Assembly: GCF_029894425.1 (NCBI RefSeq)
Contig: NZ_JARXYJ010000003.1
Span: 248,001 to 312,000 of the forward strand
Direction of reading: 5' to 3'
From: Streptomyces sp. SAI-127
Lineage (GTDB): Bacteria > Actinomycetota > Actinomycetes > Streptomycetales > Streptomycetaceae
Length of the DNA: 64,000 nt
Position numbers and translations under genes: made by a program. The notes beneath the pieces are model-generated. The model saw nothing but the letters and a program-made list of their open reading frames with translations, had not been told where the DNA came from and did no database searches. Shown here piece by piece: positions 1-64,000 of this stretch; the stretch's first letter is position 1; each line of letters begins with the position of its first letter.

Positions 1-2
1 GA

Positions 3-308
3 CTGCGCCGGCTGCTGTCCATGCAGCGGCCCACCGGTATCTCTGGGTCAGAGGACGTCCGAGCCGGGCTCGACCGCCGCGCGGCCGCCCTGGTTCTGCG
101 CGACCGCGCCGTGCAGGTGCCCGGCGTCCAGTCGGCACAGGTGGGCGTCGGCCGCCGGAAGGTCAAAGCCCACGCACGGGCCCATTTCCGCGATCTTGAG
201 GAGGTCCGCGCGGACCTGGACGCCGAGCTGGGCGAAGCCGTGACGTCCTTGGGCCTGGCCCGGCAACCCACACTGGCCGTGCGCGTCCGGCGCCCCAAGA
301 AGGGCTGA
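3..308 (+). CDS. DUF6286 protein, C-terminal part (cut by window start)
   Basis: The frame is open from the left edge, so the start lies outside the window. The visible part has the DUF6286 pattern: a basic 'VPGVQSAQVGVGRRKVK' segment, then an acidic linker and 'ALGLARQP'-like end with VRVRRPKK tail. DUF6286 proteins are small actinobacterial proteins usually encoded beside Asp23/AmaP envelope-stress genes; AmaP follows here after 9 bases, which supports the call. An in-frame ATG at 21 exists but would cut the domain, so a start further upstream is more likely. The biochemical role is not known. Confidence 0.75.
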   Translation: MRRLLSMQRPTGISGSEDVRAGLDRRAAALVLRDRAVQVPGVQSAQVGVGRRKVKAHARAHFRDLEEVRADLDAELGEAVTSLGLARQPTLAVRVRRPKKG

Positions 309-317
309 GGTGATCCG

Positions 318-911
318 ATGCTCAAGACGGTGAACCGGGTGCTGCTCGGGCTTCTCGGTCTCGGGCTGTTCGCCCTCGGCGGCGGCGTGCTGCTGGGCGC
401 ACTGGACCTGCAGCGCCACTGGGACTTCGACGTGCCGGGCTGGTGGCCCTTTCGTGGGCCGGACGATGTGGTGCTGGGCGCCTGGGGACGCACCCGGTGG
501 CGGGACGAGAGTTGGTGGTGGCCGACCGTGATCGCGGCGCTCGCCGTGCTGCTGGCCTTGCTGCTGTGGTGGCTCCTCGCGCAACGCAGACACCGCCTGG
601 ACCGTGTCCTCGTCGACAGTGAAGACGGCGCGGCGGCCCGGCTCGATGGCCGCACATTGGAGAACGTCATCGAGGAAGAGGCGCAAGCCCTGGACGGGGT
701 CTCGCGGGCTCATGTCCGGCTGACGGGCCGACGTACCGCTCCGACCGTACGTGTGCGGCTGCTGTTGGAGCCTCACGCCGATCCGGTGCGGACTCTGGGA
801 GAACTGAGCCGCGAAACGCTCGCACGCGCACGAGACTCGGCCGGCCTGGACCGCCTCCCCTCGAAGGTCCGACTCCAGGAAGTCCGACACAGCGCCCGAC
901 GCACCGCCTGA
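318..911 (+). CDS. amaP: Alkaline shock response membrane anchor protein AmaP
   Basis: This 197-residue protein has two membrane segments (about residues 6-30 and 72-92) separated by a Trp-rich extracytoplasmic loop, followed by a soluble C-terminal domain. This layout is typical of AmaP, which in Gram-positive bacteria anchors Asp23-type proteins to the membrane in cell-envelope stress. It follows the DUF6286 gene by 9 bases with a TGAGGTGA ribosome site, so the two are probably one operon. Asp23 itself is not visible and presumably lies to the left of the window. Confidence 0.82.
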   Translation: MLKTVNRVLLGLLGLGLFALGGGVLLGALDLQRHWDFDVPGWWPFRGPDDVVLGAWGRTRWRDESWWWPTVIAALAVLLALLLWWLLAQRRHRLDRVLVDSEDGAAARLDGRTLENVIEEEAQALDGVSRAHVRLTGRRTAPTVRVRLLLEPHADPVRTLGELSRETLARARDSAGLDRLPSKVRLQEVRHSARRTA

Positions 912-1096
912 GATCCCCTGGGCCGAAGACCCACGGGTACCGGTCGGCGGGCGGCCCGGTCCAGCGTGAGTCGGGCCCGGAAAAAGGGAAGCGCAGTGTG
1001 CCAGCGCCACGCCGTAGCGTGAGTGGTCTACCCGTGTTGGCGACGCTTGAAATATGAGCCGATTTCCGGCGCTGCTTCCCTTCGCGTGGCGGCGGG

Positions 1097-1681
1097 TCAT
1101 TGGCCACGGCGCTTTGCCTCGGCCGTTGGGGCGGATGGTCGGGACGGGCTGACCGGCTGCTCGGTGACCAGTGCTTCGAAGAGGCTTCGGGCGTCGGTCA
1201 TCGCCTCCCGCATGTCCTCGGTGCCGCTCGGCTCGTGGGCCGCCGTGTGCATGCTGCGGTAGCCCTGGACGTAGAGGGCGTGGTGGACGGAGAGGGCGGC
1301 CATCTGGTCCTCGAACCGCTCGCCGTCAGGGAAGCCGCGGTCCCTTGCCAGGCGGGCCAGCAGTGCGTCCGCTTCGATGGCGCCCTGCTGCGGTGATTCG
1401 ACGAACTGCTCCTGGACGGCGGCCCATCGCGTCATGTAGCGCTCGCGGGCCGAGGGCGTCAGCGGCTGCTGTGCGAGGAGGCCGTGCTCCTTCACACGCT
1501 TGCCGAGTTCCTGTTCGGCGGCCCTGGTGTCGCCGTCGTGGTCGGCGACTGCGCGGGCGTACTCGGGGCCGAATCGGCGCTTGAGCCCCTGCCCGCCACC
1601 GTCCTGGGTTCCTCCACGTCCGGGGTAGAGGAGGATGGCCAGGCCGATGAAGGCCACGGCGATGATCACGATGATGATCAT
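1097..1681 (-). CDS. Membrane-anchored conserved actinobacterial protein
   Basis: This 194-residue protein begins with a hydrophobic anchor (about residues 1-18, Ile/Val-rich) followed by a short Gly-rich linker and a soluble, charged helical domain. The domain starts with 'RRFGPEYARAV' and is rich in Glu/Arg, a pattern I recall in unnamed secreted or membrane-tethered Streptomyces proteins found near CsbD and small hydrophobic proteins. No catalytic motif is visible. It lies divergent from the AmaP pair and upstream of no obvious partner, so its function is unknown. Confidence 0.7.
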   Translation of the reverse strand: MIIIVIIAVAFIGLAILLYPGRGGTQDGGGQGLKRRFGPEYARAVADHDGDTRAAEQELGKRVKEHGLLAQQPLTPSARERYMTRWAAVQEQFVESPQQGAIEADALLARLARDRGFPDGERFEDQMAALSVHHALYVQGYRSMHTAAHEPSGTEDMREAMTDARSLFEALVTEQPVSPSRPSAPTAEAKRRGQ

Positions 1682-1808
1682 GATTGGCTTTGCCGGCTCT
1701 CGGTTCGCACGCTGGTCTGCTTCATTGCCGTCGATTCCTGTCGGCTGATGGGCGTTCGGGCATGCCGGGTGGTGTCCGCGACGTGGGCACCACCCGGGGC
1801 GTTGGTGG

Positions 1809-1982
1809 TCAGGTCTTGAAGGCGTCCTTGGCCTTGTCGCCGGACTGCTTCAGGTTTCCCGAGACCCGGTCGGTCTTGCCTTCGCGCCGCAGTCGCCTAT
1901 TGCCGGTGGTCCGGCCGATGCGTTCGGTGACCCTGCCCTTGAACGCCTGCGTCTTGTGCCTGATGGTCTGTCCGACACTCAT
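1809..1982 (-). CDS. CsbD family stress protein
   Basis: This 57-residue protein has the CsbD pattern: 'KGRVTERIGRTTGN' followed by 'KTDRVSGNLKQSGDKAKDAF', small, basic and with no hydrophobic stretch. CsbD proteins are general-stress proteins of unknown mechanism, under SigB-type control in Bacillus. I chose the ATG at 1982 because a GGAGG site lies 7 bases upstream and the CsbD motif starts right after it; the longer frame upstream is low-complexity. It sits among other small stress and membrane genes. Confidence 0.85.
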   Translation of the reverse strand: MSVGQTIRHKTQAFKGRVTERIGRTTGNRRLRREGKTDRVSGNLKQSGDKAKDAFKT

Positions 1983-2044
1983 GGCCGGCCTCCTGCTTGT
2001 CTGGTGAGTGAGTCCCTGCGGGCAGCGCCGAACTCCGGAACGGA

Positions 2045-2194
2045 CTACCGGCGGCGGCCACGGCCGCGCCCGCGCATCGCGAAGCCGGCGATCCAGACGA
2101 CCAGGAGAACAGCGGCGACCCACCACAGGATCTGCATCGTGAAGCCGAACCCGAAGACCACCAGGATCAGCAGAAGGAGAAGAATCCAGATCAT
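2045..2194 (-). CDS. Small hydrophobic membrane protein
   Basis: This 49-residue protein is almost entirely hydrophobic: two membrane segments (about residues 2-16 and 22-40) and a C-terminal Arg/Gly tail. Such 'hydrophobic proteins' are common in Streptomyces. The WW-containing second segment resembles that of the protein at 2906-3202, so the two are probably paralogous. The start at 2194 has a GGAGG site about 8 bases upstream. It ends 62 bases before the CsbD gene starts on the same strand and may be co-transcribed with it. Confidence 0.72.
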   Translation of the reverse strand: MIWILLLLLILVVFGFGFTMQILWWVAAVLLVVWIAGFAMRGRGRGRRR

Positions 2195-2311
2195 CGCCGG
2201 GCCTCCAGATCGCGCGGATTTCCTTGATTCCGCGGGGTCCGGGCGAAGCGGGAAGGAGGAATGCCTCGCCCCGATCTTCCGGAGCGGCATGGCCCTACGC
2301 CGTGCTGCCAG

Positions 2312-2524
2312 TCAACGCCCGGCAACCTCCCCTGTCAACGTGGTGTCGACACGGGCGAGTTCCGGGAGCTGCGCCGGGGGCGCCGGGGTGAGTTGAGCCT
2401 TGGCGGGGGATTCGGCCGACTCGGTCGGCGGCGACGGCAGGATGTGGTCTTCCCACCACGAAAGAGCCATCACCACAGCAAGCAGGATGAAGGGAGTCGA
2501 AGCAGGAACGATCAGCGCGTACAT
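2312..2524 (-). CDS. Small single-span membrane protein
   Basis: The predicted product is 70 residues: one N-terminal membrane segment (about residues 2-22), then a Pro/Ala/Glu-rich soluble tail. The ATG at 2524 was chosen because a GAGG site lies about 8 bases upstream and the hydrophobic segment begins immediately; the upstream frame extension is Arg/Pro-rich and looks non-coding. I do not recognise a family. It is on the same strand as the two genes to its left, in a block of small membrane and stress genes. Confidence 0.5.
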   Translation of the reverse strand: MYALIVPASTPFILLAVVMALSWWEDHILPSPPTESAESPAKAQLTPAPPAQLPELARVDTTLTGEVAGR

Positions 2525-2905
2525 GTGTACCGCCTCGTGTGGGATGCATTGCGACGCGGCGGGCGGCAGGTTGTTGCCCGCGTGAGGCGCATCGGGGCTT
2601 CGCCGGGATCTCGTGACGAGGCGCGTGTGGGAACGGCCTCGCTCGTGACGCGGCGGGTCCGGCACCGATGCGCGGGGTGCGCCCTGTGGGGAGCGTGTTG
2701 GCGGTGCGACGCTGCCGGGGGCCGGGGCGGCACGTCGCACGCTAGCCCTCCCGGCAGTTTCCCGACAGGTGTCAAGTAGCCATCCGTGCCGGGCAGGACG
2801 CACTTACGTCGCGCCGTATCCGCAGCCGCTGGGCAGGACTAAGCTCTGGGGTGAGGCCCCAGTCCCCGGTATCGATGCCGTGTCTTGCTCCCGGGGAGGC
2901 CCACC

Positions 2906-3202
2906 GTGTTCGTCCTGCTTCTCATGCTCTTCGCCGTTCTGTTCGGCTTCGGCTTCCTACATCCCATTTGGTGGGTGGCCGCGGCGGTGCTGGCCTACGG
3001 TGCCACCCGACGCGGCCGCGGTCATGGCGGAGGCCTGAGCCGTGGCGGCGGTTCCGATCTTGGGGACTATCGAGGCCCCCGGGACTACCAGGACTACCGG
3101 GAGCGCAGGGATCGTCAGGACCGCTGGGACCGCCGCTACACCCGCCAGAATCGGGCGCGACGACGGCGCGAGGAACGTCGGGAACATGAACACCAAGGGT
3201 GA
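2906..3202 (+). CDS. Small hydrophobic protein with Arg-rich tail
   Basis: This 98-residue protein has an N-terminal membrane region (two short hydrophobic stretches with a 'PIWWVAA' core) followed by a strongly basic tail rich in Arg, Asp, Gln and Tyr. The GTG at 2906 is preferred because a GGGGAGG site ends 7 bases before it. The hydrophobic half resembles the 49-residue protein at 2045-2194. The basic tail could contact nucleic acid or phospholipid head groups, which is inference. It precedes the ANTAR gene at 3293 in the same direction. Confidence 0.65.
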   Translation: MFVLLLMLFAVLFGFGFLHPIWWVAAAVLAYGATRRGRGHGGGLSRGGGSDLGDYRGPRDYQDYRERRDRQDRWDRRYTRQNRARRRREERREHEHQG

Positions 3203-3292
3203 CCCGTGCCGTGGGCAGGCAGCCACGATCCGGGGCTGCTCCACTACAGACCTGAGCGGCCGAACGCGAGAACGCGAGAAGAGGTACAGGCC

Positions 3293-3685
3293 ATGCAACG
3301 CACAACCGTGCTCCAAGAGGACTGGTGGAACCTGCGGGCCGAGGCCACGTGGGGGAACGCATCGGCGGGGCAGGATCTCGTCGCACTGCGCGCCGAGAAC
3401 GATCAGCTGCGGCGGGCGCTGGCCGGACGCGCGGTCATCGACCAGGCTCGCGGCATGGTGATGGTCCTGACACCCTGCAGCCGCGGAGCTGCCAGGAACC
3501 TGCTGGTCGACATCTCGCGGCAGTGCAACACCAGACTTCCGGAGGTGGCCGCGGCCCTGGTCGCCGCCTGGGAGGGCAAGCCGCTCCCGGAGCAGATGCA
3601 GCGGGCGCTGCGTCGTACGGTGCGGCGATTTCATGTGGAGGACCAGGGGCGCGACTCACGACAACCAGGCAAGTCGTCCAGGTAG
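3293..3685 (+). CDS. ANTAR-domain regulator
   Basis: This 130-residue protein carries an ANTAR domain: a coiled-coil-like start ('ALRAENDQLRRAL') followed by 'VIDQARGMVM' and a helical end with 'RLPEVAAALV'. ANTAR domains bind paired hexaloop RNA hairpins and act as transcription antiterminators. No GAF or receiver domain is visible, so the input signal is unknown. The ATG at 3293 was chosen as the first in frame near a GAGG sequence. The PRC-barrel gene follows after 9 bases, suggesting a shared transcript. Confidence 0.78.
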   Translation: MQRTTVLQEDWWNLRAEATWGNASAGQDLVALRAENDQLRRALAGRAVIDQARGMVMVLTPCSRGAARNLLVDISRQCNTRLPEVAAALVAAWEGKPLPEQMQRALRRTVRRFHVEDQGRDSRQPGKSSR

Positions 3686-3694
3686 GGAGAGGTC

Positions 3695-4051
3695 ATGATT
3701 CACGCAGCTGACGTCCGGGAATGGCGCAACCGCGATGTCGTCGACGCCGAGTCGCACAAGATCGGTGTCCTGGAGGCGATCTATGTGGACACCACCACCG
3801 ACGAGCCTGCCATGGCCACGGTGCGGACCGGACTGCCCACCCGGCACCGTCTGGTCTTCGTCCCCATTGAGAACGCGATCGTCGGGCCGGGCTATGTCCG
3901 GGTCGGCTATGTCAGAACGCTGGTGAAGCAGGCCCCTTCGATCGGCACCGACGACGTGTTGCCCGCCGAGCAGGAGGAAGCGGTGTTCAAGCACTACGGT
4001 CTGCCCTACCAGTCCGGTGCGGCAGGCGAACGGCAACTGGCGCGCCGCTGA
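3695..4051 (+). CDS. PRC-barrel domain protein
   Basis: This 118-residue protein is a single PRC-barrel domain: 'VREWRNRDVVDAESHKIG' strand start, then 'VFVPIENA' and 'GYVRVGY' strands, ending with an acidic helix. PRC-barrel proteins are small beta-barrels found in stress proteins, RimM and photosynthetic reaction centre H subunits, and usually serve in protein or RNA contact. The start ATG has GGGAGAGG 4 bases upstream. It lies 9 bases after the ANTAR gene. Confidence 0.85.
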   Translation: MIHAADVREWRNRDVVDAESHKIGVLEAIYVDTTTDEPAMATVRTGLPTRHRLVFVPIENAIVGPGYVRVGYVRTLVKQAPSIGTDDVLPAEQEEAVFKHYGLPYQSGAAGERQLARR

Positions 4052-4071
4052 CCTCCCTCGGACGCAAGGGC

Positions 4072-4250
4072 TGCCGCGTTCGCCGAGCCCGGCAGTCGAT
4101 GGCTGCCGTCCGCTTCGAAGAGGAGGGGACCAGAGGCGTGCTCGCGACGCTCCGCAGCCTTACGCAGACACCGGCGGGGCCGTGACTCCTGGTCGCCGTC
4201 GGCCTCGGGCTGGTTCTCCTCGGCGTCTTATTCTTCACCTCAGCCGGTCG
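4072..4250 (+). pseudogene. DUF1206 remnant with in-frame stop
   Basis: Reading from about 4081 gives 'FEEEGTRGVLATLRSL', then 'TQTPAGP', a TGA at the place where DUF1206 proteins have Trp, then 'LLVAVGLGLVLLGVLFF'. This matches the last membrane repeat of DUF1206 membrane proteins ('...GPWLLVAVALGL...'). Only the C-terminal roughly 55 residues remain and there is no start codon. The stop would come from a single TGG to TGA change. The remnant lies just after the PRC-barrel gene; intact DUF1206 genes are stress-associated membrane proteins. Confidence 0.62.
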
Positions 4251-4406
4251 GTGCCGCCTGCGACGCGGCCACCCAAGCCCGTTCGGACTCCGCTGGCAGG
4301 GCTGGTCGTTGGACATGTCCAGACGCAACGCGGAAGCCCTGCGGAGGCGGTCATCTCCATCATCGTGGACATCGCGGCACTACAGCCCACCTCGGAAAGC
4401 GCGGGG

Positions 4407-4850
4407 TCAGGAAACGCCCTTATGCAACGACGCGATGAGGCGGTCAAGATCCCCGCGTGCCGTGTACGTACGGATGGGGTCGATGTAGTCGCGTGACTCG
4501 ATGATCTGACCGTCCCGCACACGCATGACGAAGATGCAGGGCACCTTGGCCATGGAGTCGTCCGGCAACGTGAACTCGTAGGCGAACTCGGCGACGATCA
4601 CTTCAGGATCGGCGGTCTCGTGAACGACGACATCGACGACACTCCTCTTCGGCAAGGACTCCCGAACTTCCGGCGGCACCGTGAAGTGCTCACGGAGCGC
4701 ACGCCGGCTCGTCAACGGCTCGGACTCCGGCGTCGCCATCGGATGCCGGACATCGGTGACCTCGCCATACAAGTCAGGCAACTCGCTTAAGTTCCCGTCG
4801 GCGACCCCATGAACAAGCTGGAGAAACACCTCGCGCGGACTCAGACTCAC
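4407..4850 (-). CDS. SnoaL-like / NTF2-fold protein
   Basis: This 147-residue protein shows the NTF2-like pattern: an N-terminal helix with 'FLQLVHGVADGNLSELPDLY', a central beta region with 'IFVMRVRDGQIIESRDYIDP', and a short C-terminal helix. SnoaL-like proteins include polyketide cyclases, isomerases and many of unknown function. The GTG at 4850 has a GGGGGG stretch 4-10 bases upstream and begins the first helix. No partner gene is adjacent; the following 475 bases are empty. Confidence 0.75.
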   Translation of the reverse strand: MSLSPREVFLQLVHGVADGNLSELPDLYGEVTDVRHPMATPESEPLTSRRALREHFTVPPEVRESLPKRSVVDVVVHETADPEVIVAEFAYEFTLPDDSMAKVPCIFVMRVRDGQIIESRDYIDPIRTYTARGDLDRLIASLHKGVS

Positions 4851-5326
4851 AAGACCCCCCAAGTAATACGCACATGCCCGGCGGCCGCCGCGTTTCGCGT
4901 CTCCGGCCCAGTACCGCGCTACGCGTCGGACATGCCCGAGTACCGTGGCACATCGCGGACGGGGTCGTCCGGGCCTGCATATTATGCGGGTACCCGCCCC
5001 CCTGGTATGCACGGAACATCCGGGCGCCGGGAACAGGCGGGTTACCGCCCCAATCGGACCACGCCGGGACTATGCTGCCGTACAGACGTCCCAGACCCTG
5101 GCGGCTTGTCGTTACGCGACACAGATGGCGCGGGGAGCGGGCTCATGGTCCGTCACCCGGCGCATCCCGGGAGGGAACCGGGTGGTCCTCTGGCCTGCGG
5201 TGCGGGCTGTCGGACCGGCCTTGCTCTGCCTCCGTCGAACGTACGCCCTGCCGGGAGCGCCCGCAGGTGGCCGGAACTCCGGCGCCACCGGGCCCGCTGC
5301 CGGATGGTCTTCTGAACCGAGGCGTC
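4851..5326. other. Gap without a supported gene
   Basis: This stretch separates the divergent SnoaL-like and STAS genes. Open frames exist on both strands but have low-complexity Arg/Pro/Gly translations typical of GC-rich shadows. It must hold the promoters of both flanking genes; I see no convincing operator or hairpin. Confidence 0.4.
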
Positions 5327-5752
5327 ATGCCCCTGCCGCAGCTCACTGTCTACCGCCATGACCGAAGGACACGGACGCTGATCACCCTGGTCGGTGAGAT
5401 CGACCTGGAATCGGCGCCCCTGGTGCGTGCGTCCCTGGAGTGGTGCCTGCGCGACGGCATCCGCACCGTCGACGTCGACCTCACCCTCGTCACCTTCTGC
5501 GACTGCAGCGGACTCAACGCGTTCCTCCACGCTGCGCAGCAGACCAGAGTTGCGGGTGGGACTCTGCGACTGCACCACCCGCCGCCGATACTCGCGCGTA
5601 TCGTCCGCCTCGCCGACTGCGGGTTCCTGTTCCCCGGTTCTCAGTTCGTCCCCCTGCCACCTTCTGGCAGCGGCACCCCGGTCGCGCCCCTTCCCGCCCC
5701 GCCGCACCGGTCTGTCCCCCTTGCGCCTGTCCTCTCGGGTGATGTCCGATGA
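5327..5752 (+). CDS. STAS-domain anti-sigma factor antagonist-like protein
   Basis: The 141-residue protein is a STAS domain (about residues 6-105): 'LITLVGEIDLESAPLV' followed by 'VDLTLVTFCDCSGLNAF', where SpoIIAA-type proteins have a D-S-S/T-G phosphorylation loop. Here the loop reads DCSG, keeping the Ser. Such proteins bind anti-sigma factors and release sigma factors when unphosphorylated. A Pro-rich tail follows the domain. Its stop overlaps the start of the next gene by 4 bases, indicating translational coupling. No anti-sigma kinase is nearby. Confidence 0.75.
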   Translation: MPLPQLTVYRHDRRTRTLITLVGEIDLESAPLVRASLEWCLRDGIRTVDVDLTLVTFCDCSGLNAFLHAAQQTRVAGGTLRLHHPPPILARIVRLADCGFLFPGSQFVPLPPSGSGTPVAPLPAPPHRSVPLAPVLSGDVR

Positions 5753-6372
5753 CGGCAGCCGAGGCTCCGGTGCGGTTGCGTCAGCTGGACCGTCGGCTGG
5801 TGGACGGCATGCGTGAGGATCTGGCGGATCTGTACGTGGACTCCCGTGCAACGGCGCCAGGTGACGCCTACCGCCGTCGCGGACGCCAGGACTTCCTGAA
5901 CCGTGTCACCACGGACATGGGGCGACCGGGATTCGCCATGGTGATCGCCGAGTCGGACGGCCTGATGGGATGCGCCTTCGGATTCCCGGTGCGGGGCGAC
6001 GGCTCGTGGTGGCTCGGTTTCGACGGAGTAATGCCGCGCAGCGTCGGACAACTTACGGTGTCCGGCAGGGCCTTCGCGTTCAGTGACATCCTGATCCGCC
6101 CCCACCCACAGGACCGGCGCCTGGCCCGTCGCGTGCAGGAGCGGCTGCTGACCGACCACGAGGCTTCGCTCGGCGCCCTCTTGGTGGACGGGGCCGATCA
6201 CGCTGCCCTCGCCGCGCTCCGCTCCTGGGGGTGGCTGGACGTCGGAGAGCTTCGCAGGCCACTGGGCGCCGCCACGTTCCGCGCGCTGGTGTTTCCCGCG
6301 GGGGAACGTACCGCGGCGAGTCTGGAGGGCCTTGTCACGATGCCGGCAGGCGGTGGTCCGGGTGGGCCCTGA
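5749..6372 (+). CDS. GNAT-like acetyltransferase-fold protein
   Basis: This 207-residue protein has the overall shape of a GNAT N-acetyltransferase: a strand with 'FAMVIAESDGLMGCAFGF', a strand 'AFAFSDILIRPH', then a helix starting 'DRRLARRVQERLL' at the position of the acetyl-CoA loop, and a last strand 'FRALVFP'. The canonical Q/R-x-x-G-x-G/A loop is weak (PQDRRLARR), so catalytic activity is uncertain. It overlaps the STAS gene by 4 bases and the following GAF-ANTAR gene by about 20-40 bases, so these three are one operon. Confidence 0.65.
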   Translation: MTAAEAPVRLRQLDRRLVDGMREDLADLYVDSRATAPGDAYRRRGRQDFLNRVTTDMGRPGFAMVIAESDGLMGCAFGFPVRGDGSWWLGFDGVMPRSVGQLTVSGRAFAFSDILIRPHPQDRRLARRVQERLLTDHEASLGALLVDGADHAALAALRSWGWLDVGELRRPLGAATFRALVFPAGERTAASLEGLVTMPAGGGPGGP

Positions 6373-7108
6373 GAACCGGTCGGCGCGGATTCGGATGCTG
6401 GTGGCGGAGCAGGCGGCACGACGCGGTGCCCGAGTCGGTGTGGTGGATGTGTGCACCGCGGCCGTGGCCGCGCTGCCGGTCGGCGGGGCCGGGGTGTCGG
6501 CGATGTCCAGGACCGCGCCGAGCCATCCGCTGTGCAGCACCGACAGCGTCAGCGAGCAACTGGAAGAGCTCCAGCTCACGCTGGGCGAGGGGCCCTGCGT
6601 GGACGCCTTCCGGCACGGCTCGGCCGTGCTGGCACCCGATCTGCTCACCCGTGACCTGCAGGACCGCTGGATGGTGTTTGCCGAGGCGGCCCTGGAAGCC
6701 GGGGCACGCGCGGTGTTCGCGCTCCCTCTGCAGATGGGGGCGATCAGCCCGGGAGTCCTGGATTTATACGCCCGCGTTCCGGTCCGGTTGAACGCGGAGG
6801 AACTGGCGGACGCGCTGGCGTTCGCCGATCTCGCGACGCTGGTGCTGCTCGATGCGCGAATCGACGAGACGGGCGAGCCGAGTGATGCCCCCGTCGAGGA
6901 CCTGGGTGCGTACCGGGCGGAGATCGACCAGGCCAGCGGGATGATCACGGTCCAGCTCGGCGTCGACATCGAAGAAGCCTTCGTCCGGCTCCGCTCCCAC
7001 GCCTACGCGCAGGGACGCCGACTGGGCGACGTGGCCGCGGACGTGGTGGCCCGTCGCCTTCATTTCCCACCGGACGCGGAGCCGGACCAGGCCGGGGAGG
7101 ACCCTTGA
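6332..7108 (+). CDS. GAF and ANTAR domain regulator (first copy)
   Basis: The protein has an N-terminal GAF-type sensor (about residues 25-165, with 'LTLGEGPCVDAFRHG') and a C-terminal ANTAR domain (about 190-250, 'EIDQASGMITVQLGVDIEEAF'). GAF domains bind small molecules and ANTAR binds RNA hairpins to prevent termination. The start is uncertain: TTG 6332 has a GGAGGG only 2 bases away, while GTG 6353 or 6362 are alternatives. All overlap the upstream GNAT-like gene. A second GAF-ANTAR gene follows after 80 bases. Confidence 0.8.
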   Translation: MSRCRQAVVRVGPENRSARIRMLVAEQAARRGARVGVVDVCTAAVAALPVGGAGVSAMSRTAPSHPLCSTDSVSEQLEELQLTLGEGPCVDAFRHGSAVLAPDLLTRDLQDRWMVFAEAALEAGARAVFALPLQMGAISPGVLDLYARVPVRLNAEELADALAFADLATLVLLDARIDETGEPSDAPVEDLGAYRAEIDQASGMITVQLGVDIEEAFVRLRSHAYAQGRRLGDVAADVVARRLHFPPDAEPDQAGEDP

Positions 7109-7188
7109 CGCATTGGTGCCGATCGAGGAACGCGCCTGTACTTCCCGCCCCTTCAGGCCGGGACTAGTCTCAATCGAGGGTGCCCACA

Positions 7189-7905
7189 ATGGATGAACAG
7201 CTCCTGTCCAAGACTTTCGTCGAGCTGGCCGACAACCTGGTCGCCGACTTCGACCTCATCGACTTCCTGCGCCTGCTGACCGACCGCTGCGTCGGCATGC
7301 TCGACGCGAGCGCCGCCGGGGTGCTGCTCGCCGACCGGGACGGCAAACTCCGCGTCATGGCCGCCTCCGACGAACAGGTGCGTGTGCTGGAGCTCTTCCA
7401 GCTCCAGAACGACGAGGGCCCCTGCCTCACGTGTTTCCGCACCGGCGCACCGGTGATCGTCCCCGACCTGACCCGGGAGATCGACCGCTGGCCGCGCTTC
7501 GTCACGGCGGCTCACCGCGGGGGATTCGGCGCCGTCCAGGCCCTGCCCATGCGCCTGCGGGAGGAGACCGTGGGCGCCCTGAACCTCTTCCGGGCCGCGC
7601 CCGGCCCCTTCGACCCGCCCGCCACCCTCGTCGCCCAGGCGCTGGCCGACGTCGCCACCATCAGCCTGCTGCAACAACGCACCACCCAGCGCAGCACCGT
7701 GCTGAACGAACAGTTGCAGGCCGCCCTGAACAGCCGGGTACTGATCGAACAGGCCAAGGGGAAGCTCGCCGAACGCCAGGGCATCGACATGGAGCGGGCG
7801 TTCACCGCGCTGCGCGGCTACGCCCGCTCCCACAACCGTCGCCTGGCCGACGTGGCCCGCGCCTTCATCGACGACTCCGAACCCCTCGCCGGTCTAGGAG
7901 CCTGA
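7189..7905 (+). CDS. GAF and ANTAR domain regulator (second copy)
   Basis: This 238-residue protein has a GAF sensor (about residues 10-165, 'LQNDEGPCLTCFRTG') and an ANTAR domain (about 175-230, 'VLIEQAKGKLAERQGIDME'). It is the same architecture as the gene just upstream but clearly diverged, so the two may sense different signals. The ATG at 7189 is preferred over GTG 7180 because a CGAGG site lies about 10 bases before it. Its 3' end overlaps the convergent DUF1003 gene by 88 bases, so the two transcripts could pair. Confidence 0.82.
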   Translation: MDEQLLSKTFVELADNLVADFDLIDFLRLLTDRCVGMLDASAAGVLLADRDGKLRVMAASDEQVRVLELFQLQNDEGPCLTCFRTGAPVIVPDLTREIDRWPRFVTAAHRGGFGAVQALPMRLREETVGALNLFRAAPGPFDPPATLVAQALADVATISLLQQRTTQRSTVLNEQLQAALNSRVLIEQAKGKLAERQGIDMERAFTALRGYARSHNRRLADVARAFIDDSEPLAGLGA

Positions 7906-8309
7906 CCCGCTCCCCGATGGGGCCCCGTTGCTGCTCTGCGCAGCTCCGTGGTCATGAGGCGGATCGCTCGCGTCAGCTCGGTGTTGGTCATGAGCTCCAA
8001 CTCCTGCTCGACGAAATCGTGGTCGGCCTTTATCTGCTGGAAGGCCGCCTGCCGGTTCTGGTCGATCATGACAAACGTGGAGAGGAAGATCGCCTCCAGC
8101 GACACGACGAGCGTCAACGTGGGCCAGGCGCTGCTCTCGACCCAAAGCATCCAGACCGCGAACGCGACGGCGTGGACGTACACGAACGGCATCGAACCGG
8201 CGAACTCGGTGATGACGTCGGCGATCCGCAACTGGACATCCCCGGCACGGCTGTTGCGGTGTGCAACCAATGCGGGATGATGCATGACCCGGCTGTCCTG
8301 CTCGCTCAT
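7818..8309 (-). CDS. DUF1003 membrane protein
   Basis: This 163-residue protein has an N-terminal 'RIADVITEFAGSMPFVYVHAVAF', then two membrane segments (about residues 44-60 and 66-84) and the DUF1003 signature 'IFLSTFVMIDQNRQ', followed by an acidic helix and an Arg-rich tail. DUF1003 proteins are small two-helix membrane proteins of unknown role. The last part overlaps the convergent GAF-ANTAR gene by 88 bases, so the basic tail may be an extension beyond the domain. Confidence 0.8.
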   Translation of the reverse strand: MSEQDSRVMHHPALVAHRNSRAGDVQLRIADVITEFAGSMPFVYVHAVAFAVWMLWVESSAWPTLTLVVSLEAIFLSTFVMIDQNRQAAFQQIKADHDFVEQELELMTNTELTRAIRLMTTELRRAATGPHRGAGQAPRPARGSESSMKARATSARRRLWERA

Positions 8310-8382
8310 CGCGCCGCGCCGCGCTTCTCGCCTCTCGGGGCATCGCCGACCACGGGCTACAGCCGCCGCGCGTCCCTGGAGC

Positions 8383-8759
8383 CTAACCGCAAGCCTCCGC
8401 CATCAGCCGGTCGCGCAGGCGCGCACAGGTGCGGACGATCAACCGGGACACCTGCATCTGCCAGAGACTGAGCTGCGGGCCGATGCGGTTCTGCGTCATC
8501 GCGCAGAAGAACTGCGTGTAGCAGAAGAACCGCATACAGAGGATCCGCCGTTCGCGTTCGGGCAGGCCCGCAGCAGCGGGCGGAGCGCCTCACGGTTGAC
8601 GATCAGGCCGAAGCCGGGCTCCGTGCCACCGAGAGTGCCGGTCAGTGGACGGCTGTCCTCGGAGCGGCCGCGTACGGCGTCCAGGGCCTGCTCGGCGCTT
8701 GGTTCTGGGGTCCGTACGCGCACAGCGCGACGGGCCCGGCGTGTTTCTGTTCGCTTCAT
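8383..8759 (-). pseudogene. Remnant of SigB/F-type sigma factor (regions 3.2-4)
   Basis: From 8759 the frame gives 'LDAVRGR', then 'LTGTLGGTEPGFGLIV' and 'REALRPLLRA', matching the sequence before region 4 of SigB/F/G sigma factors. A frameshift near 8565 is needed to continue as 'LPERERRILCMRFF', then an unusual insertion before 'MTQNRIG' and the recognition helix 'LWQMQVSRLIVRT'. The insertion repeats a TTCTTCTGC sequence, so it looks like a short tandem duplication. The N-terminal two thirds are missing. The ATG at 8759 overlaps the stop of the gene upstream by 4 bases, so a chimeric peptide could still be made. Confidence 0.68.
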
Positions 8760-9067
8760 GCGGGGTGGCGCAGCCAGCGCTGCAGGGTGGTGTTGATGCT
8801 GGAGGGTAGGGCGCTGAGTTGGTCGATGGCGTCGCGGTCCTCGGGGAGCGGCGGGATGCCGGCGGCGGTCAGTGCGGCGTGCAGGGCCAGGCGGCGCTGG
8901 TCGCGGGGGTCGATGAGAATGCTGAGGCGCTCGGAGGGGTTGGGCGGCGGCAGCAGGTAGTCCATGTCCTGCCCGGCTGCGCCTGCAGGCCAGGCGGTCT
9001 GCGCCGGGTCGGCGGCGTAGGGGTCGACGAAGGTCTGCGGTGTGGGGTGTTCAAGGGCGATGGTCAC
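8756..9067 (-). CDS. Conserved-looking small acidic protein, function unknown
   Basis: The predicted 103-residue protein has a Pro/Ala-rich N-terminal half, a central 'MDYLLPPPNPSERLSIL' segment and a helical end with 'RRLALHAALTAAGIPPLP'. I do not recognise a domain. The GTG at 9067 was chosen because CAGGAGGAG lies 7 bases upstream; the frame extends further but the upstream residues look non-coding. It overlaps the sigma remnant by 4 bases. The ordered codon use suggests a real gene. Confidence 0.55.
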   Translation of the reverse strand: MTIALEHPTPQTFVDPYAADPAQTAWPAGAAGQDMDYLLPPPNPSERLSILIDPRDQRRLALHAALTAAGIPPLPEDRDAIDQLSALPSSINTTLQRWLRHPA

Positions 9068-9394
9068 GTTGGTCTCCTCCTGTAGCGGGTGGATGTGCAA
9101 GGGGAGAGTCGTACACGGCCACGTGCGGTTGCGGTTGCCGGGCGATGTCATGCCGATGGCGTCATCGGCGGCTCATCGTCTTTTTCGACCAACGCAGGCA
9201 GGCCGGACGCGGGTGAACAGCCGCTGGTAGGCACCGCCACCAGGGGAGAGTTCGAGCGCTGTTACGCACTTTCGGGTGACGGTCCGCGCAGCTGCTGGAG
9301 TGGCGCGTCCTGGCGATCGCGGCGAAGCGGCCAAGACCCGTACGGGGGCGTCTGCATGGCAGGGCGTCAACTTCGTGCGTACGGACGACCAATA
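9068..9394. other. Gap without a supported gene
   Basis: This interval lies between the small acidic protein and the IS701 remnant. The minus-strand frames continuing from the transposase remnant lose the family pattern after about 9395, so the region may be decayed transposon DNA. No RNA gene, operator or hairpin is evident. Confidence 0.35.
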
Positions 9395-9714
9395 TGGCGT
9401 CCTGGGCCGCCGAGGTGCTCGACGACGTATCCGCGCAGGTCTTCGCGGACTGCCTCGGCGTCCCACTTAGCCCGGGCCAGCAGGTGCTGCAGGCCGTCCG
9501 GTGTGGCGTGTCAGGCATGCTCGGCGATCGTCCAGCAATTCTTCCGTGACAGGTCCGACAACAGTCCCAGAACGAGGGACCGTGCGCGACGTCGCGGTTC
9601 GAGCCGCGCGAAGCGGCCCGCGATCCGGCCCATCAAGGCATCGAACAGGTCCCGCCAGCGAGCGGGGTCTACGCTATGGCCTGCAGCCACCGCTTGATCT
9701 TCGTTCGCCCACAC
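9395..9714 (-). pseudogene. IS701-family transposase N-terminal remnant
   Basis: From 9714 the frame reads through an IS701-type N-terminus: 'RIAGRFARLEPRRRARSLV', 'GLLSDLSRKNCWTIAEHA', then a stop, then in the same frame 'TPDGLQHLLARAKWDAEAV' and 'EDLRGYVVEHLG'. This is the conserved helical start of IS701 (DDE) transposases. The DDE catalytic core is absent, so the gene is dead. One stop codon interrupts the remnant near 9512. Confidence 0.75.
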
Positions 9715-9846
9715 AACACGCCATGATCACCGGTGGCCGCACCTGCGCCCACACCGCCCCTGAGCTGTTAGATCGCAGCCTTCGGCGGGGATACATAGGA
9801 TAAGTGCGGTGGTCAATCCGGCGCCTTCGGCCGGAGGAGGTTCGTG

Positions 9847-10305
9847 ATGACGCACGATGGCGGGCTGAGGCTGCACATGCAACGTGTCCTCCGCGCACCG
9901 CGTCCGGTCGTATTCCGAGCGTTGACCGAACCGCAGGAATTGGCCAAGTGGTGGGGTCCCGACGGGTTCACCACTCCGGGTGTGGCAAGCGACCTTCGGC
10001 CAGGAGGCGGTTACCGGATCGCGATGCAGCCTCCGGAAGGCGAGCGGTTCTACCTGGTCGGGGAATTCCTTGTGGTCGACCCTCCGGAACGCCTGTCCTA
10101 CACCTTCCGGTGGGAGGATCCCGATCCCGAGGATAGGGAGACGGTGGTGACGCTGTCCCTTCGCGATATCGGCGGCACCTCGGCCGAACTGGTCTTCACC
10201 CAGGGCGACTTCGCCACTGAGCGGCGCCAAGCTCTGCACGAGGAAGGCTGGACTCAGAGCCTCAACAAGCTGGAGGAGCTGATGTCGTCGGTTGCTTCGA
10301 CCTGA
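9847..10305 (+). CDS. SRPBCC / AHSA1-type protein
   Basis: The 152-residue product has the AHSA1/START-like pattern: 'QRVLRAPRPVVFRALTEP', 'LAKWWGPDGFTTP', a beta-sheet with 'GEFLVVDPPERLSYTFRWE', and a C-terminal helix starting 'EEGWTQSLNKLEEL'. Such proteins have a hydrophobic ligand pocket; many act in stress or as partners of ArsR regulators. The ATG at 9847 has GGAGGAGG ending 6 bases upstream; the GTG three bases earlier is less well placed. No ArsR gene is adjacent. Confidence 0.85.
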   Translation: MTHDGGLRLHMQRVLRAPRPVVFRALTEPQELAKWWGPDGFTTPGVASDLRPGGGYRIAMQPPEGERFYLVGEFLVVDPPERLSYTFRWEDPDPEDRETVVTLSLRDIGGTSAELVFTQGDFATERRQALHEEGWTQSLNKLEELMSSVAST

Positions 10306-10362
10306 GATCTTCGCCGGGTGGGAGGGGCCCTTGCCGCTGGCCATACCTGCCTTCACACCGCC

Positions 10363-10436
10363 CCTGACCAGCGAGATTGCGATCTACGGCTGGAGTACTA
10401 ATACTCCAGCCGTAGATCGCAATCTCGCTGGTCAGG
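10363..10436. repeat. 35-bp perfect inverted repeat with 4-base loop
   Basis: The arms 10363-10397 and 10402-10436 are exact reverse complements (each 35 bases, starting CCTGACCAGC), separated by CTAA. It lies 57 bases after the SRPBCC stop. The stem is much longer than a typical Rho-independent terminator and has no T tract, though it could still stop transcription from both sides. It could also be a recombined element end; see findings. Confidence 0.85.
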
Positions 10437-10547
10437 AGGGCCGGGGAGACGGCTGGTCAGTGTCGATCATCTGGATGAGACCGCCACGCCATCAGGAACG
10501 TCCGTTCCTTCTCCGCCTACTCGAATCCACCGAGACGGAGGGCGTCT

Positions 10548-10629
10548 GACGCTCGGAGGGGGGCTTGTTGGTGTGTGGGGTGGTCGCTGGCCTGGTGTGT
10601 TGTTGGTTCGCTGACGGGCTGGGTGGAGT
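10548..10629 (+). repeat. G/T-rich dispersed repeat, copy 1
   Basis: This 82-base segment matches 61230-61310 in the same orientation with a few substitutions. The identical core of about 24 bases starts at GCTGGCCTGGTG. The plus strand is nearly free of A and poor in C. It lies directly before a broken tRNA-like sequence here, and before an IS630 remnant at the other copy. Confidence 0.8.
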
Positions 10630-10649
10630 CTCAATGACCGACTCAAGCC

Positions 10650-10713
10650 GCTGACGATCTCGAACACCCCTGTGGCGGCAATGTCACCGTGGGTTCAAAT
10701 CCCATACCGACCG
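10650..10713 (+). pseudogene. 3' part of a class II tRNA (serine-like)
   Basis: The T arm is intact (stem GTGGG/CCCAT with loop TTCAAAT at 10694-10700), followed by the 3' acceptor strand ACCGACC and a G discriminator. Before it is a variable arm (GTGGC/GTCAC) of the type found in Ser and Leu tRNAs. A possible anticodon loop CTCGAA lies near 10659, but the anticodon stem does not pair and no D arm or 5' acceptor strand is visible in the 100 bases upstream. It may be an att-site remnant left by an integrative element, or a deleted tRNA gene. Confidence 0.6.
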
Positions 10714-10729
10714 CGCGATGAGCAGTAGG

Positions 10730-10767
10730 AACGGCCCTTGACCTGGGTTTTCCGGGCAGGGGTCGTT
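10730..10767 (+). terminator. Hairpin after tRNA-like remnant
   Basis: The arms at 10730-10746 and 10752-10767 pair with a few wobble positions around a GTTTT loop. Its place 17 bases after the tRNA end fits the native tRNA terminator. Confidence 0.5.
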
Positions 10768-10914
10768 CGCATGTCCGTGCGCCGTGGCTGCCCGGTGTTT
10801 CCCGCAGGTCCTCGTCCATGCGGGCACGCAAAGGGCACGCCGCTGGGATTTGGGCTGCGCCATCGGACCTCGAGTCATATGTTGGGAGTGTGCTGAGGAC
10901 GTGGGGGAGGCGGC

Positions 10915-11310
10915 GTGAAGGTTCCTACGGCGTTGATCGGTGCTCGGGTGGACAGCACGGCGTTTGACCTGCAGGTTACGCTGAGTCTCGGTGCCTTGGA
11001 CCCGGACGAGGGGTACCGGCTGGGTGCCGAGTTGGTATTGGATACGCCGTTTCTGTTCCGGGACGCTGCTGGCGAGTGGCACGAGCTGGACCCCGGCACA
11101 GGTGTGAGTCTCGCCCCCGTTCTAGCGCTCTTCGGGCAGTCAGTGGTTGCGGTCGATGTCCGCGACCGCGGTGTGTTGGTCATCGACTTTCAAGACGGTG
11201 CAGGGCTGTGGGTGGGCCCAGACCCGCAGTTCGTGTCCTGGCGTCTGATCGGGCACGGAATCGAGCCGATCATGGTCGGGCCTGGGGGCGAGGAAAACTG
11301 GGAACGCTGA
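10915..11310 (+). CDS. DUF6188-like protein
   Basis: This 131-residue protein is an all-beta type sequence with alternating hydrophobic residues: 'LIGARVDSTAFDLQVTLSL', 'ELVLDTPFLF' and 'VVAVDVRDRGVLVIDFQDG'. It resembles DUF6188, small actinobacterial proteins sometimes found as immunity-like orphans. The GTG at 10915 is preceded by GGGGGAGG 5 bases upstream. It follows the tRNA remnant and terminator and precedes an IS110 fragment on the other strand; no toxin partner is visible. Confidence 0.65.
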   Translation: MKVPTALIGARVDSTAFDLQVTLSLGALDPDEGYRLGAELVLDTPFLFRDAAGEWHELDPGTGVSLAPVLALFGQSVVAVDVRDRGVLVIDFQDGAGLWVGPDPQFVSWRLIGHGIEPIMVGPGGEENWER

Positions 11311-11362
11311 CCACCACGAAGCGCGGGTTACCGACGCGGTCGGCGGAGTCTTGTTGGCCGAG

Positions 11363-11770
11363 TCAGGCCGGGGCGGCGGTGGCGGGTGGGGTTGTGGTGA
11401 AGGGGCGGTTGTCTCGGAGTAGGGCCCAAAGGGCGTCGACGCGTCGGCGGGCGAGGGCGATCACGGCTGGGATGTGCTTGCAGCCTTCGCTTCGCTTCTT
11501 GAGGTAGTAGGTGCGGTTGGGGCCGTCGCGGATGATGCTGGTCTGGGCGGAGAGGTAGAAGACTCGGCGGAGGCGTCGGCTGTAGCGCTTGGGCCGGTGC
11601 AGGTTGCCGGTGCGGCGTCCGGAGTCGCGTGGAACAGGTACCAGTCCACCGGCTGAGGCCAGGTGGCCGGCGTCCGGATAAGAGGCCAGGTCGCCCGCGG
11701 CGACGACGAACTCGGCTCCCAGGATCGGGCCCATGCCGGGCAGGGACTCGATAACGTCGGCCTGAGGGTG
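11363..11770 (-). pseudogene. IS110-family transposase, C-terminal remnant
   Basis: The minus strand encodes the transposase_20 half of IS110: 'VIESLPGMGPILGAEFV', then 'HLASAGGLVPVPRDSGRR' and 'YYLKKRSEGCKHIPAVIAL', where the conserved Ser of IS110 enzymes should lie; here the stretch reads 'RVFYLSAQTSI'. The N-terminal DEDD domain is missing and the sequence breaks at about 11770, beyond which the plus strand shows a caspase fragment. It is a different IS110 member from the intact one at 58-59 kb. Confidence 0.78.
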
Positions 11771-11839
11771 AGTGTGGCCGCGGCCGCTGCGGCCGGCTCT
11801 GCCGCCACGCCGCGACCGCCAGCACGAACGACGCCGCGC

Positions 11840-12500
11840 TCCACCCACGTTGTGGAGGATCCGGTTGCTGCGCATGCGGTGGTGTGGCGCGGTGCGGCAG
11901 GCGGCCGCCGAGGCCGGCGACACACTGATCGTCTACTTTGCCGGGCACGGACTGGTCGATGCCCAGGATCAGCTCGTTCTGGCTCTGCCGCATACCGAGT
12001 TCGGCCGTGTCGAGACCGGTCTGCCCTATGACTGGGTGCGCCAGGTGCTGCTGCACTCCCGGGCCGAGCGGCATGTGGTGATTTTGGACTGCTGTTACAG
12101 CGGCCTGGCTTTGGGGAGGATGAGCGCGGGGGCGGGGCTTGCCGACCAGGCGGCGGTGGAGGGCAGTTTCCTGCTGGCAGCCGCCGCCGAGACCCGTACT
12201 GCTTTGGCGCCGGTGGGGGAGACCAACACGGCTTTCACCGGTGCGCTGCTGGAGGCTCTGCGGCGGGGCATACCCGGTGGTCCCGCGCTGGTTGACCTCG
12301 GGGTGCTGTACCGGCATCTGCGCCTGACGATGGAGGCGCGCGGGCATCCTGTTCCGCAGGCGCGGGACCGCAACGGCGGTGCCCAGGTCGCGCTGGGGCG
12401 TAACCACGCGGATCTGCCTACGGCGCCCGTTGCTGCCGCGGCGGCGGGTGCGGATGCGGGGAGTGTCTCTGGCCGGATCCGCGCGCGATCCGTACCGTGA
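11840..12500 (+). pseudogene. Caspase-like (peptidase C14) domain, N-terminally truncated
   Basis: The frame carries the caspase-fold core with both catalytic sites: 'DTLIVYFAGHG' (His) and 'VVILDCCYSG' (Cys), then 'GSFLLAAAAETRTAL' and 'AFTGALLEALRRGIPGG'. The N-terminus is replaced at the junction with the IS110 remnant, and a frameshift near 11885 is needed to join 'HVVEDPVAAHAV' to the core. In actinobacteria such proteases are usually N-terminal modules of larger conflict-system proteins. The stop overlaps the start of the following HTH gene by 4 bases (GTGA). Confidence 0.7.
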
Positions 12501-12841
12501 CCGGGTTCTTCACCGCTCTCGCGGAGGTGCGGGTGGTCAGTGGACTGACTCATCGGGCGGTCAGTGAGCGTTCGGGTGGACGCATGGCGGCCGGCACCGT
12601 CGGCGCTCTGCTCAACCGCAGTACTCTTCCGGCGACTTGGGGTACCAAGGCCGTCTATCTTTCAGCGTGCGGTGTTCCCGGTGAACAGATCACGCAGTGG
12701 CAGACCGCCTGGCAGCACCTGCGCGCGCAGAACCTGTCGGCCAAGTCGGCGAGCCCGGAAGTCACCCGTGACGGCGGGCCTGGGAAGGCCAGAGCGTGGC
12801 AGCGCCCTTTGTCGGCCTTGCGCCGCAGGCGGGATCACTGA
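12497..12841 (+). CDS. Helix-turn-helix domain protein coupled to caspase fragment
   Basis: This 114-residue protein begins with an Xre-like HTH pattern: 'FFTALAEVRVVSGLTHRAV', 'RMAAGTVGALLNRSTLPA', and a helix ending 'VYLSACGVPGEQITQWQTAW'. A basic low-complexity tail follows. Similar N-terminal HTH modules occur in Streptomyces proteins that are encoded with conflict-type enzymes. Its GTG overlaps the caspase stop by 4 bases, so the pair was translationally coupled. The C-terminal tail overlaps a convergent frame by 7 bases, so the original end may be lost. Confidence 0.6.
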   Translation: MTGFFTALAEVRVVSGLTHRAVSERSGGRMAAGTVGALLNRSTLPATWGTKAVYLSACGVPGEQITQWQTAWQHLRAQNLSAKSASPEVTRDGGPGKARAWQRPLSALRRRRDH

Positions 12842-13095
12842 CGGGGGACCGCAGAGGCCGAGACACTGGACGGCTGACGGTGAGGCGTCTTGTCCGAGCT
12901 GTCGGAGCCGTCTGAGAACAGGGTGTTCCATGCGGCGATGAGCAGCACAGCGGCGCCCAGGATGAGCCCCAGGGATGGCTTCTTCCATCGGCTGACGTCG
13001 AGGATGGCTTCACGTAGTGCGCTGCCCGGTAATAGCCCTTGCGGGACTGCGCCTTCGTCTTTGCTCTCGCCACAGCTACACGCCCCCGTCCAGTG
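12835..13095 (-). other. Reading frame with one membrane helix, start not found
   Basis: The minus strand reads 'SALREAILDVSRWKKPS', then a membrane helix 'LGLILGAAVLLIAAW' and a Ser/Asp-rich tail ending at 12835. The helix boundaries (Lys pair before, polar tail after) look real, but upstream of about 13095 there is no credible start codon or ribosome site. It may be the C-terminal end of a lost membrane protein. Confidence 0.35.
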
Positions 13096-13206
13096 CGACT
13101 GCCTGCCAGGCAGAGTTTCGCAGCGATGGGGCCGTGTCGCTTCCTGAACACCAGTACGGCTGATTTCGCACTATTGCGGGAATGGGGCGAGATCTGAGTG
13201 GGGCGG

Positions 13207-13445
13207 TCAGCGCTTTGGTGCGGGGCGGCTGTGTGGCTCGGCGAGGTGGTCGAGGCGGATGGCGTCGAGTGATTTCTTGGTGATGCGTTCGGTGCCGTCG
13301 CAGATGGCGGTGATGGCTGCTTGGCGGATGAGTCGGGTGAGGGATCCGATGCGGCCGGCGGTGCGCTGGTGGAGGTCGAGGTTGTTTTCGATGTCGGTGA
13401 TGACGTCGCGGAAGGGTTGGTGTCGGCCGTGGCGGGCGGGGAGGG
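13207..13445 (-). pseudogene. TniB-type transposon ATPase, C-terminal remnant
   Basis: The frame ends with 'FRDVITDIENNLDLHQ', 'RTAGRIGSLTRLIRQAA' and 'TERITKKSLDAIRLDHLAE', the pattern of the last helical part of TniB/TnsC-like AAA ATP-binding proteins. The Walker A and B motifs are absent because the sequence breaks at about 13445. No TniA or TniQ partner is visible. This is transposon debris. Confidence 0.65.
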
Positions 13446-13574
13446 GGCCGCAGTGCGTGGCGCCCAGCCCGAGAAGCACCTCCTCAAGGGCGAGCAAAAC
13501 CGCCGACATCCTGAAAGGCGAACAGCCCGGCGTCCACAGCCCTACCAGCGGCAGTGCCCCAACGCCGGTCGACT

Positions 13575-14005
13575 GCCCTGGCAACTGTAGGTGATCAGAC
13601 TGTGGGCTACGTACGACCTCGCAAGGACGGCGGTGAAGTCCTGCGGCAGGCCGCAGAACACCTCGTGTCCGTTGTGCCGGACTCTCGAGAGATGCCCGTG
13701 CCGGGGCTGTGGCGCGGCCGTCACCCGGGCGCCCTCGCCGAGCGCGATGCCCTGTGGCCCGGGCAGACGCCGAGCACGGGGAGCGGTGACTCGGCGAGCA
13801 CAGCGGATGCGATTCCGAAGTCGCGCGGCTTGCCCGGATGCCCGGGCCCCGGCGACACCACGACATTGTCGAATTCCGCAAGGTCTGGAATCCCGCCCGG
13901 GGAGTCATTGCGGATCACAACAGGTTCCTCGCCGTTGACCTCGGCGATCAGCTGGAACAGGTTGTATGTGTACGAGTCGTAATTGTCGATGGGCAGGGTC
14001 TTCAC
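13575..14005 (-). pseudogene. PabA/TrpG-like glutamine amidotransferase, frameshifted and truncated
   Basis: From GTG 14005 (AAGGGAGGTGG site upstream) the frame gives 'IDNYDSYTYNLFQLIAEVNG', 'DNVVVSPGPGHPGKPRDFGI' and 'LPVLGVCPGH', the start of class I amidotransferases that feed aminodeoxychorismate, anthranilate or phenazine synthases; the catalytic Cys is kept. A one-base loss near 13770 shifts the frame; after it the sequence continues as 'QGIALGEGARVTAAPQPRHG' and 'HEVFCGLPQDFTAV'. The gene then breaks at about 13575. The chorismate-binding half expected in a fused PabAB is missing. Confidence 0.72.
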
Positions 14006-14034
14006 CCGCCCACCTCCCTTGGTTCGCTCCGGAC

Positions 14035-14614
14035 CTATGCGGTCCGTCTCTTGTGTCGTCCCCGGAATGCCTGGAGCGGCGGGTAAAGCCATTTCTTGAG
14101 GAAACGCTGGAGCCGCGGCATGAGAATCCAGGTGACGAGGGCTGTCACGCATAGGCACAACAGCAGTGTGCGGACGAGCGGTGAGGCCGCCGAGATAAGG
14201 AAGAATGATCAGATTGAACAGGAGGACCGGCGGAAACACCGCGCTCATGTTCACGAACCACAGTTTCCATTTCGCTGGCGGAGTGAGCGTCTTAGGCGTG
14301 GCGGGTCTGTGAGTCGAACCACGCCTTGGAACCTCGCACGCTCCTGCGCTCGGTCTGCCGGGCGAAGTCCGCGGCCCTGATGTCCCAATGGGCCCTGGCG
14401 GCGGAATCCTCCCAGGCCCGGGCCGTTCCCTCGCTGGCGAAGCGGTAGACGGCATGCCATTCCGCCTCTCGGTCGACAAGGACGCCACCCCCCCCATGAA
14501 GCCTGGCTGCTGAGCGCTCGCGTTCAGCATCGCCCACCCCCACGAATGGAAGTCGGGTTCGCGGCCCGACGTCACGTGATAGGCCACGGTGACGGTGACG
14601 GGATTACTGGTCAC
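14035..14614 (-). pseudogene. Antibiotic biosynthesis monooxygenase with membrane tail, three frameshifts
   Basis: The frames in order give 'VTVTVAYHVTSGREPDFHSW', then (after a shift in a G run near 14490) 'VLVDREAEWHAVYRF' and 'RGSKAWFDSQTR', then (second shift near 14290) 'TLTPPAKWKLWFVNM' and a membrane helix, then (third shift near 14185) 'LVRTLLLCLCVTALVTW' and a basic end. Together they match ABM-superfamily proteins that carry C-terminal membrane helices. ABM enzymes are cofactor-free or quinone-forming monooxygenases. It lies 29 bases before the amidotransferase gene on the same strand, so both were probably one operon. Confidence 0.68.
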
Positions 14615-14821
14615 GTGAACACGTACGCAGAGTCTTCACAGCGCGTTCAAATCCTCAACGAATTTTTTTCGATTGCCCGTATCGTGGCCATTTATCTATC
14701 TTTTGGTCGCCTTGACGTGGTCTGTTAAATCGTACTCAAGGTAACTCTCCTTGAATTCGGGAAAGTGCTTGCAGGCGGTCTTCAACGGCTGCACGATCGC
14801 TCTAACGACAGAAGGAGAATC

Positions 14822-15601
14822 ATGTCCAGGTACGACTGGGATATGCGGCATGAGGGAATCGACAAGGCTCGTTCGGTGATCGAGTCCGCGCGGAAAGAAG
14901 TGACCGCACACCCGATTTACCAGCGCATCGACAGCCGCGAGAACATGGCAACATTCATGACTCACCACGTCTTCGCTGTATGGGACTTCATGTCCTTGCT
15001 GAAGTCCCTGCAACGCGAACTGACCTGTGTCGACGTCCCCTGGGTACCGCGCGGCTCGGAGGTCAGCCGGCGGCTCATCAACGACATCGTGCTGGTCGAG
15101 GAGAGTGACGAGCTGAACGGCGGCTTCACCAGCCACTTCGAGCTCTACCGCGCCGGCATGACCGAGGCCGGCGCCGACACGACCCGGATCGACGCGTTCC
15201 TCGTGCTGCTGGCCGAGGGCCACGGCGTGCCGGCAGCATTGCGCGGCGCCCAAGTCCCCGCCCCGGCCTCCGAGTTCGTCAGCACCACCTTCGGCATCAT
15301 TGAGAAGGGTCCGCTGCACTGCCGCGCCGCCGCCTTCGCGTTCTCCCGCGAGGACCTGATCCCGGACATGTTCGACCAGGTGATCAAGAAGGAAGGCACG
15401 GAGCACTTCCCGCTGTTCTGCGACTACCTCGCCCGCCACATCGAGGTCGACGGTGAGGAGCACACCCCCATGGCCTTGCAGATGGTCGCAGACCTGTGCG
15501 GCACGGACGACAGGCGCTGGGAGGAAGCGGTGGAGACGGCGACCCAGGCACTGGAGGCGCGGTCGCTGTTGTGGGACGGCATTCTGGGGGCTATGGGGTA
15601 A
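14822..15601 (+). CDS. DUF3050 protein (heme-oxygenase-like fold)
   Basis: This 259-residue protein matches DUF3050: '[20 protein letters not shown]' near residue 40, '[12 protein letters not shown]', '[14 protein letters not shown]', and '[20 protein letters not shown]' near residue 200. The family is predicted to have a heme-oxygenase-like fold; the His and Glu residues in these motifs could bind metal, which is inference. The ATG has an AAGGAGA site 6 bases upstream. It is divergent from the frameshifted ABM/amidotransferase pair and may have belonged to the same biosynthetic set. Confidence 0.82.
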
Positions 15602-15689
15602 GACCTGTCCTGCTTGGTGAGAGGCTCCTTGAGCCGCACATGGTGCGGGTGCGTGGAGTTGGACTGTTCCGGAGGGTCTGTGGGAGATC

Positions 15690-16048
15690 GCCGGCTCCGA
15701 AGCCGTTGATCCCGCCGTCGAGGCTGCGGTCGCAGGTCGGCGGAACGCGGGACACGCCTGATGAGGCGCTCTTCGCGGCCATCGTCCAGGTACTGGCCGA
15801 CGGCTGCGCCGACTGCCCCTCTGCTCCGGCCTGTCGAAGCCGACCGCACACCGCCGGTTCCCGATCTGGTCGAGAGCCGGCCATGGCCGTCCGCACGCAG
15901 CCGTGCTGGGCCGGCTCAACCACGCAGACCTGATCGACGTCACCGGCTTCGTCCTCGATACCGCCCGTGTCAGCGCGAACTCACAGCCGCATCCCGTCGA
16001 CCGCGGCAACGGGGTTCCAGCATCCACGTCCTGTCGGACGTAAAGTGA
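15690..16048 (+). pseudogene. IS5-family transposase remnant
   Basis: Several frames join to an IS5-type N-terminal half: 'GGTRDTPDEALFAAIVQVLA', then 'RFPIWSRAGH', 'VLGRLNHADLIDVTGFVLDT', and finally 'RGSSIHVLSDVK' where intact members read PVDRGKxGSKIHVLSD. At least two frame changes are needed and the second half is missing. It is dead IS debris between the DUF3050 and MFS genes. Confidence 0.68.
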
Positions 16049-16070
16049 AGGGTCAAAGGTCTGAGACGCG

Positions 16071-17315
16071 TCAGCGGGTGCGGAGTTCTGCCTCGGCCGT
16101 GACCGCCAGGGCGACGACGGTCAGCAGGGACAGCAGTGCCCAGGCCGGGGTGAAGCTGCTGGTGAGGTCGACCAGCAGGCCGAGTGCAGGCGGAACGTTG
16201 ACGATGGCGATCTGGTTGACGGACATGGCCAGACCCAGGGCGAAGCCGGTCTTGCCCGGTGGGGCCGCTTCGGTGACGTAGGCGACCCACGGGCCGTACC
16301 AGCCGAAGCCGAAGAAGCCGAGCCAGACGAAGATGCCGGAAGCGACGACCGGTGCCCTCCCGGCCGGTGTCATCAGCACGGCCAGCCCGGCGATCACGGC
16401 GATCATGCAGACCAGCACGATGGCATAGCGCCCTGACCTGCTCCGGTCGCTCCATGCCGCCAGGCAGATCCGGCCCGCGACGCCCGCACCCTGGGAGGCC
16501 ACCAGGACCAGGGCCGCCTTCCCGGCGCCGACCGATGACGCTTGGTGGAGGTGTAGCACGGTCAGGATGCCCACGCCGTATTGCACCGAGATCAGGCTGG
16601 TTCCCGACAGCATGATCTTCACTGTGGACGGTTCGCGGAGCATTCGTAGCCGGGCGCGAAGCTGCGCCGCGAGCGGGTCCGACGGTTCCTTGTCCTGCGG
16701 GGTGGGCGGTGTGGGTGGCCGACGGTAGCAGCCCATGAAGAGGCCGGCTCCCAGCAGCGCGACGAAGCCGCCGGTTAGCAATGTCGCCCGCCAGCCGAAG
16801 TCCGCAGCGACGAGCGGGAGTACGGCCGAGGCGAGCGCCGCCCCCAGCGGCAGCCCGGCCTGCCGGATACCCATAGCGAAGCCGCGCTGTGACGCGTCGA
16901 ACCAAGAGGCCACCGACTTGCTCCCACCCGGCTGGACGGTGCTGTATCCCATGCCGACCACCAACAGCGCGACCAGCAGGACCGTATATCCCGGCGCCAG
17001 ACTCCCCGCGCCCAGAGCCAACCCGACCGCGCCGGCCCCGGTCCCGACCACCCAGCGCTCGCTGTAGCGGTCCAGTAGCTCGCCGGCCACCAGCAGCCCG
17101 GCCAACGGCACGAGCTGGGCCGCCGAGACCAGCAGACCCAGCTGCGCCGTGCTCAGGTCCAAGGCGCTCTGGAGGTGGACGCCGAGCGCCCCGATGCCGC
17201 CTACGAAGAAGCCGGATGCGGCCTGGGTGAAGGTGGCAATGCCCAGCACGATCCATCGATAGCGCCACGGGTCGCGGGCCTGGGATCCGGCGCGTCCGAC
17301 GGTTTGTTGTGTCAT
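16071..17315 (-). CDS. MFS transporter
   Basis: The 414-residue product has 12 predicted membrane segments with the central cytoplasmic loop near residues 200-225 (charged, Pro-rich). The first half has an MFS-like 'GELLDRYSERWVVG' loop between helices 2 and 3. The sequence resembles monocarboxylate/oxalate-type or multidrug members; the substrate cannot be told. The ATG at 17315 or the GTG at 17324 could be the start. It is divergent from the CGNR-like remnant at 17342, whose intact relatives are transcription regulators. Confidence 0.82.
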   Translation of the reverse strand: MTQQTVGRAGSQARDPWRYRWIVLGIATFTQAASGFFVGGIGALGVHLQSALDLSTAQLGLLVSAAQLVPLAGLLVAGELLDRYSERWVVGTGAGAVGLALGAGSLAPGYTVLLVALLVVGMGYSTVQPGGSKSVASWFDASQRGFAMGIRQAGLPLGAALASAVLPLVAADFGWRATLLTGGFVALLGAGLFMGCYRRPPTPPTPQDKEPSDPLAAQLRARLRMLREPSTVKIMLSGTSLISVQYGVGILTVLHLHQASSVGAGKAALVLVASQGAGVAGRICLAAWSDRSRSGRYAIVLVCMIAVIAGLAVLMTPAGRAPVVASGIFVWLGFFGFGWYGPWVAYVTEAAPPGKTGFALGLAMSVNQIAIVNVPPALGLLVDLTSSFTPAWALLSLLTVVALAVTAEAELRTR

Positions 17316-17341
17316 GCCGACCACACTGTTGTAAGGGTCTT

Positions 17342-17529
17342 ATGCTGCTCAACCCTTACGGCGAGGATGCGGTGAACCTGGTCCGTCACCGGCGGCTGCC
17401 CGACCAGGAGTTCTGGGCGGAGTGGGATGGCGCTCGGGATGTGTGGGCTGCCGCCATCGACTTCCGCCGCACCCGCCTCGGGCTGGGACCCGCCGGTCGG
17501 CCCGACCATGGCTCCGGTACAAGGGAGGG
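17342..17529 (+). pseudogene. CGNR-type regulator remnant (N-terminal residues only)
   Basis: The frame starts with 'MLLNPYGEDAVNLV', which matches the beginning of CGNR zinc-finger transcription regulators. After this the sequence no longer follows the family and the zinc-binding end is missing. It then runs into the next gene's start. The ATG sits 26 bases from the divergent MFS start, a common arrangement for a regulator and its transporter. Confidence 0.45.
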
Positions 17530-18179
17530 TGTGCAGCTGGCGATTGACACGCAGACCGATACCTATGAGTAGGCGATCGCGGCGGTGCAGGCCGCCTATG
17601 GAACTCAACCCCGCCGCCGTGGCGAGCAGTTGGCCCGACGCCCCCGCGGCGGTGCCCCGGCCGGGCGCGGAGAGCCTGAGCGGGGAGGATCTGGGGCAGG
17701 GCTGGACGGAGCGGATGATCTTCGACACCGTCGCCGCCGTGGTGCCCGGCGCCCGGGCCGTGTTGCGCCGCCTGGTCGAAGTGGGCGGCACCGCCTCGTA
17801 CGAAGAAGTCCAGGACCGCTTCGCCGTGCACCCCGAGACTCCGATCGATCCGAAGCGGATCGGCGGCACGCTCACCAGCATCCGCGCGGTACGGCGCCGG
17901 GTCGGCCCCGACAACCGGTCCAACCTCCTGGAGCGGGACGACCGCAGGCGCATCTACTGGATCGAGCCCGCCCTCCTTGAGGGCCTCAAGCGCGCCTTCG
18001 ATCTTGCCGACGCGCGCCCCGACCTGCTGCGCCAGGAGGCCAGCCTGACGCCTGAGCGAGGTTCGAGCCCAGACCGGACCGTCTTTTCCGCGCTGCCGAG
18101 CTTCAGGGCGCGCGGCGGCACACCTGCTCAGTGCGGCCTTCGCCGCCGAACGCCGAAGGACTGCTGTGCCATCTCATGA
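17530..18179 (+). pseudogene. DUF6416-like protein, disrupted near the N-terminus
   Basis: The first part reads 'DTQTDTYE', a TAG, then 'AIAAVQAAYG'; the stop replaces a Gln expected by pattern. A frameshift at about 17600 leads into the main frame from ATG 17598: 'LSGEDLGQGWTERMIFDTVA', 'VLRRLVEVGGTASYEEVQD', 'RIGGTLTSIRAVRRRVGPDN' and 'LEGLKRAFDLADARPDLLR'. This resembles DUF6416, unnamed winged-helix-like Streptomyces proteins. From 17598 a 193-residue protein could still be made. The last 40 residues lose the pattern. Confidence 0.55.
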
Positions 18180-18194
18180 CATTGGTTCCTCGCG

Positions 18195-19190
18195 TCAGGC
18201 TTGGCGGGCGTAGGACGCAAGGCGATCGGCGAGCGCGGTGACGAGGTCGCGCAGTTCATCGGGGCGCTCGATGACGAACGGCCGGCCGAGTGAGGCGAGT
18301 ACTGCAGGCAACCAGTCGAGCCGCTCCGCCCGCAGCTCGACGCGCAGCCAGCGCTCGGTCGCCCGGTCCTGGCCTGCCGCGGGCTCGTGCTCCTCCAGGC
18401 TCGCGACGCTGGCGGGAAGGTGGGCGCGGATCTGCTCAACTGTCCCGTGGATCCGCAAGGTCACCTCATGCCGGTACTCGGCCGTGGCGAACGCTGACAA
18501 CACGCGCTGTGCCGGACCGGGACCCACGGGCGCTTCGAATGAGCCGGGCAGGGTCCGCGCGTCTGCGATGCGATCGAGCCGGAAGGTTCGGTCCTCGCCG
18601 ATCTGGGTGTCCTTGCCCGTGACGTACCACCGGCCCGCATGGGCGACGATCCCGTACGCGTGCAGCGTGCGTTCGCTGCGCCGTCCGTCGCGGTCGGTGT
18701 AGCGGATCGAGACCGGTCGGCGGTGGCGCACCGCATCGGCGATGGTGAGCAGGACCCCAGCGTCGGGGGTGTCGAACTCGCCGAGCTGATCCGTGAAGGC
18801 GAGAGCCTCCAGAAGTGTGTCGAGCCGACGGGCGATGTGCTTGGGCAGCACCCGCCGGATCTTCGCCGATGCCGTCTCGCTTGCCGTGTGCTCCGTCGTC
18901 GTCAGCCCTGCTCGGCGGCCGGCGACCAGGCCGAGCAGTACGGCGAGCGCCTCGTCGTCGCTGAGCATGAGCGGAGGCAAGCGGTACCCGGGAGCGAGCC
19001 GGTACCCGCCGTAGCGGCCGCGCACCGATTCCACGGGCACATCCAGGTCGATCAGCTGGTCCACATACCGCCGCACGGTGCGCCCTTCGACGCCGAGCCG
19101 GTCGGCTAGTTCGGCCACCGTCCGGGTGCCGCCCGACTGCAGCAGCTCCAGGAGTGTCAGCACGCGGGCAGTGGGTCGGGGCATGTGCAC
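18195..19190 (-). CDS. WYL-domain transcriptional regulator
   Basis: The 331-residue protein has an N-terminal winged helix (about residues 5-60, 'TVAELADRLGVEGRTVRRYV'), then 'GGYRLAPGYRLPPLMLSDDE', a WYL domain around residues 140-210 with 'AYGIVAHAGRWYVTG', and a WCX-type C-terminal extension. WYL regulators sense ligands, often nucleotides, and control nearby genes. It is divergent from the VOC gene at 19278, which may be its target. The last base of the start is 87 bases from the VOC ATG. Confidence 0.88.
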   Translation of the reverse strand: MHMPRPTARVLTLLELLQSGGTRTVAELADRLGVEGRTVRRYVDQLIDLDVPVESVRGRYGGYRLAPGYRLPPLMLSDDEALAVLLGLVAGRRAGLTTTEHTASETASAKIRRVLPKHIARRLDTLLEALAFTDQLGEFDTPDAGVLLTIADAVRHRRPVSIRYTDRDGRRSERTLHAYGIVAHAGRWYVTGKDTQIGEDRTFRLDRIADARTLPGSFEAPVGPGPAQRVLSAFATAEYRHEVTLRIHGTVEQIRAHLPASVASLEEHEPAAGQDRATERWLRVELRAERLDWLPAVLASLGRPFVIERPDELRDLVTALADRLASYARQA

Positions 19191-19277
19191 AACCTAATGC
19201 GAATACAGGACCGATTCTGTCCACTATTTCTCCTAGCCTGCGCAGTGCACGCCTCCAGCACAGCCAAGGAGATCCCC

Positions 19278-19676
19278 ATGGACTTCGTCTCGATTCGCAT
19301 CATCACCAGCGACGTAGCGCGCCTCGTCGAGTTCTATGAGCGAGCCACAGGGGTGCGGGCGACGTGGGCCACCGAAGACTTCGCCGAACTCAACACCGCG
19401 GGCGCCACCCTCGCGATCGCCGGCACCCGCACCGTCCCGCTGTTCGCCCCGGGCTCTGCCCGCCCGGCGGACAACCACAGCGTGATCACCGAGTTCCTCG
19501 TCGACGACGTGGACCGCGTGCACCAGAACCTGACCGGCTTCGTCACTGACTTCGTCACCGAGCCCACCATGATGCCCTGGGGCAACCGGTCGCTGCTGTT
19601 CCGTGACCCCGACGGCAACCTCGTCAACTTCTTCACCCCCGTCACCCCAGCGGCCATCGAAAAGTTCGCACGCTGA
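19278..19676 (+). CDS. VOC (glyoxalase/dioxygenase superfamily) protein
   Basis: The 132-residue protein has the two-module VOC fold: 'IRIITSDVARLVEFYERAT' at the start, 'TEFLVDDVDRVHQNL' in the middle and 'LLFRDPDGNLVNFFTP' at the end, including the usual Glu/Asp-containing end of the second module. Such proteins include glyoxalases, resistance proteins and dioxygenases; the metal ligands are only partly present, so activity is uncertain. The ATG has AAGGAGA 6 bases upstream. It is divergent from the WYL regulator. Confidence 0.86.
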   Translation: MDFVSIRIITSDVARLVEFYERATGVRATWATEDFAELNTAGATLAIAGTRTVPLFAPGSARPADNHSVITEFLVDDVDRVHQNLTGFVTDFVTEPTMMPWGNRSLLFRDPDGNLVNFFTPVTPAAIEKFAR

Positions 19677-19873
19677 CGCCACGCAAAGCCGCTCACGCGG
19701 GAGTCCTGAGATCCCAGGGCTCCCGATGAACGCGGCCGCCGAGTCCAGGAGCGCCACACCAGCAGGGGACACCGGAACGCACCGCTGACCCCCGAAGGAC
19801 GCCTGCGCTTGTGCCTGCGGATCGACCCGACCGGCCCGAGCGGATGCTCCGCCGGGGCTCACGGGCTGTGACC

Positions 19874-19898
19874 GGGGGAGGGGATCTGCCCCGCCCCC
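19874..19898 (-). terminator. GC-rich hairpin after the secreted repeat protein
   Basis: Arms GGGGGAGGGG (19874-19883) and CCCCGCCCCC (19889-19898) pair with one A-G mismatch around ATCTG. It lies 14 bases beyond the minus-strand stop at 19912. Confidence 0.55.
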
Positions 19899-19911
19899 GT
19901 CCCCTCGCTCG

Positions 19912-22890
19912 TCAGCTGCTGAAGTAGCCGTTCAGGTCGGCCACGACATGCACATCGCCAGCGTGGTTGGCGAAGGTCACCCTCCCATCGACCACGGGCA
20001 CGACGACCAGGTTGGAGATCGTCTCGCCGGTGGTGAAGTTGAGGTTCGACACCGCTGGCAGCGGCCTGCCGTGCGGGTAGACGGTCAGGTAGCTCCCGGC
20101 CGTGGGTCCGGTCACCGTCACGTTGAGCACCACGGCCGTGACCCCGGAGGACGGCACGCCGTCCACCCCGCCGACCTGCAGGCTGACGATGCCGCCTGGG
20201 CCGACCGTGCCGATGCGGGCACCCAGCCCGCTGCGGGTGTCCAGCAGCCGTACGGGCCCGCTGGAGGTGAACGTCGACCCGGCGGAGGAGAACCAGCCGG
20301 TGACGTCGGCGACCAGATCCACCGTGCCGGAGGCGTTGCGCAGGTCGACCGTGCCGTCGATCACCGGGACGATCACCAGGTTGGGGATCGTTTCGCCCGT
20401 CGTGAAGTTGAGGTTCGACACCGCGGGCACGGGCTCGCCGTCGGGGTAGACGGTGACGTAGCCACTGGTGCTGGGCTTGACCGCGGTCACGTTCATGACC
20501 ACCGCGGTGACGCCGGAGGTCGGCACACCGTGCACACCGGCGACCTTCAGCTTCACCACGCCGCCCGCGCCCACGCGCTGCTTCGGCGCCCCGGTGCCGT
20601 TGCGGGTGTCCAGGAACCGCGTCGGCGCGAGGGGGGTCAGGGCAGACCCGGTGCTCCCGGCGGCGTAGTACCCGGAGACGTCGGCGACGAGGTCCACCGT
20701 GCCGTGGGCGTTCCGCAGGTCCACCGTGCCGTTCACGACGGGCACGGTCACCAGGTTGGGGATCGTCTCTTTGGCGGCGAAGTTGATGTTGGACACCGAC
20801 GGCGGTGTCTGCCCGTCGGGGTAGACGGTGACATACCCGCTGGTGGTGGGGGCGACGGCGGTGACGTTCATGACCACCGCGGTGACGCCGGAGGTCGGCA
20901 CGCCGTGCACACCGGTCACCTTCAGCTTCACCACGCCGCCCGCGCCCACGCGCTGCTTCGGCGCCCCGGTGCCGTTGCGGGTGTCCAGGAACCGCGTCGG
21001 CGTGAGGGGGACGAGGCGGCCCGGTGTCGCGGCCGGGGCGGCGGTGACGGTGTAGGCGCCGGTCAGGTACGTGCCGGGCGCGTACCCGGTGCCGGGGATC
21101 ACCACGTCGTACGCTCCGGGGGCGACGTCGTACGTGCTGATCCGTACGGTGAGCGACGTCCCGTCGGGGCTGACGGACACCGGCTCGCTCGGGTAGGCGC
21201 TCGCCGTCGTGTAGTCGCTGTCGAGTTCCACCTCGGTGCCCAGCGTCAGATTCGTGCCGTGCAGCACCAGCTGGTTCTCGGTCCCGGTCGGTCCGCTCGC
21301 CGGACTCACCGACGTGAGGCCGGCCTGCTTCGGCGGGGTGGAGCATCCGAACTGGCAGACGCCCTGCATGGAGTACTCCACGGGCGTGTCCGCCTCGGCC
21401 GGAGTCACGACCAGCGCGTACTGGCCCGCGTCGGCGGAGGAGGTGGTCAGGCAGTTGAAGCTGAAGGTTCCGACGTTGTCGCCGTTGCACTGGTACGCGT
21501 AGTCGACGTATGTGCCGCTGTAGCGGGTGTTGCTCAGCAGGCTCACCCACGGCGTGGCCGTGGTGCTGCTGTGCGTGCCGTACACCTCGAAGTCCTGCGA
21601 CGGCTGCATCTGGATGACCGCGCAGTATGCCGTCGCCGACTCGGTGAAGGTGCCGCTGCGCAGCGAGAAACCATCCGGCGACACCACGTGCGCGGTGCAC
21701 TGCGACGCCCAGCCGGACGATGTGCCGATCCGCCAGGTGTCCACATGCGCGGTGATGGGCGTGCCGGTGAATCCGGAGGCCAGGACGAAGACGACGTACG
21801 AGGTCGACCCGGTGGCGCGGCAGGATATGCCGCCCTGACGGCACACGAGCTTGCCCGAGGCGTCGACAACTCCCAGCATCGCCCCGGCACCTTCGGTGGC
21901 TGCCGGGGTACGTGCGGAGAACCACAGCTTGTCCGTGGTCGCCGCCGTGACCCGCAGGCAGCGGCTGTCCAGAGCAGAGGTGAACGAGTAGGTGGTGGAA
22001 GGCCCGCCGACGGTCAGCGAGCTCGGTGCGGCGCAGTTCGCCGTCGGCGAGACGTCCCGCCGGACCAGCTTGTACGTGTCGGCGGTGCCGGTCCCCACCA
22101 GCAGGGCCGCGTAAGCCGTACCGGGCGTGAACTGGCAGGCGGCCGTGGAGCCCCCGAGCGTGGCGCACACCTTGTCGCCCGCGCGGTCGTACACCTGCAC
22201 CGAGGCGTTGAGCTGGTTGGTGGTGTTCGTGAAGTCGAACAGCTCGGCGGTGGAGTGCTGGTCCGCCCCGATGGCCAGGCACGCGGTCTGCTGGTCCGCG
22301 GTGAGCGGCACCTGAACGCCCCACGCCCCGCCGAACGCCGACTGCGGCCAGGCGGTGCAGCCGGACGTGTCGCCGGTGCGCTGGATGGTCACCCGGTAGG
22401 CGCCAGCGTCGGGCGCCGTCAGCACCACCTGGAACGGCGCGGTTCCGGTCAGCTTGCAGACGCTGAAGGCGTAGCCGCTGTCACACTGCTGGGCCCCCTG
22501 CGAGTCGAAGACCGTCATCTCCGGGGTCACGCCGCCGGAGGGCGGTTCGTTGACCAGGTACAGGCCGTTGCCGGTGGCCGTCGGGAGGGTCAGACACACC
22601 GCGTCGCCAGCGGCGGCGAAGGTGCCCGTCGCGGGGCCCGAGGCGTAGTCGTCGTCGCGCGCCGCCGCGCAGTCCGTCCCTGGCGTCACGGCCGCCGAAA
22701 CCCGGGGCTTGGTCTTCGGCGAGGCCGTCGCCGCCGGTTTCGTCGTCCCGGGCTTTGACGTCACGGCGGAGGCCGTGACGTTCAGTCCCAGGAACACGGC
22801 CATGACGGTCACGATCAGTACGACGAGCGCGGCGGCTCCCGTCGGTCGGCGTCTCTCCCGACGCGGCCTGCACACGGGCAGCGGTGACAT
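19912..22890 (-). CDS. Large secreted protein with IPT-like domain and three C-terminal repeats
   Basis: The 992-residue product starts with a basic segment and a membrane helix ('ALVVLIVTVMAVFLG', about residues 20-38), a signal anchor. Next come Cys-containing beta-rich modules (residues about 70-540, with spaced Cys pairs suggesting disulfides), an IPT/TIG-type segment ('LTSVSPASGPTGTENQLVL'), and three repeats of about 115 residues, each with 'RFLDTRNGTG' or a variant, 'GVTAVVMNVT', 'YVTVYPDG' and 'VDLVADV'. These repeats are common at the ends of actinobacterial exported proteins. It probably acts outside the cell in adhesion or wall binding; no catalytic site is visible. ATG 22890 has a GGGGGG site 5 bases upstream. 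Confidence 0.82.
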   Translation of the reverse strand: MSPLPVCRPRRERRRPTGAAALVVLIVTVMAVFLGLNVTASAVTSKPGTTKPAATASPKTKPRVSAAVTPGTDCAAARDDDYASGPATGTFAAAGDAVCLTLPTATGNGLYLVNEPPSGGVTPEMTVFDSQGAQQCDSGYAFSVCKLTGTAPFQVVLTAPDAGAYRVTIQRTGDTSGCTAWPQSAFGGAWGVQVPLTADQQTACLAIGADQHSTAELFDFTNTTNQLNASVQVYDRAGDKVCATLGGSTAACQFTPGTAYAALLVGTGTADTYKLVRRDVSPTANCAAPSSLTVGGPSTTYSFTSALDSRCLRVTAATTDKLWFSARTPAATEGAGAMLGVVDASGKLVCRQGGISCRATGSTSYVVFVLASGFTGTPITAHVDTWRIGTSSGWASQCTAHVVSPDGFSLRSGTFTESATAYCAVIQMQPSQDFEVYGTHSSTTATPWVSLLSNTRYSGTYVDYAYQCNGDNVGTFSFNCLTTSSADAGQYALVVTPAEADTPVEYSMQGVCQFGCSTPPKQAGLTSVSPASGPTGTENQLVLHGTNLTLGTEVELDSDYTTASAYPSEPVSVSPDGTSLTVRISTYDVAPGAYDVVIPGTGYAPGTYLTGAYTVTAAPAATPGRLVPLTPTRFLDTRNGTGAPKQRVGAGGVVKLKVTGVHGVPTSGVTAVVMNVTAVAPTTSGYVTVYPDGQTPPSVSNINFAAKETIPNLVTVPVVNGTVDLRNAHGTVDLVADVSGYYAAGSTGSALTPLAPTRFLDTRNGTGAPKQRVGAGGVVKLKVAGVHGVPTSGVTAVVMNVTAVKPSTSGYVTVYPDGEPVPAVSNLNFTTGETIPNLVIVPVIDGTVDLRNASGTVDLVADVTGWFSSAGSTFTSSGPVRLLDTRSGLGARIGTVGPGGIVSLQVGGVDGVPSSGVTAVVLNVTVTGPTAGSYLTVYPHGRPLPAVSNLNFTTGETISNLVVVPVVDGRVTFANHAGDVHVVADLNGYFSS

Positions 22891-23179
22891 GCGTTCCCCC
22901 CTGGTGACATCGCGGAATGGGTTCCCGTGACGATGACGGGTACCGCACAAGGCAGGCGGAGCCTAACGAGCGGTTGATCCCCTACTCGTCAGCTTTGCCA
23001 CGCCTTGTCATGCTGGGGAACAAAATTGGAAGACGCCGACGCCGATGATGGCTCGGCGGCGGGACCCGGCCGGGCCGGTAGGCCCTGAGCGGTGAGGACC
23101 ATGTGATCGACGCCGAAGCCGTCGCGTAGATCACCTACTCACCATTGGCTCGATTCGCCGCTGAGACTGAGGAGTTCAC

Positions 23180-23341
23180 GTGTCCCAGACCGCCCGTCGC
23201 GCCCCCGACACCACGGTGGCCCGCGAGGCCCCGCACTGCGTGCTGCGGCTCCTGGACGATCAGGACAACCCGAACGCGCTCGCCAACGATGGCGCGACCC
23301 GGGACCCCGATCTGCTGCGCCAGGAGCCGGCCGACTCCTGA
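23180..23341 (+). CDS. Small hypothetical protein
   Basis: A 53-residue frame starts at GTG 23180, with GAGGAG about 7 bases upstream, and ends in 'RDPDLLRQEPADS'. It is acidic, with no hydrophobic segment. The end resembles the 'ARPDLLRQE' stretch in the disrupted gene at 17530-18179, which may be chance. I do not recognise a family; codon use and the ribosome site make it plausible. Confidence 0.4.
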   Translation: MSQTARRAPDTTVAREAPHCVLRLLDDQDNPNALANDGATRDPDLLRQEPADS

Positions 23342-23794
23342 ACGAGGGCGGCGGGGCTGGACCGGGCGCACCTGGGGCTGTGACTTGGGTCACGCTCGTG
23401 CAATTGCGCGAAGGGGGAACGTTTGCGCAAACAGGGGCGGGTGGCGGCGGGTGCCGGTCGCGGTGCAGGTGGTGAGGGTGGCGCGAAGGGTGGCGGATTG
23501 CGGCGGGTGGGGTGGCGAATATCAGTACGAGATTTGCTAACCGGAAACCTACTCTCCGTTAAAAAGTGGTGGTGAGGCGCTCTGCACGAACCGGCGGGGC
23601 TGCGTTGTTTGCTGGTGTCCAGGAGCAACCAGGCTCCAGGCACCGGCAGTTGGACATGCGGGGAGGCGCACCGGTGCTGCACAAGATCGAAGGATCCACC
23701 GTGACACTGGACGACGTCGTCGGCCTCGTGCTGGCCTCGGCTGCAGCGGTGAGGGTGTTCGCGCCCGACGTCCGCGCCGGCATTCGGCGCCTGC

Positions 23795-24040
23795 TGGGCG
23801 CCGGAGTCCGCACAGCCTCCCGAGGACCTGGGCGAACAGGCCCTGCAGAACTCCAGCGACGTGATGCCGCCGGCCTTCTGGGCCTTCCATGAGCTGTACC
23901 ACCAGGCCTACTTCGAATAGGCCTTCGTACAGTTAGGCGACCAAGTCGCCGCCGACAAGCTGGTCGACCAGACGCTCGTGTTCCTGGCCGTGATCTGGCA
24001 GCAGGTCACCGAGCAGGTGGCTGTGCACCTCTCAGCGAGT
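23795..24040 (+). pseudogene. Sigma-70-like protein remnant with in-frame stop
   Basis: The frame gives 'MPPAFWAFHELYHQAYFE', a TAG, then 'AFVQLGDQVAADKLVDQ' and 'TLVFLAVIWQQVTEQ'. This matches the start of a family of short Streptomyces RNA polymerase sigma-like proteins ('...YFEYAFVQLG...'); the stop replaces Tyr (TAT or TAC to TAG). The region 2 to 4 DNA-binding parts are missing. No start codon is clear. Confidence 0.55.
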
Positions 24041-24362
24041 GTCGTTTGTCGATGAGTTCGGATGTCAGTCGAGGGTCGACGCGATTCTGATTGTCGGTGA
24101 GTTTCGATGTCACTCGGGTGTCCGGCAAGGGCAGTGGTAGGTCGTTGGAGAGCGGTCCAGAGCCGGTGACCGCCCGGCAGCAGGTCGAGGCCATCGCGGG
24201 GTGGTCGTGCTCCTTGGCGGCATGTTTGACCGAGTACTTGGCGCGCTCGTACGACAGTCGACCGTGGCCGGTGTGAGGCAGAGGCCGGCGTCCCGAGTGT
24301 GCGAGGCCGCGTAGCGGCAACAGTTGACCCTGACGCAGGGGCAACCTCTCAGCATGGTGGGC
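24041..24362. other. Gap with a pair of imperfect direct repeats
   Basis: No gene is supported. Two related segments, 24047-24074 and 24092-24118, share the pattern TGTCG-TGAGTT-CGATGTCA-TCG in the same direction. Their role is unknown. Confidence 0.4.
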
Positions 24363-24575
24363 ATGACGACAAGAACCAGTGCGATCGAGGTCGCCGGGCT
24401 ACGCAAGTCGTACGGCGACCACGAGGTGGTCGCCGGAGTCGACCTGACCGTCCCCGCCGGCACCCCGTACGAAGATGCGCACCCGGCGATCGTCGCCTGG
24501 ACGCAGAGCCCTGCGGTGGACCGCGGCACGAACGAGCTGACGTTGAACGACCTCCAGGCCATGCTGGAGAGCTGA
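24363..24575 (+). pseudogene. ABC transporter ATPase N-terminus joined to an unrelated tail
   Basis: The 70-residue frame begins 'AIEVAGLRKSYGDHEVVAG' and 'DLTVPAG', the first strands of a drug-resistance type ABC ATPase, and stops before the Walker A motif. It then continues as 'YEDAHPAIVAWTQSP' and 'NELTLNDLQAMLES', which does not belong to ABC proteins and which I do not recognise. The junction is at about 24464. It looks like a deletion fusion of two genes. Confidence 0.55.
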
Positions 24576-24764
24576 CCGCCGTACGCCCCCGACGCCCACG
24601 GACCAGATGTCCGTGGGCGTCAGCGCGGTACGCAGACGACCGCCCCCACACGCGGACCGGCAGGACCGGTCGGCGGGATGGACGGGGCCGGAGCGCACGC
24701 TCTGGAGGCGGCGGGGACGGGCGAGGGTGCGGGGGACCGACTCGCCGAAGCATGGAGGGCCCGC

Positions 24765-24968
24765 ATGGTTGACCCGATCCCGCCGTACCTCTCGCCAGAG
24801 GACCTGAAGCGCCTTCAGCAGCTCGCCGACGCGTCCCGGCTGCGCGTGGCGCTGTATCCGTCTCTGGAGCCGCCGCCGGTCCGGCGCCGCTCGCGGCAGT
24901 ACCCCGGTGGCCGACCGAACCCGTGGCGGTCCGCGCGCCTGCGCCTGCGCCGACGCCGTCGGCGGTGA
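24765..24968 (+). CDS. Small basic hypothetical protein
   Basis: A 67-residue protein starting at ATG 24765, with GGAGGG 5 bases upstream. It has an amphipathic helix ('YLSPEDLKRLQQLADASRL') and an Arg-rich end. I do not recognise a family. The strong ribosome site and helix support translation. Confidence 0.45.
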   Translation: MVDPIPPYLSPEDLKRLQQLADASRLRVALYPSLEPPPVRRRSRQYPGGRPNPWRSARLRLRRRRRR

Positions 24969-25171
24969 GTGCGGGACATCCCGGGCTCCTGTGCGCGCGC
25001 CGACGATGTCGTGCCGAAGCGATGGCCCATCCGGAAGTCGGGGCCTGCCCCGGGCATCTGGCTTTCCACCGCGTGAGTGATTTGATGACAGGCTGTGGCC
25101 GGGCTGACACACTCCGGTGGTAGTGCTCGCGCGTGACGTGTTGGTGTGGGTCGGGTGGTCTTGGGGGGCGT

Positions 25172-25591
25172 ATGGGTGCTGGTGTGGGGCGTTGGGCTTC
25201 GGGCGCGTGTTCGCTGGTGGCGCTGTTGGTGACGGCGGGGCTGGTGGTCATGCTGGCGCTGGGTCATTTGAATGCGGCCTCGCAGGTTGCAGGGGTGATC
25301 GGGACTGTGCTGGCCGCCGTGGCTCTGATGGTGTCGGTCGCTGCTTTCTTCCGCACGGGATCCGGGTCGGTGCGGCGAGTGCGGGGCGGGAGCATTGCGG
25401 TGGGCGGTGATGCCAACGGCGCGGCCCTGGGCGACGGCGCGCAGGTCACCGGACCGGCTTCGCTGCCTCGGTCCGGCGCGATTGCAGGCACGGGGCAGAC
25501 GGATGTGGAATCGGGGCCGGACGGTGTGGCCGTCGGCGGCGATGCCAACGACGCCGCACTGGGCAAGCGCAGCAAGCGCACCCGTTCCTGA
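25172..25591 (+). CDS. Small two-helix membrane protein paired with the TPR NTPase
   Basis: The 139-residue protein has two membrane segments (about residues 9-30 and 37-60), then an Arg-rich linker and a soluble tail with two copies of a motif: 'SIAVGGDANGAALGDGAQV' and 'VAVGGDANDAALG'. The NTPase encoded 14 bases downstream has the same motif near its start ('VAVGGDAAGAALGPNARVV'). Shared short beta motifs of this kind may let two proteins assemble; that is inference. A membrane protein of this shape could act as the effector or anchor of the pair. The start is ATG 25172; an upstream in-frame start would add residues of odd composition. Confidence 0.65.
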   Translation: MGAGVGRWASGACSLVALLVTAGLVVMLALGHLNAASQVAGVIGTVLAAVALMVSVAAFFRTGSGSVRRVRGGSIAVGGDANGAALGDGAQVTGPASLPRSGAIAGTGQTDVESGPDGVAVGGDANDAALGKRSKRTRS

Positions 25592-25605
25592 CCCGGGGGC
25601 TGGGC

Positions 25606-28119
25606 ATGAGCAAGGAGAGTGCCGGCGGCGGGAGCCGCCGTGGTGTGCGGGGTGGGCAGGTCGCGGTCGGTGGTGATGCCGCTGGTGCCGCGCTTGGGCC
25701 GAACGCGCGAGTGGTCAACCGCACCACGATCAACATCAATGTGCGGCCCGAGATGGGATGGCCGTTGCGGGTGGGGGCGGTGCCGCCGCTGGCGTCCTCG
25801 TTCCTGCCCCGCACTGCCCTGAGGGCACTTGTCGAGACGGCGCGTGATCCCGGCCAGGACGTGGAGCTCGGAGAGGCCACCGAAGCGGGACGGGTGCTGG
25901 CGGGCGAGGGCGGAGTCGGCAAGTCCCAGCTGGCTGTGTCCTACTACCTGCGCTCAAGTGCAGACTTGGCGGTGTGGACGACAGCAAAGGGTGGAATCGC
26001 CCGGCTGGTCGGCGACTTCGCCGAGACTGCCAGGCGCCTGCAGGCCCCCGGCGCGGAAGGGGAAAACGAAGAGGCTGATGCGCGGGCTCTGCTGGAGTGG
26101 CTGCGGGGCACCGAGCGCAGTTGGCTAGTGGTGATCGACGACGTCGACGACCTGGACGCGGTGCTGCCCGGGTGGCCCCACCCGCATCCGCGCGGCTGCG
26201 TGCTGGCCACCACCCGCCGGCGCAAAGCCCTCGGCGCCGGCCGCACCCGCATCGACGTCGGCGCCTTCACCGCCGCAGAGTCGGACCGTTACCTGCACGA
26301 ACGCGCCCCCGGCCTGCCCACACACCCCGGCGCCTGCGCGGAGCACGAGTGTCCGGCGGCGCCCATTGGGCAGTTGCTGGGATACCTCCCGCTAGCGCTG
26401 TCGCACGCCGCCGCCTACCTGCTCAACAACACCGACGTCAGCCCGGGTGCGTATGCGCGGATGCTGGCCGAGCCCGGGCGTGCGCTGGCCGAGGTCCTGC
26501 CCGCGGACGGTGCCGACGGCTACGGGCAGGCTGTCCACGCCACGATGCTGATCAACCTCAGCGCTGTCGAAGCCGCCGAGGACCGCCCCGGCCTGGCCCG
26601 CGCGGTCCTGAGTACCCTCGCCCTGCTGGATCCCAACGGCTCACCCCCCGCCTTGTGGACCCACCCCGTAGCCTTGACCGCCCTGACCGGACCGGGCCCA
26701 AGCTTGTGGCAGCGCCTTCGCCACCCAACCATCGCCCGCAACATGCCCGCACCCGTACCCGCGCTGCACGGGGCCACCGCCGCACAGGTCCGCGAGTGCC
26801 TGCGTCTGATGCACCGTTACAGCCTGATCACCTACACTGCCCCGGACCAGGCAGTGATCCGGATCCACGCCCTCACCGCGCGCGCTGCCCGCGACATCAC
26901 CCCCCACGAACAGGGCTACGCGCTCGCGCGCCGGACAGCCGACGCCCTCCTCGCCCTCTGGCCCCCTGTCGGGCGGGACCGGGCCCTGGAACAGGCCCTG
27001 CAGGACAACACCACTGCCGTGGACGACAACACCTCCCCAGTCCTCTACTGCCCAGATGCCCATCCGGCGCTGTACCAGGTCGGGGACCGCCTCGGTGAGG
27101 CCGGTCAGGACGCCGCCGCCCGCGACTACTTCCACACGCTTGCCGCCAGGACGTCCAGTTACTTGGGCCCGGACCACTCCAGCACCCTCCGCGCCCGGCA
27201 CAGCCACGCCAGGTGGCGGGGGGAGGCGGGAGATGCGCAGGGCGCCGCCGACACCCTCGCCGAACTGGTGCCGCACTACGTGCGGGTACTGGGCCCCGAC
27301 CACCGCGACACCCTTTCCACCCGGCGCAACCACGCCAGGTGGCGAGGGGAGACCGGGGATGCGCAAGGGGCCGCCGACACCTACGCCGAACTGGTGCCGC
27401 GTTACCTACGGGTGCTGGGACCGGACCACCCCGACACCCTCACCGTCCGGCACAACCTTGCCTACTGGCGGGGGGAGGCGGGGGATGCGCAGGGCGCCGC
27501 CGACACCCTCGCCGATCTAGTGCCGCACTACGTGCAGGTACTGGGCCCCGACCACCCCGACACCCTCACCACCCGGCACAGCCTCGGCCGGTGGCGGGGG
27601 GAGGCGGGGGATGCGCAGGGCGCCGCCGATACCCTCGCCGATCTGGTGCCGCACTTCCTGCGGGTACTGGGACCGGACCACCCCGACACCCTTTCCACCC
27701 GGCGCAACCACGCCAGGTGGCGGGGGGAGGCTGGGGATGCGCAGGGCGCCGCCGACACCCTCGCCGATCTGGTGCCGCACTACGTGCGGGTACTGGGACC
27801 GGACCACCCCGACACCCTTTCCACCCGGCGCAACCACGCCAGGTGGCGGGGGGAGGCTGGGGATGCGCAGGGCGCCGCCGACACCCTCGCCGATCTGGTG
27901 CCGCACTTCCTGCGAGTACTGGGCCCCGACCACCCCAGAACCCTCTCCACCCGGCACAGCCTCGGCCGGTGGCGGGGGGGAGGCTGGGGATGCGCAGGGC
28001 GCCGCCGATACCCTCGCCGAATTGGTGCCGCACTTCCTGCGAGTACTGGGCCCCGACCACCCCGACACGCTCCGCATTGTGAACGCTCTCGCCCGCTGGC
28101 AGGAGCGGGCGATGATTAG
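25606..28119 (+). CDS. STAND-type (NB-ARC-like) NTPase with TPR repeats, frameshifted at the 3' end
   Basis: The protein has a short motif region (residues 18-35), a P-loop NTPase domain with Walker A 'GEGGVGKS' (about 100-107), Walker B 'WLVVIDDVDD' (173-182) and 'VLATTRR' (199-205), a winged-helix-like region (about 380-450), and from residue 520 seven to eight TPR units of 42 residues beginning 'LGPDHPDTL'. This is the architecture of actinobacterial NB-ARC/TPR signal proteins; relatives include antiphage STAND sensors. There is no N-terminal effector domain, so the membrane protein upstream may serve as one. In unit 7 a G run has 7 instead of 6 bases, shifting the frame so the current product ends at 28119; without it the frame continues to 28138 with a proper last TPR. 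Confidence 0.82.
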   Translation: MSKESAGGGSRRGVRGGQVAVGGDAAGAALGPNARVVNRTTININVRPEMGWPLRVGAVPPLASSFLPRTALRALVETARDPGQDVELGEATEAGRVLAGEGGVGKSQLAVSYYLRSSADLAVWTTAKGGIARLVGDFAETARRLQAPGAEGENEEADARALLEWLRGTERSWLVVIDDVDDLDAVLPGWPHPHPRGCVLATTRRRKALGAGRTRIDVGAFTAAESDRYLHERAPGLPTHPGACAEHECPAAPIGQLLGYLPLALSHAAAYLLNNTDVSPGAYARMLAEPGRALAEVLPADGADGYGQAVHATMLINLSAVEAAEDRPGLARAVLSTLALLDPNGSPPALWTHPVALTALTGPGPSLWQRLRHPTIARNMPAPVPALHGATAAQVRECLRLMHRYSLITYTAPDQAVIRIHALTARAARDITPHEQGYALARRTADALLALWPPVGRDRALEQALQDNTTAVDDNTSPVLYCPDAHPALYQVGDRLGEAGQDAAARDYFHTLAARTSSYLGPDHSSTLRARHSHARWRGEAGDAQGAADTLAELVPHYVRVLGPDHRDTLSTRRNHARWRGETGDAQGAADTYAELVPRYLRVLGPDHPDTLTVRHNLAYWRGEAGDAQGAADTLADLVPHYVQVLGPDHPDTLTTRHSLGRWRGEAGDAQGAADTLADLVPHFLRVLGPDHPDTLSTRRNHARWRGEAGDAQGAADTLADLVPHYVRVLGPDHPDTLSTRRNHARWRGEAGDAQGAADTLADLVPHFLRVLGPDHPRTLSTRHSLGRWRGGGWGCAGRRRYPRRIGAALPASTGPRPPRHAPHCERSRPLAGAGDD
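27163..28046 (+). repeat. Tandem 126-bp repeats encoding TPR units
   Basis: Unit starts are at 27163, 27289, 27415, 27541, 27667, 27793 and 27919, with an eighth partial unit from 28046. Units 4-7 are almost identical in DNA, pointing to recent duplication or gene conversion. Each contains 'ARWRGEAGDAQGAADTLA' or a close variant. Confidence 0.92.
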
Positions 28120-28370
28120 CGACGCTCCCTCAGCTTGACCTTTTCCCTGGACCACGCTCCACATGGTGGACCTGCCAGGCGGCCCCCTCCGCGAGGGCTA
28201 TGTCGACCGCTGACTCTGCGGCAACCCGCGTGGCGAACGCAGGCCGCGTGCGATGACGGCGCCCGTTTGGCTGTGGTTGGCATCTGACGATGCACCGTCG
28301 CGGACCCTTGTCGGCGCTCCACAAACATCAAGGGTGCGCCGGGCGCAGGTCAGAGCTCCGCGCCATTCGC

Positions 28371-28652
28371 TCAGCCGAACAGCCGGCTAAGGAGGCCTTC
28401 GCCTGCTTCTTGATCAGAACTCTCTGCGGCCGGAGTCTCTCGTTGGTCGGAAATGCCCCCGATTCGATTCACGCCGTGCTCAGGCAACGAGCTCGGCATT
28501 TCATGTCCGACATGCTCTGGCTGGTCATTCCCGGAAGCGGATTGAACGATGCGGCCGCTGATCTCTTCGTCCCCGGCGGTGGCTGGGCCAATGCTGCCGA
28601 AGACTGTTGCGGCAGCCATGGCGGTTACGGTCAGGAGCTTGCGAATGCGCAT
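28371..28652 (-). CDS. Small secreted protein
   Basis: The 93-residue protein has a classical signal peptide: 'MRIRKLL' basic start, 'TVTAMAAATVFGS' hydrophobic core and a likely cleavage after 'GPATA'. The mature part of about 67 residues is acidic and polar without Cys, and does not match chaplins or rodlins. GGAG lies about 10 bases upstream of the ATG. It is convergent with the TPR NTPase gene; no partner is evident. Confidence 0.68.
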   Translation of the reverse strand: MRIRKLLTVTAMAAATVFGSIGPATAGDEEISGRIVQSASGNDQPEHVGHEMPSSLPEHGVNRIGGISDQRETPAAESSDQEAGEGLLSRLFG

Positions 28653-29006
28653 GTGGGGCGTTCTCCGTTCGAGTGCGGAACCCTGGACAGGCCTATATCA
28701 TCATCAACTACGAAATTAAATCCCAATGCGCCCATAAGTGGGCGAGGCGTACCATAAAGCAAGTGGACCGTGACGGGGAGTGCCGGCAGCTGTGCTCGTG
28801 CGTCGATCGTCAGCACACGCACCTCGTTCTCGCTGCGCCCGGTGCGGTTCCGCTCGTTGACCACGGTCGGCAGCGGCAAGCGCCCGCCACGGAGCCGGGA
28901 GGGTTCGCCGCGAACGGCGCGCGCCCGGCCTGATGCGCGGGTGCCATGCCGCCTGTGATGCCGTTCGCGCGGCCTGACGCCACCTCACCGACCGGCGCGG
29001 TGCGCA
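28653..29006. other. Gap with no clear gene
   Basis: A minus-strand frame over 28631-28879 gives 'ARAQLPALPVTVHLLYGT', faintly like SsgA-type sporulation proteins, but it is short, overlaps the secreted protein and has no ribosome site. The local A/T-rich patch near 28690-28740 probably holds the promoter of the secreted-protein gene. Confidence 0.3.
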
Positions 29007-29103
29007 CTACATGACGGTGGTGCGCGCACCCGGTGCGGGGTGCGCACCGCGTGCTTGGCCCAAGGCGGCGGCCTTCAGCGTCTCGAGGGCGTTCGCGACG
29101 TCC
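28986..29103. repeat. 118-bp direct repeat, copy 1
   Basis: The segment matches 34242-34359 in the same direction; the first 62 bases are identical. It contains several TGCGCAC-type short palindromes and, on the minus strand, the 3' end of a coding region. Confidence 0.88.
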
Positions 29104-29130
29104 TCAGGGTCATCGATGAGGTGGTCGATC
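29007..29130 (-). pseudogene. C-terminal remnant, paralogue of the 34263-34535 protein
   Basis: The minus strand gives 'RIDHLIDDPEDVANALETL' and then 'KAAALGQARGAHPAPGART' ending TVM and a stop. The same tail ends the protein at 34263-34535. Upstream a stop codon interrupts the frame at about 29150, so only the last 40 residues remain. The function is unknown. Confidence 0.55.
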
Positions 29131-29620
29131 CGCGCCCCCGGCGTCCGCTACGGCGGCGCTACGCCGGAGGACGGCCAGCACCCCGATTGCCACAGCGACG
29201 TTGCCGACCAACAACTGGGCCTTGCAGAACGCTGTTCAGCTGCCGCGGCTGAGGCCTCCGGTGGACACGAGGTGTCCGTGCCGAGTGCGTTCGGCACGGA
29301 CCCTATCCGCGTCGAACAGGACCCGCAGTGGTCGCACGTGCAGCATTTACCTGGCCCCCGGACGTCGCCACAGGCGCCCGCCTTGGCGGGCCGGGTGCGG
29401 CGTGCACCCCCGCACGACGATGCGCACTGCCATGCGGCAGTGCACTGCATCGTGCGCGCCCGGACCGGGAGCGTGCCGCACCGGGGCGTACCGCCGGCGG
29501 GGGAGTGCGGTGCATCGTGCATGACACGTCGCATCGCGCCCCGGCACCGTCGAGGGGTCGGTCATGCGGCGGCCCTGTGTAAAACTCCACGGCACACGAA
29601 ACGATTCGAAGGCAGGACAC
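29131..29620. other. Gap with a long imperfect hairpin
   Basis: No gene is supported here. The region is rich in TGCGC, GTGC and TGCAC words. A strong hairpin spans 29411-29456 (separate entry). The lipoprotein gene begins at 29621, so this could be its leader. Confidence 0.4.
29411..29456. repeat. Long imperfect inverted repeat
   Basis: The inner stem is GCACTGCC (29424-29431) and GGCAGTGC (29436-29443) with loop ATGC. The outer stem pairs CGCACGA and TGC on the left with GCATCGTGCG on the right, with a 3-base bulge on each side. About 18 base pairs form in total. It lies 165 bases before the lipoprotein ATG, so it may be an operator or an RNA structure. Confidence 0.65.
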
Positions 29621-30157
29621 ATGCGTGGGGTGGGAGTGGCCGTGACCGCGATAGCGGTGATGGCGGCGCTGACAGGTTGCGGCTGTGGTGACAGCGTCGG
29701 CGCAGCAGGCGGGCGGGCGACGACGACTGCTCGTGCGGCTGAAAAGGTGGCCAGGGACGAGGTGACCGTCGATGCCGTGCGGGGTGATGTCCGGTCTGCG
29801 GCCGCGGCTGCGGGGATCGGGCGGCTGGGTTTCCTCGACACGAGCAAGGCTGGCACTCCGTGCCGCGTGTTGGGGTTTTTGCGGACTGAGGACGTGCCGA
29901 AGCGTGAGGCCGTGGACTCGGTGTCTGCCGTGCTGAAAGCGCGGGGCTGGGGACAGATGGAGCAGGTGCCGGCCGAGGACGCCGACCAGGCTTGGCACCT
30001 GGTGAAGAACGGCTGGGAGATGTTCCTGGGAGCGGGGAAGGTCCCGGAGGGAGCGGGGATCGTGTTCGACGCGTCGGGAAAGGCGTGCGGGGTGCCCATG
30101 CCGTCCCGGCCTGCAGCCTCCGATATCGCGCCTCCTGAGCCGCCCGTCCTGCCCTGA
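29621..30157 (+). CDS. Lipoprotein of unknown function
   Basis: The 178-residue protein has a lipobox signal: 'VAVTAIAVMAALTGCGCG', with the modified Cys expected at about residue 20. The mature part has a charged helix and a compact domain with 'LGFLDTSKAGTPCRVLGFL' and 'DAVSAVLKARGWGQ'-like order, ending in a Pro-rich tail. It is membrane-attached outside the cell. I do not recognise the domain. No partner gene overlaps it. Confidence 0.72.
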   Translation: MRGVGVAVTAIAVMAALTGCGCGDSVGAAGGRATTTARAAEKVARDEVTVDAVRGDVRSAAAAAGIGRLGFLDTSKAGTPCRVLGFLRTEDVPKREAVDSVSAVLKARGWGQMEQVPAEDADQAWHLVKNGWEMFLGAGKVPEGAGIVFDASGKACGVPMPSRPAASDIAPPEPPVLP

Positions 30158-30481
30158 GCGCAGCCGCCCCTCTACGCTGCGGTGGGTCAGGCGGCGGCAG
30201 TGTCGTCGTCGCGCCGCCAGGCGGAAGAGGCAACCGCACGCGAGGCGGCCGAAGCGGAGGCGAAGAAGAAACCGTCGCCGTTTGTCCACGGTCATCGCCG
30301 GGCGGAAAGAGCGAATACGCACGTGCGAGACACGAAGGCTGACGCCACTCCGGTCATCATCTCTGTGCTGCGGGACACGTCAGGGCAGGGGCTCGATGTG
30401 GCGGGAACCGACTTGTGTTACTGACTTTGTTGGCGTGATGTCGTAGCTGACGGGTGGTGTGTGCTGCGGTAGGCCGCTGGT
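30158..30481. other. Gap with one weak reading frame
   Basis: A plus-strand frame from GTG 30182 to 30424 gives an Ala/Glu/Lys-rich start and a polar end. It has no clear ribosome site and no family, so I do not call it. The last 60 bases lead into the IS630-like fragment and resemble the sequence before the other IS630 copy at 61469. Confidence 0.35.
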
Positions 30482-31267
30482 ATGAGGTATCCGCAAGGGG
30501 GCGGGCTGACCGCCGAGTGGCAGGCGTTTCGTGAGCACATTCGGTTGCAGGCGGCCGAGTTGTTCGCTGCTGGTCAGGGCAATGCCGCGGTCGCCCGTGA
30601 GTTACGTGTCAGCGTGCGGTCCGTGCAGCGGTGGGGCTGGGCCTGGGAGGACGGTGAAGAGCGGGCCCTGGCTTCGAAGGGGCCGTTGTCCAGGCTGAAG
30701 GCCGGTGCAGGGACGGTCACGGTGGCGGTGCACGATGCCAGCCCCTCCCGCCCCGGCCGCAGCCGCTGGACGCGACCCGGCCGGGCACGAACAGGACCGG
30801 CGCTGACGTGGGCCGTGTCCGTGAGATGCCGCTCGCGTTGGGCGTGTGACAGGCCCGCACTGTGTCCGCGGTCCCTTGTCCGTTCCGGTGTCGGATGCGG
30901 GACCGCGCTCTGGCCGGGTTCGGCCCGGGCAGGCAGAGGCGCCGGGCGGTCATGGCCCGACAAGAGGTTCAGGGCCTCCGCACAAGGTCACGCGGCCCGC
31001 ACCGCGCAGCCTGTGGGGTGGAACGCAGCTGTGCGGGCCGGTCAAGGCTGGATCACCAGGGACACCCTGAACGCGTTGAAGGGCTCGGGACTGGTCCGGG
31101 TGGAGCGACTGGAGTCGGGACACCAGCTATGGGTGCTCACAGAGAAGGGCCACAAAGGTGTCCTCGCGCGACGGCGGGTCCGCGCGCGCCGCCGGGCAGC
31201 CCCTCCGTCAGGGCCTGCCAGACCTCCGGCTGCCACTGCTTGTCGTAGTCGACGCCCGGGTCGTTGA
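30482..31267 (+). pseudogene. Chimeric frame: IS630 N-terminus joined to replication-relaxation-like fragment
   Basis: The frame starts 'MRYPQGGGLTAEWQ' and reads an HTH ('AAVARELRVSVRSVQRWG') close to the IS630 transposase at 61469 ('[14 protein letters not shown]'). After about 30715 this similarity stops. Near 31030 the same open frame shows 'WITRDTLNALKGSGLVRVER' and 'GHQLWVLTEKGHKG', the winged-helix pattern of replication-relaxation-type proteins from integrative elements. The frame stays open for 261 codons only by chance of GC-rich DNA. Both parts are debris. Confidence 0.6.
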
Positions 31268-31648
31268 GGCGGGCGTGCGCGTCGACGGCTGCCTCGCAGG
31301 GACCAACCAAGCCGACAGGGACCGCCCGTTTGGCAGGGCCAACGTCAACTCGAGCGCGGTGTCGTTCACCTCTGGAGGTGACGGAATGGGCGGCGGTAGA
31401 GCCGTATTCCCGCCGTTGTGGAGCGCCATGACGGGTGAACGCCTGTATGGAGAAGGGTTTCTGCGCGCGGGAGGCCCTTGGTGCAGGACCGGAAAGTCGG
31501 ATCAAACCCGTAAGGAGGGATTGGCCTGCCGGTCCCTGGGCTGCCTACCGCGACCGCGGGTGGCGCCGCTCTCATAGGTCCGGTGCCGGCGGCATGAGCA
31601 CCCGGCACGGTCAGTGTGTATCCCGGCGCGGCAAAGGAATGGAATGGC
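31268..31648. other. Gap without a supported gene
   Basis: Minus-strand frames here show short ordered pieces such as 'VNDTALELTLALPNGRSLSA' near 31350 and 'DPGVDYDKQWQPEVWQAL' near 31240, in two different frames. They may be parts of one frameshifted gene, but I cannot identify it. The last part must contain the promoter of the jelly-roll gene at 31649. Confidence 0.3.
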
Positions 31649-32071
31649 ATGACGACTCCAGCGAATTACCGGAAGGGCTCGACGTGGCTCCAGACCATCC
31701 CGGTCGACTTCAACCACCCCCTCTCCGGCGCCGATCGCGCCGATGAGCGGATCTCCGAGGTCGAGGAACTCAAGATCCTCCACCCCGGAGTGTGGGAGAT
31801 CTCCTACCACGCCCGCTCGTACACCGGCGGAGCGGGTGAGCTCGTGCGCACCGCACTGTTCAAGAACGGCCAGCTCATCCCCGGCACGGAAGCCCTCACC
31901 GGCGGCGCGGTCATGCAGACCACCGCGGGGCAGACCATCCTGGAGAAGTTCGACGTCAACGACGTCATCACGCTCCACGCGTACCGCATCGGTGGGGGCA
32001 ACACCGCCGTCCTCAGCAACGGCGACGGACGTACGGGAGTCATGGCGCACTGGGTGAGCCCCGGGTTCTAG
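31649..32071 (+). CDS. Jelly-roll (C1q/BclA-like) protein
   Basis: The 140-residue protein has alternating beta strands without signal peptide or membrane helix: 'ILHPGVWEISYHARSYTGGA', 'LVRTALFKNGQLIPGTEA', 'QTTAGQTILEKFDVNDVITL' and 'VMAHWVSPGF'. This strand order, with a Gly-Asn-Gly hairpin and a last aromatic-rich strand, resembles C1q/TNF-type jelly-roll domains, as in the BclA C-terminal domain, which form trimers. The assignment is by pattern only. An AAAGGAAT site lies about 10 bases before the ATG. The beta-trefoil gene follows 211 bases downstream. Confidence 0.6.
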   Translation: MTTPANYRKGSTWLQTIPVDFNHPLSGADRADERISEVEELKILHPGVWEISYHARSYTGGAGELVRTALFKNGQLIPGTEALTGGAVMQTTAGQTILEKFDVNDVITLHAYRIGGGNTAVLSNGDGRTGVMAHWVSPGF

Positions 32072-32282
32072 GCCACTCATTTCGGGCGGCAAAGCCGGAC
32101 AAGGACGGCAGGAACAAAGAGGGGGGCGGGGGATGGCGCTCGTCATCGAACTTCGGCGTGGGATCCCGACCTCCCGGCCTGGACGGAAGCAGGGGCCGCG
32201 TCCCGCAGCGGGGGCGCTGAGGGGCTTCCAGTAAGGACCGTCCGGGTTCGAGACAGACATCGGCGGACAAGGGGAATTCCAG

Positions 32283-32861
32283 ATGGCGAACGAACTCAAG
32301 TACGGTGACCAGATCCACCTGCAGAACGGCTACGGCGGCTGGCAGGGCGGCTATCTCGACACCAACAGCGGCAACCCCGCACAGGGCTCCAAGTACGGCG
32401 TCTCGACCACCAACACACCGGCCCGCGCGAAGGGCACCGGCACCTGGGAGATCCTGTCCGCCTCCGGCAAGGCCGCGGGCCAGCCTGTCACCAGCGGCGA
32501 TCTGATCTACCTGCGCAACCTCTACGGCGGGGACGGCGGCTACCTCGACACCAACAGCGGTCCCACCACCACCCAGGCGAACGACGGCGCCAAGTACGAC
32601 GTCTCCACCTCCCCGGCCAGGGACCGCGCACCGGGAACCGGACGCTGGCGGATCTTCGCCCAGACCTCCGCCCCCGCCGACAAGAACGTCCGATTCGGCG
32701 ACACGGTCCTCCTCTGGAACACCTGGGACGGCAACGGCGGCTTCCTGGAGACCAACGGCGGCAGCTCCGACACCGGCGCCAAGTACGACGTCTGCACCAA
32801 CGCCTACTTCAACCGCAGTTCCAACGTCGCCGACTGGAAGATCCACCAGGCCCAAGGCTGA
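32283..32861 (+). CDS. Three-repeat beta-trefoil-like protein
   Basis: The 192-residue protein consists of three similar units of about 60 residues: '[20 protein letters not shown]', '[20 protein letters not shown]' and '[20 protein letters not shown]', each ending with a W-x-I strand ('GTWEIL', 'GRWRIF', 'ADWKIH'). Threefold repeats of this kind form beta-trefoils, which often bind sugars or other ligands. There is no signal peptide, so it probably stays in the cytoplasm or leaves by another route. It follows the jelly-roll gene in the same direction and is followed by a clear terminator. Confidence 0.72.
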
Positions 32862-32874
32862 TCACACCAGCGTG

Positions 32875-32907
32875 CGAGCCCCGACGGCCACACACTGCCG
32901 GGGCTCG
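32875..32907 (+). terminator. Hairpin terminator after the beta-trefoil gene
   Basis: Arms CGAGCCCCG (32875-32883) and CGGGGCTCG (32899-32907) are exact reverse complements, 14 bases after the stop. No T tract follows, as is usual in Streptomyces. Confidence 0.75.
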
Positions 32908-33144
32908 GCGTGTCCACGGCTGGCCCGTATCCCGGGCTCACGCCGGGAGCCGCGCCCGCCCCCACCCTCACGCCTCACCGCACGGGGGAGCCGTGACGCG
33001 GCGAAATTCATCCCCACGGCTGAGGCCCGGGAGGACTGCGGATTTCGCCGCACCGGAAGGAATGCACGTGCCGCAGCCCGCTCGGTTGGGCAGCGGCCGG
33101 GGCGCCAAGATCGCACCATGGCTACCGAACGAGGGACGGAACCG

Positions 33145-33348
33145 ATGGCAACAGGCACTGTGAAGTGGTTCAACCCCGACAAGGGATACGGCTTCATCAG
33201 CCAGGACGATGGCGGCGCGGACGTGTTCGTGGAATCCGCAGCCATCCAGACCAATGGCCACAAGAGCCTGGAAGAGAACCAGCGGGTGGAGTTCGAGGTC
33301 ACCCAGGGCTCGAAGGGTCCACAAGCGGAAATGGTCCGCCCCCTGTAA
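33145..33348 (+). CDS. Cold-shock domain protein
   Basis: The 67-residue protein is a single cold-shock domain: '[19 protein letters not shown]' contains the RNP1-type motif, and 'DVFVESAAI' is the RNP2 region, in which the usual His after DVFV is Glu. These proteins bind single-stranded RNA and DNA and act as RNA chaperones. ATG 33145 has GAGGGA about 8 bases upstream; an in-frame ATG at 33118 would add 9 residues. The Glu in RNP2 may weaken nucleic acid stacking. Confidence 0.93.
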
Positions 33349-33520
33349 CCCCTCGTTCTGTCTGTGCCCTGCTCCATCCGCGGGCCGATGGGGCAGGGCG
33401 CAGCCCGGGATTCGCCAACAGCATCCCGTTCAGGCCAGGCGCGCCGCCCGTACCTCCGTTGTCGGTGGCGGCTGGAACGCTGGTCGGATAAACCGAGACG
33501 AGCAGCTGCTGCGCGGCCGG

Positions 33521-33784
33521 GTGTACGGCCACGACCACGACGACCCTGACCCCGGCCCGCTGCCGTGGCAGACGTACGCCGCACTCGTAGGCGGGCCGCT
33601 GGACGGGCTGCTGCTGGACATCACGGGATAGCTGCCGGAAGAAGTCGACGACGGCGCTGCCCTGCCCACCGAAGTGTCGCGGTGGCCTGGCGGCCGCGCC
33701 CTGTACGACCCGCGCCCCGGCGAGCCGCGCACAGCGGGCCCGGGCGTGAGCTGCCGCCTGTACCACTCCGGCGACACCCCCTGA
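33521..33784 (+). pseudogene. Small conserved Streptomyces protein with in-frame stop
   Basis: The frame reads 'LPWQTYAALVGGPLDGLLLD', then 'ITG', TAG, and continues in the same frame with 'LPEEVDDGAALPTEV', 'GGRALYDPRPGEP' to a TGA at 33782. The uninterrupted form looks like a common small Streptomyces protein of unknown function in which Trp (TGG) follows ITG. One base change would restore it. The start is uncertain (GTG 33521). Confidence 0.5.
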
Positions 33785-33918
33785 CCACAACCCCGACCAC
33801 GGCAGGTCAGCGGGCTGCTCATCCGTCACCGTCGCCTTTGCCTGCGAGAGGGCTGCGCAGACGTTGCGTGAAGGGGGCCCCGAGCTGGTGATGCCGGAAC
33901 CGGGTGAACGAGACCGGG

Positions 33919-34161
33919 CTACTGCGGCCGTAGATCGTCGGGCAGCGGATCCAACGTCGTCCAGATCCTGACTGCCGCGGCAGGTGCTGCCATGGTCCAG
34001 GGCGGTGGTTCTTGGTAGGCGATGACCATGCTCAGTGGCAGTTGTTGGTCCATGTTGTAGTAGCCCAGAAAGAGCCCCAGGTCACGGCAGAGAGCGGAGG
34101 CTTCTCGCCCCGTCATCCCGACCACGTCAGGGACTTCGATACTTGCCAGCCTGGCACCCAT
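33919..34161 (-). CDS. Single PASTA-like domain protein
   Basis: From ATG 34161 the 80-residue product starts 'ASIEVPDVVGMTGREASALC', a typical PASTA beginning, followed by a helix, a strand with 'MVIAYQEPPPWTMAAPA' and a final 'VRIWTTL' strand. PASTA domains bind peptidoglycan or beta-lactams when extracellular, but no signal or anchor is visible here, so the role is unclear. A longer frame up to 34263 is Arg/His-rich and less likely. The stop lies 101 bases before the next gene's stop on the same strand. Confidence 0.6.
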   Translation of the reverse strand: MGARLASIEVPDVVGMTGREASALCRDLGLFLGYYNMDQQLPLSMVIAYQEPPPWTMAAPAAAVRIWTTLDPLPDDLRPQ

Positions 34162-34241
34162 CTCCGCACCATACGGTCGACAACGTCGCAGCGGCGAGGC
34201 TTTCGCGGTGCGGTGCGCACGATGCGCGCGCATCCGCACCA

Positions 34242-34359
34242 CACCGACCGGCGCGGTGCGCACTACATGACGGTGGTGCGCGCACCCGGTGCGGGGTGCG
34301 CACTGCGAGCCTGGCCCAAGGCGGCGGCCCTCAGCGTCCCCAGGGCGTCCGCCACGTCG
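34242..34359. repeat. 118-bp direct repeat, copy 2
   Basis: Copy of 28986-29103, same orientation. On the minus strand it covers the 3' end of the intact 34263-34535 gene and its downstream flank. Confidence 0.88.
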
Positions 34360-34535
34360 CCGCTGATCCTGGCGCGAACGCTGGGTGAGAGATCATTCAG
34401 CGCCAGACTGATTGCCAGTGCCCCCTGCGAGAAGCGGAGGGTGACCGAGAGGTTCGCGCCTACGTGGTGCCAGACTGCGAGTGTTGCAGGCCGCCGGTAC
34501 CGGTCCCACTTGAATGCCCCAGACGCCGACCCCAT
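34263..34535 (-). CDS. Hypothetical protein with duplicated C-terminal tail
   Basis: The 90-residue frame has a beta-type middle ('ANLSVTLRFSQGALAISLAL'), then 'LSPSVRARISGDVADALGTL' and 'RAAALGQARSAHPAPGART'. The tail is shared with the remnant at 29007-29130. I do not recognise the family. The exact start is uncertain because no good ribosome site precedes 34535. It is divergent from the radical SAM operon and shares its upstream region. Confidence 0.5.
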   Translation of the reverse strand: MGSASGAFKWDRYRRPATLAVWHHVGANLSVTLRFSQGALAISLALNDLSPSVRARISGDVADALGTLRAAALGQARSAHPAPGARTTVM

Positions 34536-34608
34536 CGCTCAAGATCGATCTCACCGATAGGTGCTGTACCAATCTTCTCCATGCCGATGAGGCATTCGGG
34601 CTACCTCG

Positions 34609-34680
34609 GTTGGCGGGTGCCAGACGCAGTTTGGGCCACGTCAGTTGGCGGGTGCCAGATGCAGGTGTCAGGCTGCCAAC
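34609..34680. promoter_or_regulatory. Operator-like direct repeats upstream of the radical SAM operon
   Basis: Two near-identical 21-base repeats, 34609-34629 and 34644-34664, share GTTGGCGGGTGCCAGA and each contains the dyad TGGC-N4-GCCA. A third related site in inverted orientation (GTCAGGCTGCCAAC) lies at 34667-34680. Start-to-start spacing of the direct copies is 35 bases. They sit 53-124 bases before the ATG at 34733, a good position for a regulator. Confidence 0.55.
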
Positions 34681-34732
34681 TACCCGCCCTACGCAGCCGG
34701 AACAGCGGGGCCGCCTCGACCACGGAGTAGCG

Positions 34733-35422
34733 ATGGGTGCCAACGACCTCCTCATTCTTCGCTCAGCGGATCTGGATTCCAAACTGACCGCGCTCGGCGA
34801 CAAGCTCGTCTCGGACCGGACCTTCCGCGAGCTCTACGTCAACGACCCAGCTCGGGTCATCCTCAAGTCGGTCTTCCCTGACCAGAGCGTGCCGGCCGCC
34901 GAGGTAAACCGCGGCAACCGTCTCCTCTATGGCTTGCTGAGCAACCAGCGGTTCACCGCATGGGCTCAGCAGTACTCCACCGAACTCGTCCAGAAAGCAA
35001 ACGAGGTCACCCGGGAGAGCAACCCGGAGAAGGCGCTCCGCGAGTACCTGGCGGTAACCGACCGCGAGAAGATCCACCGCGAGGTGGCCACGGCTGTGGC
35101 GGAGTTCGCCGACGCGGAGCTCATCGCCGCCCTGACATGGCGCCCCGATCCGGATTCCATCGGCGTGGCGCGAGTGGCCGACGTCGCGGTCGACATCGAG
35201 GTGCTCATCTACGCGGTGGTGGCCGCCGCGGCCTTTGCGGTGGCCTTCGCCGCGGTGTTCCTGGCGGCACCGGTGACGGAGCGCGAGGTAGGCGTGAGCC
35301 GGATCGACGTGCAGCGGGTGGCGGCACAGCTGACGGAACGGCTGACCGAACGCGGCCAGGAGCTGCGGGACGCTGGCGTACTCGTCGACTTCAGTCGCCG
35401 CAATTCCGGCTACACCCGCTGA
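34733..35422 (+). CDS. 229-residue protein coupled to radical SAM enzyme; possible RiPP precursor or partner
   Basis: The protein has a helical N-terminal part with 'FRELYVNDPARVILKSVFP', which resembles leader-type 'F-x-x-L-x-x-DP' motifs of nitrile-hydratase-like RiPP leaders, then a long charged helical region, a membrane-type helix ('AVVAAAAFAVAFAAVFLAA', about 165-184), and a C-terminal helix ending 'VLVDFSRRNSGYTR'. I do not recognise the family. It ends 4 bases before the radical SAM gene, so the two are translationally coupled. It may be a large precursor, a recognition partner or a membrane adaptor; the short Tyr/Arg-ended tail is where I would look for modification. All of this is inference. 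Confidence 0.6.
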   Translation: MGANDLLILRSADLDSKLTALGDKLVSDRTFRELYVNDPARVILKSVFPDQSVPAAEVNRGNRLLYGLLSNQRFTAWAQQYSTELVQKANEVTRESNPEKALREYLAVTDREKIHREVATAVAEFADAELIAALTWRPDPDSIGVARVADVAVDIEVLIYAVVAAAAFAVAFAAVFLAAPVTEREVGVSRIDVQRVAAQLTERLTERGQELRDAGVLVDFSRRNSGYTR

Positions 35423-35426
35423 TCGC

Positions 35427-36500
35427 ATGGCACTCGAACCTATTCCCCGGCCTCGCGTGCTGTCCGTGATGCCCACGTTCCAGTGCACGGCGGCATGTAC
35501 CCACTGCGGCACGATGTCGACGCCCAGCGTGAAGACGACGCTCGACACCGACGTCATGATGAAGACGATCGCGGAGGCCGCCGACAACGGGTTCGGCCTG
35601 GTGGTCTTCACTGGTGGGGAGCCGACCCTGGTCGGCGAACGGCTGTTGGCGGCGATCGGCCTGGCCAAGAGCCTCGGCCTGCTGACGCGGGTGGTCACCA
35701 ACTGCCATTGGGCTACGGATGACGAGGAGTCCGACCGGTACGTCTCGGTGCTCCGTGAGCACGGACTCGACGAGATCAACTTCAGTACCGGGGACCAGCA
35801 CGCCCGCTTCGTCCCGCTGGAGAACGTGCTGCGGGCGGTGCGGGCGGCAGTGCACCACTCCTACGCTCCAGCGGTGATGGTGGAGACGGTCGCTACCCGC
35901 GCGGTCACGAAGGAGAGCATCGAGGCCCACCCGCACTACCAGGAGACCCGGGAGCTGTATCCGGGTAAACCGGTGAAGATCAACGAGAGTCCTTGGATGC
36001 CCCTCAAGCCCAAGCGGATCACGGACTATCCACCCGGCATGGCCATCGATCGCACCAATCTGGCCTCTTGCACAGGCTGCGACAGCATTCTCCAGACCAC
36101 CACCCTGCAGGCGGATGGGACCTTCGGATCGTGCTGTGGGCTCGGCATGCGACTGATTCCCGAACTGCAATTGGGGAAGGCCGGAGAGACGCCGCTCGCT
36201 GCAGCCGTCAAGGACGGCGAGGAGGACCTGCTCAAGCGCTGGATCCGTGCCGAAGGCCCCGAGCGAATCCTTGCCTGGGCTGCCGAGCATGACCCGGCCA
36301 TCGAGTGGGAGGGGATGTACGCCCACCGGTGCCAGGCATGCCTGCGGCTGTACCAGGACCCCGCAGTACGCAGTGTTGTACGCGAGCACTATCAGGAAAA
36401 GGTTCCCGACGTCCTCTTCACGGAGTGGTTGCTGCACGAGTACCGGCCGGAATTCGCGGACTCCCCGACGGAAGCCCCTGCGGAGCCCATGGCGCCCTGA
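35427..36500 (+). CDS. Radical SAM enzyme with additional Cys clusters
   Basis: The 357-residue protein has the radical SAM motif as C-x3-C-x2-C ('FQCTAACTHCG', about residues 18-28), 'VVFTGGEPTL' for SAM binding, and 'EINFSTGDQHARFVP'. The C-terminal third has two further Cys groups, 'SCTGCDSI' with 'GSCCGLGM' and 'HRCQACLRLY', that could bind auxiliary Fe-S clusters like SPASM or twitch domains. Such enzymes modify peptides, among other roles. It starts 4 bases after the 229-residue partner and is followed by a hairpin, so the operon has just two genes. The substrate is unknown. Confidence 0.88.
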   Translation: MALEPIPRPRVLSVMPTFQCTAACTHCGTMSTPSVKTTLDTDVMMKTIAEAADNGFGLVVFTGGEPTLVGERLLAAIGLAKSLGLLTRVVTNCHWATDDEESDRYVSVLREHGLDEINFSTGDQHARFVPLENVLRAVRAAVHHSYAPAVMVETVATRAVTKESIEAHPHYQETRELYPGKPVKINESPWMPLKPKRITDYPPGMAIDRTNLASCTGCDSILQTTTLQADGTFGSCCGLGMRLIPELQLGKAGETPLAAAVKDGEEDLLKRWIRAEGPERILAWAAEHDPAIEWEGMYAHRCQACLRLYQDPAVRSVVREHYQEKVPDVLFTEWLLHEYRPEFADSPTEAPAEPMAP

Positions 36501-36824
36501 CGACGCGGGCTCAGCTGGTCCTCAGGGGCCGACGAGCTTCTGGACGGCTGAGCGGCCGTCCAGTGTTCCCCGAGCCGGAGTATCTCCGATCTCCTGTCCC
36601 GTTCGTGCAGGTCACCTCGGTTCGAGGACCCCTCCTGTGTCTCTCAGCCTGCCTGCCGACGACCCCACACCGGAATCAGCGGTCACACTCCATCAAGCCG
36701 CGTCACCAACGTGTCAGAACAGCACACCTAGGGCCTACGTCGACGCATGGACCGCGTCCCGCATGTTGCGGTGGCTTTGTTCACGAGAACCGGTTCTGGC
36801 ACGACTTCCGTGAAGCGGTCACGA
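36501..36824. other. Gap between operon terminator and DUF4259 gene
   Basis: Apart from the hairpin at 36540-36563 I see no gene or RNA here. Short frames near 36740-36800 look like old IS debris but cannot be assigned. Confidence 0.35.
36540..36563 (+). terminator. Hairpin terminator of the radical SAM operon
   Basis: Arms CTGGACGGC (36540-36548) and GCCGTCCAG (36555-36563) pair exactly around TGAGCG, 39 bases after the stop codon. Confidence 0.7.
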
Positions 36825-37241
36825 TCAGTGATCAATGGGTGTCTCGAGTGCTTGGAGGATCTGTCGTACTTCCTGGCGCCACTGCTCGGCGTCGCCGCTG
36901 TCCACCCAGCCGGTTGCCATTTCTGATCCGTCCTGGAGAACCCGGTCCAGTGCGAGTCTCGCCGACGCGCGAAGGGAGGCTGGCAGTTCGGGCAGCGGTT
37001 CCCTGGGGCCGTCGTCCGGGTCAATCACGATGGGACTATCCGGGAGGGTGCTCGCGACGAGAGCGCCGGCGGCAACAGCTTCGGCCCCGTCTCCGCCATC
37101 GACGCGTTCTCCCGAGTCGGTGACTCGCTGGAATGCCCGCTCCAGCACGTCAATGACCTGCTGGTGGGTGAGTCCCTCAAGTTCATCGACGAAGTCTGCG
37201 GCGAGGTCGCTGTCGAACGGGCCGGTTCCCCACGTTCCCAT
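36825..37241 (-). CDS. DUF4259 protein
   Basis: The 138-residue protein begins 'MGTWGTGPFDSDLAADFVDE', the signature of DUF4259, and continues as acidic helices with 'AVAAGALVAS' and 'ARLALDRVLQDGSEMATGWV'. The family is widespread in actinobacteria and often found as an orphan; it has been linked by context to immunity-type genes, but no function is known. It is convergent with the radical SAM operon, and the ISL3 element lies directly upstream. Confidence 0.88.
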   Translation of the reverse strand: MGTWGTGPFDSDLAADFVDELEGLTHQQVIDVLERAFQRVTDSGERVDGGDGAEAVAAGALVASTLPDSPIVIDPDDGPREPLPELPASLRASARLALDRVLQDGSEMATGWVDSGDAEQWRQEVRQILQALETPIDH

Positions 37242-37275
37242 GCATGGCTCCTGATACGGCTGTCTCGGACGAAGG

Positions 37276-38975
37276 CATGGTTCCAGGAGCCACTGACATC
37301 GGTCACGGGGCGAGGAGGACCCGCTTGCGGAGGAGTGCGAAGCCGGCGCGACCGAACATCTGGCGCTTGAGCATCTTGATCCTGTTGACGTGTCCTTCGA
37401 CGACGCCGGAGTTCCAGGGCAGGGTCAGGTCGGCGATGACGGCTTCGCGGTCGCGGTCGATGCCGGCCGCGAGAGTGTGGAGGCTGGGGAGGTCGTCCTG
37501 GCGGATGGCGTCGAGCCACTGCGGAAGTCGTTCCCCTTGCCGCTCGGTGAGCATCTGGGCGAAGGACCGGACGTGACCGGTCAGGGCTTCGAGTTCAGGG
37601 CAGTTGGCCAGGACGGCCTTGAGCCGGAGCTGTTCGATCTCGGTCAGCGTCTCGGGTCGGCTGAGGATCCATCTCGTCGCCACGCGGGGTGCCGGCGGCT
37701 GCGCGGTGACCGGCCGTGGCGAGGTGCGCTTCTCTCGCAGGTAGGCGCTGACCCGGCCGTAGCTGCCTCGATAGCCCAAGGGAACGATCTCCTCCCAGAG
37801 CTTCCAGGCGTTGCTGCAGCCCTCGTCCCAGCGTTCGTCCAGGTAGGGCTTGTACTCGTCGAGGACGGAGAACCTGTTGTGCTGCCACTGGCCGCGAAAG
37901 AGGTCTTCCGGCTTCGCAGCGTCGGCGAGGCTCTTGACGGTGCGGTGGGTCATGTTCAGCTGGCGCCCGATGGAACGGCGGCTGTGATCGGCTTCCAGCA
38001 GCGCGTGGACCATGGCGTGCCTGGCTCGGACGCGGTTGGCGAACCGCTCGCTCCGCCATGGAGAGTCCGCCTTCTCCTCGGGCGGCGCCGGTTCGTCGGC
38101 CTTCCCCTCGCGATCGGGGACCAGGACGCGAAGGCACTGGCGGTGGCGGGCGGCAGCCCGCTCAGCGGCCTCCCCGAGGTTGTGCCACAAGTGCCAGCGG
38201 TCGGCGACCTGCGTCGCCTGGGGTGCCCCGGCCGTGGCGCCTTCCGCGAAGAACGGGGCGCGATCCCGGCAGACGATTTCGATCCCGGGACGCTTCTCCA
38301 GCCATGCGGCCAGGCTGGACGCCTCAAGGTCAGGCAGCAGATCCACCGGCCGACGGGACTCGACGTCGACGAGCACCGTGCCGTAGACCCGTCCTTTGCG
38401 TGTGGCGTACTCATCAACACCAACCACCCGCGGGGCCGGGACTTCGGGTTCGGGCAATGCATCGAGCAGCCGCAACACCGCGCTGCGGCTGATGGACACT
38501 CCGAAGGCCCGTGCCATCCGGGCGCCAGCCCGGCCGGCGAGGGCGAGACCCACCGCGGCAAGAGTCGACCGCAACCGCTCCGTCCACCTGCTGTGCCGCC
38601 GCGTCAGTCCCGGCATCTGCTCGGCGAACGTCCGCCGAGCACACGAAGCCTCTGGGCAGAAGAAACGCCGAACTCGCAGTTGTAGGACCACGAGACGTCC
38701 CCCACTGGGCACGTCCGCAGGAAACCGCAGGTAAGAGCTGTGCACCCGGGTCGACTCGCTCCCACAGTCCGGGCATGCCGCCCCTACCGCCGTACTGCAG
38801 ACGTCGATGCATATCGCCTCGTGGCTCACGTCCAGCGACAGCACCGACACGTCCGCGATGGACGGGAACAGCAGGCCCTCCAGGCGGGGCGATGTCTCTT
38901 CCACGACGCCGCACTGTCGACCACACCAAGATCGGCCCTGGTCATTTTCAGGCAACTTCCCGGAGCCTGATCGGA
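37276..38975. mobile_element. ISL3-family insertion sequence
   Basis: The element contains one apparently intact transposase gene on the minus strand. Possible ends are near 37276 (GGTTCCAGGAGCC) and near 38975, whose complement begins GGCTCCGGGAAG; they match only in part, so the limits are approximate. It sits next to an IS21 element. Confidence 0.6.
37303..38904 (-). CDS. ISL3-family transposase
   Basis: The 533-residue protein has a zinc-ribbon start with 'ACPDCGSESTRVHSSYLR' and 'FFCPEASC', an HTH-containing middle, 'RVVGVDEYATRKGRVYGTV' with the first catalytic Asp, 'ADRWHLWHNL' around the second, and 'WNSGVVEGHVNRIKMLKR' with the last catalytic Glu. This is a full-length ISL3 DDE transposase. 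GTG 38904 is preferred to the longer frame. No frameshift is seen, so the element may be active. Confidence 0.9.
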   Translation of the reverse strand: MEETSPRLEGLLFPSIADVSVLSLDVSHEAICIDVCSTAVGAACPDCGSESTRVHSSYLRFPADVPSGGRLVVLQLRVRRFFCPEASCARRTFAEQMPGLTRRHSRWTERLRSTLAAVGLALAGRAGARMARAFGVSISRSAVLRLLDALPEPEVPAPRVVGVDEYATRKGRVYGTVLVDVESRRPVDLLPDLEASSLAAWLEKRPGIEIVCRDRAPFFAEGATAGAPQATQVADRWHLWHNLGEAAERAAARHRQCLRVLVPDREGKADEPAPPEEKADSPWRSERFANRVRARHAMVHALLEADHSRRSIGRQLNMTHRTVKSLADAAKPEDLFRGQWQHNRFSVLDEYKPYLDERWDEGCSNAWKLWEEIVPLGYRGSYGRVSAYLREKRTSPRPVTAQPPAPRVATRWILSRPETLTEIEQLRLKAVLANCPELEALTGHVRSFAQMLTERQGERLPQWLDAIRQDDLPSLHTLAAGIDRDREAVIADLTLPWNSGVVEGHVNRIKMLKRQMFGRAGFALLRKRVLLAP

Positions 38976-39157
38976 GCGTCAGCCGTCACTCAGCGTGCGC
39001 GCATCACGGAAAGTGAGCCAGAACCTGGGTAGGGGAGGCGTTTGTCGTCCGGTACCGGAGGCGGCTTCGTGTCGTGGAGGGTGATGTTGCCCAGTTTTGA
39101 CGGCACTTGGAGCCTTGCAGTGGGACGATCGGTGTGCTTCTCCCGCTGGGGGTTCGA

Positions 39158-40812
39158 ATGCACATATCGACGAGCAAGGTCGAGCTGTACGCGGCGATCC
39201 GCCGTGACCACCGTGCCGGTCTGTCGGTGCGTGCTCTGGAGCGCAAGTACGGGGTGACCTGGCGGACGATCCGCAAGGCCCTGGACTCGAATTGGCCCGA
39301 GCCCCGCAAGAAGCAGGCGCCGCGTCCGACCCGGCTTGACCCGTACAAGCCGGTGATCGACGGGATGCTGCGGGCGGACCTCGACGCGCCGCCGAAGCAG
39401 AAACACACGGTGAAGAGGATTTTCGACCGGCTGCTCGACGAGCACGCGGCGGACGGGATCTCCTACCAGATGGTCCGCGCCTACGTCGCGGTGCGGCGCA
39501 AGGAGGTCCGGTGGGAGGCCGGCCGCGGGCCGGAGGAGATGTTCGTCCCGCAGTCCCATATGCCGGGGGACGAGGCGGAGGTCGACTTCGGTGATGTCCA
39601 CATCGTGCTGGCGGGGGTGCCCACTCGCTGCTATCTGTTCTCGCTGCGGCTGTCGTACTCCGGCAAGGCGGTGCACCGGGTGTCGGCTTCCTGCGGCCAG
39701 GAGGCGTTCTTCGAAGGCCATGTCCACGCGCTGTCCGTGCTGGGCGGGGTGCCCCGCGGCAAGGTGCGCTACGACAATCTGAAAGCGGCGGTCGCCCAGG
39801 TCCTGGGCTTCTCCCGGCAGCGCACGGAACCGGAGCGGTGGATCGCTTTCCGTTCGCACTGGGGGATCGAGAGTTTCTACTGCCGTCCGGGCATCGAGGG
39901 CGCCCACGAGAAGGGCGGGGTGGAGGGCCAGATCGGCTATTTCCGCCGCAACCACTTCGTGCCGGTCCCTGAGGTCGCCACCCTCGCCGAGCTGAACGAG
40001 ATGGTCGACCGGTGGGATCTTGAGCACGAGGGCCGGCGCATCCGTTCCCGTCCCCGAACGATCGGCGAGTACTTCGCCGTCGAACGGCCGCAGTTGAAAC
40101 CGCTGCCCGTCGAGCCGTTCGAGACGGGCCGCTGGTTCACCCCACGGGTCGACCGCTACGGACAGATCACGGTCCGCACCAACCGGTACTCGGTGCCGGT
40201 CCGGCTGATCGGCAAGACGCTCCGGGTGCTGCTGCACGCCTCCGAGCTGATCGTCTTCGACGACGGCCGGGAAGTGGCTCGCCACGAAAGGCTGAGCACG
40301 CAGGGCGGCTCGTGCCTGGTGCTCGATCACTACCTGGAGGCCCTGGTCCGCAAGCCAGGCGCCTTCCCCGGGGCAACAGCCCTGGAACAGGCCCGCTCGG
40401 CCGGCCGGTTCACGCCGGTCCATGACGGCTGGTGGGACGCGGCCCGCGCGGCCCACGGCGACAAGGAAGGCACCAAGGCCCTGATCGAGGTGTTGTTGCT
40501 GGCCCGGCACATGAGCCACGAGCACCTGGTCGCCGGGCTCGCGGTCGCGCTGCGGGCCGGGGCGCTGACCGCGGACGCGGTCGCGCTGGAGGCCCGCAAG
40601 ATCGCCGACGGCGACCTGCCGGACCAGCCGATGCCCTCACCACCGCCAGAGCCCGCAGCGGCCGGGCCGACGCGGGCGACCGTCACCTTTCTCGCCGACT
40701 GGCGGCTGTCCCATCTGCCCCCGACACCCGGCCGCTGCCCTCGGTTGCCGCCTATGACCAGCTGCTGCGACGGCGCGGCGGGAGTGCTCCGAGCACGGGA
40801 GAAGCGACATGA
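39158..40812 (+). CDS. istA: IS21-family transposase IstA (frameshifted near its end)
   Basis: From ATG 39158 the protein has an HTH ('GLSVRALERKYGVTWRTIRK'), then a DDE core with 'GDEAEVDFGDV', 'VRYDNLKAAV' and 'GAHEKGGVEGQIGYFRR', then the Mu-C-like domain 'YSVPVRLIGKTLRVLL'. The sequence is full length until about 40723, where a C run shifts the frame; after it the expected end is 'LPSVAAYDQLLRRRGG' in another frame, with its stop at 40812 overlapping the istB ATG by 4 bases. Without correction the frame runs to 41158 with a nonsense tail. Confidence 0.85.
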
Positions 40813-41604
40813 ACGCCAAACGCAACCGCGGGCTGACCGAGGAAGCCCGCGACCACCGCCATCGACCAGGCGTGCCGGATGCTGCGGCTGCCCACCATCC
40901 GCGGCCAGTTCCCCGACCTCGCTGAGGCGGCGTCCCGCGAGCAGATGTCCTACCGGGGCTTTCTGGCGGAACTGCTGCTGTCCGAGTGCGACGACCGGGC
41001 CCGCCGGCGCTCGGAGCGGCGCATCAAGGCCGCAGGGTTCCCGCGCGAGAAGTCACTGCGGGCCTTCGACTACGACGCGATCCCCAACATCGACGCCGCG
41101 ACCATCAACACCCTCGCCACCTGCGAATGGGTCTGCAAGGGCCACCCCCTCTGCCTGATCGGCGACTCGGGCACGGGCAAGTCCCATCTGCTCATCGCGC
41201 TGGGGACCGAGGCCGCGATGAAGGGATACCGGGTGAAGTACGTCCTGGCGACCAAGCTGGTCAACGAGCTGGTCGAGGCCGCCGACGAGAAGGTCCTGGC
41301 CAAGACCATCGCCCGCTACGGACGCGTCGATCTTTTGTGCATCGACGAACTCGGCTACATGGAGCTCGACCGCCGGGGCGCCGAACTCCTCTTCCAGGTC
41401 TTAACGGAGCGTGAGGAAAAGAATTCTGTCGCGATCGCTTCGAACGAGTCGTTCGGAGGGCGGACGAAGACGTTCACCGATCCCAGGCTCTGCGCGGCCA
41501 TCGTCGACCGCATCACCTTCGGCGGCAACATCATCGAGACCGGCACCGACTCCTACCGCCTCGCCCACACCAAAGCTCAGGCCGAACGCGCCAACGCCGG
41601 CTGA
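40809..41604 (+). CDS. istB: IS21-family helper ATPase IstB (frameshifted near its start)
   Basis: The main frame has Walker A 'GDSGTGKSHLL', Walker B 'VDLLCIDELGYM' and 'SNESFGG', as expected for the IstB AAA ATPase that helps target choice. ATG 40809 overlaps the istA stop. After 'KRNRGLTEEA' an extra C near 40845 breaks the frame; the remaining frame starts at 40879 ('MLRLPTIRGQFPDLAEAA'). It is about 265 residues when joined. Both istA and istB break in C runs, so sequencing errors are possible. Confidence 0.85.
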
Positions 41605-41607
41605 ACC

Positions 41608-41793
41608 ATGGACACAGCCACCGAGCTGGCCTCGTTCGTCCACGCCCGGCTGGACGAAGAAGGACGCGACGCCGTCCTCTTCCACGAACTCGACTGCCCC
41701 GTCTCGCACACGACGGGGCGCATCAGCCGCTGCGGCTGTCCCTGCCCCGCCCGGATTCTCGCCCGGATCGAGCGCACGGCGGAGCACGCCTGA
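41608..41793 (+). CDS. Small Cys-containing protein after IstB
   Basis: The 61-residue frame begins 3 bases after the istB stop: 'ATELASFVHARLDEEGRDAV', then 'HELDCPVSH' and 'SRCGCPCPARILARIE'. Spaced Cys and His residues could bind a metal. The start and end resemble small DUF6221-type Streptomyces proteins. It may be a passenger of the IS21 element or the remains of the target gene. Confidence 0.45.
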   Translation: MDTATELASFVHARLDEEGRDAVLFHELDCPVSHTTGRISRCGCPCPARILARIERTAEHA

Positions 41794-41869
41794 CCGGGGT
41801 CCTCAGAATGGGCTTCGCCACGCGGCGGGCACTCGCGGCTCGCTCCCGGCGTGGACTATGTGCGGGCAA

Positions 41870-42230
41870 GCGCCCGTGCCGCCGCACTCCCGGGTAGGCG
41901 GGGAAGTAGGCGTCGTGGTGACAGCTGCCACCTGCGTCGTTCCAGAAGTGCAGCGGCATGGACGGCATCGGTCGCATGATCACCAGCTCGGCGGTCTGCC
42001 CACGGACCGGCCCGCCCGCCGGACCCCACGCCTCCAGCGTGACTCCCAGGGACGGACCGGACAGCTCACCGTGCCGGACCGGCAGGATCGTGTGCCGCCG
42101 ACGAGCGCGGTCGCCACGCCCGTCCCACCGCTCGCGGACTGCACCTCGACGTGTTCCCCGACCGGGGTGCGGATCCACTCGTACGCGGATGCCGGCAGGT
42201 GTGATCCGGCTGAGACGTCGTCAGGCGCCG
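41870..42230 (-). pseudogene. Acetoacetyl-CoA synthetase fragment
   Basis: The minus strand reads 'ASAYEWIRTPVGEHVEVQ' and 'SGGTGVATALVGGT', then after a frameshift near 42097 'LPVRHGELSGPSLGVTLEAW', 'GELVI'-like 'TAELVIMRPMPSMPLHFW' and 'AYFPAYPGVRRHG'. This is the middle of an acetoacetate-CoA ligase (ANL superfamily). Both the N- and C-terminal parts are gone. Acetoacetyl-CoA synthetases are common in Streptomyces metabolism. Confidence 0.7.
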
Positions 42231-42336
42231 TTTACGTTGGCCTCGGTGTGCCGGCTTTCGAGGTCGCCGTTCAGGGACCGCGCGAGTTCTGGCACAGGAC
42301 GGTTTGGACGTCATGTGGTCGTGTGGTGCTTTTGGG

Positions 42337-43275
42337 TCAGGGGGCGGAGGTGGGGTAGAAGGCGTTGATCTCGGCCAGGACGCGGTCGGGTGCTTCGTGG
42401 AGGAGGAAGTGTCCGGCCCCGGGGACGACGGCGGAGGTGGCGTGGGGGGCGGCGTCCTGGAGGGGCGGCAGGAACGCGTCGGCGAGGCCGGCCTGGGTGA
42501 TCAGGTGGACCGGGATGGTCAGCGGGGTGTCCTGGAGTTTGGTGTTTTCGGCCTCGTCCTGGGTCAGGGTCCGGTAGAGCCCGAAGCCGGCGTGCAGGAC
42601 CTGGGGGCGGGAGTACACCCGGACGAACTCGGCGAGTTCGTCGTCGGAGACGTTCTCGCCGGCGGTCTTCACACTCTGGAAGAAGTAGGTGAGGAAGGTT
42701 TCGACCCGGCCGGTGACCAGTTCCTCGGCGAGCGGATTCTGCAGGAAGAAGGAGAAGTGCCAGAACATCGATTCGAGGGTGGCGAACTTCAGGTTCTTGC
42801 CGACGAGGGCGGCGTCCATGAGGAACAGGCCCGCCACCTGGTCGCGGTACTGGGCGGCCAGTGAGTAGGCGACGTTGAGGCCGTGGTCGTGGGCGGCGAC
42901 CTGTACGTTCTCGTGGTGGCCGAGGTGGTTGAGCAGCTTGTGGACGTAGGTGGCCAGGACCGTCTTGGTCATGGAGGGTGGGTTTCCGGTCGAGTCGCCC
43001 AGGCCCGGCAGGTCGATGGCGATGACGGTGCGGCCGGGCAGCAGTGAGGGCATGATCGGGCGGTACTCGTACCAGCTCTGCGGCCAGCCGTGCAGCAGCA
43101 CCATGACCTGCGGCCCGTCGCCGCCGATGACGTAGTGCATCTGCACGTCGTCGATGGTGGTGAAGCCGTGCCGGAAGTACTTGTTGAACTCGGCGTCGTC
43201 CTTGGTCGCCGTGTCGTAGCCGGGGCTGAGCGGCTCCTCCGACCCGACGGCTGCGGCGGTGGTGAAAGCGTTCAT
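42337..43275 (-). CDS. Alpha/beta hydrolase, epoxide-hydrolase-like
   Basis: The 312-residue protein has 'VLLHGWPQSWYEYRPIMPSL' (oxyanion hole, HGWP), 'VAAHDHGLNVAYSLA' with the nucleophile position as Asp, which fits epoxide hydrolases and dehalogenases rather than esterases, and the catalytic His in 'VPGAGHFLLHEAPD'. It would hydrolyse an epoxide or a similar small substrate in the cytoplasm. ATG 43275 was chosen with AAGGAC upstream. It is on the same strand as the F420-reductase-like gene 306 bases away. Confidence 0.87.
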   Translation of the reverse strand: MNAFTTAAAVGSEEPLSPGYDTATKDDAEFNKYFRHGFTTIDDVQMHYVIGGDGPQVMVLLHGWPQSWYEYRPIMPSLLPGRTVIAIDLPGLGDSTGNPPSMTKTVLATYVHKLLNHLGHHENVQVAAHDHGLNVAYSLAAQYRDQVAGLFLMDAALVGKNLKFATLESMFWHFSFFLQNPLAEELVTGRVETFLTYFFQSVKTAGENVSDDELAEFVRVYSRPQVLHAGFGLYRTLTQDEAENTKLQDTPLTIPVHLITQAGLADAFLPPLQDAAPHATSAVVPGAGHFLLHEAPDRVLAEINAFYPTSAP

Positions 43276-43581
43276 GGCGGTGTTACGTCCTTTTTCAGGG
43301 GTCCTTGCAGGAAGATCGTGTTGTGGCACGGTGGAGATGTACGCAATCCCGTGTTTTCTGGGGGGTGTGACCAGCCGCGGCGGAAGCCGTGGGAGGTCGG
43401 TGACGGGTTGCGGGCCGGGGTCCCTCTGCCTCGTGCAGGTGCCGGCTCAGCCGCAGCAGTCGCAGCCGGGGCGGCGGCCGCAGGCGTCTGTCTCCCCGCC
43501 GGCGGCCGGAACCCCCACGGTGGGTCGGTGTCCGGACCCGGGCAGGAGTTCCGGTTCCACCTCTTCCGCGATACTCTCCAC
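43276..43581. other. Gap without a supported gene
   Basis: The 306 bases between the hydrolase and the F420-reductase-like gene show only Arg/Pro-rich shadow frames. The hydrolase promoter should be here. Confidence 0.35.
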
Positions 43582-44331
43582 TCACCTCCAGTCGGCGATC
43601 GAGAAGCTGCCGCCCGCGGGCCGGACGACCGTGGCGGTCAGTTCCCTCACCCGGTCGGCAGGTACCGGAACGCCCGGGGCCTGGAAGATCCATTCCATCG
43701 TCTTGTCCAAGCTCACGTCCTTGGGCACTTCCCCGAAGTAGGGCTTGCAGTAGACGGGCGTGCCTGGTTCGCTGCGCCAGCTGTCGGCGAGCGTGCCGAT
43801 GTCCACCGCGTCGTAGCCGAGGAGGTCGAGCAACTCCACGACCTCCGCCTTGGCGGCGGCATCGTCGCCGGCGATCGGCATGGCACTGCGGTCCGGCGCA
43901 CCCGAGGGGCGGGCCAGGCTGAACAGCTGGCTGACGACGATGTTGCTGGCCGCCTTGACCGCACGGGAGCCGGCCAGGTGGCGTTGCACCAGCTCGCTGC
44001 TCGTCAGCTCGTTCGCGTCCAGCTCGGCGATGCGGCCGTCGCGCTCCGGGTAGTAGTTCAGCGTGTCGATCACGATCTTGCCCGCCAGCGGCTGTGCCGG
44101 GATCTTCTCGTAGGCGCTCAGCGGGATGGACACCACCACCAGGTCCCCGGCCTCGGCGGCCTCGGCGGGAGTGGCCGCCCGGGCGCGGGGGCCGAGTTCG
44201 GCGACGAGACCGGCGAGGGACTCGGGGCCGCGGGAGTTGCTCAGGACGACGTCCAGGCCTGCGGCGACAGCAAGGCGGGCCAAGGTGCCGCCAGCGTTGC
44301 CACTGCCGATGAAGGCGAGTGTCTTGTTCAT
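43582..44331 (-). CDS. NADPH-dependent F420 reductase-like oxidoreductase
   Basis: The 249-residue protein starts with a Rossmann motif, 'LAFIGSGNAGGTLARLAVAA', then 'DVVLSNSRGPESL' as in NADP-binding F420H2:NADP oxidoreductases, and 'DLVVVSIPLSAYEKIP'. The end has 'DAVDIGTLADSWRSEPGTPV'. Many such proteins are not true F420 enzymes but reductases or binding proteins. It is divergent from the TetR gene, with operator-like repeats between, so it is a likely target of that regulator. Confidence 0.8.
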   Translation of the reverse strand: MNKTLAFIGSGNAGGTLARLAVAAGLDVVLSNSRGPESLAGLVAELGPRARAATPAEAAEAGDLVVVSIPLSAYEKIPAQPLAGKIVIDTLNYYPERDGRIAELDANELTSSELVQRHLAGSRAVKAASNIVVSQLFSLARPSGAPDRSAMPIAGDDAAAKAEVVELLDLLGYDAVDIGTLADSWRSEPGTPVYCKPYFGEVPKDVSLDKTMEWIFQAPGVPVPADRVRELTATVVRPAGGSFSIADWR

Positions 44332-44363
44332 GGTGCTCTGTTCTCCCATGGGATGAGGGAATG

Positions 44364-44445
44364 CCGGACCGGTCACAGCCACGAACCGTAACCGGACCGG
44401 CTGGTCACTTTAACTACCGTACCACCTAACCGGACCGCCCGGTCA
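44364..44445. promoter_or_regulatory. TetR operator-like repeats in the divergent promoter
   Basis: Two 18-base copies, AACCGGACCGGCTGGTCA (44390-44407) and AACCGGACCGCCCGGTCA (44428-44445), lie 38 bases apart, and a shorter related site CCGGACCGGTCA lies at 44364-44375. The second copy has the dyad GACCG-N2-CGGTC. They sit between the F420-reductase-like and TetR genes. Confidence 0.65.
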
Positions 44446-44464
44446 TATTGCGTAGAGTGGACCC

Positions 44465-45118
44465 ATGAGCACTGAAGAAGAAGCCGTTGCAGCGCCTCCC
44501 GCGCGACGGATGAGAGCCGACGCGGTACGGACGCGCAAGGCGCTGCTGAAGGCTGCCGCGGAGGTGTTCGCCGAGCACGGCGCGGAAGCGTCCATTGCGC
44601 AGATCGCGGCACGGGCGGGGATCGGGAAGGGAACCGTCTTCCGGCATTTCCCCACCAAGGAGGACCTGTTCGCCGCGATCATCGGCGAGGCAATCGACGG
44701 GCTGGTGGCAGTGGGCCGCCAGCAGGCCGAGCAGGCCGACGCCGACGCCGCCCTGCTGCAGTTCATGAGCGCGGGCGTCGATCTCTACGCAAACAACCGG
44801 GCGCTCGCGGAGGCCCTGCGTATGGTGTCGGATGTCCGGCACCCGGAGATACAGGCCGGACAGGAGCAGTTGATCGCAACAGCCGGGTCACTGGCGCGGC
44901 GGGCGCAACGCGACGGCTCACTCCGTGCGGATCTGAACGGGCAGGACGTGATGCTGCTGATCTGCGGCGTGTACTACGCCGCCGCACCCTTGCTGGCTGC
45001 CGATCCGTCGGCCTGGCGACGCTACCTGCGGCTCACCTTCGACGGCATGTGCGCCACCGGCACCGGGCCTCTGCCCCCGGCACTCGTCCACAACTCCTTG
45101 CTGCCGACGATCCGGTAG
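44465..45118 (+). CDS. TetR-family transcriptional regulator
   Basis: The 217-residue protein has an N-terminal TetR HTH (about residues 18-65): 'RKALLKAAAEVFAEHGAEAS' and 'RAGIGKGTVFRHFPTKEDLF'. The C-terminal ligand domain resembles the SbtR-type C-terminal domain. It is divergent from the F420-reductase-like gene, with repeated operator-like sites in between, so it probably represses that gene and itself. Confidence 0.9.
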   Translation: MSTEEEAVAAPPARRMRADAVRTRKALLKAAAEVFAEHGAEASIAQIAARAGIGKGTVFRHFPTKEDLFAAIIGEAIDGLVAVGRQQAEQADADAALLQFMSAGVDLYANNRALAEALRMVSDVRHPEIQAGQEQLIATAGSLARRAQRDGSLRADLNGQDVMLLICGVYYAAAPLLAADPSAWRRYLRLTFDGMCATGTGPLPPALVHNSLLPTIR

Positions 45119-45274
45119 GGGCGACGGCGATGCTCTCCGAGGCCGATCCTCACAGGACATCACCGACCGAGAGGGTATGGCACAGCTTCTGAGCGACTTC
45201 AAATCTCATCGACATTCACGGGCCCTCAAGCCGCCAACCGCCATCCGAAGTCAGCAACAAACGCCTCCCACTGA

Positions 45275-45440
45275 CACCTGCACAGCCAACTGGCCAAAGC
45301 TCACGCAGGATGTCCCGGTTGAGGAAGCGGCATAGGTCGTCACGCATGCCTTCGGCGAGCACCGTTCTGTACAGGCTCATGCGTTGGCGCGGCAGGTCGA
45401 GATCGAGGGTGCGCAGTCCGGACCACGCGATGTGCAGCCT
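45275..45440 (-). pseudogene. Fragment of an unidentified conserved gene
   Basis: The minus strand reads 'LHIAWSGLRTLDLDLPRQRM', 'SLYRTVLAEGMRDDLCRFLN' and 'RDILRELWPV', an ordered sequence that looks like the C-terminal part of a real protein. It ends abruptly at about 45275 and begins at about 45440, where it meets the 3' end of the AI-2E transporter gene in a different frame. I do not recognise the family. Confidence 0.4.
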
Positions 45441-46779
45441 CAGGCGTGTGCAGGGCTGAATCCTGGGAGTAAGCCTTCCGGTAACCGACGAACGTGTTGG
45501 TGACGGCGACCAGCGGTACGGCGACCACCGCGCCGCCGATGCCCGCGACCATGCCGCCCGAGGCCACCGCTAGCACCACGGCCAGAGGGTGCACGCGCAC
45601 CGCGCGGCCAAGGATGAACGGCTGCAGGATGTGGCCCTCGATCTGGTGCACCGCCAGCACTACCGCCAGCGTCATCACGGCGGTGAACACGCCCTGGGTG
45701 ACCAGCGCGATGACCACGGCCAGCGCGCCGGAGGCGACCGCGCCGATCAGCGGGATGAAGGAGAACAGGAAGATGAACACGGCGAGCGGGACGGCCATCG
45801 GGACGTTGAGGAAGTAGATGCCGATGCCGATGGAGAAGCCGTTGATGAGCGCCACCCACACTGTGCCGCGCACGTACGCCGTGAGCGTGGCCCACGCTCG
45901 CGGCCCGGCGCCGGCCACGCCCGGCCGGGCGTTCGCGGGCACCAGCTTCAGGGTCCACTCCCAGATCCGCTTGCCGTCGTAGAGCAGGAAGAGGGTGGAG
46001 AAGAAGGTGAGCAGGATGCCGGTGACGACCTCGACGACGACCGTCACACCCTCCAGCCCGGCCGAAGTGATGGCGTCCGTATTCGCGCCGACCGCATCGG
46101 CCAGACTCTGAGTGATGCCGTTGATCTGCTTGTCGGTGACGTGGAAGGGACCGTTGAGCAGCCAGCGACGCAGACCCTCGATACCCTTCTGGACCTGCTC
46201 GGAGAGGTTGTCGATGTTTTCCAGGCCCTGCCAGATCACGAACCAGCCCATGAGGCCGATGACGACGAATCCGAAGATCGCGGTGAGCGCGGTCGCGACC
46301 CCGCGCGGCATCCCTGTCCGCTTCAGCCGTGCGACGGCGGGTTCGAGGAGAGCGGTCAGCAGCAGGGCGACGACAAAGGCGAGCACGACCAGCTGGACGG
46401 TGCTGATGACCCGCATCAGCACCCACACGGTCCCGGCGAGCACCAGCAGCCGCCAGCCTGCCTCGGCGGCGACCCGTACCCCCCAGGGGACGGCCCGCGC
46501 GGGCTCAGGGCGCGACACGAAGGCCGACGGCGGCTCAGAGACGGGCGCAGGCGGTGAGGCAGCTTCCCGCACTCCTGAGGTGACCTGCAGTTCCTGAGCG
46601 TCCCGAACCGCCCGGGGTGACTCGGACGCGCCATACTCTTCGGCGGCCGTATTGTCCTTGAGCTCGCTCCCTGACCCCCGACTTTCGCGGTCGACGTCGG
46701 CGCGCCGCTCGTGGAGCCGCTCACTCAGCTCGGTGAGCCCGGCACCGAGCCGGCCGAGCCACCCTGGCACTCGCGACAT
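45340..46779 (-). CDS. AI-2E family transporter
   Basis: The 479-residue protein has a charged N-terminal region of about 100 residues and then eight membrane segments with the family's spacing, including 'LVVLAFVVALLLTALLEPAV' and 'MAVPLAVFIFLFSFIPLIGA', and a long periplasmic or cytoplasmic region between. The family exports autoinducer-like molecules or ions. The last 35 residues ('HTPEAAHRVVRTAHPRSR') do not follow the family and come from fusion to the fragment at 45275-45440, so the C-terminus is probably altered. Confidence 0.85.
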   Translation of the reverse strand: MSRVPGWLGRLGAGLTELSERLHERRADVDRESRGSGSELKDNTAAEEYGASESPRAVRDAQELQVTSGVREAASPPAPVSEPPSAFVSRPEPARAVPWGVRVAAEAGWRLLVLAGTVWVLMRVISTVQLVVLAFVVALLLTALLEPAVARLKRTGMPRGVATALTAIFGFVVIGLMGWFVIWQGLENIDNLSEQVQKGIEGLRRWLLNGPFHVTDKQINGITQSLADAVGANTDAITSAGLEGVTVVVEVVTGILLTFFSTLFLLYDGKRIWEWTLKLVPANARPGVAGAGPRAWATLTAYVRGTVWVALINGFSIGIGIYFLNVPMAVPLAVFIFLFSFIPLIGAVASGALAVVIALVTQGVFTAVMTLAVVLAVHQIEGHILQPFILGRAVRVHPLAVVLAVASGGMVAGIGGAVVAVPLVAVTNTFVGYRKAYSQDSALHTPEAAHRVVRTAHPRSRPAAPTHEPVQNGARRRHA

Positions 46780-46787
46780 GATCGTCC

Positions 46788-47120
46788 CTAGAACTGGGTC
46801 TCAGGAATGTGTACTTCCATTCCGGCCATTTCGGCTGTCACAGGGACTTGGCAGGTGAGGCGGCTGTTGGAGGCGCGTGGCACCGGTACCCCCTCAAGGA
46901 TCATGTCCTCGTTTTCATCAGCCGCAGGAAGCACCGGCAGGAACTTCTCATCGATGTAGGCGTGGCAGGTTCCGCAGGAAGCGCAGCCGCCGCAGTCGCC
47001 GATGATGCCGGGCACGAGATGGTCGAGTGCCGTCTGCTTGAGGCTCTGGCCGACGACGGCCTCCACGGGGTGTGTTGTTCCGTCGGCCTCGATGAACCTG
47101 ATCACTGGCACGTCAAACAC
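46788..47120 (-). CDS. 2Fe-2S ferredoxin for the P450 system
   Basis: The 110-residue protein has the adrenodoxin/putidaredoxin-type cluster loop 'CGGCASCGTC' (about residues 43-52) and a distal Cys in 'RLTCQVPV', giving four ligands, with 'IRFIEADGTTHPVEA' at the start. It would carry electrons from the reductase to the P450. GTG 47120 overlaps the reductase gene's stop by 8 bases, so they are translated together. Confidence 0.9.
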   Translation of the reverse strand: MFDVPVIRFIEADGTTHPVEAVVGQSLKQTALDHLVPGIIGDCGGCASCGTCHAYIDEKFLPVLPAADENEDMILEGVPVPRASNSRLTCQVPVTAEMAGMEVHIPETQF

Positions 47121-48354
47121 GCCTTTCTACGGTGGGCTGGTGTCGCTTCATCAATTCGGACAGCGGGAGGTCTTCCAAGGAGGCTTCGGCCCGGGTTATG
47201 GCGGCCCGCGCGGTGACGAGCTGCCGGCCGGCCGCGAAATCCCGCGGCCGGTTGACAGCGTGCAGGCCGGTGATGACGCCGTTGCGCAGATACACCACTG
47301 CGAAGGAGTTCGATGACGGGTCGCCGCGGACGACAGCTGTGTCGCCCGCCTGCGGCACGCCGGCCATCTGGAGCTTGTGGTCGTACTGATCGGACCAGAA
47401 CCAGGGCGCCGTGAAGCGTTCGGTCGGCTTCCCGCACAGGGTCCGGGCCGCGATTCTGGCCTGGTCAGTGGCGTTCTGAACGGACTCGAGGCGCACGCTG
47501 CGGCCGAGGAAACCGTGCCACTGCCGTGTGCAGTCGCCCGCGGCGACGATGTCGGGATCCTCGGTCCGGGCCACGGCGTCGACCAGGACACCGTCGTCGA
47601 CGGCCAGCCCCGCGGCGGCGGCGAGGGTGTCGTTCGGAGCGATCCCCACACCGGCCAAGATCAGGTCGGCTCTGACCACGGTGTTATCGCTGAGCTCCGC
47701 AAAGAGGGCACCGTCGCGCCGGGCGACGCTGCGGACGGATGTGCCTGCGCGCAGATCGACGCCGTGACTGCGGTGCTCGCGTTCGACGAAGGCGGAGACG
47801 GCCGGTGAGCACGCCCGGGCCAGGACTCGCGGTTGGGCCTCCAGCAGCGTCACCGCGATCCCCATGTCCGTCGCGGCGGCCGCCGTCTCAAGGCCGATGA
47901 ATCCGCCGCCGACGATAAGGATCGCGCCACCGGACTGGAGTTCCTGCCGCAGCGAAACTGCGTCGTCGAGGTGATGCAGGGTCCTGCCCGCGACGTGGTC
48001 GGAGCCGAATCGGAGAGGCCGCGGACTGCCACCGGTGGTGAGGGCCAGCTTGGCGTAGCGCAGCTCGCGCCCGTCGGCCAAGGTGACGGATCGTCTCTGG
48101 CGGTCAATCCCGATCGCCGCAGTGTCGAGTTCGATCTCGATACCGGCGTTGGTGTAGGCGTCCAGGGCGCGAGTCCGCAGTCCGTCCGGTTCGACCGTGC
48201 CGCGCAAGAACGCTTTGGACAGTGGCGGACGCTGGTAGGGCAGATGGCGTTCGGCCCCGACCACGACGATGCGGTCGCCGAAGCCGGTCTGCCGAAGTGC
48301 CACGGCCAGTTCCGAGCCCGCCTGACCCGCGCCGACGATGACGACGGTGCTCAC
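47113..48354 (-). CDS. FAD-dependent ferredoxin reductase
   Basis: The 413-residue protein has an FAD-binding motif at the start ('VVIVGAGQAGSELAVAL'), 'YQRPPLSKAFLRG', an NAD(P)H-binding motif 'ILIVGGGFIGLETAAAA' and the second FAD motif 'PDIVAAGDC'. This is a putidaredoxin-reductase-like enzyme that moves electrons from NAD(P)H to the adjacent ferredoxin. GTG 48354 overlaps the P450 stop by 4 bases; the longer upstream frame lies within the P450 gene. Confidence 0.92.
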   Translation of the reverse strand: MSTVVIVGAGQAGSELAVALRQTGFGDRIVVVGAERHLPYQRPPLSKAFLRGTVEPDGLRTRALDAYTNAGIEIELDTAAIGIDRQRRSVTLADGRELRYAKLALTTGGSPRPLRFGSDHVAGRTLHHLDDAVSLRQELQSGGAILIVGGGFIGLETAAAATDMGIAVTLLEAQPRVLARACSPAVSAFVEREHRSHGVDLRAGTSVRSVARRDGALFAELSDNTVVRADLILAGVGIAPNDTLAAAAGLAVDDGVLVDAVARTEDPDIVAAGDCTRQWHGFLGRSVRLESVQNATDQARIAARTLCGKPTERFTAPWFWSDQYDHKLQMAGVPQAGDTAVVRGDPSSNSFAVVYLRNGVITGLHAVNRPRDFAAGRQLVTARAAITRAEASLEDLPLSELMKRHQPTVERRV

Positions 48355-49640
48355 TTGCCCGCCCGGCGGAGGGTGACAGGCAGGGCCGTCACGTGCCGCA
48401 TCAGAGAGTGAGGCACCCACGAAGGCTCGCCCCCGACCAGCGCGATGTCGATACCGGGTGCGGTCAGCGCTGTCACGACGGTCTCGGTGAGCATCCGGGC
48501 CACGTTCCTGCCCGGACACAGGTGACCGCCGCCACCGAAGGTCGTGCCGTGCAGGATCGTCCGGGTCAGCTGGTAGCTGTCGGGATCGGTGAACACCTCG
48601 GGGTCGCGGTTTGCCGCAGCCCAGACCATGACGACCGGGGTACCGGCGGGGATGAGCACACCCTGGTGCTCGACGTCCTGCAAGGCCAGCCGCTGACTGA
48701 CCATCAGCGGCGACTCCAGACGGGTGCCCTCAAAGAAGGCGTTGGCGACCAGCGACGGGTCGGCCCGGACCTGTGCATGCGCCGCTTCATTGCTCAGCAA
48801 GCGGTAGATGACGTTCACGATGGCCACGCCGACCGTGTGGAAGCCGTCGAAGAAGTTCGCGGCTACCAGCGTACCGATGTCCTCCGGCTCGCCCTCGATG
48901 TCGATCGCGGCGAGGTCGGCCGCCATGTCGAGGAGCAACTCGTTGTCCTTCTTGGCCCAGGCCTGCCGAACCGCTTCCCCGACCACCTCCATGTAGGTCG
49001 CCACAGCGGAGAACATCCGCTGGGACTGTTCGGGGGAGCGGGAGAGCAGGAAGGTCAGGTTCATCTCCTCTATGAGCTCTTGGACGTGTGCTGCCTGGTC
49101 CCTGCTCAGGCCGAGTTGCTCGGCCCAGAAGCGGGTGACGAACCGTCCGGCGTATTCATGGGCGAAGTCGATCTGCTCCCGTCCTGCGCACTCTTCGATG
49201 AGTTCCTCTGCGAGGCGCTGCGCGGCAGGGGCGAAACGCATGATCTTCCTGGGCATCAGCTGCCGGACGAGGATGTTGCGGCTCGGCTGGTGCAACGGGG
49301 GATTGGACGTGAACACCTGATTCCGCAGGAACTGCCCGAAGCCGGCGGTCTGCTCCGGGTCGGGCTTCACACCGGGTCCTGAGCCGAGATCCATCTCGGT
49401 CGCCATCCAGAACAGAACGTCTGCCGGCATGTTGCCCAGAGCCGGATTCGCCGCCAGGGCCCTGACGTCCTTGTTGCGCAGGACGACGAGGCTGTTCTCC
49501 GGGCCCTTGAGAAGTCCTGTTCCGTCCCGGCGTATCAGCTCTCGGGCGGTCTCGACGAAGTCGCGCGAAAACTCGTCGAAAGCCATGAGGTCATCAAGCG
49601 CGGGAAGATCTGTCACCGGCGTCGGCTGTGCGGAGTGCAT
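48351..49640 (-). CDS. Cytochrome P450 with unusual I-helix motif
   Basis: The 429-residue protein has the heme-Cys loop 'FGGGGHLCPGRNVAR', the K-helix 'EGTRLESPLMVSQR' (E-x-x-R) and the I-helix 'AANFFDGFHTVGVA'. In most P450s the I-helix reads A/G-G-x-D/E-T-T/S; here the acidic residue is His and the second Thr is Val, so proton delivery must differ. ATG 49640 was chosen for the AAAGGTGG site upstream. It is followed directly by its reductase and ferredoxin, so the set is self-sufficient. The substrate is unknown. Confidence 0.92.
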   Translation of the reverse strand: MHSAQPTPVTDLPALDDLMAFDEFSRDFVETARELIRRDGTGLLKGPENSLVVLRNKDVRALAANPALGNMPADVLFWMATEMDLGSGPGVKPDPEQTAGFGQFLRNQVFTSNPPLHQPSRNILVRQLMPRKIMRFAPAAQRLAEELIEECAGREQIDFAHEYAGRFVTRFWAEQLGLSRDQAAHVQELIEEMNLTFLLSRSPEQSQRMFSAVATYMEVVGEAVRQAWAKKDNELLLDMAADLAAIDIEGEPEDIGTLVAANFFDGFHTVGVAIVNVIYRLLSNEAAHAQVRADPSLVANAFFEGTRLESPLMVSQRLALQDVEHQGVLIPAGTPVVMVWAAANRDPEVFTDPDSYQLTRTILHGTTFGGGGHLCPGRNVARMLTETVVTALTAPGIDIALVGGEPSWVPHSLMRHVTALPVTLRRAGK

Positions 49641-49793
49641 ACGTCTGTTACCACCTTTCGGAAGGCCTGGGTCAGTCACCCAGAACTCATTGCAGGTACT
49701 CGTTGCCCAAACGCCGGTCCGGGGTCAGGCGCCCGCGCAGTTGCCATGTCTTCTTGCTTCTGCGGTGAGATCGGCGTGGCGTCTTCCGCGCAT

Positions 49794-51065
49794 TTAGCGG
49801 ACGGAACGGATGCGGTACACGAGGAGCGCTCCGACGGCTGCGGCCGCGCCTACGAGGGCGAACAGGAGCGGGTAGCCGCGATTGGAACTGATGACCACGC
49901 CGGCGATCAGCGGGGCGATTGCAGGGGGTACGACCGAGCCGATGTTCATGATGCCGAGGTCCTTGGCCCGGCTCTCGGCGTCGGGGAGGACTTGTGTGAT
50001 CAAAGCCTGGTCGACGGCCATGTATTCACCGAAGCCACCACCCATGAGAGCAGATGCCACCATCATGACGGTGAGGCTTGGGGTGCTCGCCAGCAGGAAG
50101 CCGGAAGCCGCCTGGAGGAGCGCCGCCAGGGCGACGAAGATCCGTCGTCGGCCGAGGCGGTCGGACAGCACGCCGGCGGCGGCGGTGGCCAGAAGGCCGG
50201 CGAGGAGATAGAGCACGGTGCAGGCCAGCAGACTGCCGGCCGGATCGGAGACCTTGAGGCCGTCGGTGAGGAAGTAGAGCGTGTAACACGTGCCCAGCGA
50301 GTTCGCCAGGTTCACCAGGAGCCGTCCGCCGAAGGCCCAGGCGAATTCCCGGTTTCTGAGCGAGCTGCCCATGGACGCGATCAGTTCTGGGATGTTGAGC
50401 GGCGCCTCGACATTGAAAGCAATGTCGCGATGGGCGGTCAGGAACGGCACTATGCAGACGATCAGTAGGACCGCGATGATGGCGAAGCCGGACATGGGGG
50501 ACAGCCCGAAGGCCGATACGAGGGCGATGCCGACGACCACGCCGAGGGCCTGGGGACCGTAGATGGCGCTGGAGATCATGCCGCGCTGGCTCTCGGGCAC
50601 ACGGTCGGCGATGACGGCGGTGAGCCCGGCGGTGGCTGCGCTGAGCCCGATCATGCTGGCAGCCCACGCCACCGCCACACCGGTCACGGTCGTCTGCGCG
50701 CCGGTGACGATCAGCCCGGCGGCGAAGGCCACCGCGCCTGCTGCGAGCCAGAGTCTGCGTCGGCCGAAGGAGCTGCGGGAGCGATCGCACAGGGCGCCGC
50801 ACAGGGGCAGGGCGATGAGGGCGACCAGTCCGGAGACACCGTTGACCACGGCGAAGTCGTAGACCTTGGAGGCCGGGTCGATCGTCTCCAGTTGCTGAGG
50901 GAGCAGAAGCTGGAGGGGGACGAGATTCGCCATCCAGAAGCCGAACCAGACCAGGCCGTACAGGGTGGTCCAGCGACGTGTGACGGGTTCGGCTGGTCCA
51001 TGGGCGATGGCCTGGCCGACGGAGCCCGCAAGGGCTGGAGCGGGGGAGTCGAAGTCGGGGAGCAT
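49794..51065 (-). CDS. MFS transporter of the P450 operon
   Basis: The 423-residue protein has 12 membrane segments and the loop 'CDRSRSSFGRRRLWL' between helices 2 and 3, a form found in sugar/GPH-like and related MFS members. A matching loop 'SDRLGRRRIFVAL' lies between helices 8 and 9. It probably imports the substrate or exports the product of the surrounding pathway. It lies between the P450 and the PLP-enzyme gene on the same strand. Confidence 0.87.
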   Translation of the reverse strand: MLPDFDSPAPALAGSVGQAIAHGPAEPVTRRWTTLYGLVWFGFWMANLVPLQLLLPQQLETIDPASKVYDFAVVNGVSGLVALIALPLCGALCDRSRSSFGRRRLWLAAGAVAFAAGLIVTGAQTTVTGVAVAWAASMIGLSAATAGLTAVIADRVPESQRGMISSAIYGPQALGVVVGIALVSAFGLSPMSGFAIIAVLLIVCIVPFLTAHRDIAFNVEAPLNIPELIASMGSSLRNREFAWAFGGRLLVNLANSLGTCYTLYFLTDGLKVSDPAGSLLACTVLYLLAGLLATAAAGVLSDRLGRRRIFVALAALLQAASGFLLASTPSLTVMMVASALMGGGFGEYMAVDQALITQVLPDAESRAKDLGIMNIGSVVPPAIAPLIAGVVISSNRGYPLLFALVGAAAAVGALLVYRIRSVR

Positions 51066-51103
51066 CGGGCCTCCGGGAGACTGGGCCGCGGATGGGGGAG
51101 TGG

Positions 51104-52357
51104 TCAGAGGAAGGCGTGTCCTTCACCCCGGTAGGTGAGGACCTGACCGACGTGCTCGCTCTTGGCCACCAGGTGGAGGGTGTTCACCCGCTCGCACAGT
51201 TCGCCGGCCTTGGCGTGCCGGAACCACACGTGGTCCCCGAGGCGCAATCCGTGCGCTGCCGTGCCGAGCACCGGCGTCTGCACCTCCCCCGCACCTTCCA
51301 GGGGGTTCATCCGCAGGCCCTGAGGCCAGGCCAGGGTGGGCTGACGGTCACGGCCGGTCGGTCCGGAAGCGACCCAGCCGCCCCCGAGCACGGTGGCGAT
51401 CCTGTCGGTCGGGCGGCGTACGACCGACATGACGAAGTAGGCGGCAGGCCGTGGGCGGAAGCGCCGGTAGAAGTCGAACAGGCCCGGCCCGTACAGGCCC
51501 GATCCGGCGCCGATCTCGGTGATGACGTGCTCGGACGCGGTCTGCTCGATGGAGCCGGTGCCGCCGCCGTTGACGAACTCCAGCGGTGCGACGGCCTCGA
51601 CGGCGGCGATGGCGGCGGCGCGCCGGTCGGCCAGTTCGCGAGCGGAGAAGCGCTGCATGGCGCGGAGCGCTGCCCGTTTGAGGGGGGAGCCGGGCTGGTT
51701 GTCGCCGAGACCGGCGATCTGGCCCTCATAGGACATCACTCCGGCCAGGCGGAACCCGGGCCGGCTCTCGATCTCCCGGGCGAGTGCTGCGGCCTGTCGC
51801 GGGGAGTGCACAGGGGAGCGGTACGGGCCCAGGTGGATGCGGCCGCCGGCCAGTTCCAGCGCGGCGTCCAGGTCGATACACACGCGCAGGTCGGGCCGGG
51901 ATGCGCCCACCACATTGTCGATGAAGTCCAGTTGGCCGACAGAGTCGATCATGAGGGTGATGCGGGCGGCTGCACGCTCGTCCATCGCGAGCTGCTGCAG
52001 CGCGGTGCGGTCCGCGGTCGGATAGCCGATGACCACGTCCTCGTGGTCTTCGGCCAACCACAGGGCCTCGGGCAGAGTGAAGGCGAGGATGCCGTGGTAG
52101 CCCTCCCACTGGGCGGCACGCTGGATCAACTCGCGGCTGCGGACCGACTTGCTGGCCACGCGGATGGTGGCGAGCCCGTCTGTCCGGCGCGTCAGATCCT
52201 CGGCGTTGGCGTCGAAGGCGTCCAGGTCCACCACGGCGAACGGCGGATCCAAGTGCTCGGTGGCCCGGTGCAGTTGGGCCATCCGGACCTCGCTCAGGCC
52301 GGCGAGGGCAGAGACGGCCGATTTCACGTCCGGCCGGGACGCCACATGTGCGCTCAC
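51104..52357 (-). CDS. PLP-dependent amino acid aldolase/racemase-like enzyme
   Basis: The 417-residue protein resembles D-threonine aldolase and alanine-racemase-fold 'amino acid deaminase/aldolase' proteins: 'PPFAVVDLDAFDANAEDL', 'IRVASKSVR' with the PLP-binding Lys, 'GVMSYEGQIAGLGDN' and 'EFVNGGGTGSIEQTA', and 'HGLRLGDHVWFRHAKAGELC' with possible metal ligands. It would cleave or racemise a beta-hydroxy amino acid. The GTG at 52357 has AAAGG about 10 bases upstream. It ends 38 bases before the MFS gene starts. Confidence 0.85.
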   Translation of the reverse strand: MSAHVASRPDVKSAVSALAGLSEVRMAQLHRATEHLDPPFAVVDLDAFDANAEDLTRRTDGLATIRVASKSVRSRELIQRAAQWEGYHGILAFTLPEALWLAEDHEDVVIGYPTADRTALQQLAMDERAAARITLMIDSVGQLDFIDNVVGASRPDLRVCIDLDAALELAGGRIHLGPYRSPVHSPRQAAALAREIESRPGFRLAGVMSYEGQIAGLGDNQPGSPLKRAALRAMQRFSARELADRRAAAIAAVEAVAPLEFVNGGGTGSIEQTASEHVITEIGAGSGLYGPGLFDFYRRFRPRPAAYFVMSVVRRPTDRIATVLGGGWVASGPTGRDRQPTLAWPQGLRMNPLEGAGEVQTPVLGTAAHGLRLGDHVWFRHAKAGELCERVNTLHLVAKSEHVGQVLTYRGEGHAFL

Positions 52358-52423
52358 ATCCGCACCCTTTCTCAGTAGTTCAGGTTGACCGGCCTGGTCA
52401 GCGGTGGCCGGAGACCGCAAGGG

Positions 52424-53290
52424 TCAGACGGTGGACCGGTCCGAAGGCTGTGCCGTGCCGGGCTGGTGGGCGCCCGTCTTGGCGATGAGGCGCTCCCGGT
52501 GCCGTCGGCCCCTGGCCTCGGCGAGCGGGATCACCCACCGCATCAGGCGGGGGAAGACGCCGGCGATCCGCTGGACCCGTCCGCCCAGCGGCGGAAACAC
52601 CACCTCGACCGGCTTGGAGGCGATCGCGTCGACGACGGTCTTGGCGATCTCTTCGGGTGCGTATGACTTCTCGGCGAAGGAGATGGCGCAAGCGGGGTCG
52701 GCCATCTCCTGCTCGAGCATGTCCGTGCGCGTGGACGGAGGGTGGATGATGGTGAAGTCCAGGGGCCCGTCGCGCTCCTCCAGGGCCACGCTGTGGTGGA
52801 AGGCCCGCATCCCGTACTTCGAGCCGCAGTAGGTGGCGTATCCGGGCAGCGGGAGGAATGCCGTCATGCTGCAGACGGTGATGATGTGGCCGTGGCCCTT
52901 TGCGGTCATCCGCTCGATCGCCGTGCAGGTGCCCGTGATGGTGCCCAGCAGATTGACCTCGACGATGTCGCGATGCTGCTGAGGGCTGAGATCAGTTGCA
53001 TGGCCGGTGTGAGTGATGCCCGCGTTGTTGACCAGAACGTCCACGGCTCCGAACGCGGCCTCCGCCGCTTCGAACGCCTTCACCCAGGCTGCCGGATCGC
53101 GGATGTCCAGCACGCACCCGGCGGCCCGGCTGCCCAGGCTGCTCACGCGGGCCTGCACGGCCTGCTCATTGACATCGGTCAGCATCACCCGATGACCGCG
53201 CGCGACCGCCAACTGTGCGATCGCGGCACCGATGCCGGAGGCCGCGCCGGTCACGAGAAGGACCCGGCTGTTTTCAGGCGTTTCACTCAT
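52424..53290 (-). CDS. Short-chain dehydrogenase/reductase
   Basis: The 288-residue protein has the NAD(P)-binding motif 'VTGAASGIGAAIAQ', 'LVNNAGIT', and the catalytic 'YCGSK' (Y-x-x-x-K) with a preceding Ser in 'VCSMTAF'. The long C-terminal end with 'LMRWVIPLAEARG' resembles SDRs with a hydrophobic tail. It would oxidise an alcohol or reduce a ketone in the pathway. It is followed on the same strand by the PLP enzyme, 66 bases away. Confidence 0.9.
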   Translation of the reverse strand: MSETPENSRVLLVTGAASGIGAAIAQLAVARGHRVMLTDVNEQAVQARVSSLGSRAAGCVLDIRDPAAWVKAFEAAEAAFGAVDVLVNNAGITHTGHATDLSPQQHRDIVEVNLLGTITGTCTAIERMTAKGHGHIITVCSMTAFLPLPGYATYCGSKYGMRAFHHSVALEERDGPLDFTIIHPPSTRTDMLEQEMADPACAISFAEKSYAPEEIAKTVVDAIASKPVEVVFPPLGGRVQRIAGVFPRLMRWVIPLAEARGRRHRERLIAKTGAHQPGTAQPSDRSTV

Positions 53291-53365
53291 GGCCACAGAG
53301 TCTCCTGGTCATCTGTCCAAGTCAACTGTCCGATATGAAATCGGCCCCGGTTGTTACCGAGGGCT

Positions 53366-54337
53366 TCACAGGCGAAACATCTCGATGCGACCGCCGTTCA
53401 GCTCGGCGGCGCGGACGGGATCGTCGGTCGGAACCGTCGCCGCGAACAAGGTGCGCCCGTCGAGTCCCGCGGCCAGGCAGCTCAGGGTGTTCTGGCTGGT
53501 CGCGACGCGATCGAGGACGCGGCCGCCCTCGGCCACGCGCACGCATTCGCCGCGCAAAGCGTTCGCGATCCACATCGTTGTGCCGTCGCTGTGCCAGGCG
53601 ATGCCGTCGGGGGCGATCGGCGAGGCGGAGCGCTTGGCGATGGCCGGGTGGTCCAGGAGCGCCGAGACGCGCCGGGTGATCCTGCCGAGCAGTCCCGGGT
53701 AGTTCACCGCATGCCACAGGAGCGGTGAGATCAGCGGGGCCCAGGGTCGCGGCTCGCCCAGGGTGCCGTCCGGTAGCACGGGGAAGGCGGAGAGCCGCAT
53801 GGCGAGGGTTTCGGCCGCCACCATAGTGGCGCCGTCGGCCGTGAGGACACATCCGTTGGGGAAGAGCACCGGTTCCGTCACGCCCAGCAAAGTTCCGTCA
53901 GGCGCCAGGCATGCGATCGGCGTCTTCGGTGGGCCGGGTGGCGCGTAGAGCATGGCGTTCGCGTGCTCGCGGGCGAACGCGTGGTAGTCGAAGCCGAAGT
54001 TGCCGACGTACGCGCGTCCTATCGGATCGACGAGCATGTCGTTGACCGGGCCGCCGACAAGGTGCCGCAGATCCGCGTGCTCGACGAGTCCGCCGTCTGC
54101 TTCCAGCCGGTAGACGACGCCTCCGTCCATGGAGGCGACGAGCATGCGCCCGTCCGGGAGCCAGCCGAGCCCGCCGGCCCGGCCAGGGACCTTGAGCACC
54201 GTCTCGGCTTCTCCGCTGCCGTCCCAGCGGTGCACCGTGCCGTGGGCGAGATCGGAGAACCACAGGGCTCCCTGATGCCAGCGCAGGGACTCGGGAACAC
54301 CGAAGCCGCTCAAGGCGACCGATGTCATCCGCTTCAT
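53366..54337 (-). CDS. SMP-30/gluconolactonase-like beta-propeller
   Basis: The 323-residue protein has the SMP-30 pattern: 'VPESLRWHQGALWFSDLAHG' with the first metal-binding Glu, 'GPVNDMLVDPIGRAYVGNFG' with the conserved Asn-Asp, and 'IAPDGIAWHSDGTTMWIANA' with the later Asp. These six-bladed propellers hydrolyse lactones with a divalent metal. ATG 54337 begins just before the first blade. It is the first gene of the minus-strand operon, divergent from the aldehyde dehydrogenase. Confidence 0.9.
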   Translation of the reverse strand: MKRMTSVALSGFGVPESLRWHQGALWFSDLAHGTVHRWDGSGEAETVLKVPGRAGGLGWLPDGRMLVASMDGGVVYRLEADGGLVEHADLRHLVGGPVNDMLVDPIGRAYVGNFGFDYHAFAREHANAMLYAPPGPPKTPIACLAPDGTLLGVTEPVLFPNGCVLTADGATMVAAETLAMRLSAFPVLPDGTLGEPRPWAPLISPLLWHAVNYPGLLGRITRRVSALLDHPAIAKRSASPIAPDGIAWHSDGTTMWIANALRGECVRVAEGGRVLDRVATSQNTLSCLAAGLDGRTLFAATVPTDDPVRAAELNGGRIEMFRL

Positions 54338-54388
54338 TCCAGCTGCTCCTCGGTGACGGTTTGCCCTGGCGTCCCTAAAAGTTGGACG

Positions 54389-54413
54389 CTTGTACAAGAC
54401 ACTTGACTTGTAC
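54389..54413. promoter_or_regulatory. Palindrome and promoter-like sequence between divergent operons
   Basis: A perfect 10-base palindrome CTTGTACAAG (54389-54398) is followed by a half-site CTTGTAC (54407-54413). A TTGACT hexamer at 54403-54408 could be the -35 box of the aldehyde dehydrogenase gene. The arrangement suggests a repressor that controls both directions. Confidence 0.55.
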
Positions 54414-54469
54414 GGGCGACCGTCTCATTCTGGGCGAACCGAAGTCAACGTTCCGGCAGGAGTTTTTCC

Positions 54470-56011
54470 GTGGCTCAGACTCGATCGCTCAGCCCAGGTG
54501 GCGCCCGGGCGGACACGCCCATAGCAGTGGACAATCCGGCCACCGGAGAAGTGGTCGGCCACGTCACGGACGCGTCGGCGGAAGAGGTGGCGCAGGCGGT
54601 CGCACGAGCCCGGCGGGCGCAGCCGGGCTGGGCGGAACTGAGTACCCGCAGCCGTGCGGAATTCTTCGCGCGCGGCCGTCAGTGGCTGCTGGCCCACCGA
54701 CAGGAGATCACGGACTCCATCGTCGCGGAGAACGGCAAGGCGGAAGAGGACGCGATCGTCGAGATCGTCTACTGCGTCAACGCCTTCGCCTACTGGGCCA
54801 AGCATGCGCGGCACTACCTCGCCGAGACGAAGATCCGCTCACTCTCGCCGTTCGTGCTCGGGCGCAGCATGTACACCCGCCGCGTACCGCTCGGCGTCGT
54901 CGGCGTCATCGGTCCGTGGAACAACCCGTTGATCAACTCCTTCGGTGACGCCATCCCCGCCCTGGCCGCAGGCAACGCAGTCGTCCTCAAGCCCTCCGAG
55001 TACACGCCGCTGACCGCGCTGCTCATGGAGAAGATGACCCGTGAGTGCGGCTGGCCCCGGGGCGTCTTCCAGGTCGTGACCGGCGCTGGCACCACCGGCC
55101 AGGCTCTCGTCGACGCCGCCGACTTCGTGATGTTCACCGGATCGACCAAGACCGGCCGGGCCGTCGCAGCGCGGGCGGGCGAGCGGCTCATCCCGTGCTC
55201 ACTCGAACTCGGCGGCAAAGACGCCCTGGTCGTGCTGGCCGACGCCTCCCTGGAACGAGCCGTGAACGTCACCCTGCACGGTGCCCTGTGCAACGGGGGC
55301 CAGATGTGCACGTCCGTGGAGCGGGTCTACGTGGAGGAACCCCTCTACGACGCATTCGTCGCCAGGCTTCGCGAGCGGTTCCAGGAGGTCACCTCAGGCA
55401 GGCCGGCGGGGCTGGGCAGTACCGACGTGGGCGCCATGACCTTCCCGCCCCAGATGGCGACTATCGAGGACCATGTCGAGGACGCCGTGAGCCGAGGGGC
55501 CCGCGTACTCGCGGGAGGCCACGCCACCCCAGGCCCCGGCCGGTTCTTCGAACCCACCTTGCTCGTCGACGTCGACCACACCATGAAATGCATGCGCGAG
55601 GAGACCTTCGGCCCCACGCTGCCCGTCATGAAGGTCGCGAGCGCGGAAGAGGCCGTCCGGCTCGTCAACGACAGCACCTACGGCCTGCAGGCCACCATCA
55701 TCAGCTCCAACATGAAGCACGCCCGGCACCTCGCGGAGCAGCTCGAGGCCGGCTGCGTCACCATCAACGACGCCCAGACCAACTACATGGCCCTCGGCCT
55801 GCCCATGGGCGGCTGGAAGGAATCAGGCCTCGGCGTCCGGCACGGCGCCGAAGGAATCCGCAAATACACCCGGCTCCAAGCGGTCAGCGTGAACCGATTC
55901 CCGATGCGCCGCGACCTTCACATGATCCCGTTCGACCCCTCGGCCTACCGGTCCATCCTGCGCCTGGTGGATGTCATGTACGGCAACCGCCTGCGCCGCC
56001 GGAACAAGTGA
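54470..56011 (+). CDS. Aldehyde dehydrogenase
   Basis: The 513-residue protein has the family motifs: 'GVIGPWNNPLINSFGDAIPA', 'FTGSTKTGRAVAARA' for NAD(P) binding, 'ELGGKDALVVLADA' with the general-base Glu and 'NGGQMCTSVERVYV' with the catalytic Cys. It would oxidise an aldehyde from the pathway to the acid. GTG 54470 has GGCAGGAG 8 bases upstream. The class II aldolase gene follows 37 bases downstream, so the two form an operon. Confidence 0.95.
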   Translation: MAQTRSLSPGGARADTPIAVDNPATGEVVGHVTDASAEEVAQAVARARRAQPGWAELSTRSRAEFFARGRQWLLAHRQEITDSIVAENGKAEEDAIVEIVYCVNAFAYWAKHARHYLAETKIRSLSPFVLGRSMYTRRVPLGVVGVIGPWNNPLINSFGDAIPALAAGNAVVLKPSEYTPLTALLMEKMTRECGWPRGVFQVVTGAGTTGQALVDAADFVMFTGSTKTGRAVAARAGERLIPCSLELGGKDALVVLADASLERAVNVTLHGALCNGGQMCTSVERVYVEEPLYDAFVARLRERFQEVTSGRPAGLGSTDVGAMTFPPQMATIEDHVEDAVSRGARVLAGGHATPGPGRFFEPTLLVDVDHTMKCMREETFGPTLPVMKVASAEEAVRLVNDSTYGLQATIISSNMKHARHLAEQLEAGCVTINDAQTNYMALGLPMGGWKESGLGVRHGAEGIRKYTRLQAVSVNRFPMRRDLHMIPFDPSAYRSILRLVDVMYGNRLRRRNK

Positions 56012-56048
56012 CCGTGCGATCGATCACCCGACAACGAAAGGCCCGCCG

Positions 56049-56852
56049 ATGACCACGACCCCCGCCCCGCACGCGTCTGTCGGAGCCATGCCCGAAGGCG
56101 TCACCCTGCCGCTGCCCCAGCAGAACCTGAGCGTCGAGGAAGAGCGCCAGGTCCGCAAGCAGGAACTCGCCGCCGCCTTCCGCCTGTTCGCCCGGTTCGG
56201 ATTCTCCGAAGGCGTCGCCGGGCACATCACCGCCCGCGACCCGGAGAACCCCTCAGCCTTCTGGGTCAATCCCTTCGGCATGTCGTTCAGCCAGATACGC
56301 GTCTCCGACCTCATCCTCGTCGACCACGACGGCAAGCTTCTGGAAGGCAAGCGCCCGGTCAACAACGCCGCCTTCTGCATCCACTCCGAAGTGCACCGGG
56401 CCAGGCCGGACGTGATCGCAGCCGCACACACTCACTCCGTGCACGGCAAGGCCTTCTCCAGCCTCGGCGTCCCGCTGGACCCGATCACCCAGGACGCCTG
56501 TGCCTTCTTCGAGGACCACGGCATCTACTCGGACTACCGCGGGGTCGTCAACGACACCGAGGAAGGCCGGAAGATCGGTGTGGCCCTGGGCGACGCCAAG
56601 GCGGTCATCCTGCAAAACCACGGACTGCTCACAGTCGGGGCGTCCGTGGCCGAAGCCGCCTGGTACTTCATCACCATGGAACGCTCCTGCCAGGCTCAAC
56701 TCCTTGCCATGGCCGCGGGCAAGCCGAAGCTCATGGACTCCGAGACGGCCCGGATGGTGCGGGCGCAGATCACCGGCGCCCTGCCGGGCTGGTTCCAGTT
56801 CCGCCCACTGTGGGACCAGGTCACCGCGGAACAGCCCGACCTGTTCGACTGA
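56049..56852 (+). CDS. Class II aldolase/adducin-type protein
   Basis: The 267-residue protein has the class II aldolase fold: 'GFSEGVAGHITARDPENP', 'AAHTHSVHGKAFSSLG' with two zinc-ligand His residues, and 'VILQNHGLLTVGASVAEA' with the third. Members cleave sugar phosphates or decarboxylate related acids. It probably acts with the aldehyde dehydrogenase and the minus-strand operon. ATG 56049 is preceded by AAAGG about 8 bases upstream. Confidence 0.9.
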   Translation: MTTTPAPHASVGAMPEGVTLPLPQQNLSVEEERQVRKQELAAAFRLFARFGFSEGVAGHITARDPENPSAFWVNPFGMSFSQIRVSDLILVDHDGKLLEGKRPVNNAAFCIHSEVHRARPDVIAAAHTHSVHGKAFSSLGVPLDPITQDACAFFEDHGIYSDYRGVVNDTEEGRKIGVALGDAKAVILQNHGLLTVGASVAEAAWYFITMERSCQAQLLAMAAGKPKLMDSETARMVRAQITGALPGWFQFRPLWDQVTAEQPDLFD

Positions 56853-56934
56853 CGCGACACGCTGATTGCATAGCGACACAGGAGTCCAGGGCGGGTGGGT
56901 CCGGCGGCAGCCATCCCTGATATTGCGTGGGTAT

Positions 56935-56952
56935 CCCCGGCTTCAGCAGGGG
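56935..56952 (+). repeat. Hairpin near the tnpB left end
   Basis: CCCC at 56935-56938 pairs with GGGG at 56949-56952, with an inner GC/GC pair and a TTCA loop. The right-end hairpin at 60100-60117 has the same TTCA loop, which suggests both mark the ends of the original IS200/IS605-type element. Confidence 0.4.
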
Positions 56953-57057
56953 AGGGAAACGCATCCTCGGCCCGGAGGCGCGAAGCGCCGGAGTTCACTG
57001 TGTTGTCAGTGGCCTCCGCTAGGTTGATCACTCATTGACCGAAGGGGGGTGGGCCGG

Positions 57058-58049
57058 ATGATCCGTGCGTACAAGTTCCTCATGCGGCCCACCGTGGGCC
57101 AGCAAGCTGCGCTCGCCGCGATGCTGGCCGATCACTGCTCTCTCTACAACGGGGCGTTGCGGGAACGCCGCGACGCCTACCGGCACACGTCGAAGACGAG
57201 CATCAAGTACGGCCAGCAGTCCGCACAGCTCAAGGAGATCCGTTCCTTCGACCCGGAGCGTCAGGGCCGCTGGTCATTCTCCAGCCAGCAGGCGACACTA
57301 CGCCGCCTGGAAAGGCGTTCGCCGCGTCCTTCCGCCGGGCCAAGGCTGGCGAGACGCCGGGCTACCCGCGCTTCCGGGGTGTGAACTGGTTCGACACAGT
57401 GGACTTCCCCAAAGACGGGGACGGCTGCCGCTGGGACTCCACTGCGCGCGACCGGGTCCCCCGCGTCCGTTTGCAAGGTGTCGGGCACGTCAAGGTCAAC
57501 CAGCACCGGCCGGTGGCTGGCAGGGTCAAGACCGTGTCTGTCAAGCGTGAGGGCAAACGCTGGTACGTCGTGCTGACCGCCGAGCAGGCGCAGCCCGAGC
57601 CGCTACCCAAGACGGACAGCGTGATCGGCATCGACATGGGTATCGCCCACTTCCTCGCCGATTCCAGCGGCGAGTTCGTTCCCAACCCGCGTCACGGGCG
57701 CAGGGCTGCCGCGAAGCTCGAGGCCGCTCGCCCGGTTCCCCCGAGTGCGCCGCGACAAGCGCACCGCCGGCCACCGGCGGGCCGTGGACAAGGTCGCCGC
57801 CCTGCACCGCAAGGTCCGCCGCCAGCGGCTCGACCACGCGCACAAGACCGCCTCCGGTCTCGTGCGGGAACACGGTGTCATCGCGCACGAAGACCTCAAG
57901 ATCCGCAGCATGGTCAAGGCTCCCGCACCGAAGCCCGACCCCGACCGGCCGGGCGGCTTCCTGCCCAACGGGGCCGCCGCCAAAGCCGGGCTGAACCACT
58001 CGGTCAACGATGCCGGATGGGGGTGTTCCTGACGATCCTGCACGCCAAG
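57058..58049 (+). pseudogene. tnpB: TnpB (IS200/IS605 OrfB), 5' part, frameshifted and interrupted
   Basis: The N-terminus 'MIRAYKFLMRPTVGQQAAL' and 'HCSLYNGALRERRDAY' are typical of TnpB, the RNA-guided nuclease of IS200/IS605 elements. After a frameshift near 57330 the sequence continues 'RGVNWFDTVDFP' and 'KTDSVIGIDMGIAHFL' (RuvC-I Asp), then after another near 57740 'RRDKRTAGHRRAVDKVA' and 'GVIAHEDLKI' (RuvC-II Glu), up to 'GWGVFLTILHAK' at 58049. There it is cut by the IS110 element. The remainder is at 59882-60091. Confidence 0.82.
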
Positions 58050-58070
58050 ACACCTCACGGTTGCAACGTG

Positions 58071-59297
58071 TCAAGCAGCGGCGGGTAGTTCGGTGCGAAA
58101 GGCGCGAGTCTCGTCGAACAGGATGTGTTTCTGGAGGCAGTGGTAGAGCTGGCCGATCATCTTGTTGAACAGGTTCCTCTGAGCGGCAGCGTGCCAGTCC
58201 CCGACCTCGCGGCGTCGGTCGTAGTGTGCCTTGGCCCCGGTAGAAGCGGTCAGGGCTGCGAAGGCCCAGAGGTATCCGGTGTGGTTGAGCCGGTCGTTCT
58301 TCACCCAGCGTCTGGTGATGCTGGACTTCTTCCCCGAGGCCCTGGTGATCGGGGATGCGCCGGCGTAGGCCTTCATGCCGCGGGCGGTGGTGAAGCGGGT
58401 GTGATCGTCCCCGATCTCAGCGAGGATCCGGGCGCCGAGCTGGGTTCCGAGTCCGGGGAAGCTCAGGATGATCTCGGCGTCCGGGTGCTGAGGGAAAGCC
58501 TCTTCCACCGCCTCGGCGAGCTGGTCGGCGGCGATGCAGGCGGCGTTGAGCTGCCGCAGCAGGGCGAGCATCTGCTTGCCGAGCGCGTCCTCGACCAACG
58601 GTGGCTGGTGCGCGCATTCGGCCCGCAGGACCTCGCGGATGCGCTCGGCGTCGGCATCGATCCCGCGCTGGCGGCCAGCGCGCTTGAGCGCCGAGCGCAG
58701 TTGCGCAAGCGACAGCCGGGCCGCCCGCGAGGGCGTGGGGGCGAGCTCCAGCAGGACGCGGGTCTCGGGGCGGCAGAGACCGTTCTGCCAGTGCAGGTAG
58801 GCGTCGAGGGCGGCGGGGAAGTACTCGCGCAGGAGCGAGCGGAGCTGGTTGGCGAGCTGCTGCCGGTTCCAGACTGCGTCCTGCTGGGCGCGGGCGAGGA
58901 CAGCGATGGCGCGGGCGAGATCGCTGTCCTGGGGCAACGGCCGGTGGGCGTGCATATCGGTGCGGAGGATGTTCGCCAGGACGAGGGCGTCGCCAGGGTC
59001 GGTTTTCTTCCGTGTGACCGCGTGGCGGTCGCGATATCGTGCGGCGGCCATCGGGTTGATGGCGTAGACCTGGCGCTTGCCGGTGCGCAGGACCGCGACG
59101 AGCAGACCGCGGGAGGTCGCGATGGCGACCGAGATCGGGGTGTCCTGGGTGTCGCCGTGCTCGGCAAGCAGATCCAGAAGGATCTTGTAACCGGTCGCGT
59201 CGTCTGTGATGTGGCGCTTGGCCAGGAGCGTGCCGTCGTCGTCGACCAGGGCGACGTCGTGCGTCCTCTCGGCCCAGTCAATGCCGCAGTAGATCAA
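58071..59297 (-). CDS. IS110-family transposase (DEDD type), intact
   Basis: The 408-residue protein has the N-terminal RuvC-like DEDD domain ('YCGIDWAERTHDVALVDDDG' with the first Asp, 'RKKTDPGDALVLANILR' with two more) and the C-terminal transposase_20 domain ('ILSFPGLGTQLGARILAEIG' and 'AYAGASPITRASGKK', holding the conserved Ser). IS110 enzymes use a bridge RNA to choose target and donor. No frameshift is present, so it may be active. It is not closely related to the remnant at 11363-11770. Confidence 0.93.
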   Translation of the reverse strand: MIYCGIDWAERTHDVALVDDDGTLLAKRHITDDATGYKILLDLLAEHGDTQDTPISVAIATSRGLLVAVLRTGKRQVYAINPMAAARYRDRHAVTRKKTDPGDALVLANILRTDMHAHRPLPQDSDLARAIAVLARAQQDAVWNRQQLANQLRSLLREYFPAALDAYLHWQNGLCRPETRVLLELAPTPSRAARLSLAQLRSALKRAGRQRGIDADAERIREVLRAECAHQPPLVEDALGKQMLALLRQLNAACIAADQLAEAVEEAFPQHPDAEIILSFPGLGTQLGARILAEIGDDHTRFTTARGMKAYAGASPITRASGKKSSITRRWVKNDRLNHTGYLWAFAALTASTGAKAHYDRRREVGDWHAAAQRNLFNKMIGQLYHCLQKHILFDETRAFRTELPAAA

Positions 59298-59881
59298 CTT
59301 CCCTCCTCTATGTGCGGGTGTTTGCGCTGGTCACGAGCGCATGCGGGCCACGCAGCGACCTAATTCCAGGCCTCGATCAAGGAACGGGCCGACACCTCAC
59401 AAGCCGTTCGTGGCACCAGCTCACCGCACAGGCCCCGGTCTGTTCCCAGAGCTCAGACGACTCGGGAAATGCAAGAGATCACCGTGCGACAGGCTCGCAC
59501 CACCAACTCCAACGAGTGATCAAGCGAACGGTGTTGACGCCGCTGGTGGCCGTGAAGGCGCCGAACGCCGCCGATCTTGGCGGAGACATCATGGCCGGGC
59601 TGAAAGAAGGCGTGCGTCCGGAGCCCACACAACCACCAGCAGCATCAGCGCTGGGTGGGTGGCAGCCACGAGAGCACCGAATGGCGCCGCTCTCTGGGAA
59701 GGCATCTCGGCCGTGACGTTGAGAGGTATCCACCGGAACTCACGAGGCCATCACCCGCCAGCTGGGTTGCGCAGCCGTACTGTCGGAGACCTTTACGGCC
59801 CGGTGGAGTGCAGGCGTCACAACCTGTTCGAACCAACTCACCGACTGGCGAGAGCCGGTGAGTTCCTTACAAGGGAATTAG
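59298..59881 (-). ncRNA. Non-coding end of IS110 element, candidate bridge RNA region
   Basis: This 584-base stretch lies on the 5' side of the transposase and has no supported gene. In IS110-group elements the bridge RNA is transcribed from this end, so its presence here is expected from family knowledge. A clear hairpin, ACTCACCG (59836-59843) with CGGTGAGT (59856-59863), lies close to the element's edge. I cannot define the RNA's ends or its target and donor loops by eye. Confidence 0.5.
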
Positions 59882-60091
59882 GCTGAAAGCGCCGGACGAG
59901 AAGTGATCGCCGTTGACCCCCGCAACACCTCCCGCACCTGCCCCCAATGCGGGCACTGCGCGAAGGGGCACCGGCCCACCCAGGAGAAGTTCCACTGCCG
60001 CTCGTGCGACCACACCGCGCACGCGGACACCGGGGGCGCACTCAATGTCTTACGGGCCGGGCTGGCCCGCCGCCAAGCCCCACCGGCTTAG
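59882..60091 (+). pseudogene. tnpB: TnpB, 3' part after the IS110 insertion
   Basis: The frame continues TnpB with 'VIAVDPRNTSRTCPQCG', the zinc finger 'CPQCGHC' and 'FHCRSCDHTAHADTGGALNV', which contains the RuvC-III Asp, ending in an Arg/Pro-rich tail at 60091. Intact TnpB proteins usually have 'HADxNAA' where this has HADTGGA. The 5' part lies at 57058-58049. Confidence 0.85.
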
Positions 60092-60099
60092 CGAGAAGC

Positions 60100-60117
60100 C
60101 CCCTCGTTCACGAGGGG
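60100..60117 (+). repeat. Right-end hairpin of the TnpB element
   Basis: CCCCTCG (60100-60106) and CGAGGGG (60111-60117) form a perfect 7-base stem with loop TTCA, 8 bases after the tnpB stop. In IS200/IS605 elements such hairpins mark the right end, and the guide RNA (omega RNA) overlaps this region with its guide just beyond. Confidence 0.6.
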
Positions 60118-60125
60118 AAGAGTCA

Positions 60126-60514
60126 CCGGAACCCACCCGCTCGTCGTGGGCCGCCATCTACGGGAGCGGCGCACCCGTGAGCGGTGCATTAGATAGGTGG
60201 CTCCGTACGTCCGCCGCTAACGCGGCTGGCTCTCCGGAATTTCACGCGGGAGCGCCCCGCCGGCCCGCGGACGATGAACAGTTCGATATGCCGGCAGCTG
60301 GTGACTGGCCAGCTCACCCATGCGGCATGGCTCAGACCTGGCTCACGCCCCAGGGCAGGCCCCCACCGACAGGGCAGACGCCTGTTCGGCGAGCCCGAGG
60401 CGGGAAATGCGACCGACCTCCCCGGAGACGAAGCAGCCGCGCATTCCTGGCGCATGGGCCACGGCTTGCCGACGACGATGCCGCCTTCGTGCCGGACTCA
60501 AACGGATGATCAAA
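60126..60514. other. Gap without a supported gene
   Basis: No gene is supported between the tnpB right end and the TetR stop. If the TnpB element was active, its guide-matching sequence would be the first 15-20 bases after the right end near 60125-60145. Confidence 0.35.
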
Positions 60515-61126
60515 TCAGCAGTCGTTCTTTGCGGCGAGGCTCATAAGGTGCTCGCCTGTCAAGCGGAGCACTTCGCGAGTGTGCTCGCTGTTACGGTCGG
60601 CCAGCCAGCACAGGGTGACGCCGTCCAGCACCGAGTTGAGATAACGGGCCAAGACAGGAATGGGCACGGTCCACTGGATTCCCGCGCTTTCGGCAGCTTC
60701 CGCGAGGAGCTGCTCGTGCACTTCCAGGTAGTGCTCGTACTGCCGTCGAGCCAGGCCCTCGAAACCGTCCTGGCGCAGCGCGTAGTGGGCGAGTTCATAC
60801 CCCACCTGCTGCTCTCCCGGATTGAGCTCGACCGCCTCCCAGAACGCGTACAGACTCTTGGCGATACGCGCGCCGAGGTCACCTTCCCCCTCGAACACGC
60901 TCCGCGCTTTGGCGACGCCGCTGTCCGTGATGCGGGTGATGACTTCCTGCAGGAGCTCCTCACGTGAATTGAAGCAGTAGTGAAAAACGCCCAGCGGCAT
61001 CTTCGCCTCGTTGACGACCGCACGTGTCGTTGTCTTGGCGACTCCTTCGCGGACCATGACACGGACCGCCGCAGCGATGAGCTCTTCCCGCCGGTCCTTC
61101 GCTGCCATACGAGACATCCGGTCCAC
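60515..61126 (-). CDS. TetR-family transcriptional regulator (BetI-like)
   Basis: The protein of about 200 residues has a TetR HTH near its start: 'RREELIAAAVRVMVREGVAK' and 'TRAVVNEAKMPLGVFHYCFN', followed by an all-helical ligand domain with 'FWEAVELNPGEQQVGYELAH'. Starts at 61126, 61117 or 61108 are all possible. A perfect 17-base inverted repeat just upstream is its probable own operator. Its targets are unknown; no gene is divergent within 340 bases. Confidence 0.9.
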   Translation of the reverse strand: MDRMSRMAAKDRREELIAAAVRVMVREGVAKTTTRAVVNEAKMPLGVFHYCFNSREELLQEVITRITDSGVAKARSVFEGEGDLGARIAKSLYAFWEAVELNPGEQQVGYELAHYALRQDGFEGLARRQYEHYLEVHEQLLAEAAESAGIQWTVPIPVLARYLNSVLDGVTLCWLADRNSEHTREVLRLTGEHLMSLAAKNDC

Positions 61127-61137
61127 CGTTCCCTCAA

Positions 61138-61154
61138 GAGTGACATGCTCACTC
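61138..61154. promoter_or_regulatory. Inverted repeat, likely TetR operator
   Basis: GAGTGA (61138-61143) and TCACTC (61149-61154) are exact reverse complements separated by CATGC. The site is 12-30 bases upstream of the TetR start codons, a common autoregulatory position. Confidence 0.65.
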
Positions 61155-61229
61155 GTATGTTAACCGGCGTCTTGGACGATCGACCAACTTCAATTCGGTC
61201 TTTCACGTCACGGTCATCCGATGATGAGT

Positions 61230-61310
61230 GACGCTTGGAGGGGGCCTGTTGGTGGGCTGGGTGGCGGCTGGCCTGGTGTGTTGTTGGTTCGTTGAGAGGC
61301 TGGGTGGAGT
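61230..61310 (+). repeat. G/T-rich dispersed repeat, copy 2
   Basis: Second copy of the 82-base repeat at 10548-10629. The plus strand stays strongly G/T-rich, with very few C or A, up to about 61400. It is followed by an IS630 remnant. Confidence 0.8.
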
Positions 61311-61468
61311 GGCTTTTTGGGGGGTGGTCGGGGGTTTGAGCTGGGATTGTTGGTGGTGTGTTGAGAGGGAGTGTGGCTTGTTGTAGGTATCGGTAGGGTC
61401 AGAAGGCTCGGCGGGTGTGGGTTACGTGGGGTCGTGACGGATGTCGTGGTTCGCGCTATGCCGGAAGG

Positions 61469-62207
61469 ATGAGGTATCCCGATGGTGGAGGGCTGACAGC
61501 AGAGGAGCGGGTTCGGCGTGAGCGGGTCCGGTTGGCGGCCGCTGATCTGATCGAGGCGGGGGCCAGTGACCGGGAGGTGGCCCGGCAGTTCAGGGTGACC
61601 CGCATGTCGGCGAACCGCTGGCGACGGGCGCTGGCCACGGGCGGTCGGCAAGCCCTGGTCTGCAAGGGACCCGGCGGTGCCCGCTGCAAGCCCCATGCGA
61701 GTCAACTGCGTGTGTTGGAGGCAGTGTTGGATGCCGGTCCGCTCGCTGCGGGCTGGAGTGACCAGTGCTGGACTCTGGCGAGGATCGCCGAGGTCGTGCG
61801 CCGCCGCTTCGGCGTCGAGTACACCTTGGCCGGGGTGGATCTGCTGCTGCACCGCATCGGCTGGAGCGTGCAGGTCCCCTCCCGCAAGGCCACCGAGCGC
61901 GACGAGGAGAAGATCGCCGCCTGGAAGGACGAGCAGTGGCCCGTCATAAAAAGACGGCGGCGGACCTGGGCGCCTGGCTCTGCTTCGAGGACGAAGCCGG
62001 CCAGGGGCTGAGGCCGCCCAAAGGCCGCACCTGGGGCCGCCGAGGCTACACACCGGTCGTGCGGGTCACCGCCGCGGGCACCAAACGCGTTTCCATGGCG
62101 GCGCTGACCTGCACCAAGCCCGGCCACCGGCCCCGGCTCATCTAGCGCATCCACCTCGACCGCGGCCCCGCCAAGGTCCGGCGCAAGGGCTTCACCGAGA
62201 CCGACTT
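61469..62207 (+). pseudogene. IS630-family transposase, frameshifted and truncated
   Basis: From ATG 61469 (GGAAGG upstream) the frame has an HTH region ('[20 protein letters not shown]') and '[20 protein letters not shown]', then after a shift in an A run near 61948 '[20 protein letters not shown]', holding the first catalytic Asp/Glu region, and 'TKRVSMAALTCTKPGHRPRL'. A stop at 62143 and then 'RRKGFTETD' end the similarity at about 62207; the remaining catalytic residues are missing. It is related to the fragment at 30482. Confidence 0.8.
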
Positions 62208-62225
62208 GAGAGTTCAGGAGAACTC

Positions 62226-62564
62226 ATGGCCCTCGGCCGCGTCAACGCCGCCAAGTTCATTGCCCGTCTGCTGCCGGAACCGCACGAGAGGGACCTCGGT
62301 GGCGAGCCGGCCCATCATTTGTTGGCCACCGCTCACGCTGACGGGGTCTGCCCTCCGGCGGGCCACAGCATCGGCTGGGACGACTGCTACGCCAGCGCGA
62401 AAATGTTGCCGCTGCCCCGGAAGGCCGACCTGCTGTTGAGGTCAGACGGTGAACCCGCCCCAGTTTCGGAACACCTGACGGGCGAAGCCCGGGAGCGGGC
62501 CGAGTATGCCGCGCAGTTGGCTGCTTGGATTCGTCGCGAAGCGCACCGTCGCGGAATCCTATAA
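62226..62564 (+). CDS. Hypothetical protein
   Basis: The 112-residue protein starts with 'NAAKFIARLLPEPHERDLGG' and has a charged helical end ('RAEYAAQLAAWIRREAHRRG'). ATG 62226 has AGGAGA 5 bases upstream. I do not recognise a family. It begins only 18 bases after the IS630 remnant breaks off, so its original upstream region may have been replaced. Confidence 0.5.
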   Translation: MALGRVNAAKFIARLLPEPHERDLGGEPAHHLLATAHADGVCPPAGHSIGWDDCYASAKMLPLPRKADLLLRSDGEPAPVSEHLTGEARERAEYAAQLAAWIRREAHRRGIL

Positions 62565-62712
62565 GCGACTGACTTCCCCTCTGATTCGCTTACAACGGCT
62601 AAGTAGTGTTGTCTTTCCGGGCTTGAGGGCTGCGTTTTCGCTGGTGGGAATAGGGCTGGCGATTCCATGAGTGTGATGGGCTGTCGTGTCGTCGCTCCTG
62701 TGGAGGTTGCGG

Positions 62713-63108
62713 ATGTCGTCGGTCGTGGGGCTGCTGGAACAAGCACGAACTCTCCGCTCGGCGCCGGGTGGACGAGCTGCGGGGGGAAGCCGACTGTATC
62801 CAGGCCGAGTTGGCCGTGGCCGAGCGGGATTGGAAGGAATGGGCCATCGCCCGCCTCGCGGGTCGGCGCGGTGCTGGTTTCGGAGAACGGCAACGCCGCA
62901 GCGGAGGCCACCCGGGAGCTGCGGGATGCGGTGAAGCCGAAAATCGCAGGTGCCGGTGTGGGGTGAGGGGCTGGCCTGGTCGGTGCTGTCGGTCGACTAC
63001 CAGCGCATCCTGCGGCTGGGCACCTTCATCGACAACGCGCGCCGCAGGGCCGACAAGTTGAGCGAGGAACGGCGCGCGGAACTCGCCGAGTTGGGCATGC
63101 GCTGGTAG
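62713..63108 (+). pseudogene. Chimeric remnant ending in a helicase-associated domain
   Basis: The first part, after one frame change near 62755, gives 'SSVVGLLEQARTL' and 'RVDELRGEADCIQAELAVAE', 'RDWKEWAIARL', a coiled-coil-like start seen in Streptomyces proteins near mobile elements. The last part reads 'EGLAWSVLSVDYQRILR' joined directly to 'LGTFIDNARRRADKLSEERR' and 'LAELGMRW', the end of helicase-associated repeats. The join at 'RILR-LGT' suggests recombination at a short shared sequence. Confidence 0.55.
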
Positions 63109-63476
63109 GAGGCAGCGCGGCCAAGTCGCCGGGCCTGAAGCCCCGATGGGAGTCCGGGCCCCTGCCCGCCCGCTGACGCCAAGCCGCCACACAGGCGCAC
63201 AGCCGCTTTACCGGGCCACCCAAGCGGTACAGCTGCGTGATGCGGTTCCGTGGGCATCTCTCAGTTGCCGGTGGAGGCCCGGTACGCTCTTCGCCTTGCC
63301 TGATGCCCCGACTGCCCATCCGGGCAAAGGTGTTGCTGCTCGCTACGTTTTGTACCACCTGCGCCCTCGACAGCAGTCGAGGGCGCAACGCCCTGGCACG
63401 TAGTCGCAGGAGGCACCTTGTTCCATGAGCCGGTTCGCTCCACCAACGTCCGATCGGTGGGCTACAGCCAGGCGGA
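63109..63476. other. Gap with a terminator hairpin
   Basis: No gene is supported. The hairpin at 63361-63386 (separate entry) is the only clear structure. Confidence 0.35.
63361..63386 (-). terminator. Perfect 11-bp hairpin, likely terminator of the hydrolase
   Basis: GCGCCCTCGAC (63361-63371) and GTCGAGGGCGC (63376-63386) are exact reverse complements with loop AGCA, 91 bases beyond the minus-strand stop at 63477. Confidence 0.7.
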
Positions 63477-64000
63477 TCAGTTGCGGAGGAAGTCCAGGGC
63501 CTGCTGCACGAACACCTCGTGATACTGGAAGATGCCGCCGTGGCCGGAGTCGGGGTAGACGGCAAGCTTGGCGGCGGGCAGCAACTGGGCGAGGCGGAGG
63601 GTGCCGGTCGCTGTGGGCCACATCGTGTCGTTGTCGCCGTTGACGACGAGTGTGGGCTGCTTCAGGGCTGCCAGGCCGGTCGGCGAGGTGTCCTGCTCCC
63701 ACGCGGTGAGCGCGGTGAGCTGGGCGCCGATGGTCTCGTTGGAGATCGGGGCGTCGCGGTCGTCGGTGGTGCGCTGGTCCAGGCGGGCGAGGAAGGCGTC
63801 CGCGGCTGCCTGGCCGGCCGGTGACGGCTCGAAGAACAGGAAGTGCTTGGGGTGCTTGCCCTGCTCGGTCGCCTGCTGGATGGCCGCCTGGAGGGTGGCG
63901 CCGGTGGCAGCCGGGCCCTGGGCGCCGGCTGGCGTGGTGGCGGCCAGGATGATCCGGCGGACGCGGTCGGGGTACTGCTGGGCGACGACCTGGGCGACGA
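63477..64000 (-). CDS. Alpha/beta hydrolase, C-terminal part (cut by window end)
   Basis: The visible 173 residues have 'RVRRIILAATTPAGAQGPA' after the nucleophile strand, 'PTLVVNGDNDTMWP' with the catalytic Asp, and 'YPDSGHGGIFQYHEVF' with the catalytic His, ending in 'LDFLRN'. This is the C-terminal half of an esterase/haloperoxidase-like alpha/beta hydrolase; the nucleophile elbow lies beyond the window edge. A clear hairpin downstream probably ends its transcript. Confidence 0.87.
   Translation of the reverse strand, partial: VAQVVAQQYPDRVRRIILAATTPAGAQGPAATGATLQAAIQQATEQGKHPKHFLFFEPSPAGQAAADAFLARLDQRTTDDRDAPISNETIGAQLTALTAWEQDTSPTGLAALKQPTLVVNGDNDTMWPTATGTLRLAQLLPAAKLAVYPDSGHGGIFQYHEVFVQQALDFLRN

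Follow-up and report, generated by a model that had tools for sequence, protein, structure and literature searches.

The window analysed here, a stretch of 64,000 nucleotides, corresponds to positions 248001-312000 of contig 3 (364,934 bases) in the 10.7-Mb, three-contig genome of Streptomyces sp. SAI-127. Its forward strand carries a two-gene unit in which a 229-residue, cysteine-free partner and probable substrate protein (34733-35422) precedes a 357-residue radical SAM enzyme with the EpeE (YydG) fold (35427-36500). The partner stop codon (TGA, 35420-35422) is separated from the enzyme gene by four bases; both genes are real, with the coordinates and gap that an earlier note on this DNA had given. 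The upstream repeats reported in that note are also present on the forward strand, as two tandem 35-bp direct copies that are 86% alike (34595-34664). Its suggestion that the unit has its own terminator fared less well. A GC-rich forward-strand hairpin does exist some 40 bases past the enzyme gene (about 36540-36563), but it lacks a T-run, has a fold z-score of -1.1 and is weak as a terminator, and a terminator scan returned a single forward-strand site about 260 bases downstream of the enzyme gene (36759-36771). On both strands together there were two terminator-like sites, where shuffled sequence gave 0.8 on average (sd 0.9).

The two genes, with little flanking sequence, form a block (34437-36771) shared with a plasmid of Streptomyces canus NBC_01585 at 98.1% identity over 2336 bp, the sole long DNA match when the window is compared with 41 kb of that plasmid. 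Differences at first, second and third codon positions number 1, 2 and 10 in the enzyme gene (mostly third) and 1, 0 and 2 in the partner gene. Shorter window-plasmid matches of 218 and 105 bases (33584-33799 and 34291-34394) lie beside the cassette in the S. canus plasmid, where the piece at 33584-33799 falls on the opposite side of the cassette, a sign of rearrangement. The enzyme family is rare in Streptomyces (three close matches, the window's own included, and one distant match in 392 genomes), and the cassette looks mobile and horizontally moving. Adjoining it in the window are an ISL3-type transposase gene on the reverse strand (37303-38955) and an IS21-type IstA/IstB-like pair on the forward strand (39107-41604); a DUF4259 protein is encoded just 3' of the cassette (36825-37241, reverse strand). 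Elsewhere in the window, a large protein has tandem TPR repeats (25606-28119), near-identical by eye, which yield long overlapping spurious open reading frames.

An enzyme profile built from 51 enzymes identified 79 loci in the species-genome collection, drawn from the best 80 of 114 matches. Among these best matches, a partner homologue lies immediately upstream in all 34 loci that hold a near-full-length enzyme relative of 43-61% identity (L003-L035 and L065), which span nine phyla (Actinomycetota, Pseudomonadota, Bacillota, Ignavibacteriota, Acidobacteriota, Cyanobacteriota, Bacteroidota, Planctomycetota and Sumerlaeota). At 34 of 34, the pairing is far beyond chance, which answers in the affirmative the question, raised in the earlier note, of whether the two are conserved together. 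In leave-one-out searches with the partner profile among 12,181 ORFs, 24 loci each scored E 4e-29 or better, and the four most divergent (L032, L022, L008 and L016), held out together, scored E 8e-7 to 4e-5; the remaining six of the 34 have near-copies in the profile. All partner-profile matches below 1e-4 were adjacent to the enzyme, with L020 as the one exception, where a match adjoined a second copy of the partner. Stop-to-start distances, with start codons guessed by script, fell within 30 bases in 29 of the 34 loci measured, a set comprising 33 of the 34 paired loci and a Thermus plasmid (L096), with L065 left out because no start was obtained for it. Two proteins, P0078 (570 aa) and P0110 (565 aa), are partner-enzyme fusions that match the partner profile at E 6e-59 and 2.5e-33; they are those longer than 450 aa among 120 listed of 682 enzyme homologues, and the N-terminal part of the partner is present in both.

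Loci outside the 34 comprise L037 (51% identity, confined to residues 158-339, with no partner found upstream), L077-L079 (46-47%, with a best segment of only residues 8-134 and a different type of protein upstream), L058 (38%, broken) and loci whose identity is no higher than 36%. Below 40% enzyme identity the partner HMM gave no clear homologue; marginal matches next to the enzyme occurred in L062, L067, L054 and L074 (E 0.0016-0.38), and two other marginal matches fell in L072 and L036. Apart from the oxygenase-like gene described below, no recurrent third gene was found, as no Pfam family occurred in more than two of 69 neighbour ORFs.

A Pfam scan of the enzyme returned Radical_SAM (2e-11), which together with Fer4_12 was all that matched at E<=1. 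The best NCBIfam model is that of the YydG peptide epimerase (TIGR04078), at 56.7 bits, below its cut-off of 300. The structure match to EpeE covers the fold over nearly the full length at 16% sequence identity and stands 8.5 Z units above the next entry. The C-x3-C-x2-C motif and later cysteines described in the earlier note are present on the forward strand, as C20, C24 and C27 (35484-35507), C218, the C236-C237 pair (36132-36137) and C302-x2-C305 (36330-36341). C237 aligns with the EpeE hydrogen donor, Cys223 in a numbering deduced from the chain, and C218, C236, C302 and C305 are likely ligands of a second iron-sulfur cluster. Conservation in an 86-row alignment is complete for C20, C24, C27, C236 and C237 (86/86) and near complete for C302 and C305 (85/86) and C218 (84/86), the two C218 exceptions being YydG proteins that each have a Cys in a neighbouring column. 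The alignment included seven enzyme proteins beside the loci (P0002 and six of the 120 listed homologues) and left out L001, L002, L014, L037, L039, L058, L063, L078, L079, L083 and L085-L087, which are the window itself, near-copies, fragments or split reading frames. The enzyme thus has the radical SAM cysteines, the Cys223 equivalent and the further cysteines of the EpeE type, and fold and cysteines together support its earlier assignment to the peptide-modifying radical SAM enzymes.

Two other assignments were considered. A sactipeptide or SPASM maturase was rejected: the Pfam scan at E<=1 found no SPASM domain in the enzyme, and donor cysteines are lacking in the partner, as no Cys occurs in the window copy or in 16 of the 19 close partners listed. 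A viperin-like antiviral module, making a modified nucleotide, would agree with the weak matches of PADLOC prokaryotic viperin models (best 7.4e-10); the prokaryotic viperin NCBIfam score of the enzyme is 30.3 bits, below the cut-off of 180, and we regard this reading as very improbable.

The partner gave nothing above cut-off in a Pfam scan and is tripartite, with a short tail. Residues from about 11 to 140 (34763-35152, forward strand, as are the segments below) form a conserved helical N-terminal domain (pLDDT 76-92 in blocks of ten), the probable recognition or leader region. Residues from about 147 to 187 (35171-35293) are the middle segment, modelled at low confidence, with the motif VAVDIE..IYAV and an Ala/Val-rich run. 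Residues 190-213 (35300-35371) form a conserved C-terminal helix (pLDDT 73-91 in blocks of ten), and residues 215-229 (35375-35419) are a tail ending in SGYTR that occurs in near relatives only. The earlier note had asked whether this tail is more conserved than the rest, which it is not. Across 17 homologues, identity to the window partner reaches 0.71 for residues 149-162 and 0.59 for the N-terminal domain but only 0.55 for residues 215-229 and 0.53 for the final six residues. Nor is the tail retained in distant members, and it is absent from both partner-enzyme fusions.

The middle segment is swapped for other sequences across the family; in 16 of 31 broad-family members it consists of repeats or other non-hydrophobic sequence and has no hydrophobic stretch. 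Sorting of middle segments into classes was by eye, alongside a quick tree in which 11 of 33 inner branches were starred. In the window copy a hydrophobic run is present, with a 19-residue Kyte-Doolittle maximum of 2.62 from residue 157. The earlier note had read this run as a membrane helix, which is not established, because the AlphaFold model makes residues 148-177 helical at low confidence (44-56 in blocks of ten over residues 141-190). The further suggestion of a large substrate with a hydrophobic segment is supported as probable, with its target moved from the tail to the middle segment: since the tail is unconserved in distant members and missing from the fusions, the middle segment is the likelier target and the probable modification site.

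The NHLP-like N-terminal motif suggested in the earlier note corresponds to a sub-threshold match. The best NCBIfam model for the partner is TIGR04509 (NHLP-related RiPP peptide; E 0.0012), at 18.8 bits against a cut-off of 34, but the link is weak: just three among 31 family members reach E<=0.05, led by the window partner, and an hhalign profile comparison with two Streptomyces NHLP-related proteins gave a probability of 5-7%. The cassette resembles the proteusins and their PoyD-type epimerases (polytheonamide, landornamide) in its large precursor bearing a probable leader, and some relatives (Thermus, Collinsella and Ruminococcus) have proteusin-like alternating-residue segments; no significant alternation of residues was found in the window partner. 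A review describes proteusin epimerases as single-cluster enzymes that carry a C-terminal RRE and are not significantly homologous to EpeE (PMC8326336), whereas the window enzyme is EpeE-like in fold and cysteines and the NHLP leader relation of its partner is sub-threshold.

The partner family also occurs with another enzyme. It was matched in 8 of 392 Streptomyces genomes, with the cassette enzyme adjacent in three and not in five. In those five (L111-L115), the cassette enzyme was not found within 13-14 kb around the partner, and a different gene follows the partner, its position next to it confirmed by tblastn in 5/5. Its product (up to 496 aa, with TPR repeats in L113) gave only TPR and sub-threshold matches in Pfam and PDB searches; we take it to be oxygenase-like from an HxD...H pattern that is invariant in six aligned proteins. 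Both enzymes occur together in seven Duganella-type and Methylocapsa loci (L015, L023, L024, L027, L028, L029 and L034), in the order partner, radical SAM enzyme and, directly after it, the oxygenase-like gene. Several of the partner-family proteins beside oxygenase-like genes have GT-type repeats, and L114 has a different radical SAM gene nearby as well. The possibility that the partner is widespread without the enzyme, raised earlier as an objection, is therefore partly realised, as five of eight Streptomyces partner genomes lack the adjacent enzyme. This weakens a one-enzyme-one-partner view and strengthens that of the partner as substrate, because one scaffold served by interchangeable enzymes points to a substrate.

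These swaps bear on whether the partner might instead be an accessory, anchor or substrate-presenting subunit, with another molecule as the true substrate. Such a role would suit the conserved, folded N-terminal domain, the fusion to the enzyme in two proteins that have lost the C-terminal tail, and a hydrophobic segment that could be a membrane anchor. However, about half of the broad family has exchanged its middle for repeats or non-hydrophobic sequence, partners of this family also neighbour an unrelated, oxygenase-like enzyme, and no third gene recurs. We consider an accessory role improbable and retain the partner as the probable substrate.

Radical SAM enzymes catalyse many reactions, and the middle segment of the partner could be the substrate of one other than epimerisation, such as C-C bond formation, cyclopropane formation on Val/Ile or a cross-link via the conserved Tyr. 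The TVG pathway (TvgA/TvgB/TvgC), which makes poly-cyclopropylglycine, is instructive here. In this pathway, TvgB forms cyclopropylglycine on repeated Val, and a repeat precursor, radical SAM enzyme and dioxygenase are adjacent in a cluster much like the Duganella order (PMC9062424). It is the nearest precedent that we encountered for a scaffold with interchangeable enzymes; the TVGG repeat is absent from the window partner. The EpeE match, resting on fold and cysteines at so low an identity, leaves room for such chemistry, which is opposed by the retention of the EpeE cysteine set, with C237 invariant, and by the gap between EpeE and the next structural match. EpeE needs Cys223 to complete epimerisation; according to PMC8326336, the EpeE mutant in Cys223 stalls or breaks its substrate. 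A different radical reaction on the middle segment is the main rival, though clearly less likely than epimerisation.

A comparable arrangement is seen around more distant enzymes (26-41% identity), whose partners lie beyond clear reach of the profile. In Bacteroidota, a 263-306-residue protein, lipoprotein-like by eye, is encoded directly downstream of the EpeE-like enzyme in 12 of 17 loci examined (L040, L041, L043, L044, L045, L047, L049, L051, L052, L054, L055 and L057), within a downstream survey that covered 31 loci and had L048 outside it; in nine of the 12 proteins a strongly hydrophobic internal stretch of 19 residues reaches 2.4 or higher. On three viral contigs (L082, L084 and L086), the gene of the distant EpeE-like enzyme is overlapped by that of a 351-residue protein, which has a Tat-like start (in L084, TAT_signal E 0.0068, under the cut-off) and an Ala/Val-rich run in its interior. 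A twin-arginine stretch is also seen by eye at the start of some closer-family partners (L020 and L065). Given these Tat- and lipoprotein-like starts, it is plausible that some lineages export the substrate whole; no start of this kind is seen in the window partner. Around about 5926-8579 of L084, the upstream gene looks phage-tail-like by eye, and the protein encoded downstream has weak bacterial PH-domain matches. NANA-type repeat proteins are encoded upstream of distant EpeE-like enzymes in Ruminococcus (L074) and Collinsella (L077-L079), and the Collinsella protein in L077 has Pfam DUF5969 at its C-terminus. In the Thermus aquaticus plasmid pTA14 (L096), the partner, which has an RRKF-type, lipoprotein-like twin-arginine start and NxN-type repeats, is followed by the enzyme, an SdpI-type protein (PF13630, 3.7e-15) and a methyltransferase.

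The SDP toxin of Bacillus subtilis is excised from the middle of its precursor SdpC, a protein of about 200 residues with an internal hydrophobic segment. The partner is similar in size and also has an internal hydrophobic segment, and a bacteriocin-like membrane peptide might be cut from its middle in the same manner, with epimerisation as one step, a scheme compatible with the epimerase reading. The SdpI-type protein just downstream in the Thermus plasmid relative would fit, as would a very weak SdpC match over partner residues 129-204 and the action of epimerised EpeX on membranes described in PMC8326336. Conversely, the SdpC match is not significant (E 0.39), and genes of the SdpI or processing type do not recur near the other loci in the Pfam scan of neighbours. 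We regard excision of this kind as doubtful.

The reading that we favour, at slightly better than even, is that the unit is a self-contained, mobile cassette of enzyme and substrate, in which the radical SAM enzyme epimerises part of the middle segment of the partner. In this scheme the enzyme probably recognises the helical domain (residues about 11-140) of a protein-sized precursor. The 5'-deoxyadenosyl radical would be made at the C20/C24/C27 cluster and would abstract alpha hydrogens within the middle segment, which is about 40 residues long and Ala/Val-rich here. Cys237, the equivalent of EpeE Cys223, would give hydrogen back from the other face to leave D-residues, and a second cluster on C218/C236/C302/C305 would aid the reaction. 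Least certain is the product, which might be the protein or an excised segment with altered backbone geometry, perhaps membrane-active or membrane-inserted. Epimerisation is disfavoured by the low identity to EpeE, by a family score below threshold, by the protein size of the partner and by the absence of significant alternation in the window copy.

Compared with EpeE/EpeX (YydG/YydF) of Bacillus subtilis, the likeness thus lies in the fold and the cysteines, including the Cys223 equivalent, and the differences in the 16% identity, the score under the TIGR04078 cut-off and a 229-residue tripartite partner in place of a peptide of roughly 50 residues. In addition, no peptidase or ABC exporter recurs around the relatives, whereas two Macrococcus YydG loci have a short YydF/EpeX-type precursor, a peptidase and ABC genes. 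No description of the partner-enzyme pair was found in the open-licence literature, subscription papers being outside the scope of the search.

This is a real, conserved and portable pair, most likely of enzyme and substrate, whose new feature would be a protein-sized tripartite substrate for EpeE-type modification. More tentatively, EpeE-type enzymes may be the constant half of cross-phylum cassettes that alter the stereochemistry of an interchangeable internal segment in protein-sized, sometimes exported (Tat- or lipoprotein-like) substrates, on a scaffold served by radical SAM and oxygenase-like enzymes. The system is directly testable, as it comprises two genes, for one of which a confident model resembles an enzyme of solved structure, and the natural swaps of middles and enzymes are ready constructs for testing substrate rules. 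If the partner is the substrate, the pair would offer a route of two genes, widely scattered and lacking any recurrent exporter or protease gene, to D-residues or another radical modification in a protein-sized scaffold, and would extend the EpeE reaction from a short B. subtilis killing peptide to uncharacterised proteins in at least nine phyla. If the broader proposal is true, D-residue segments would occur inside whole bacterial proteins and not only in short peptide natural products.
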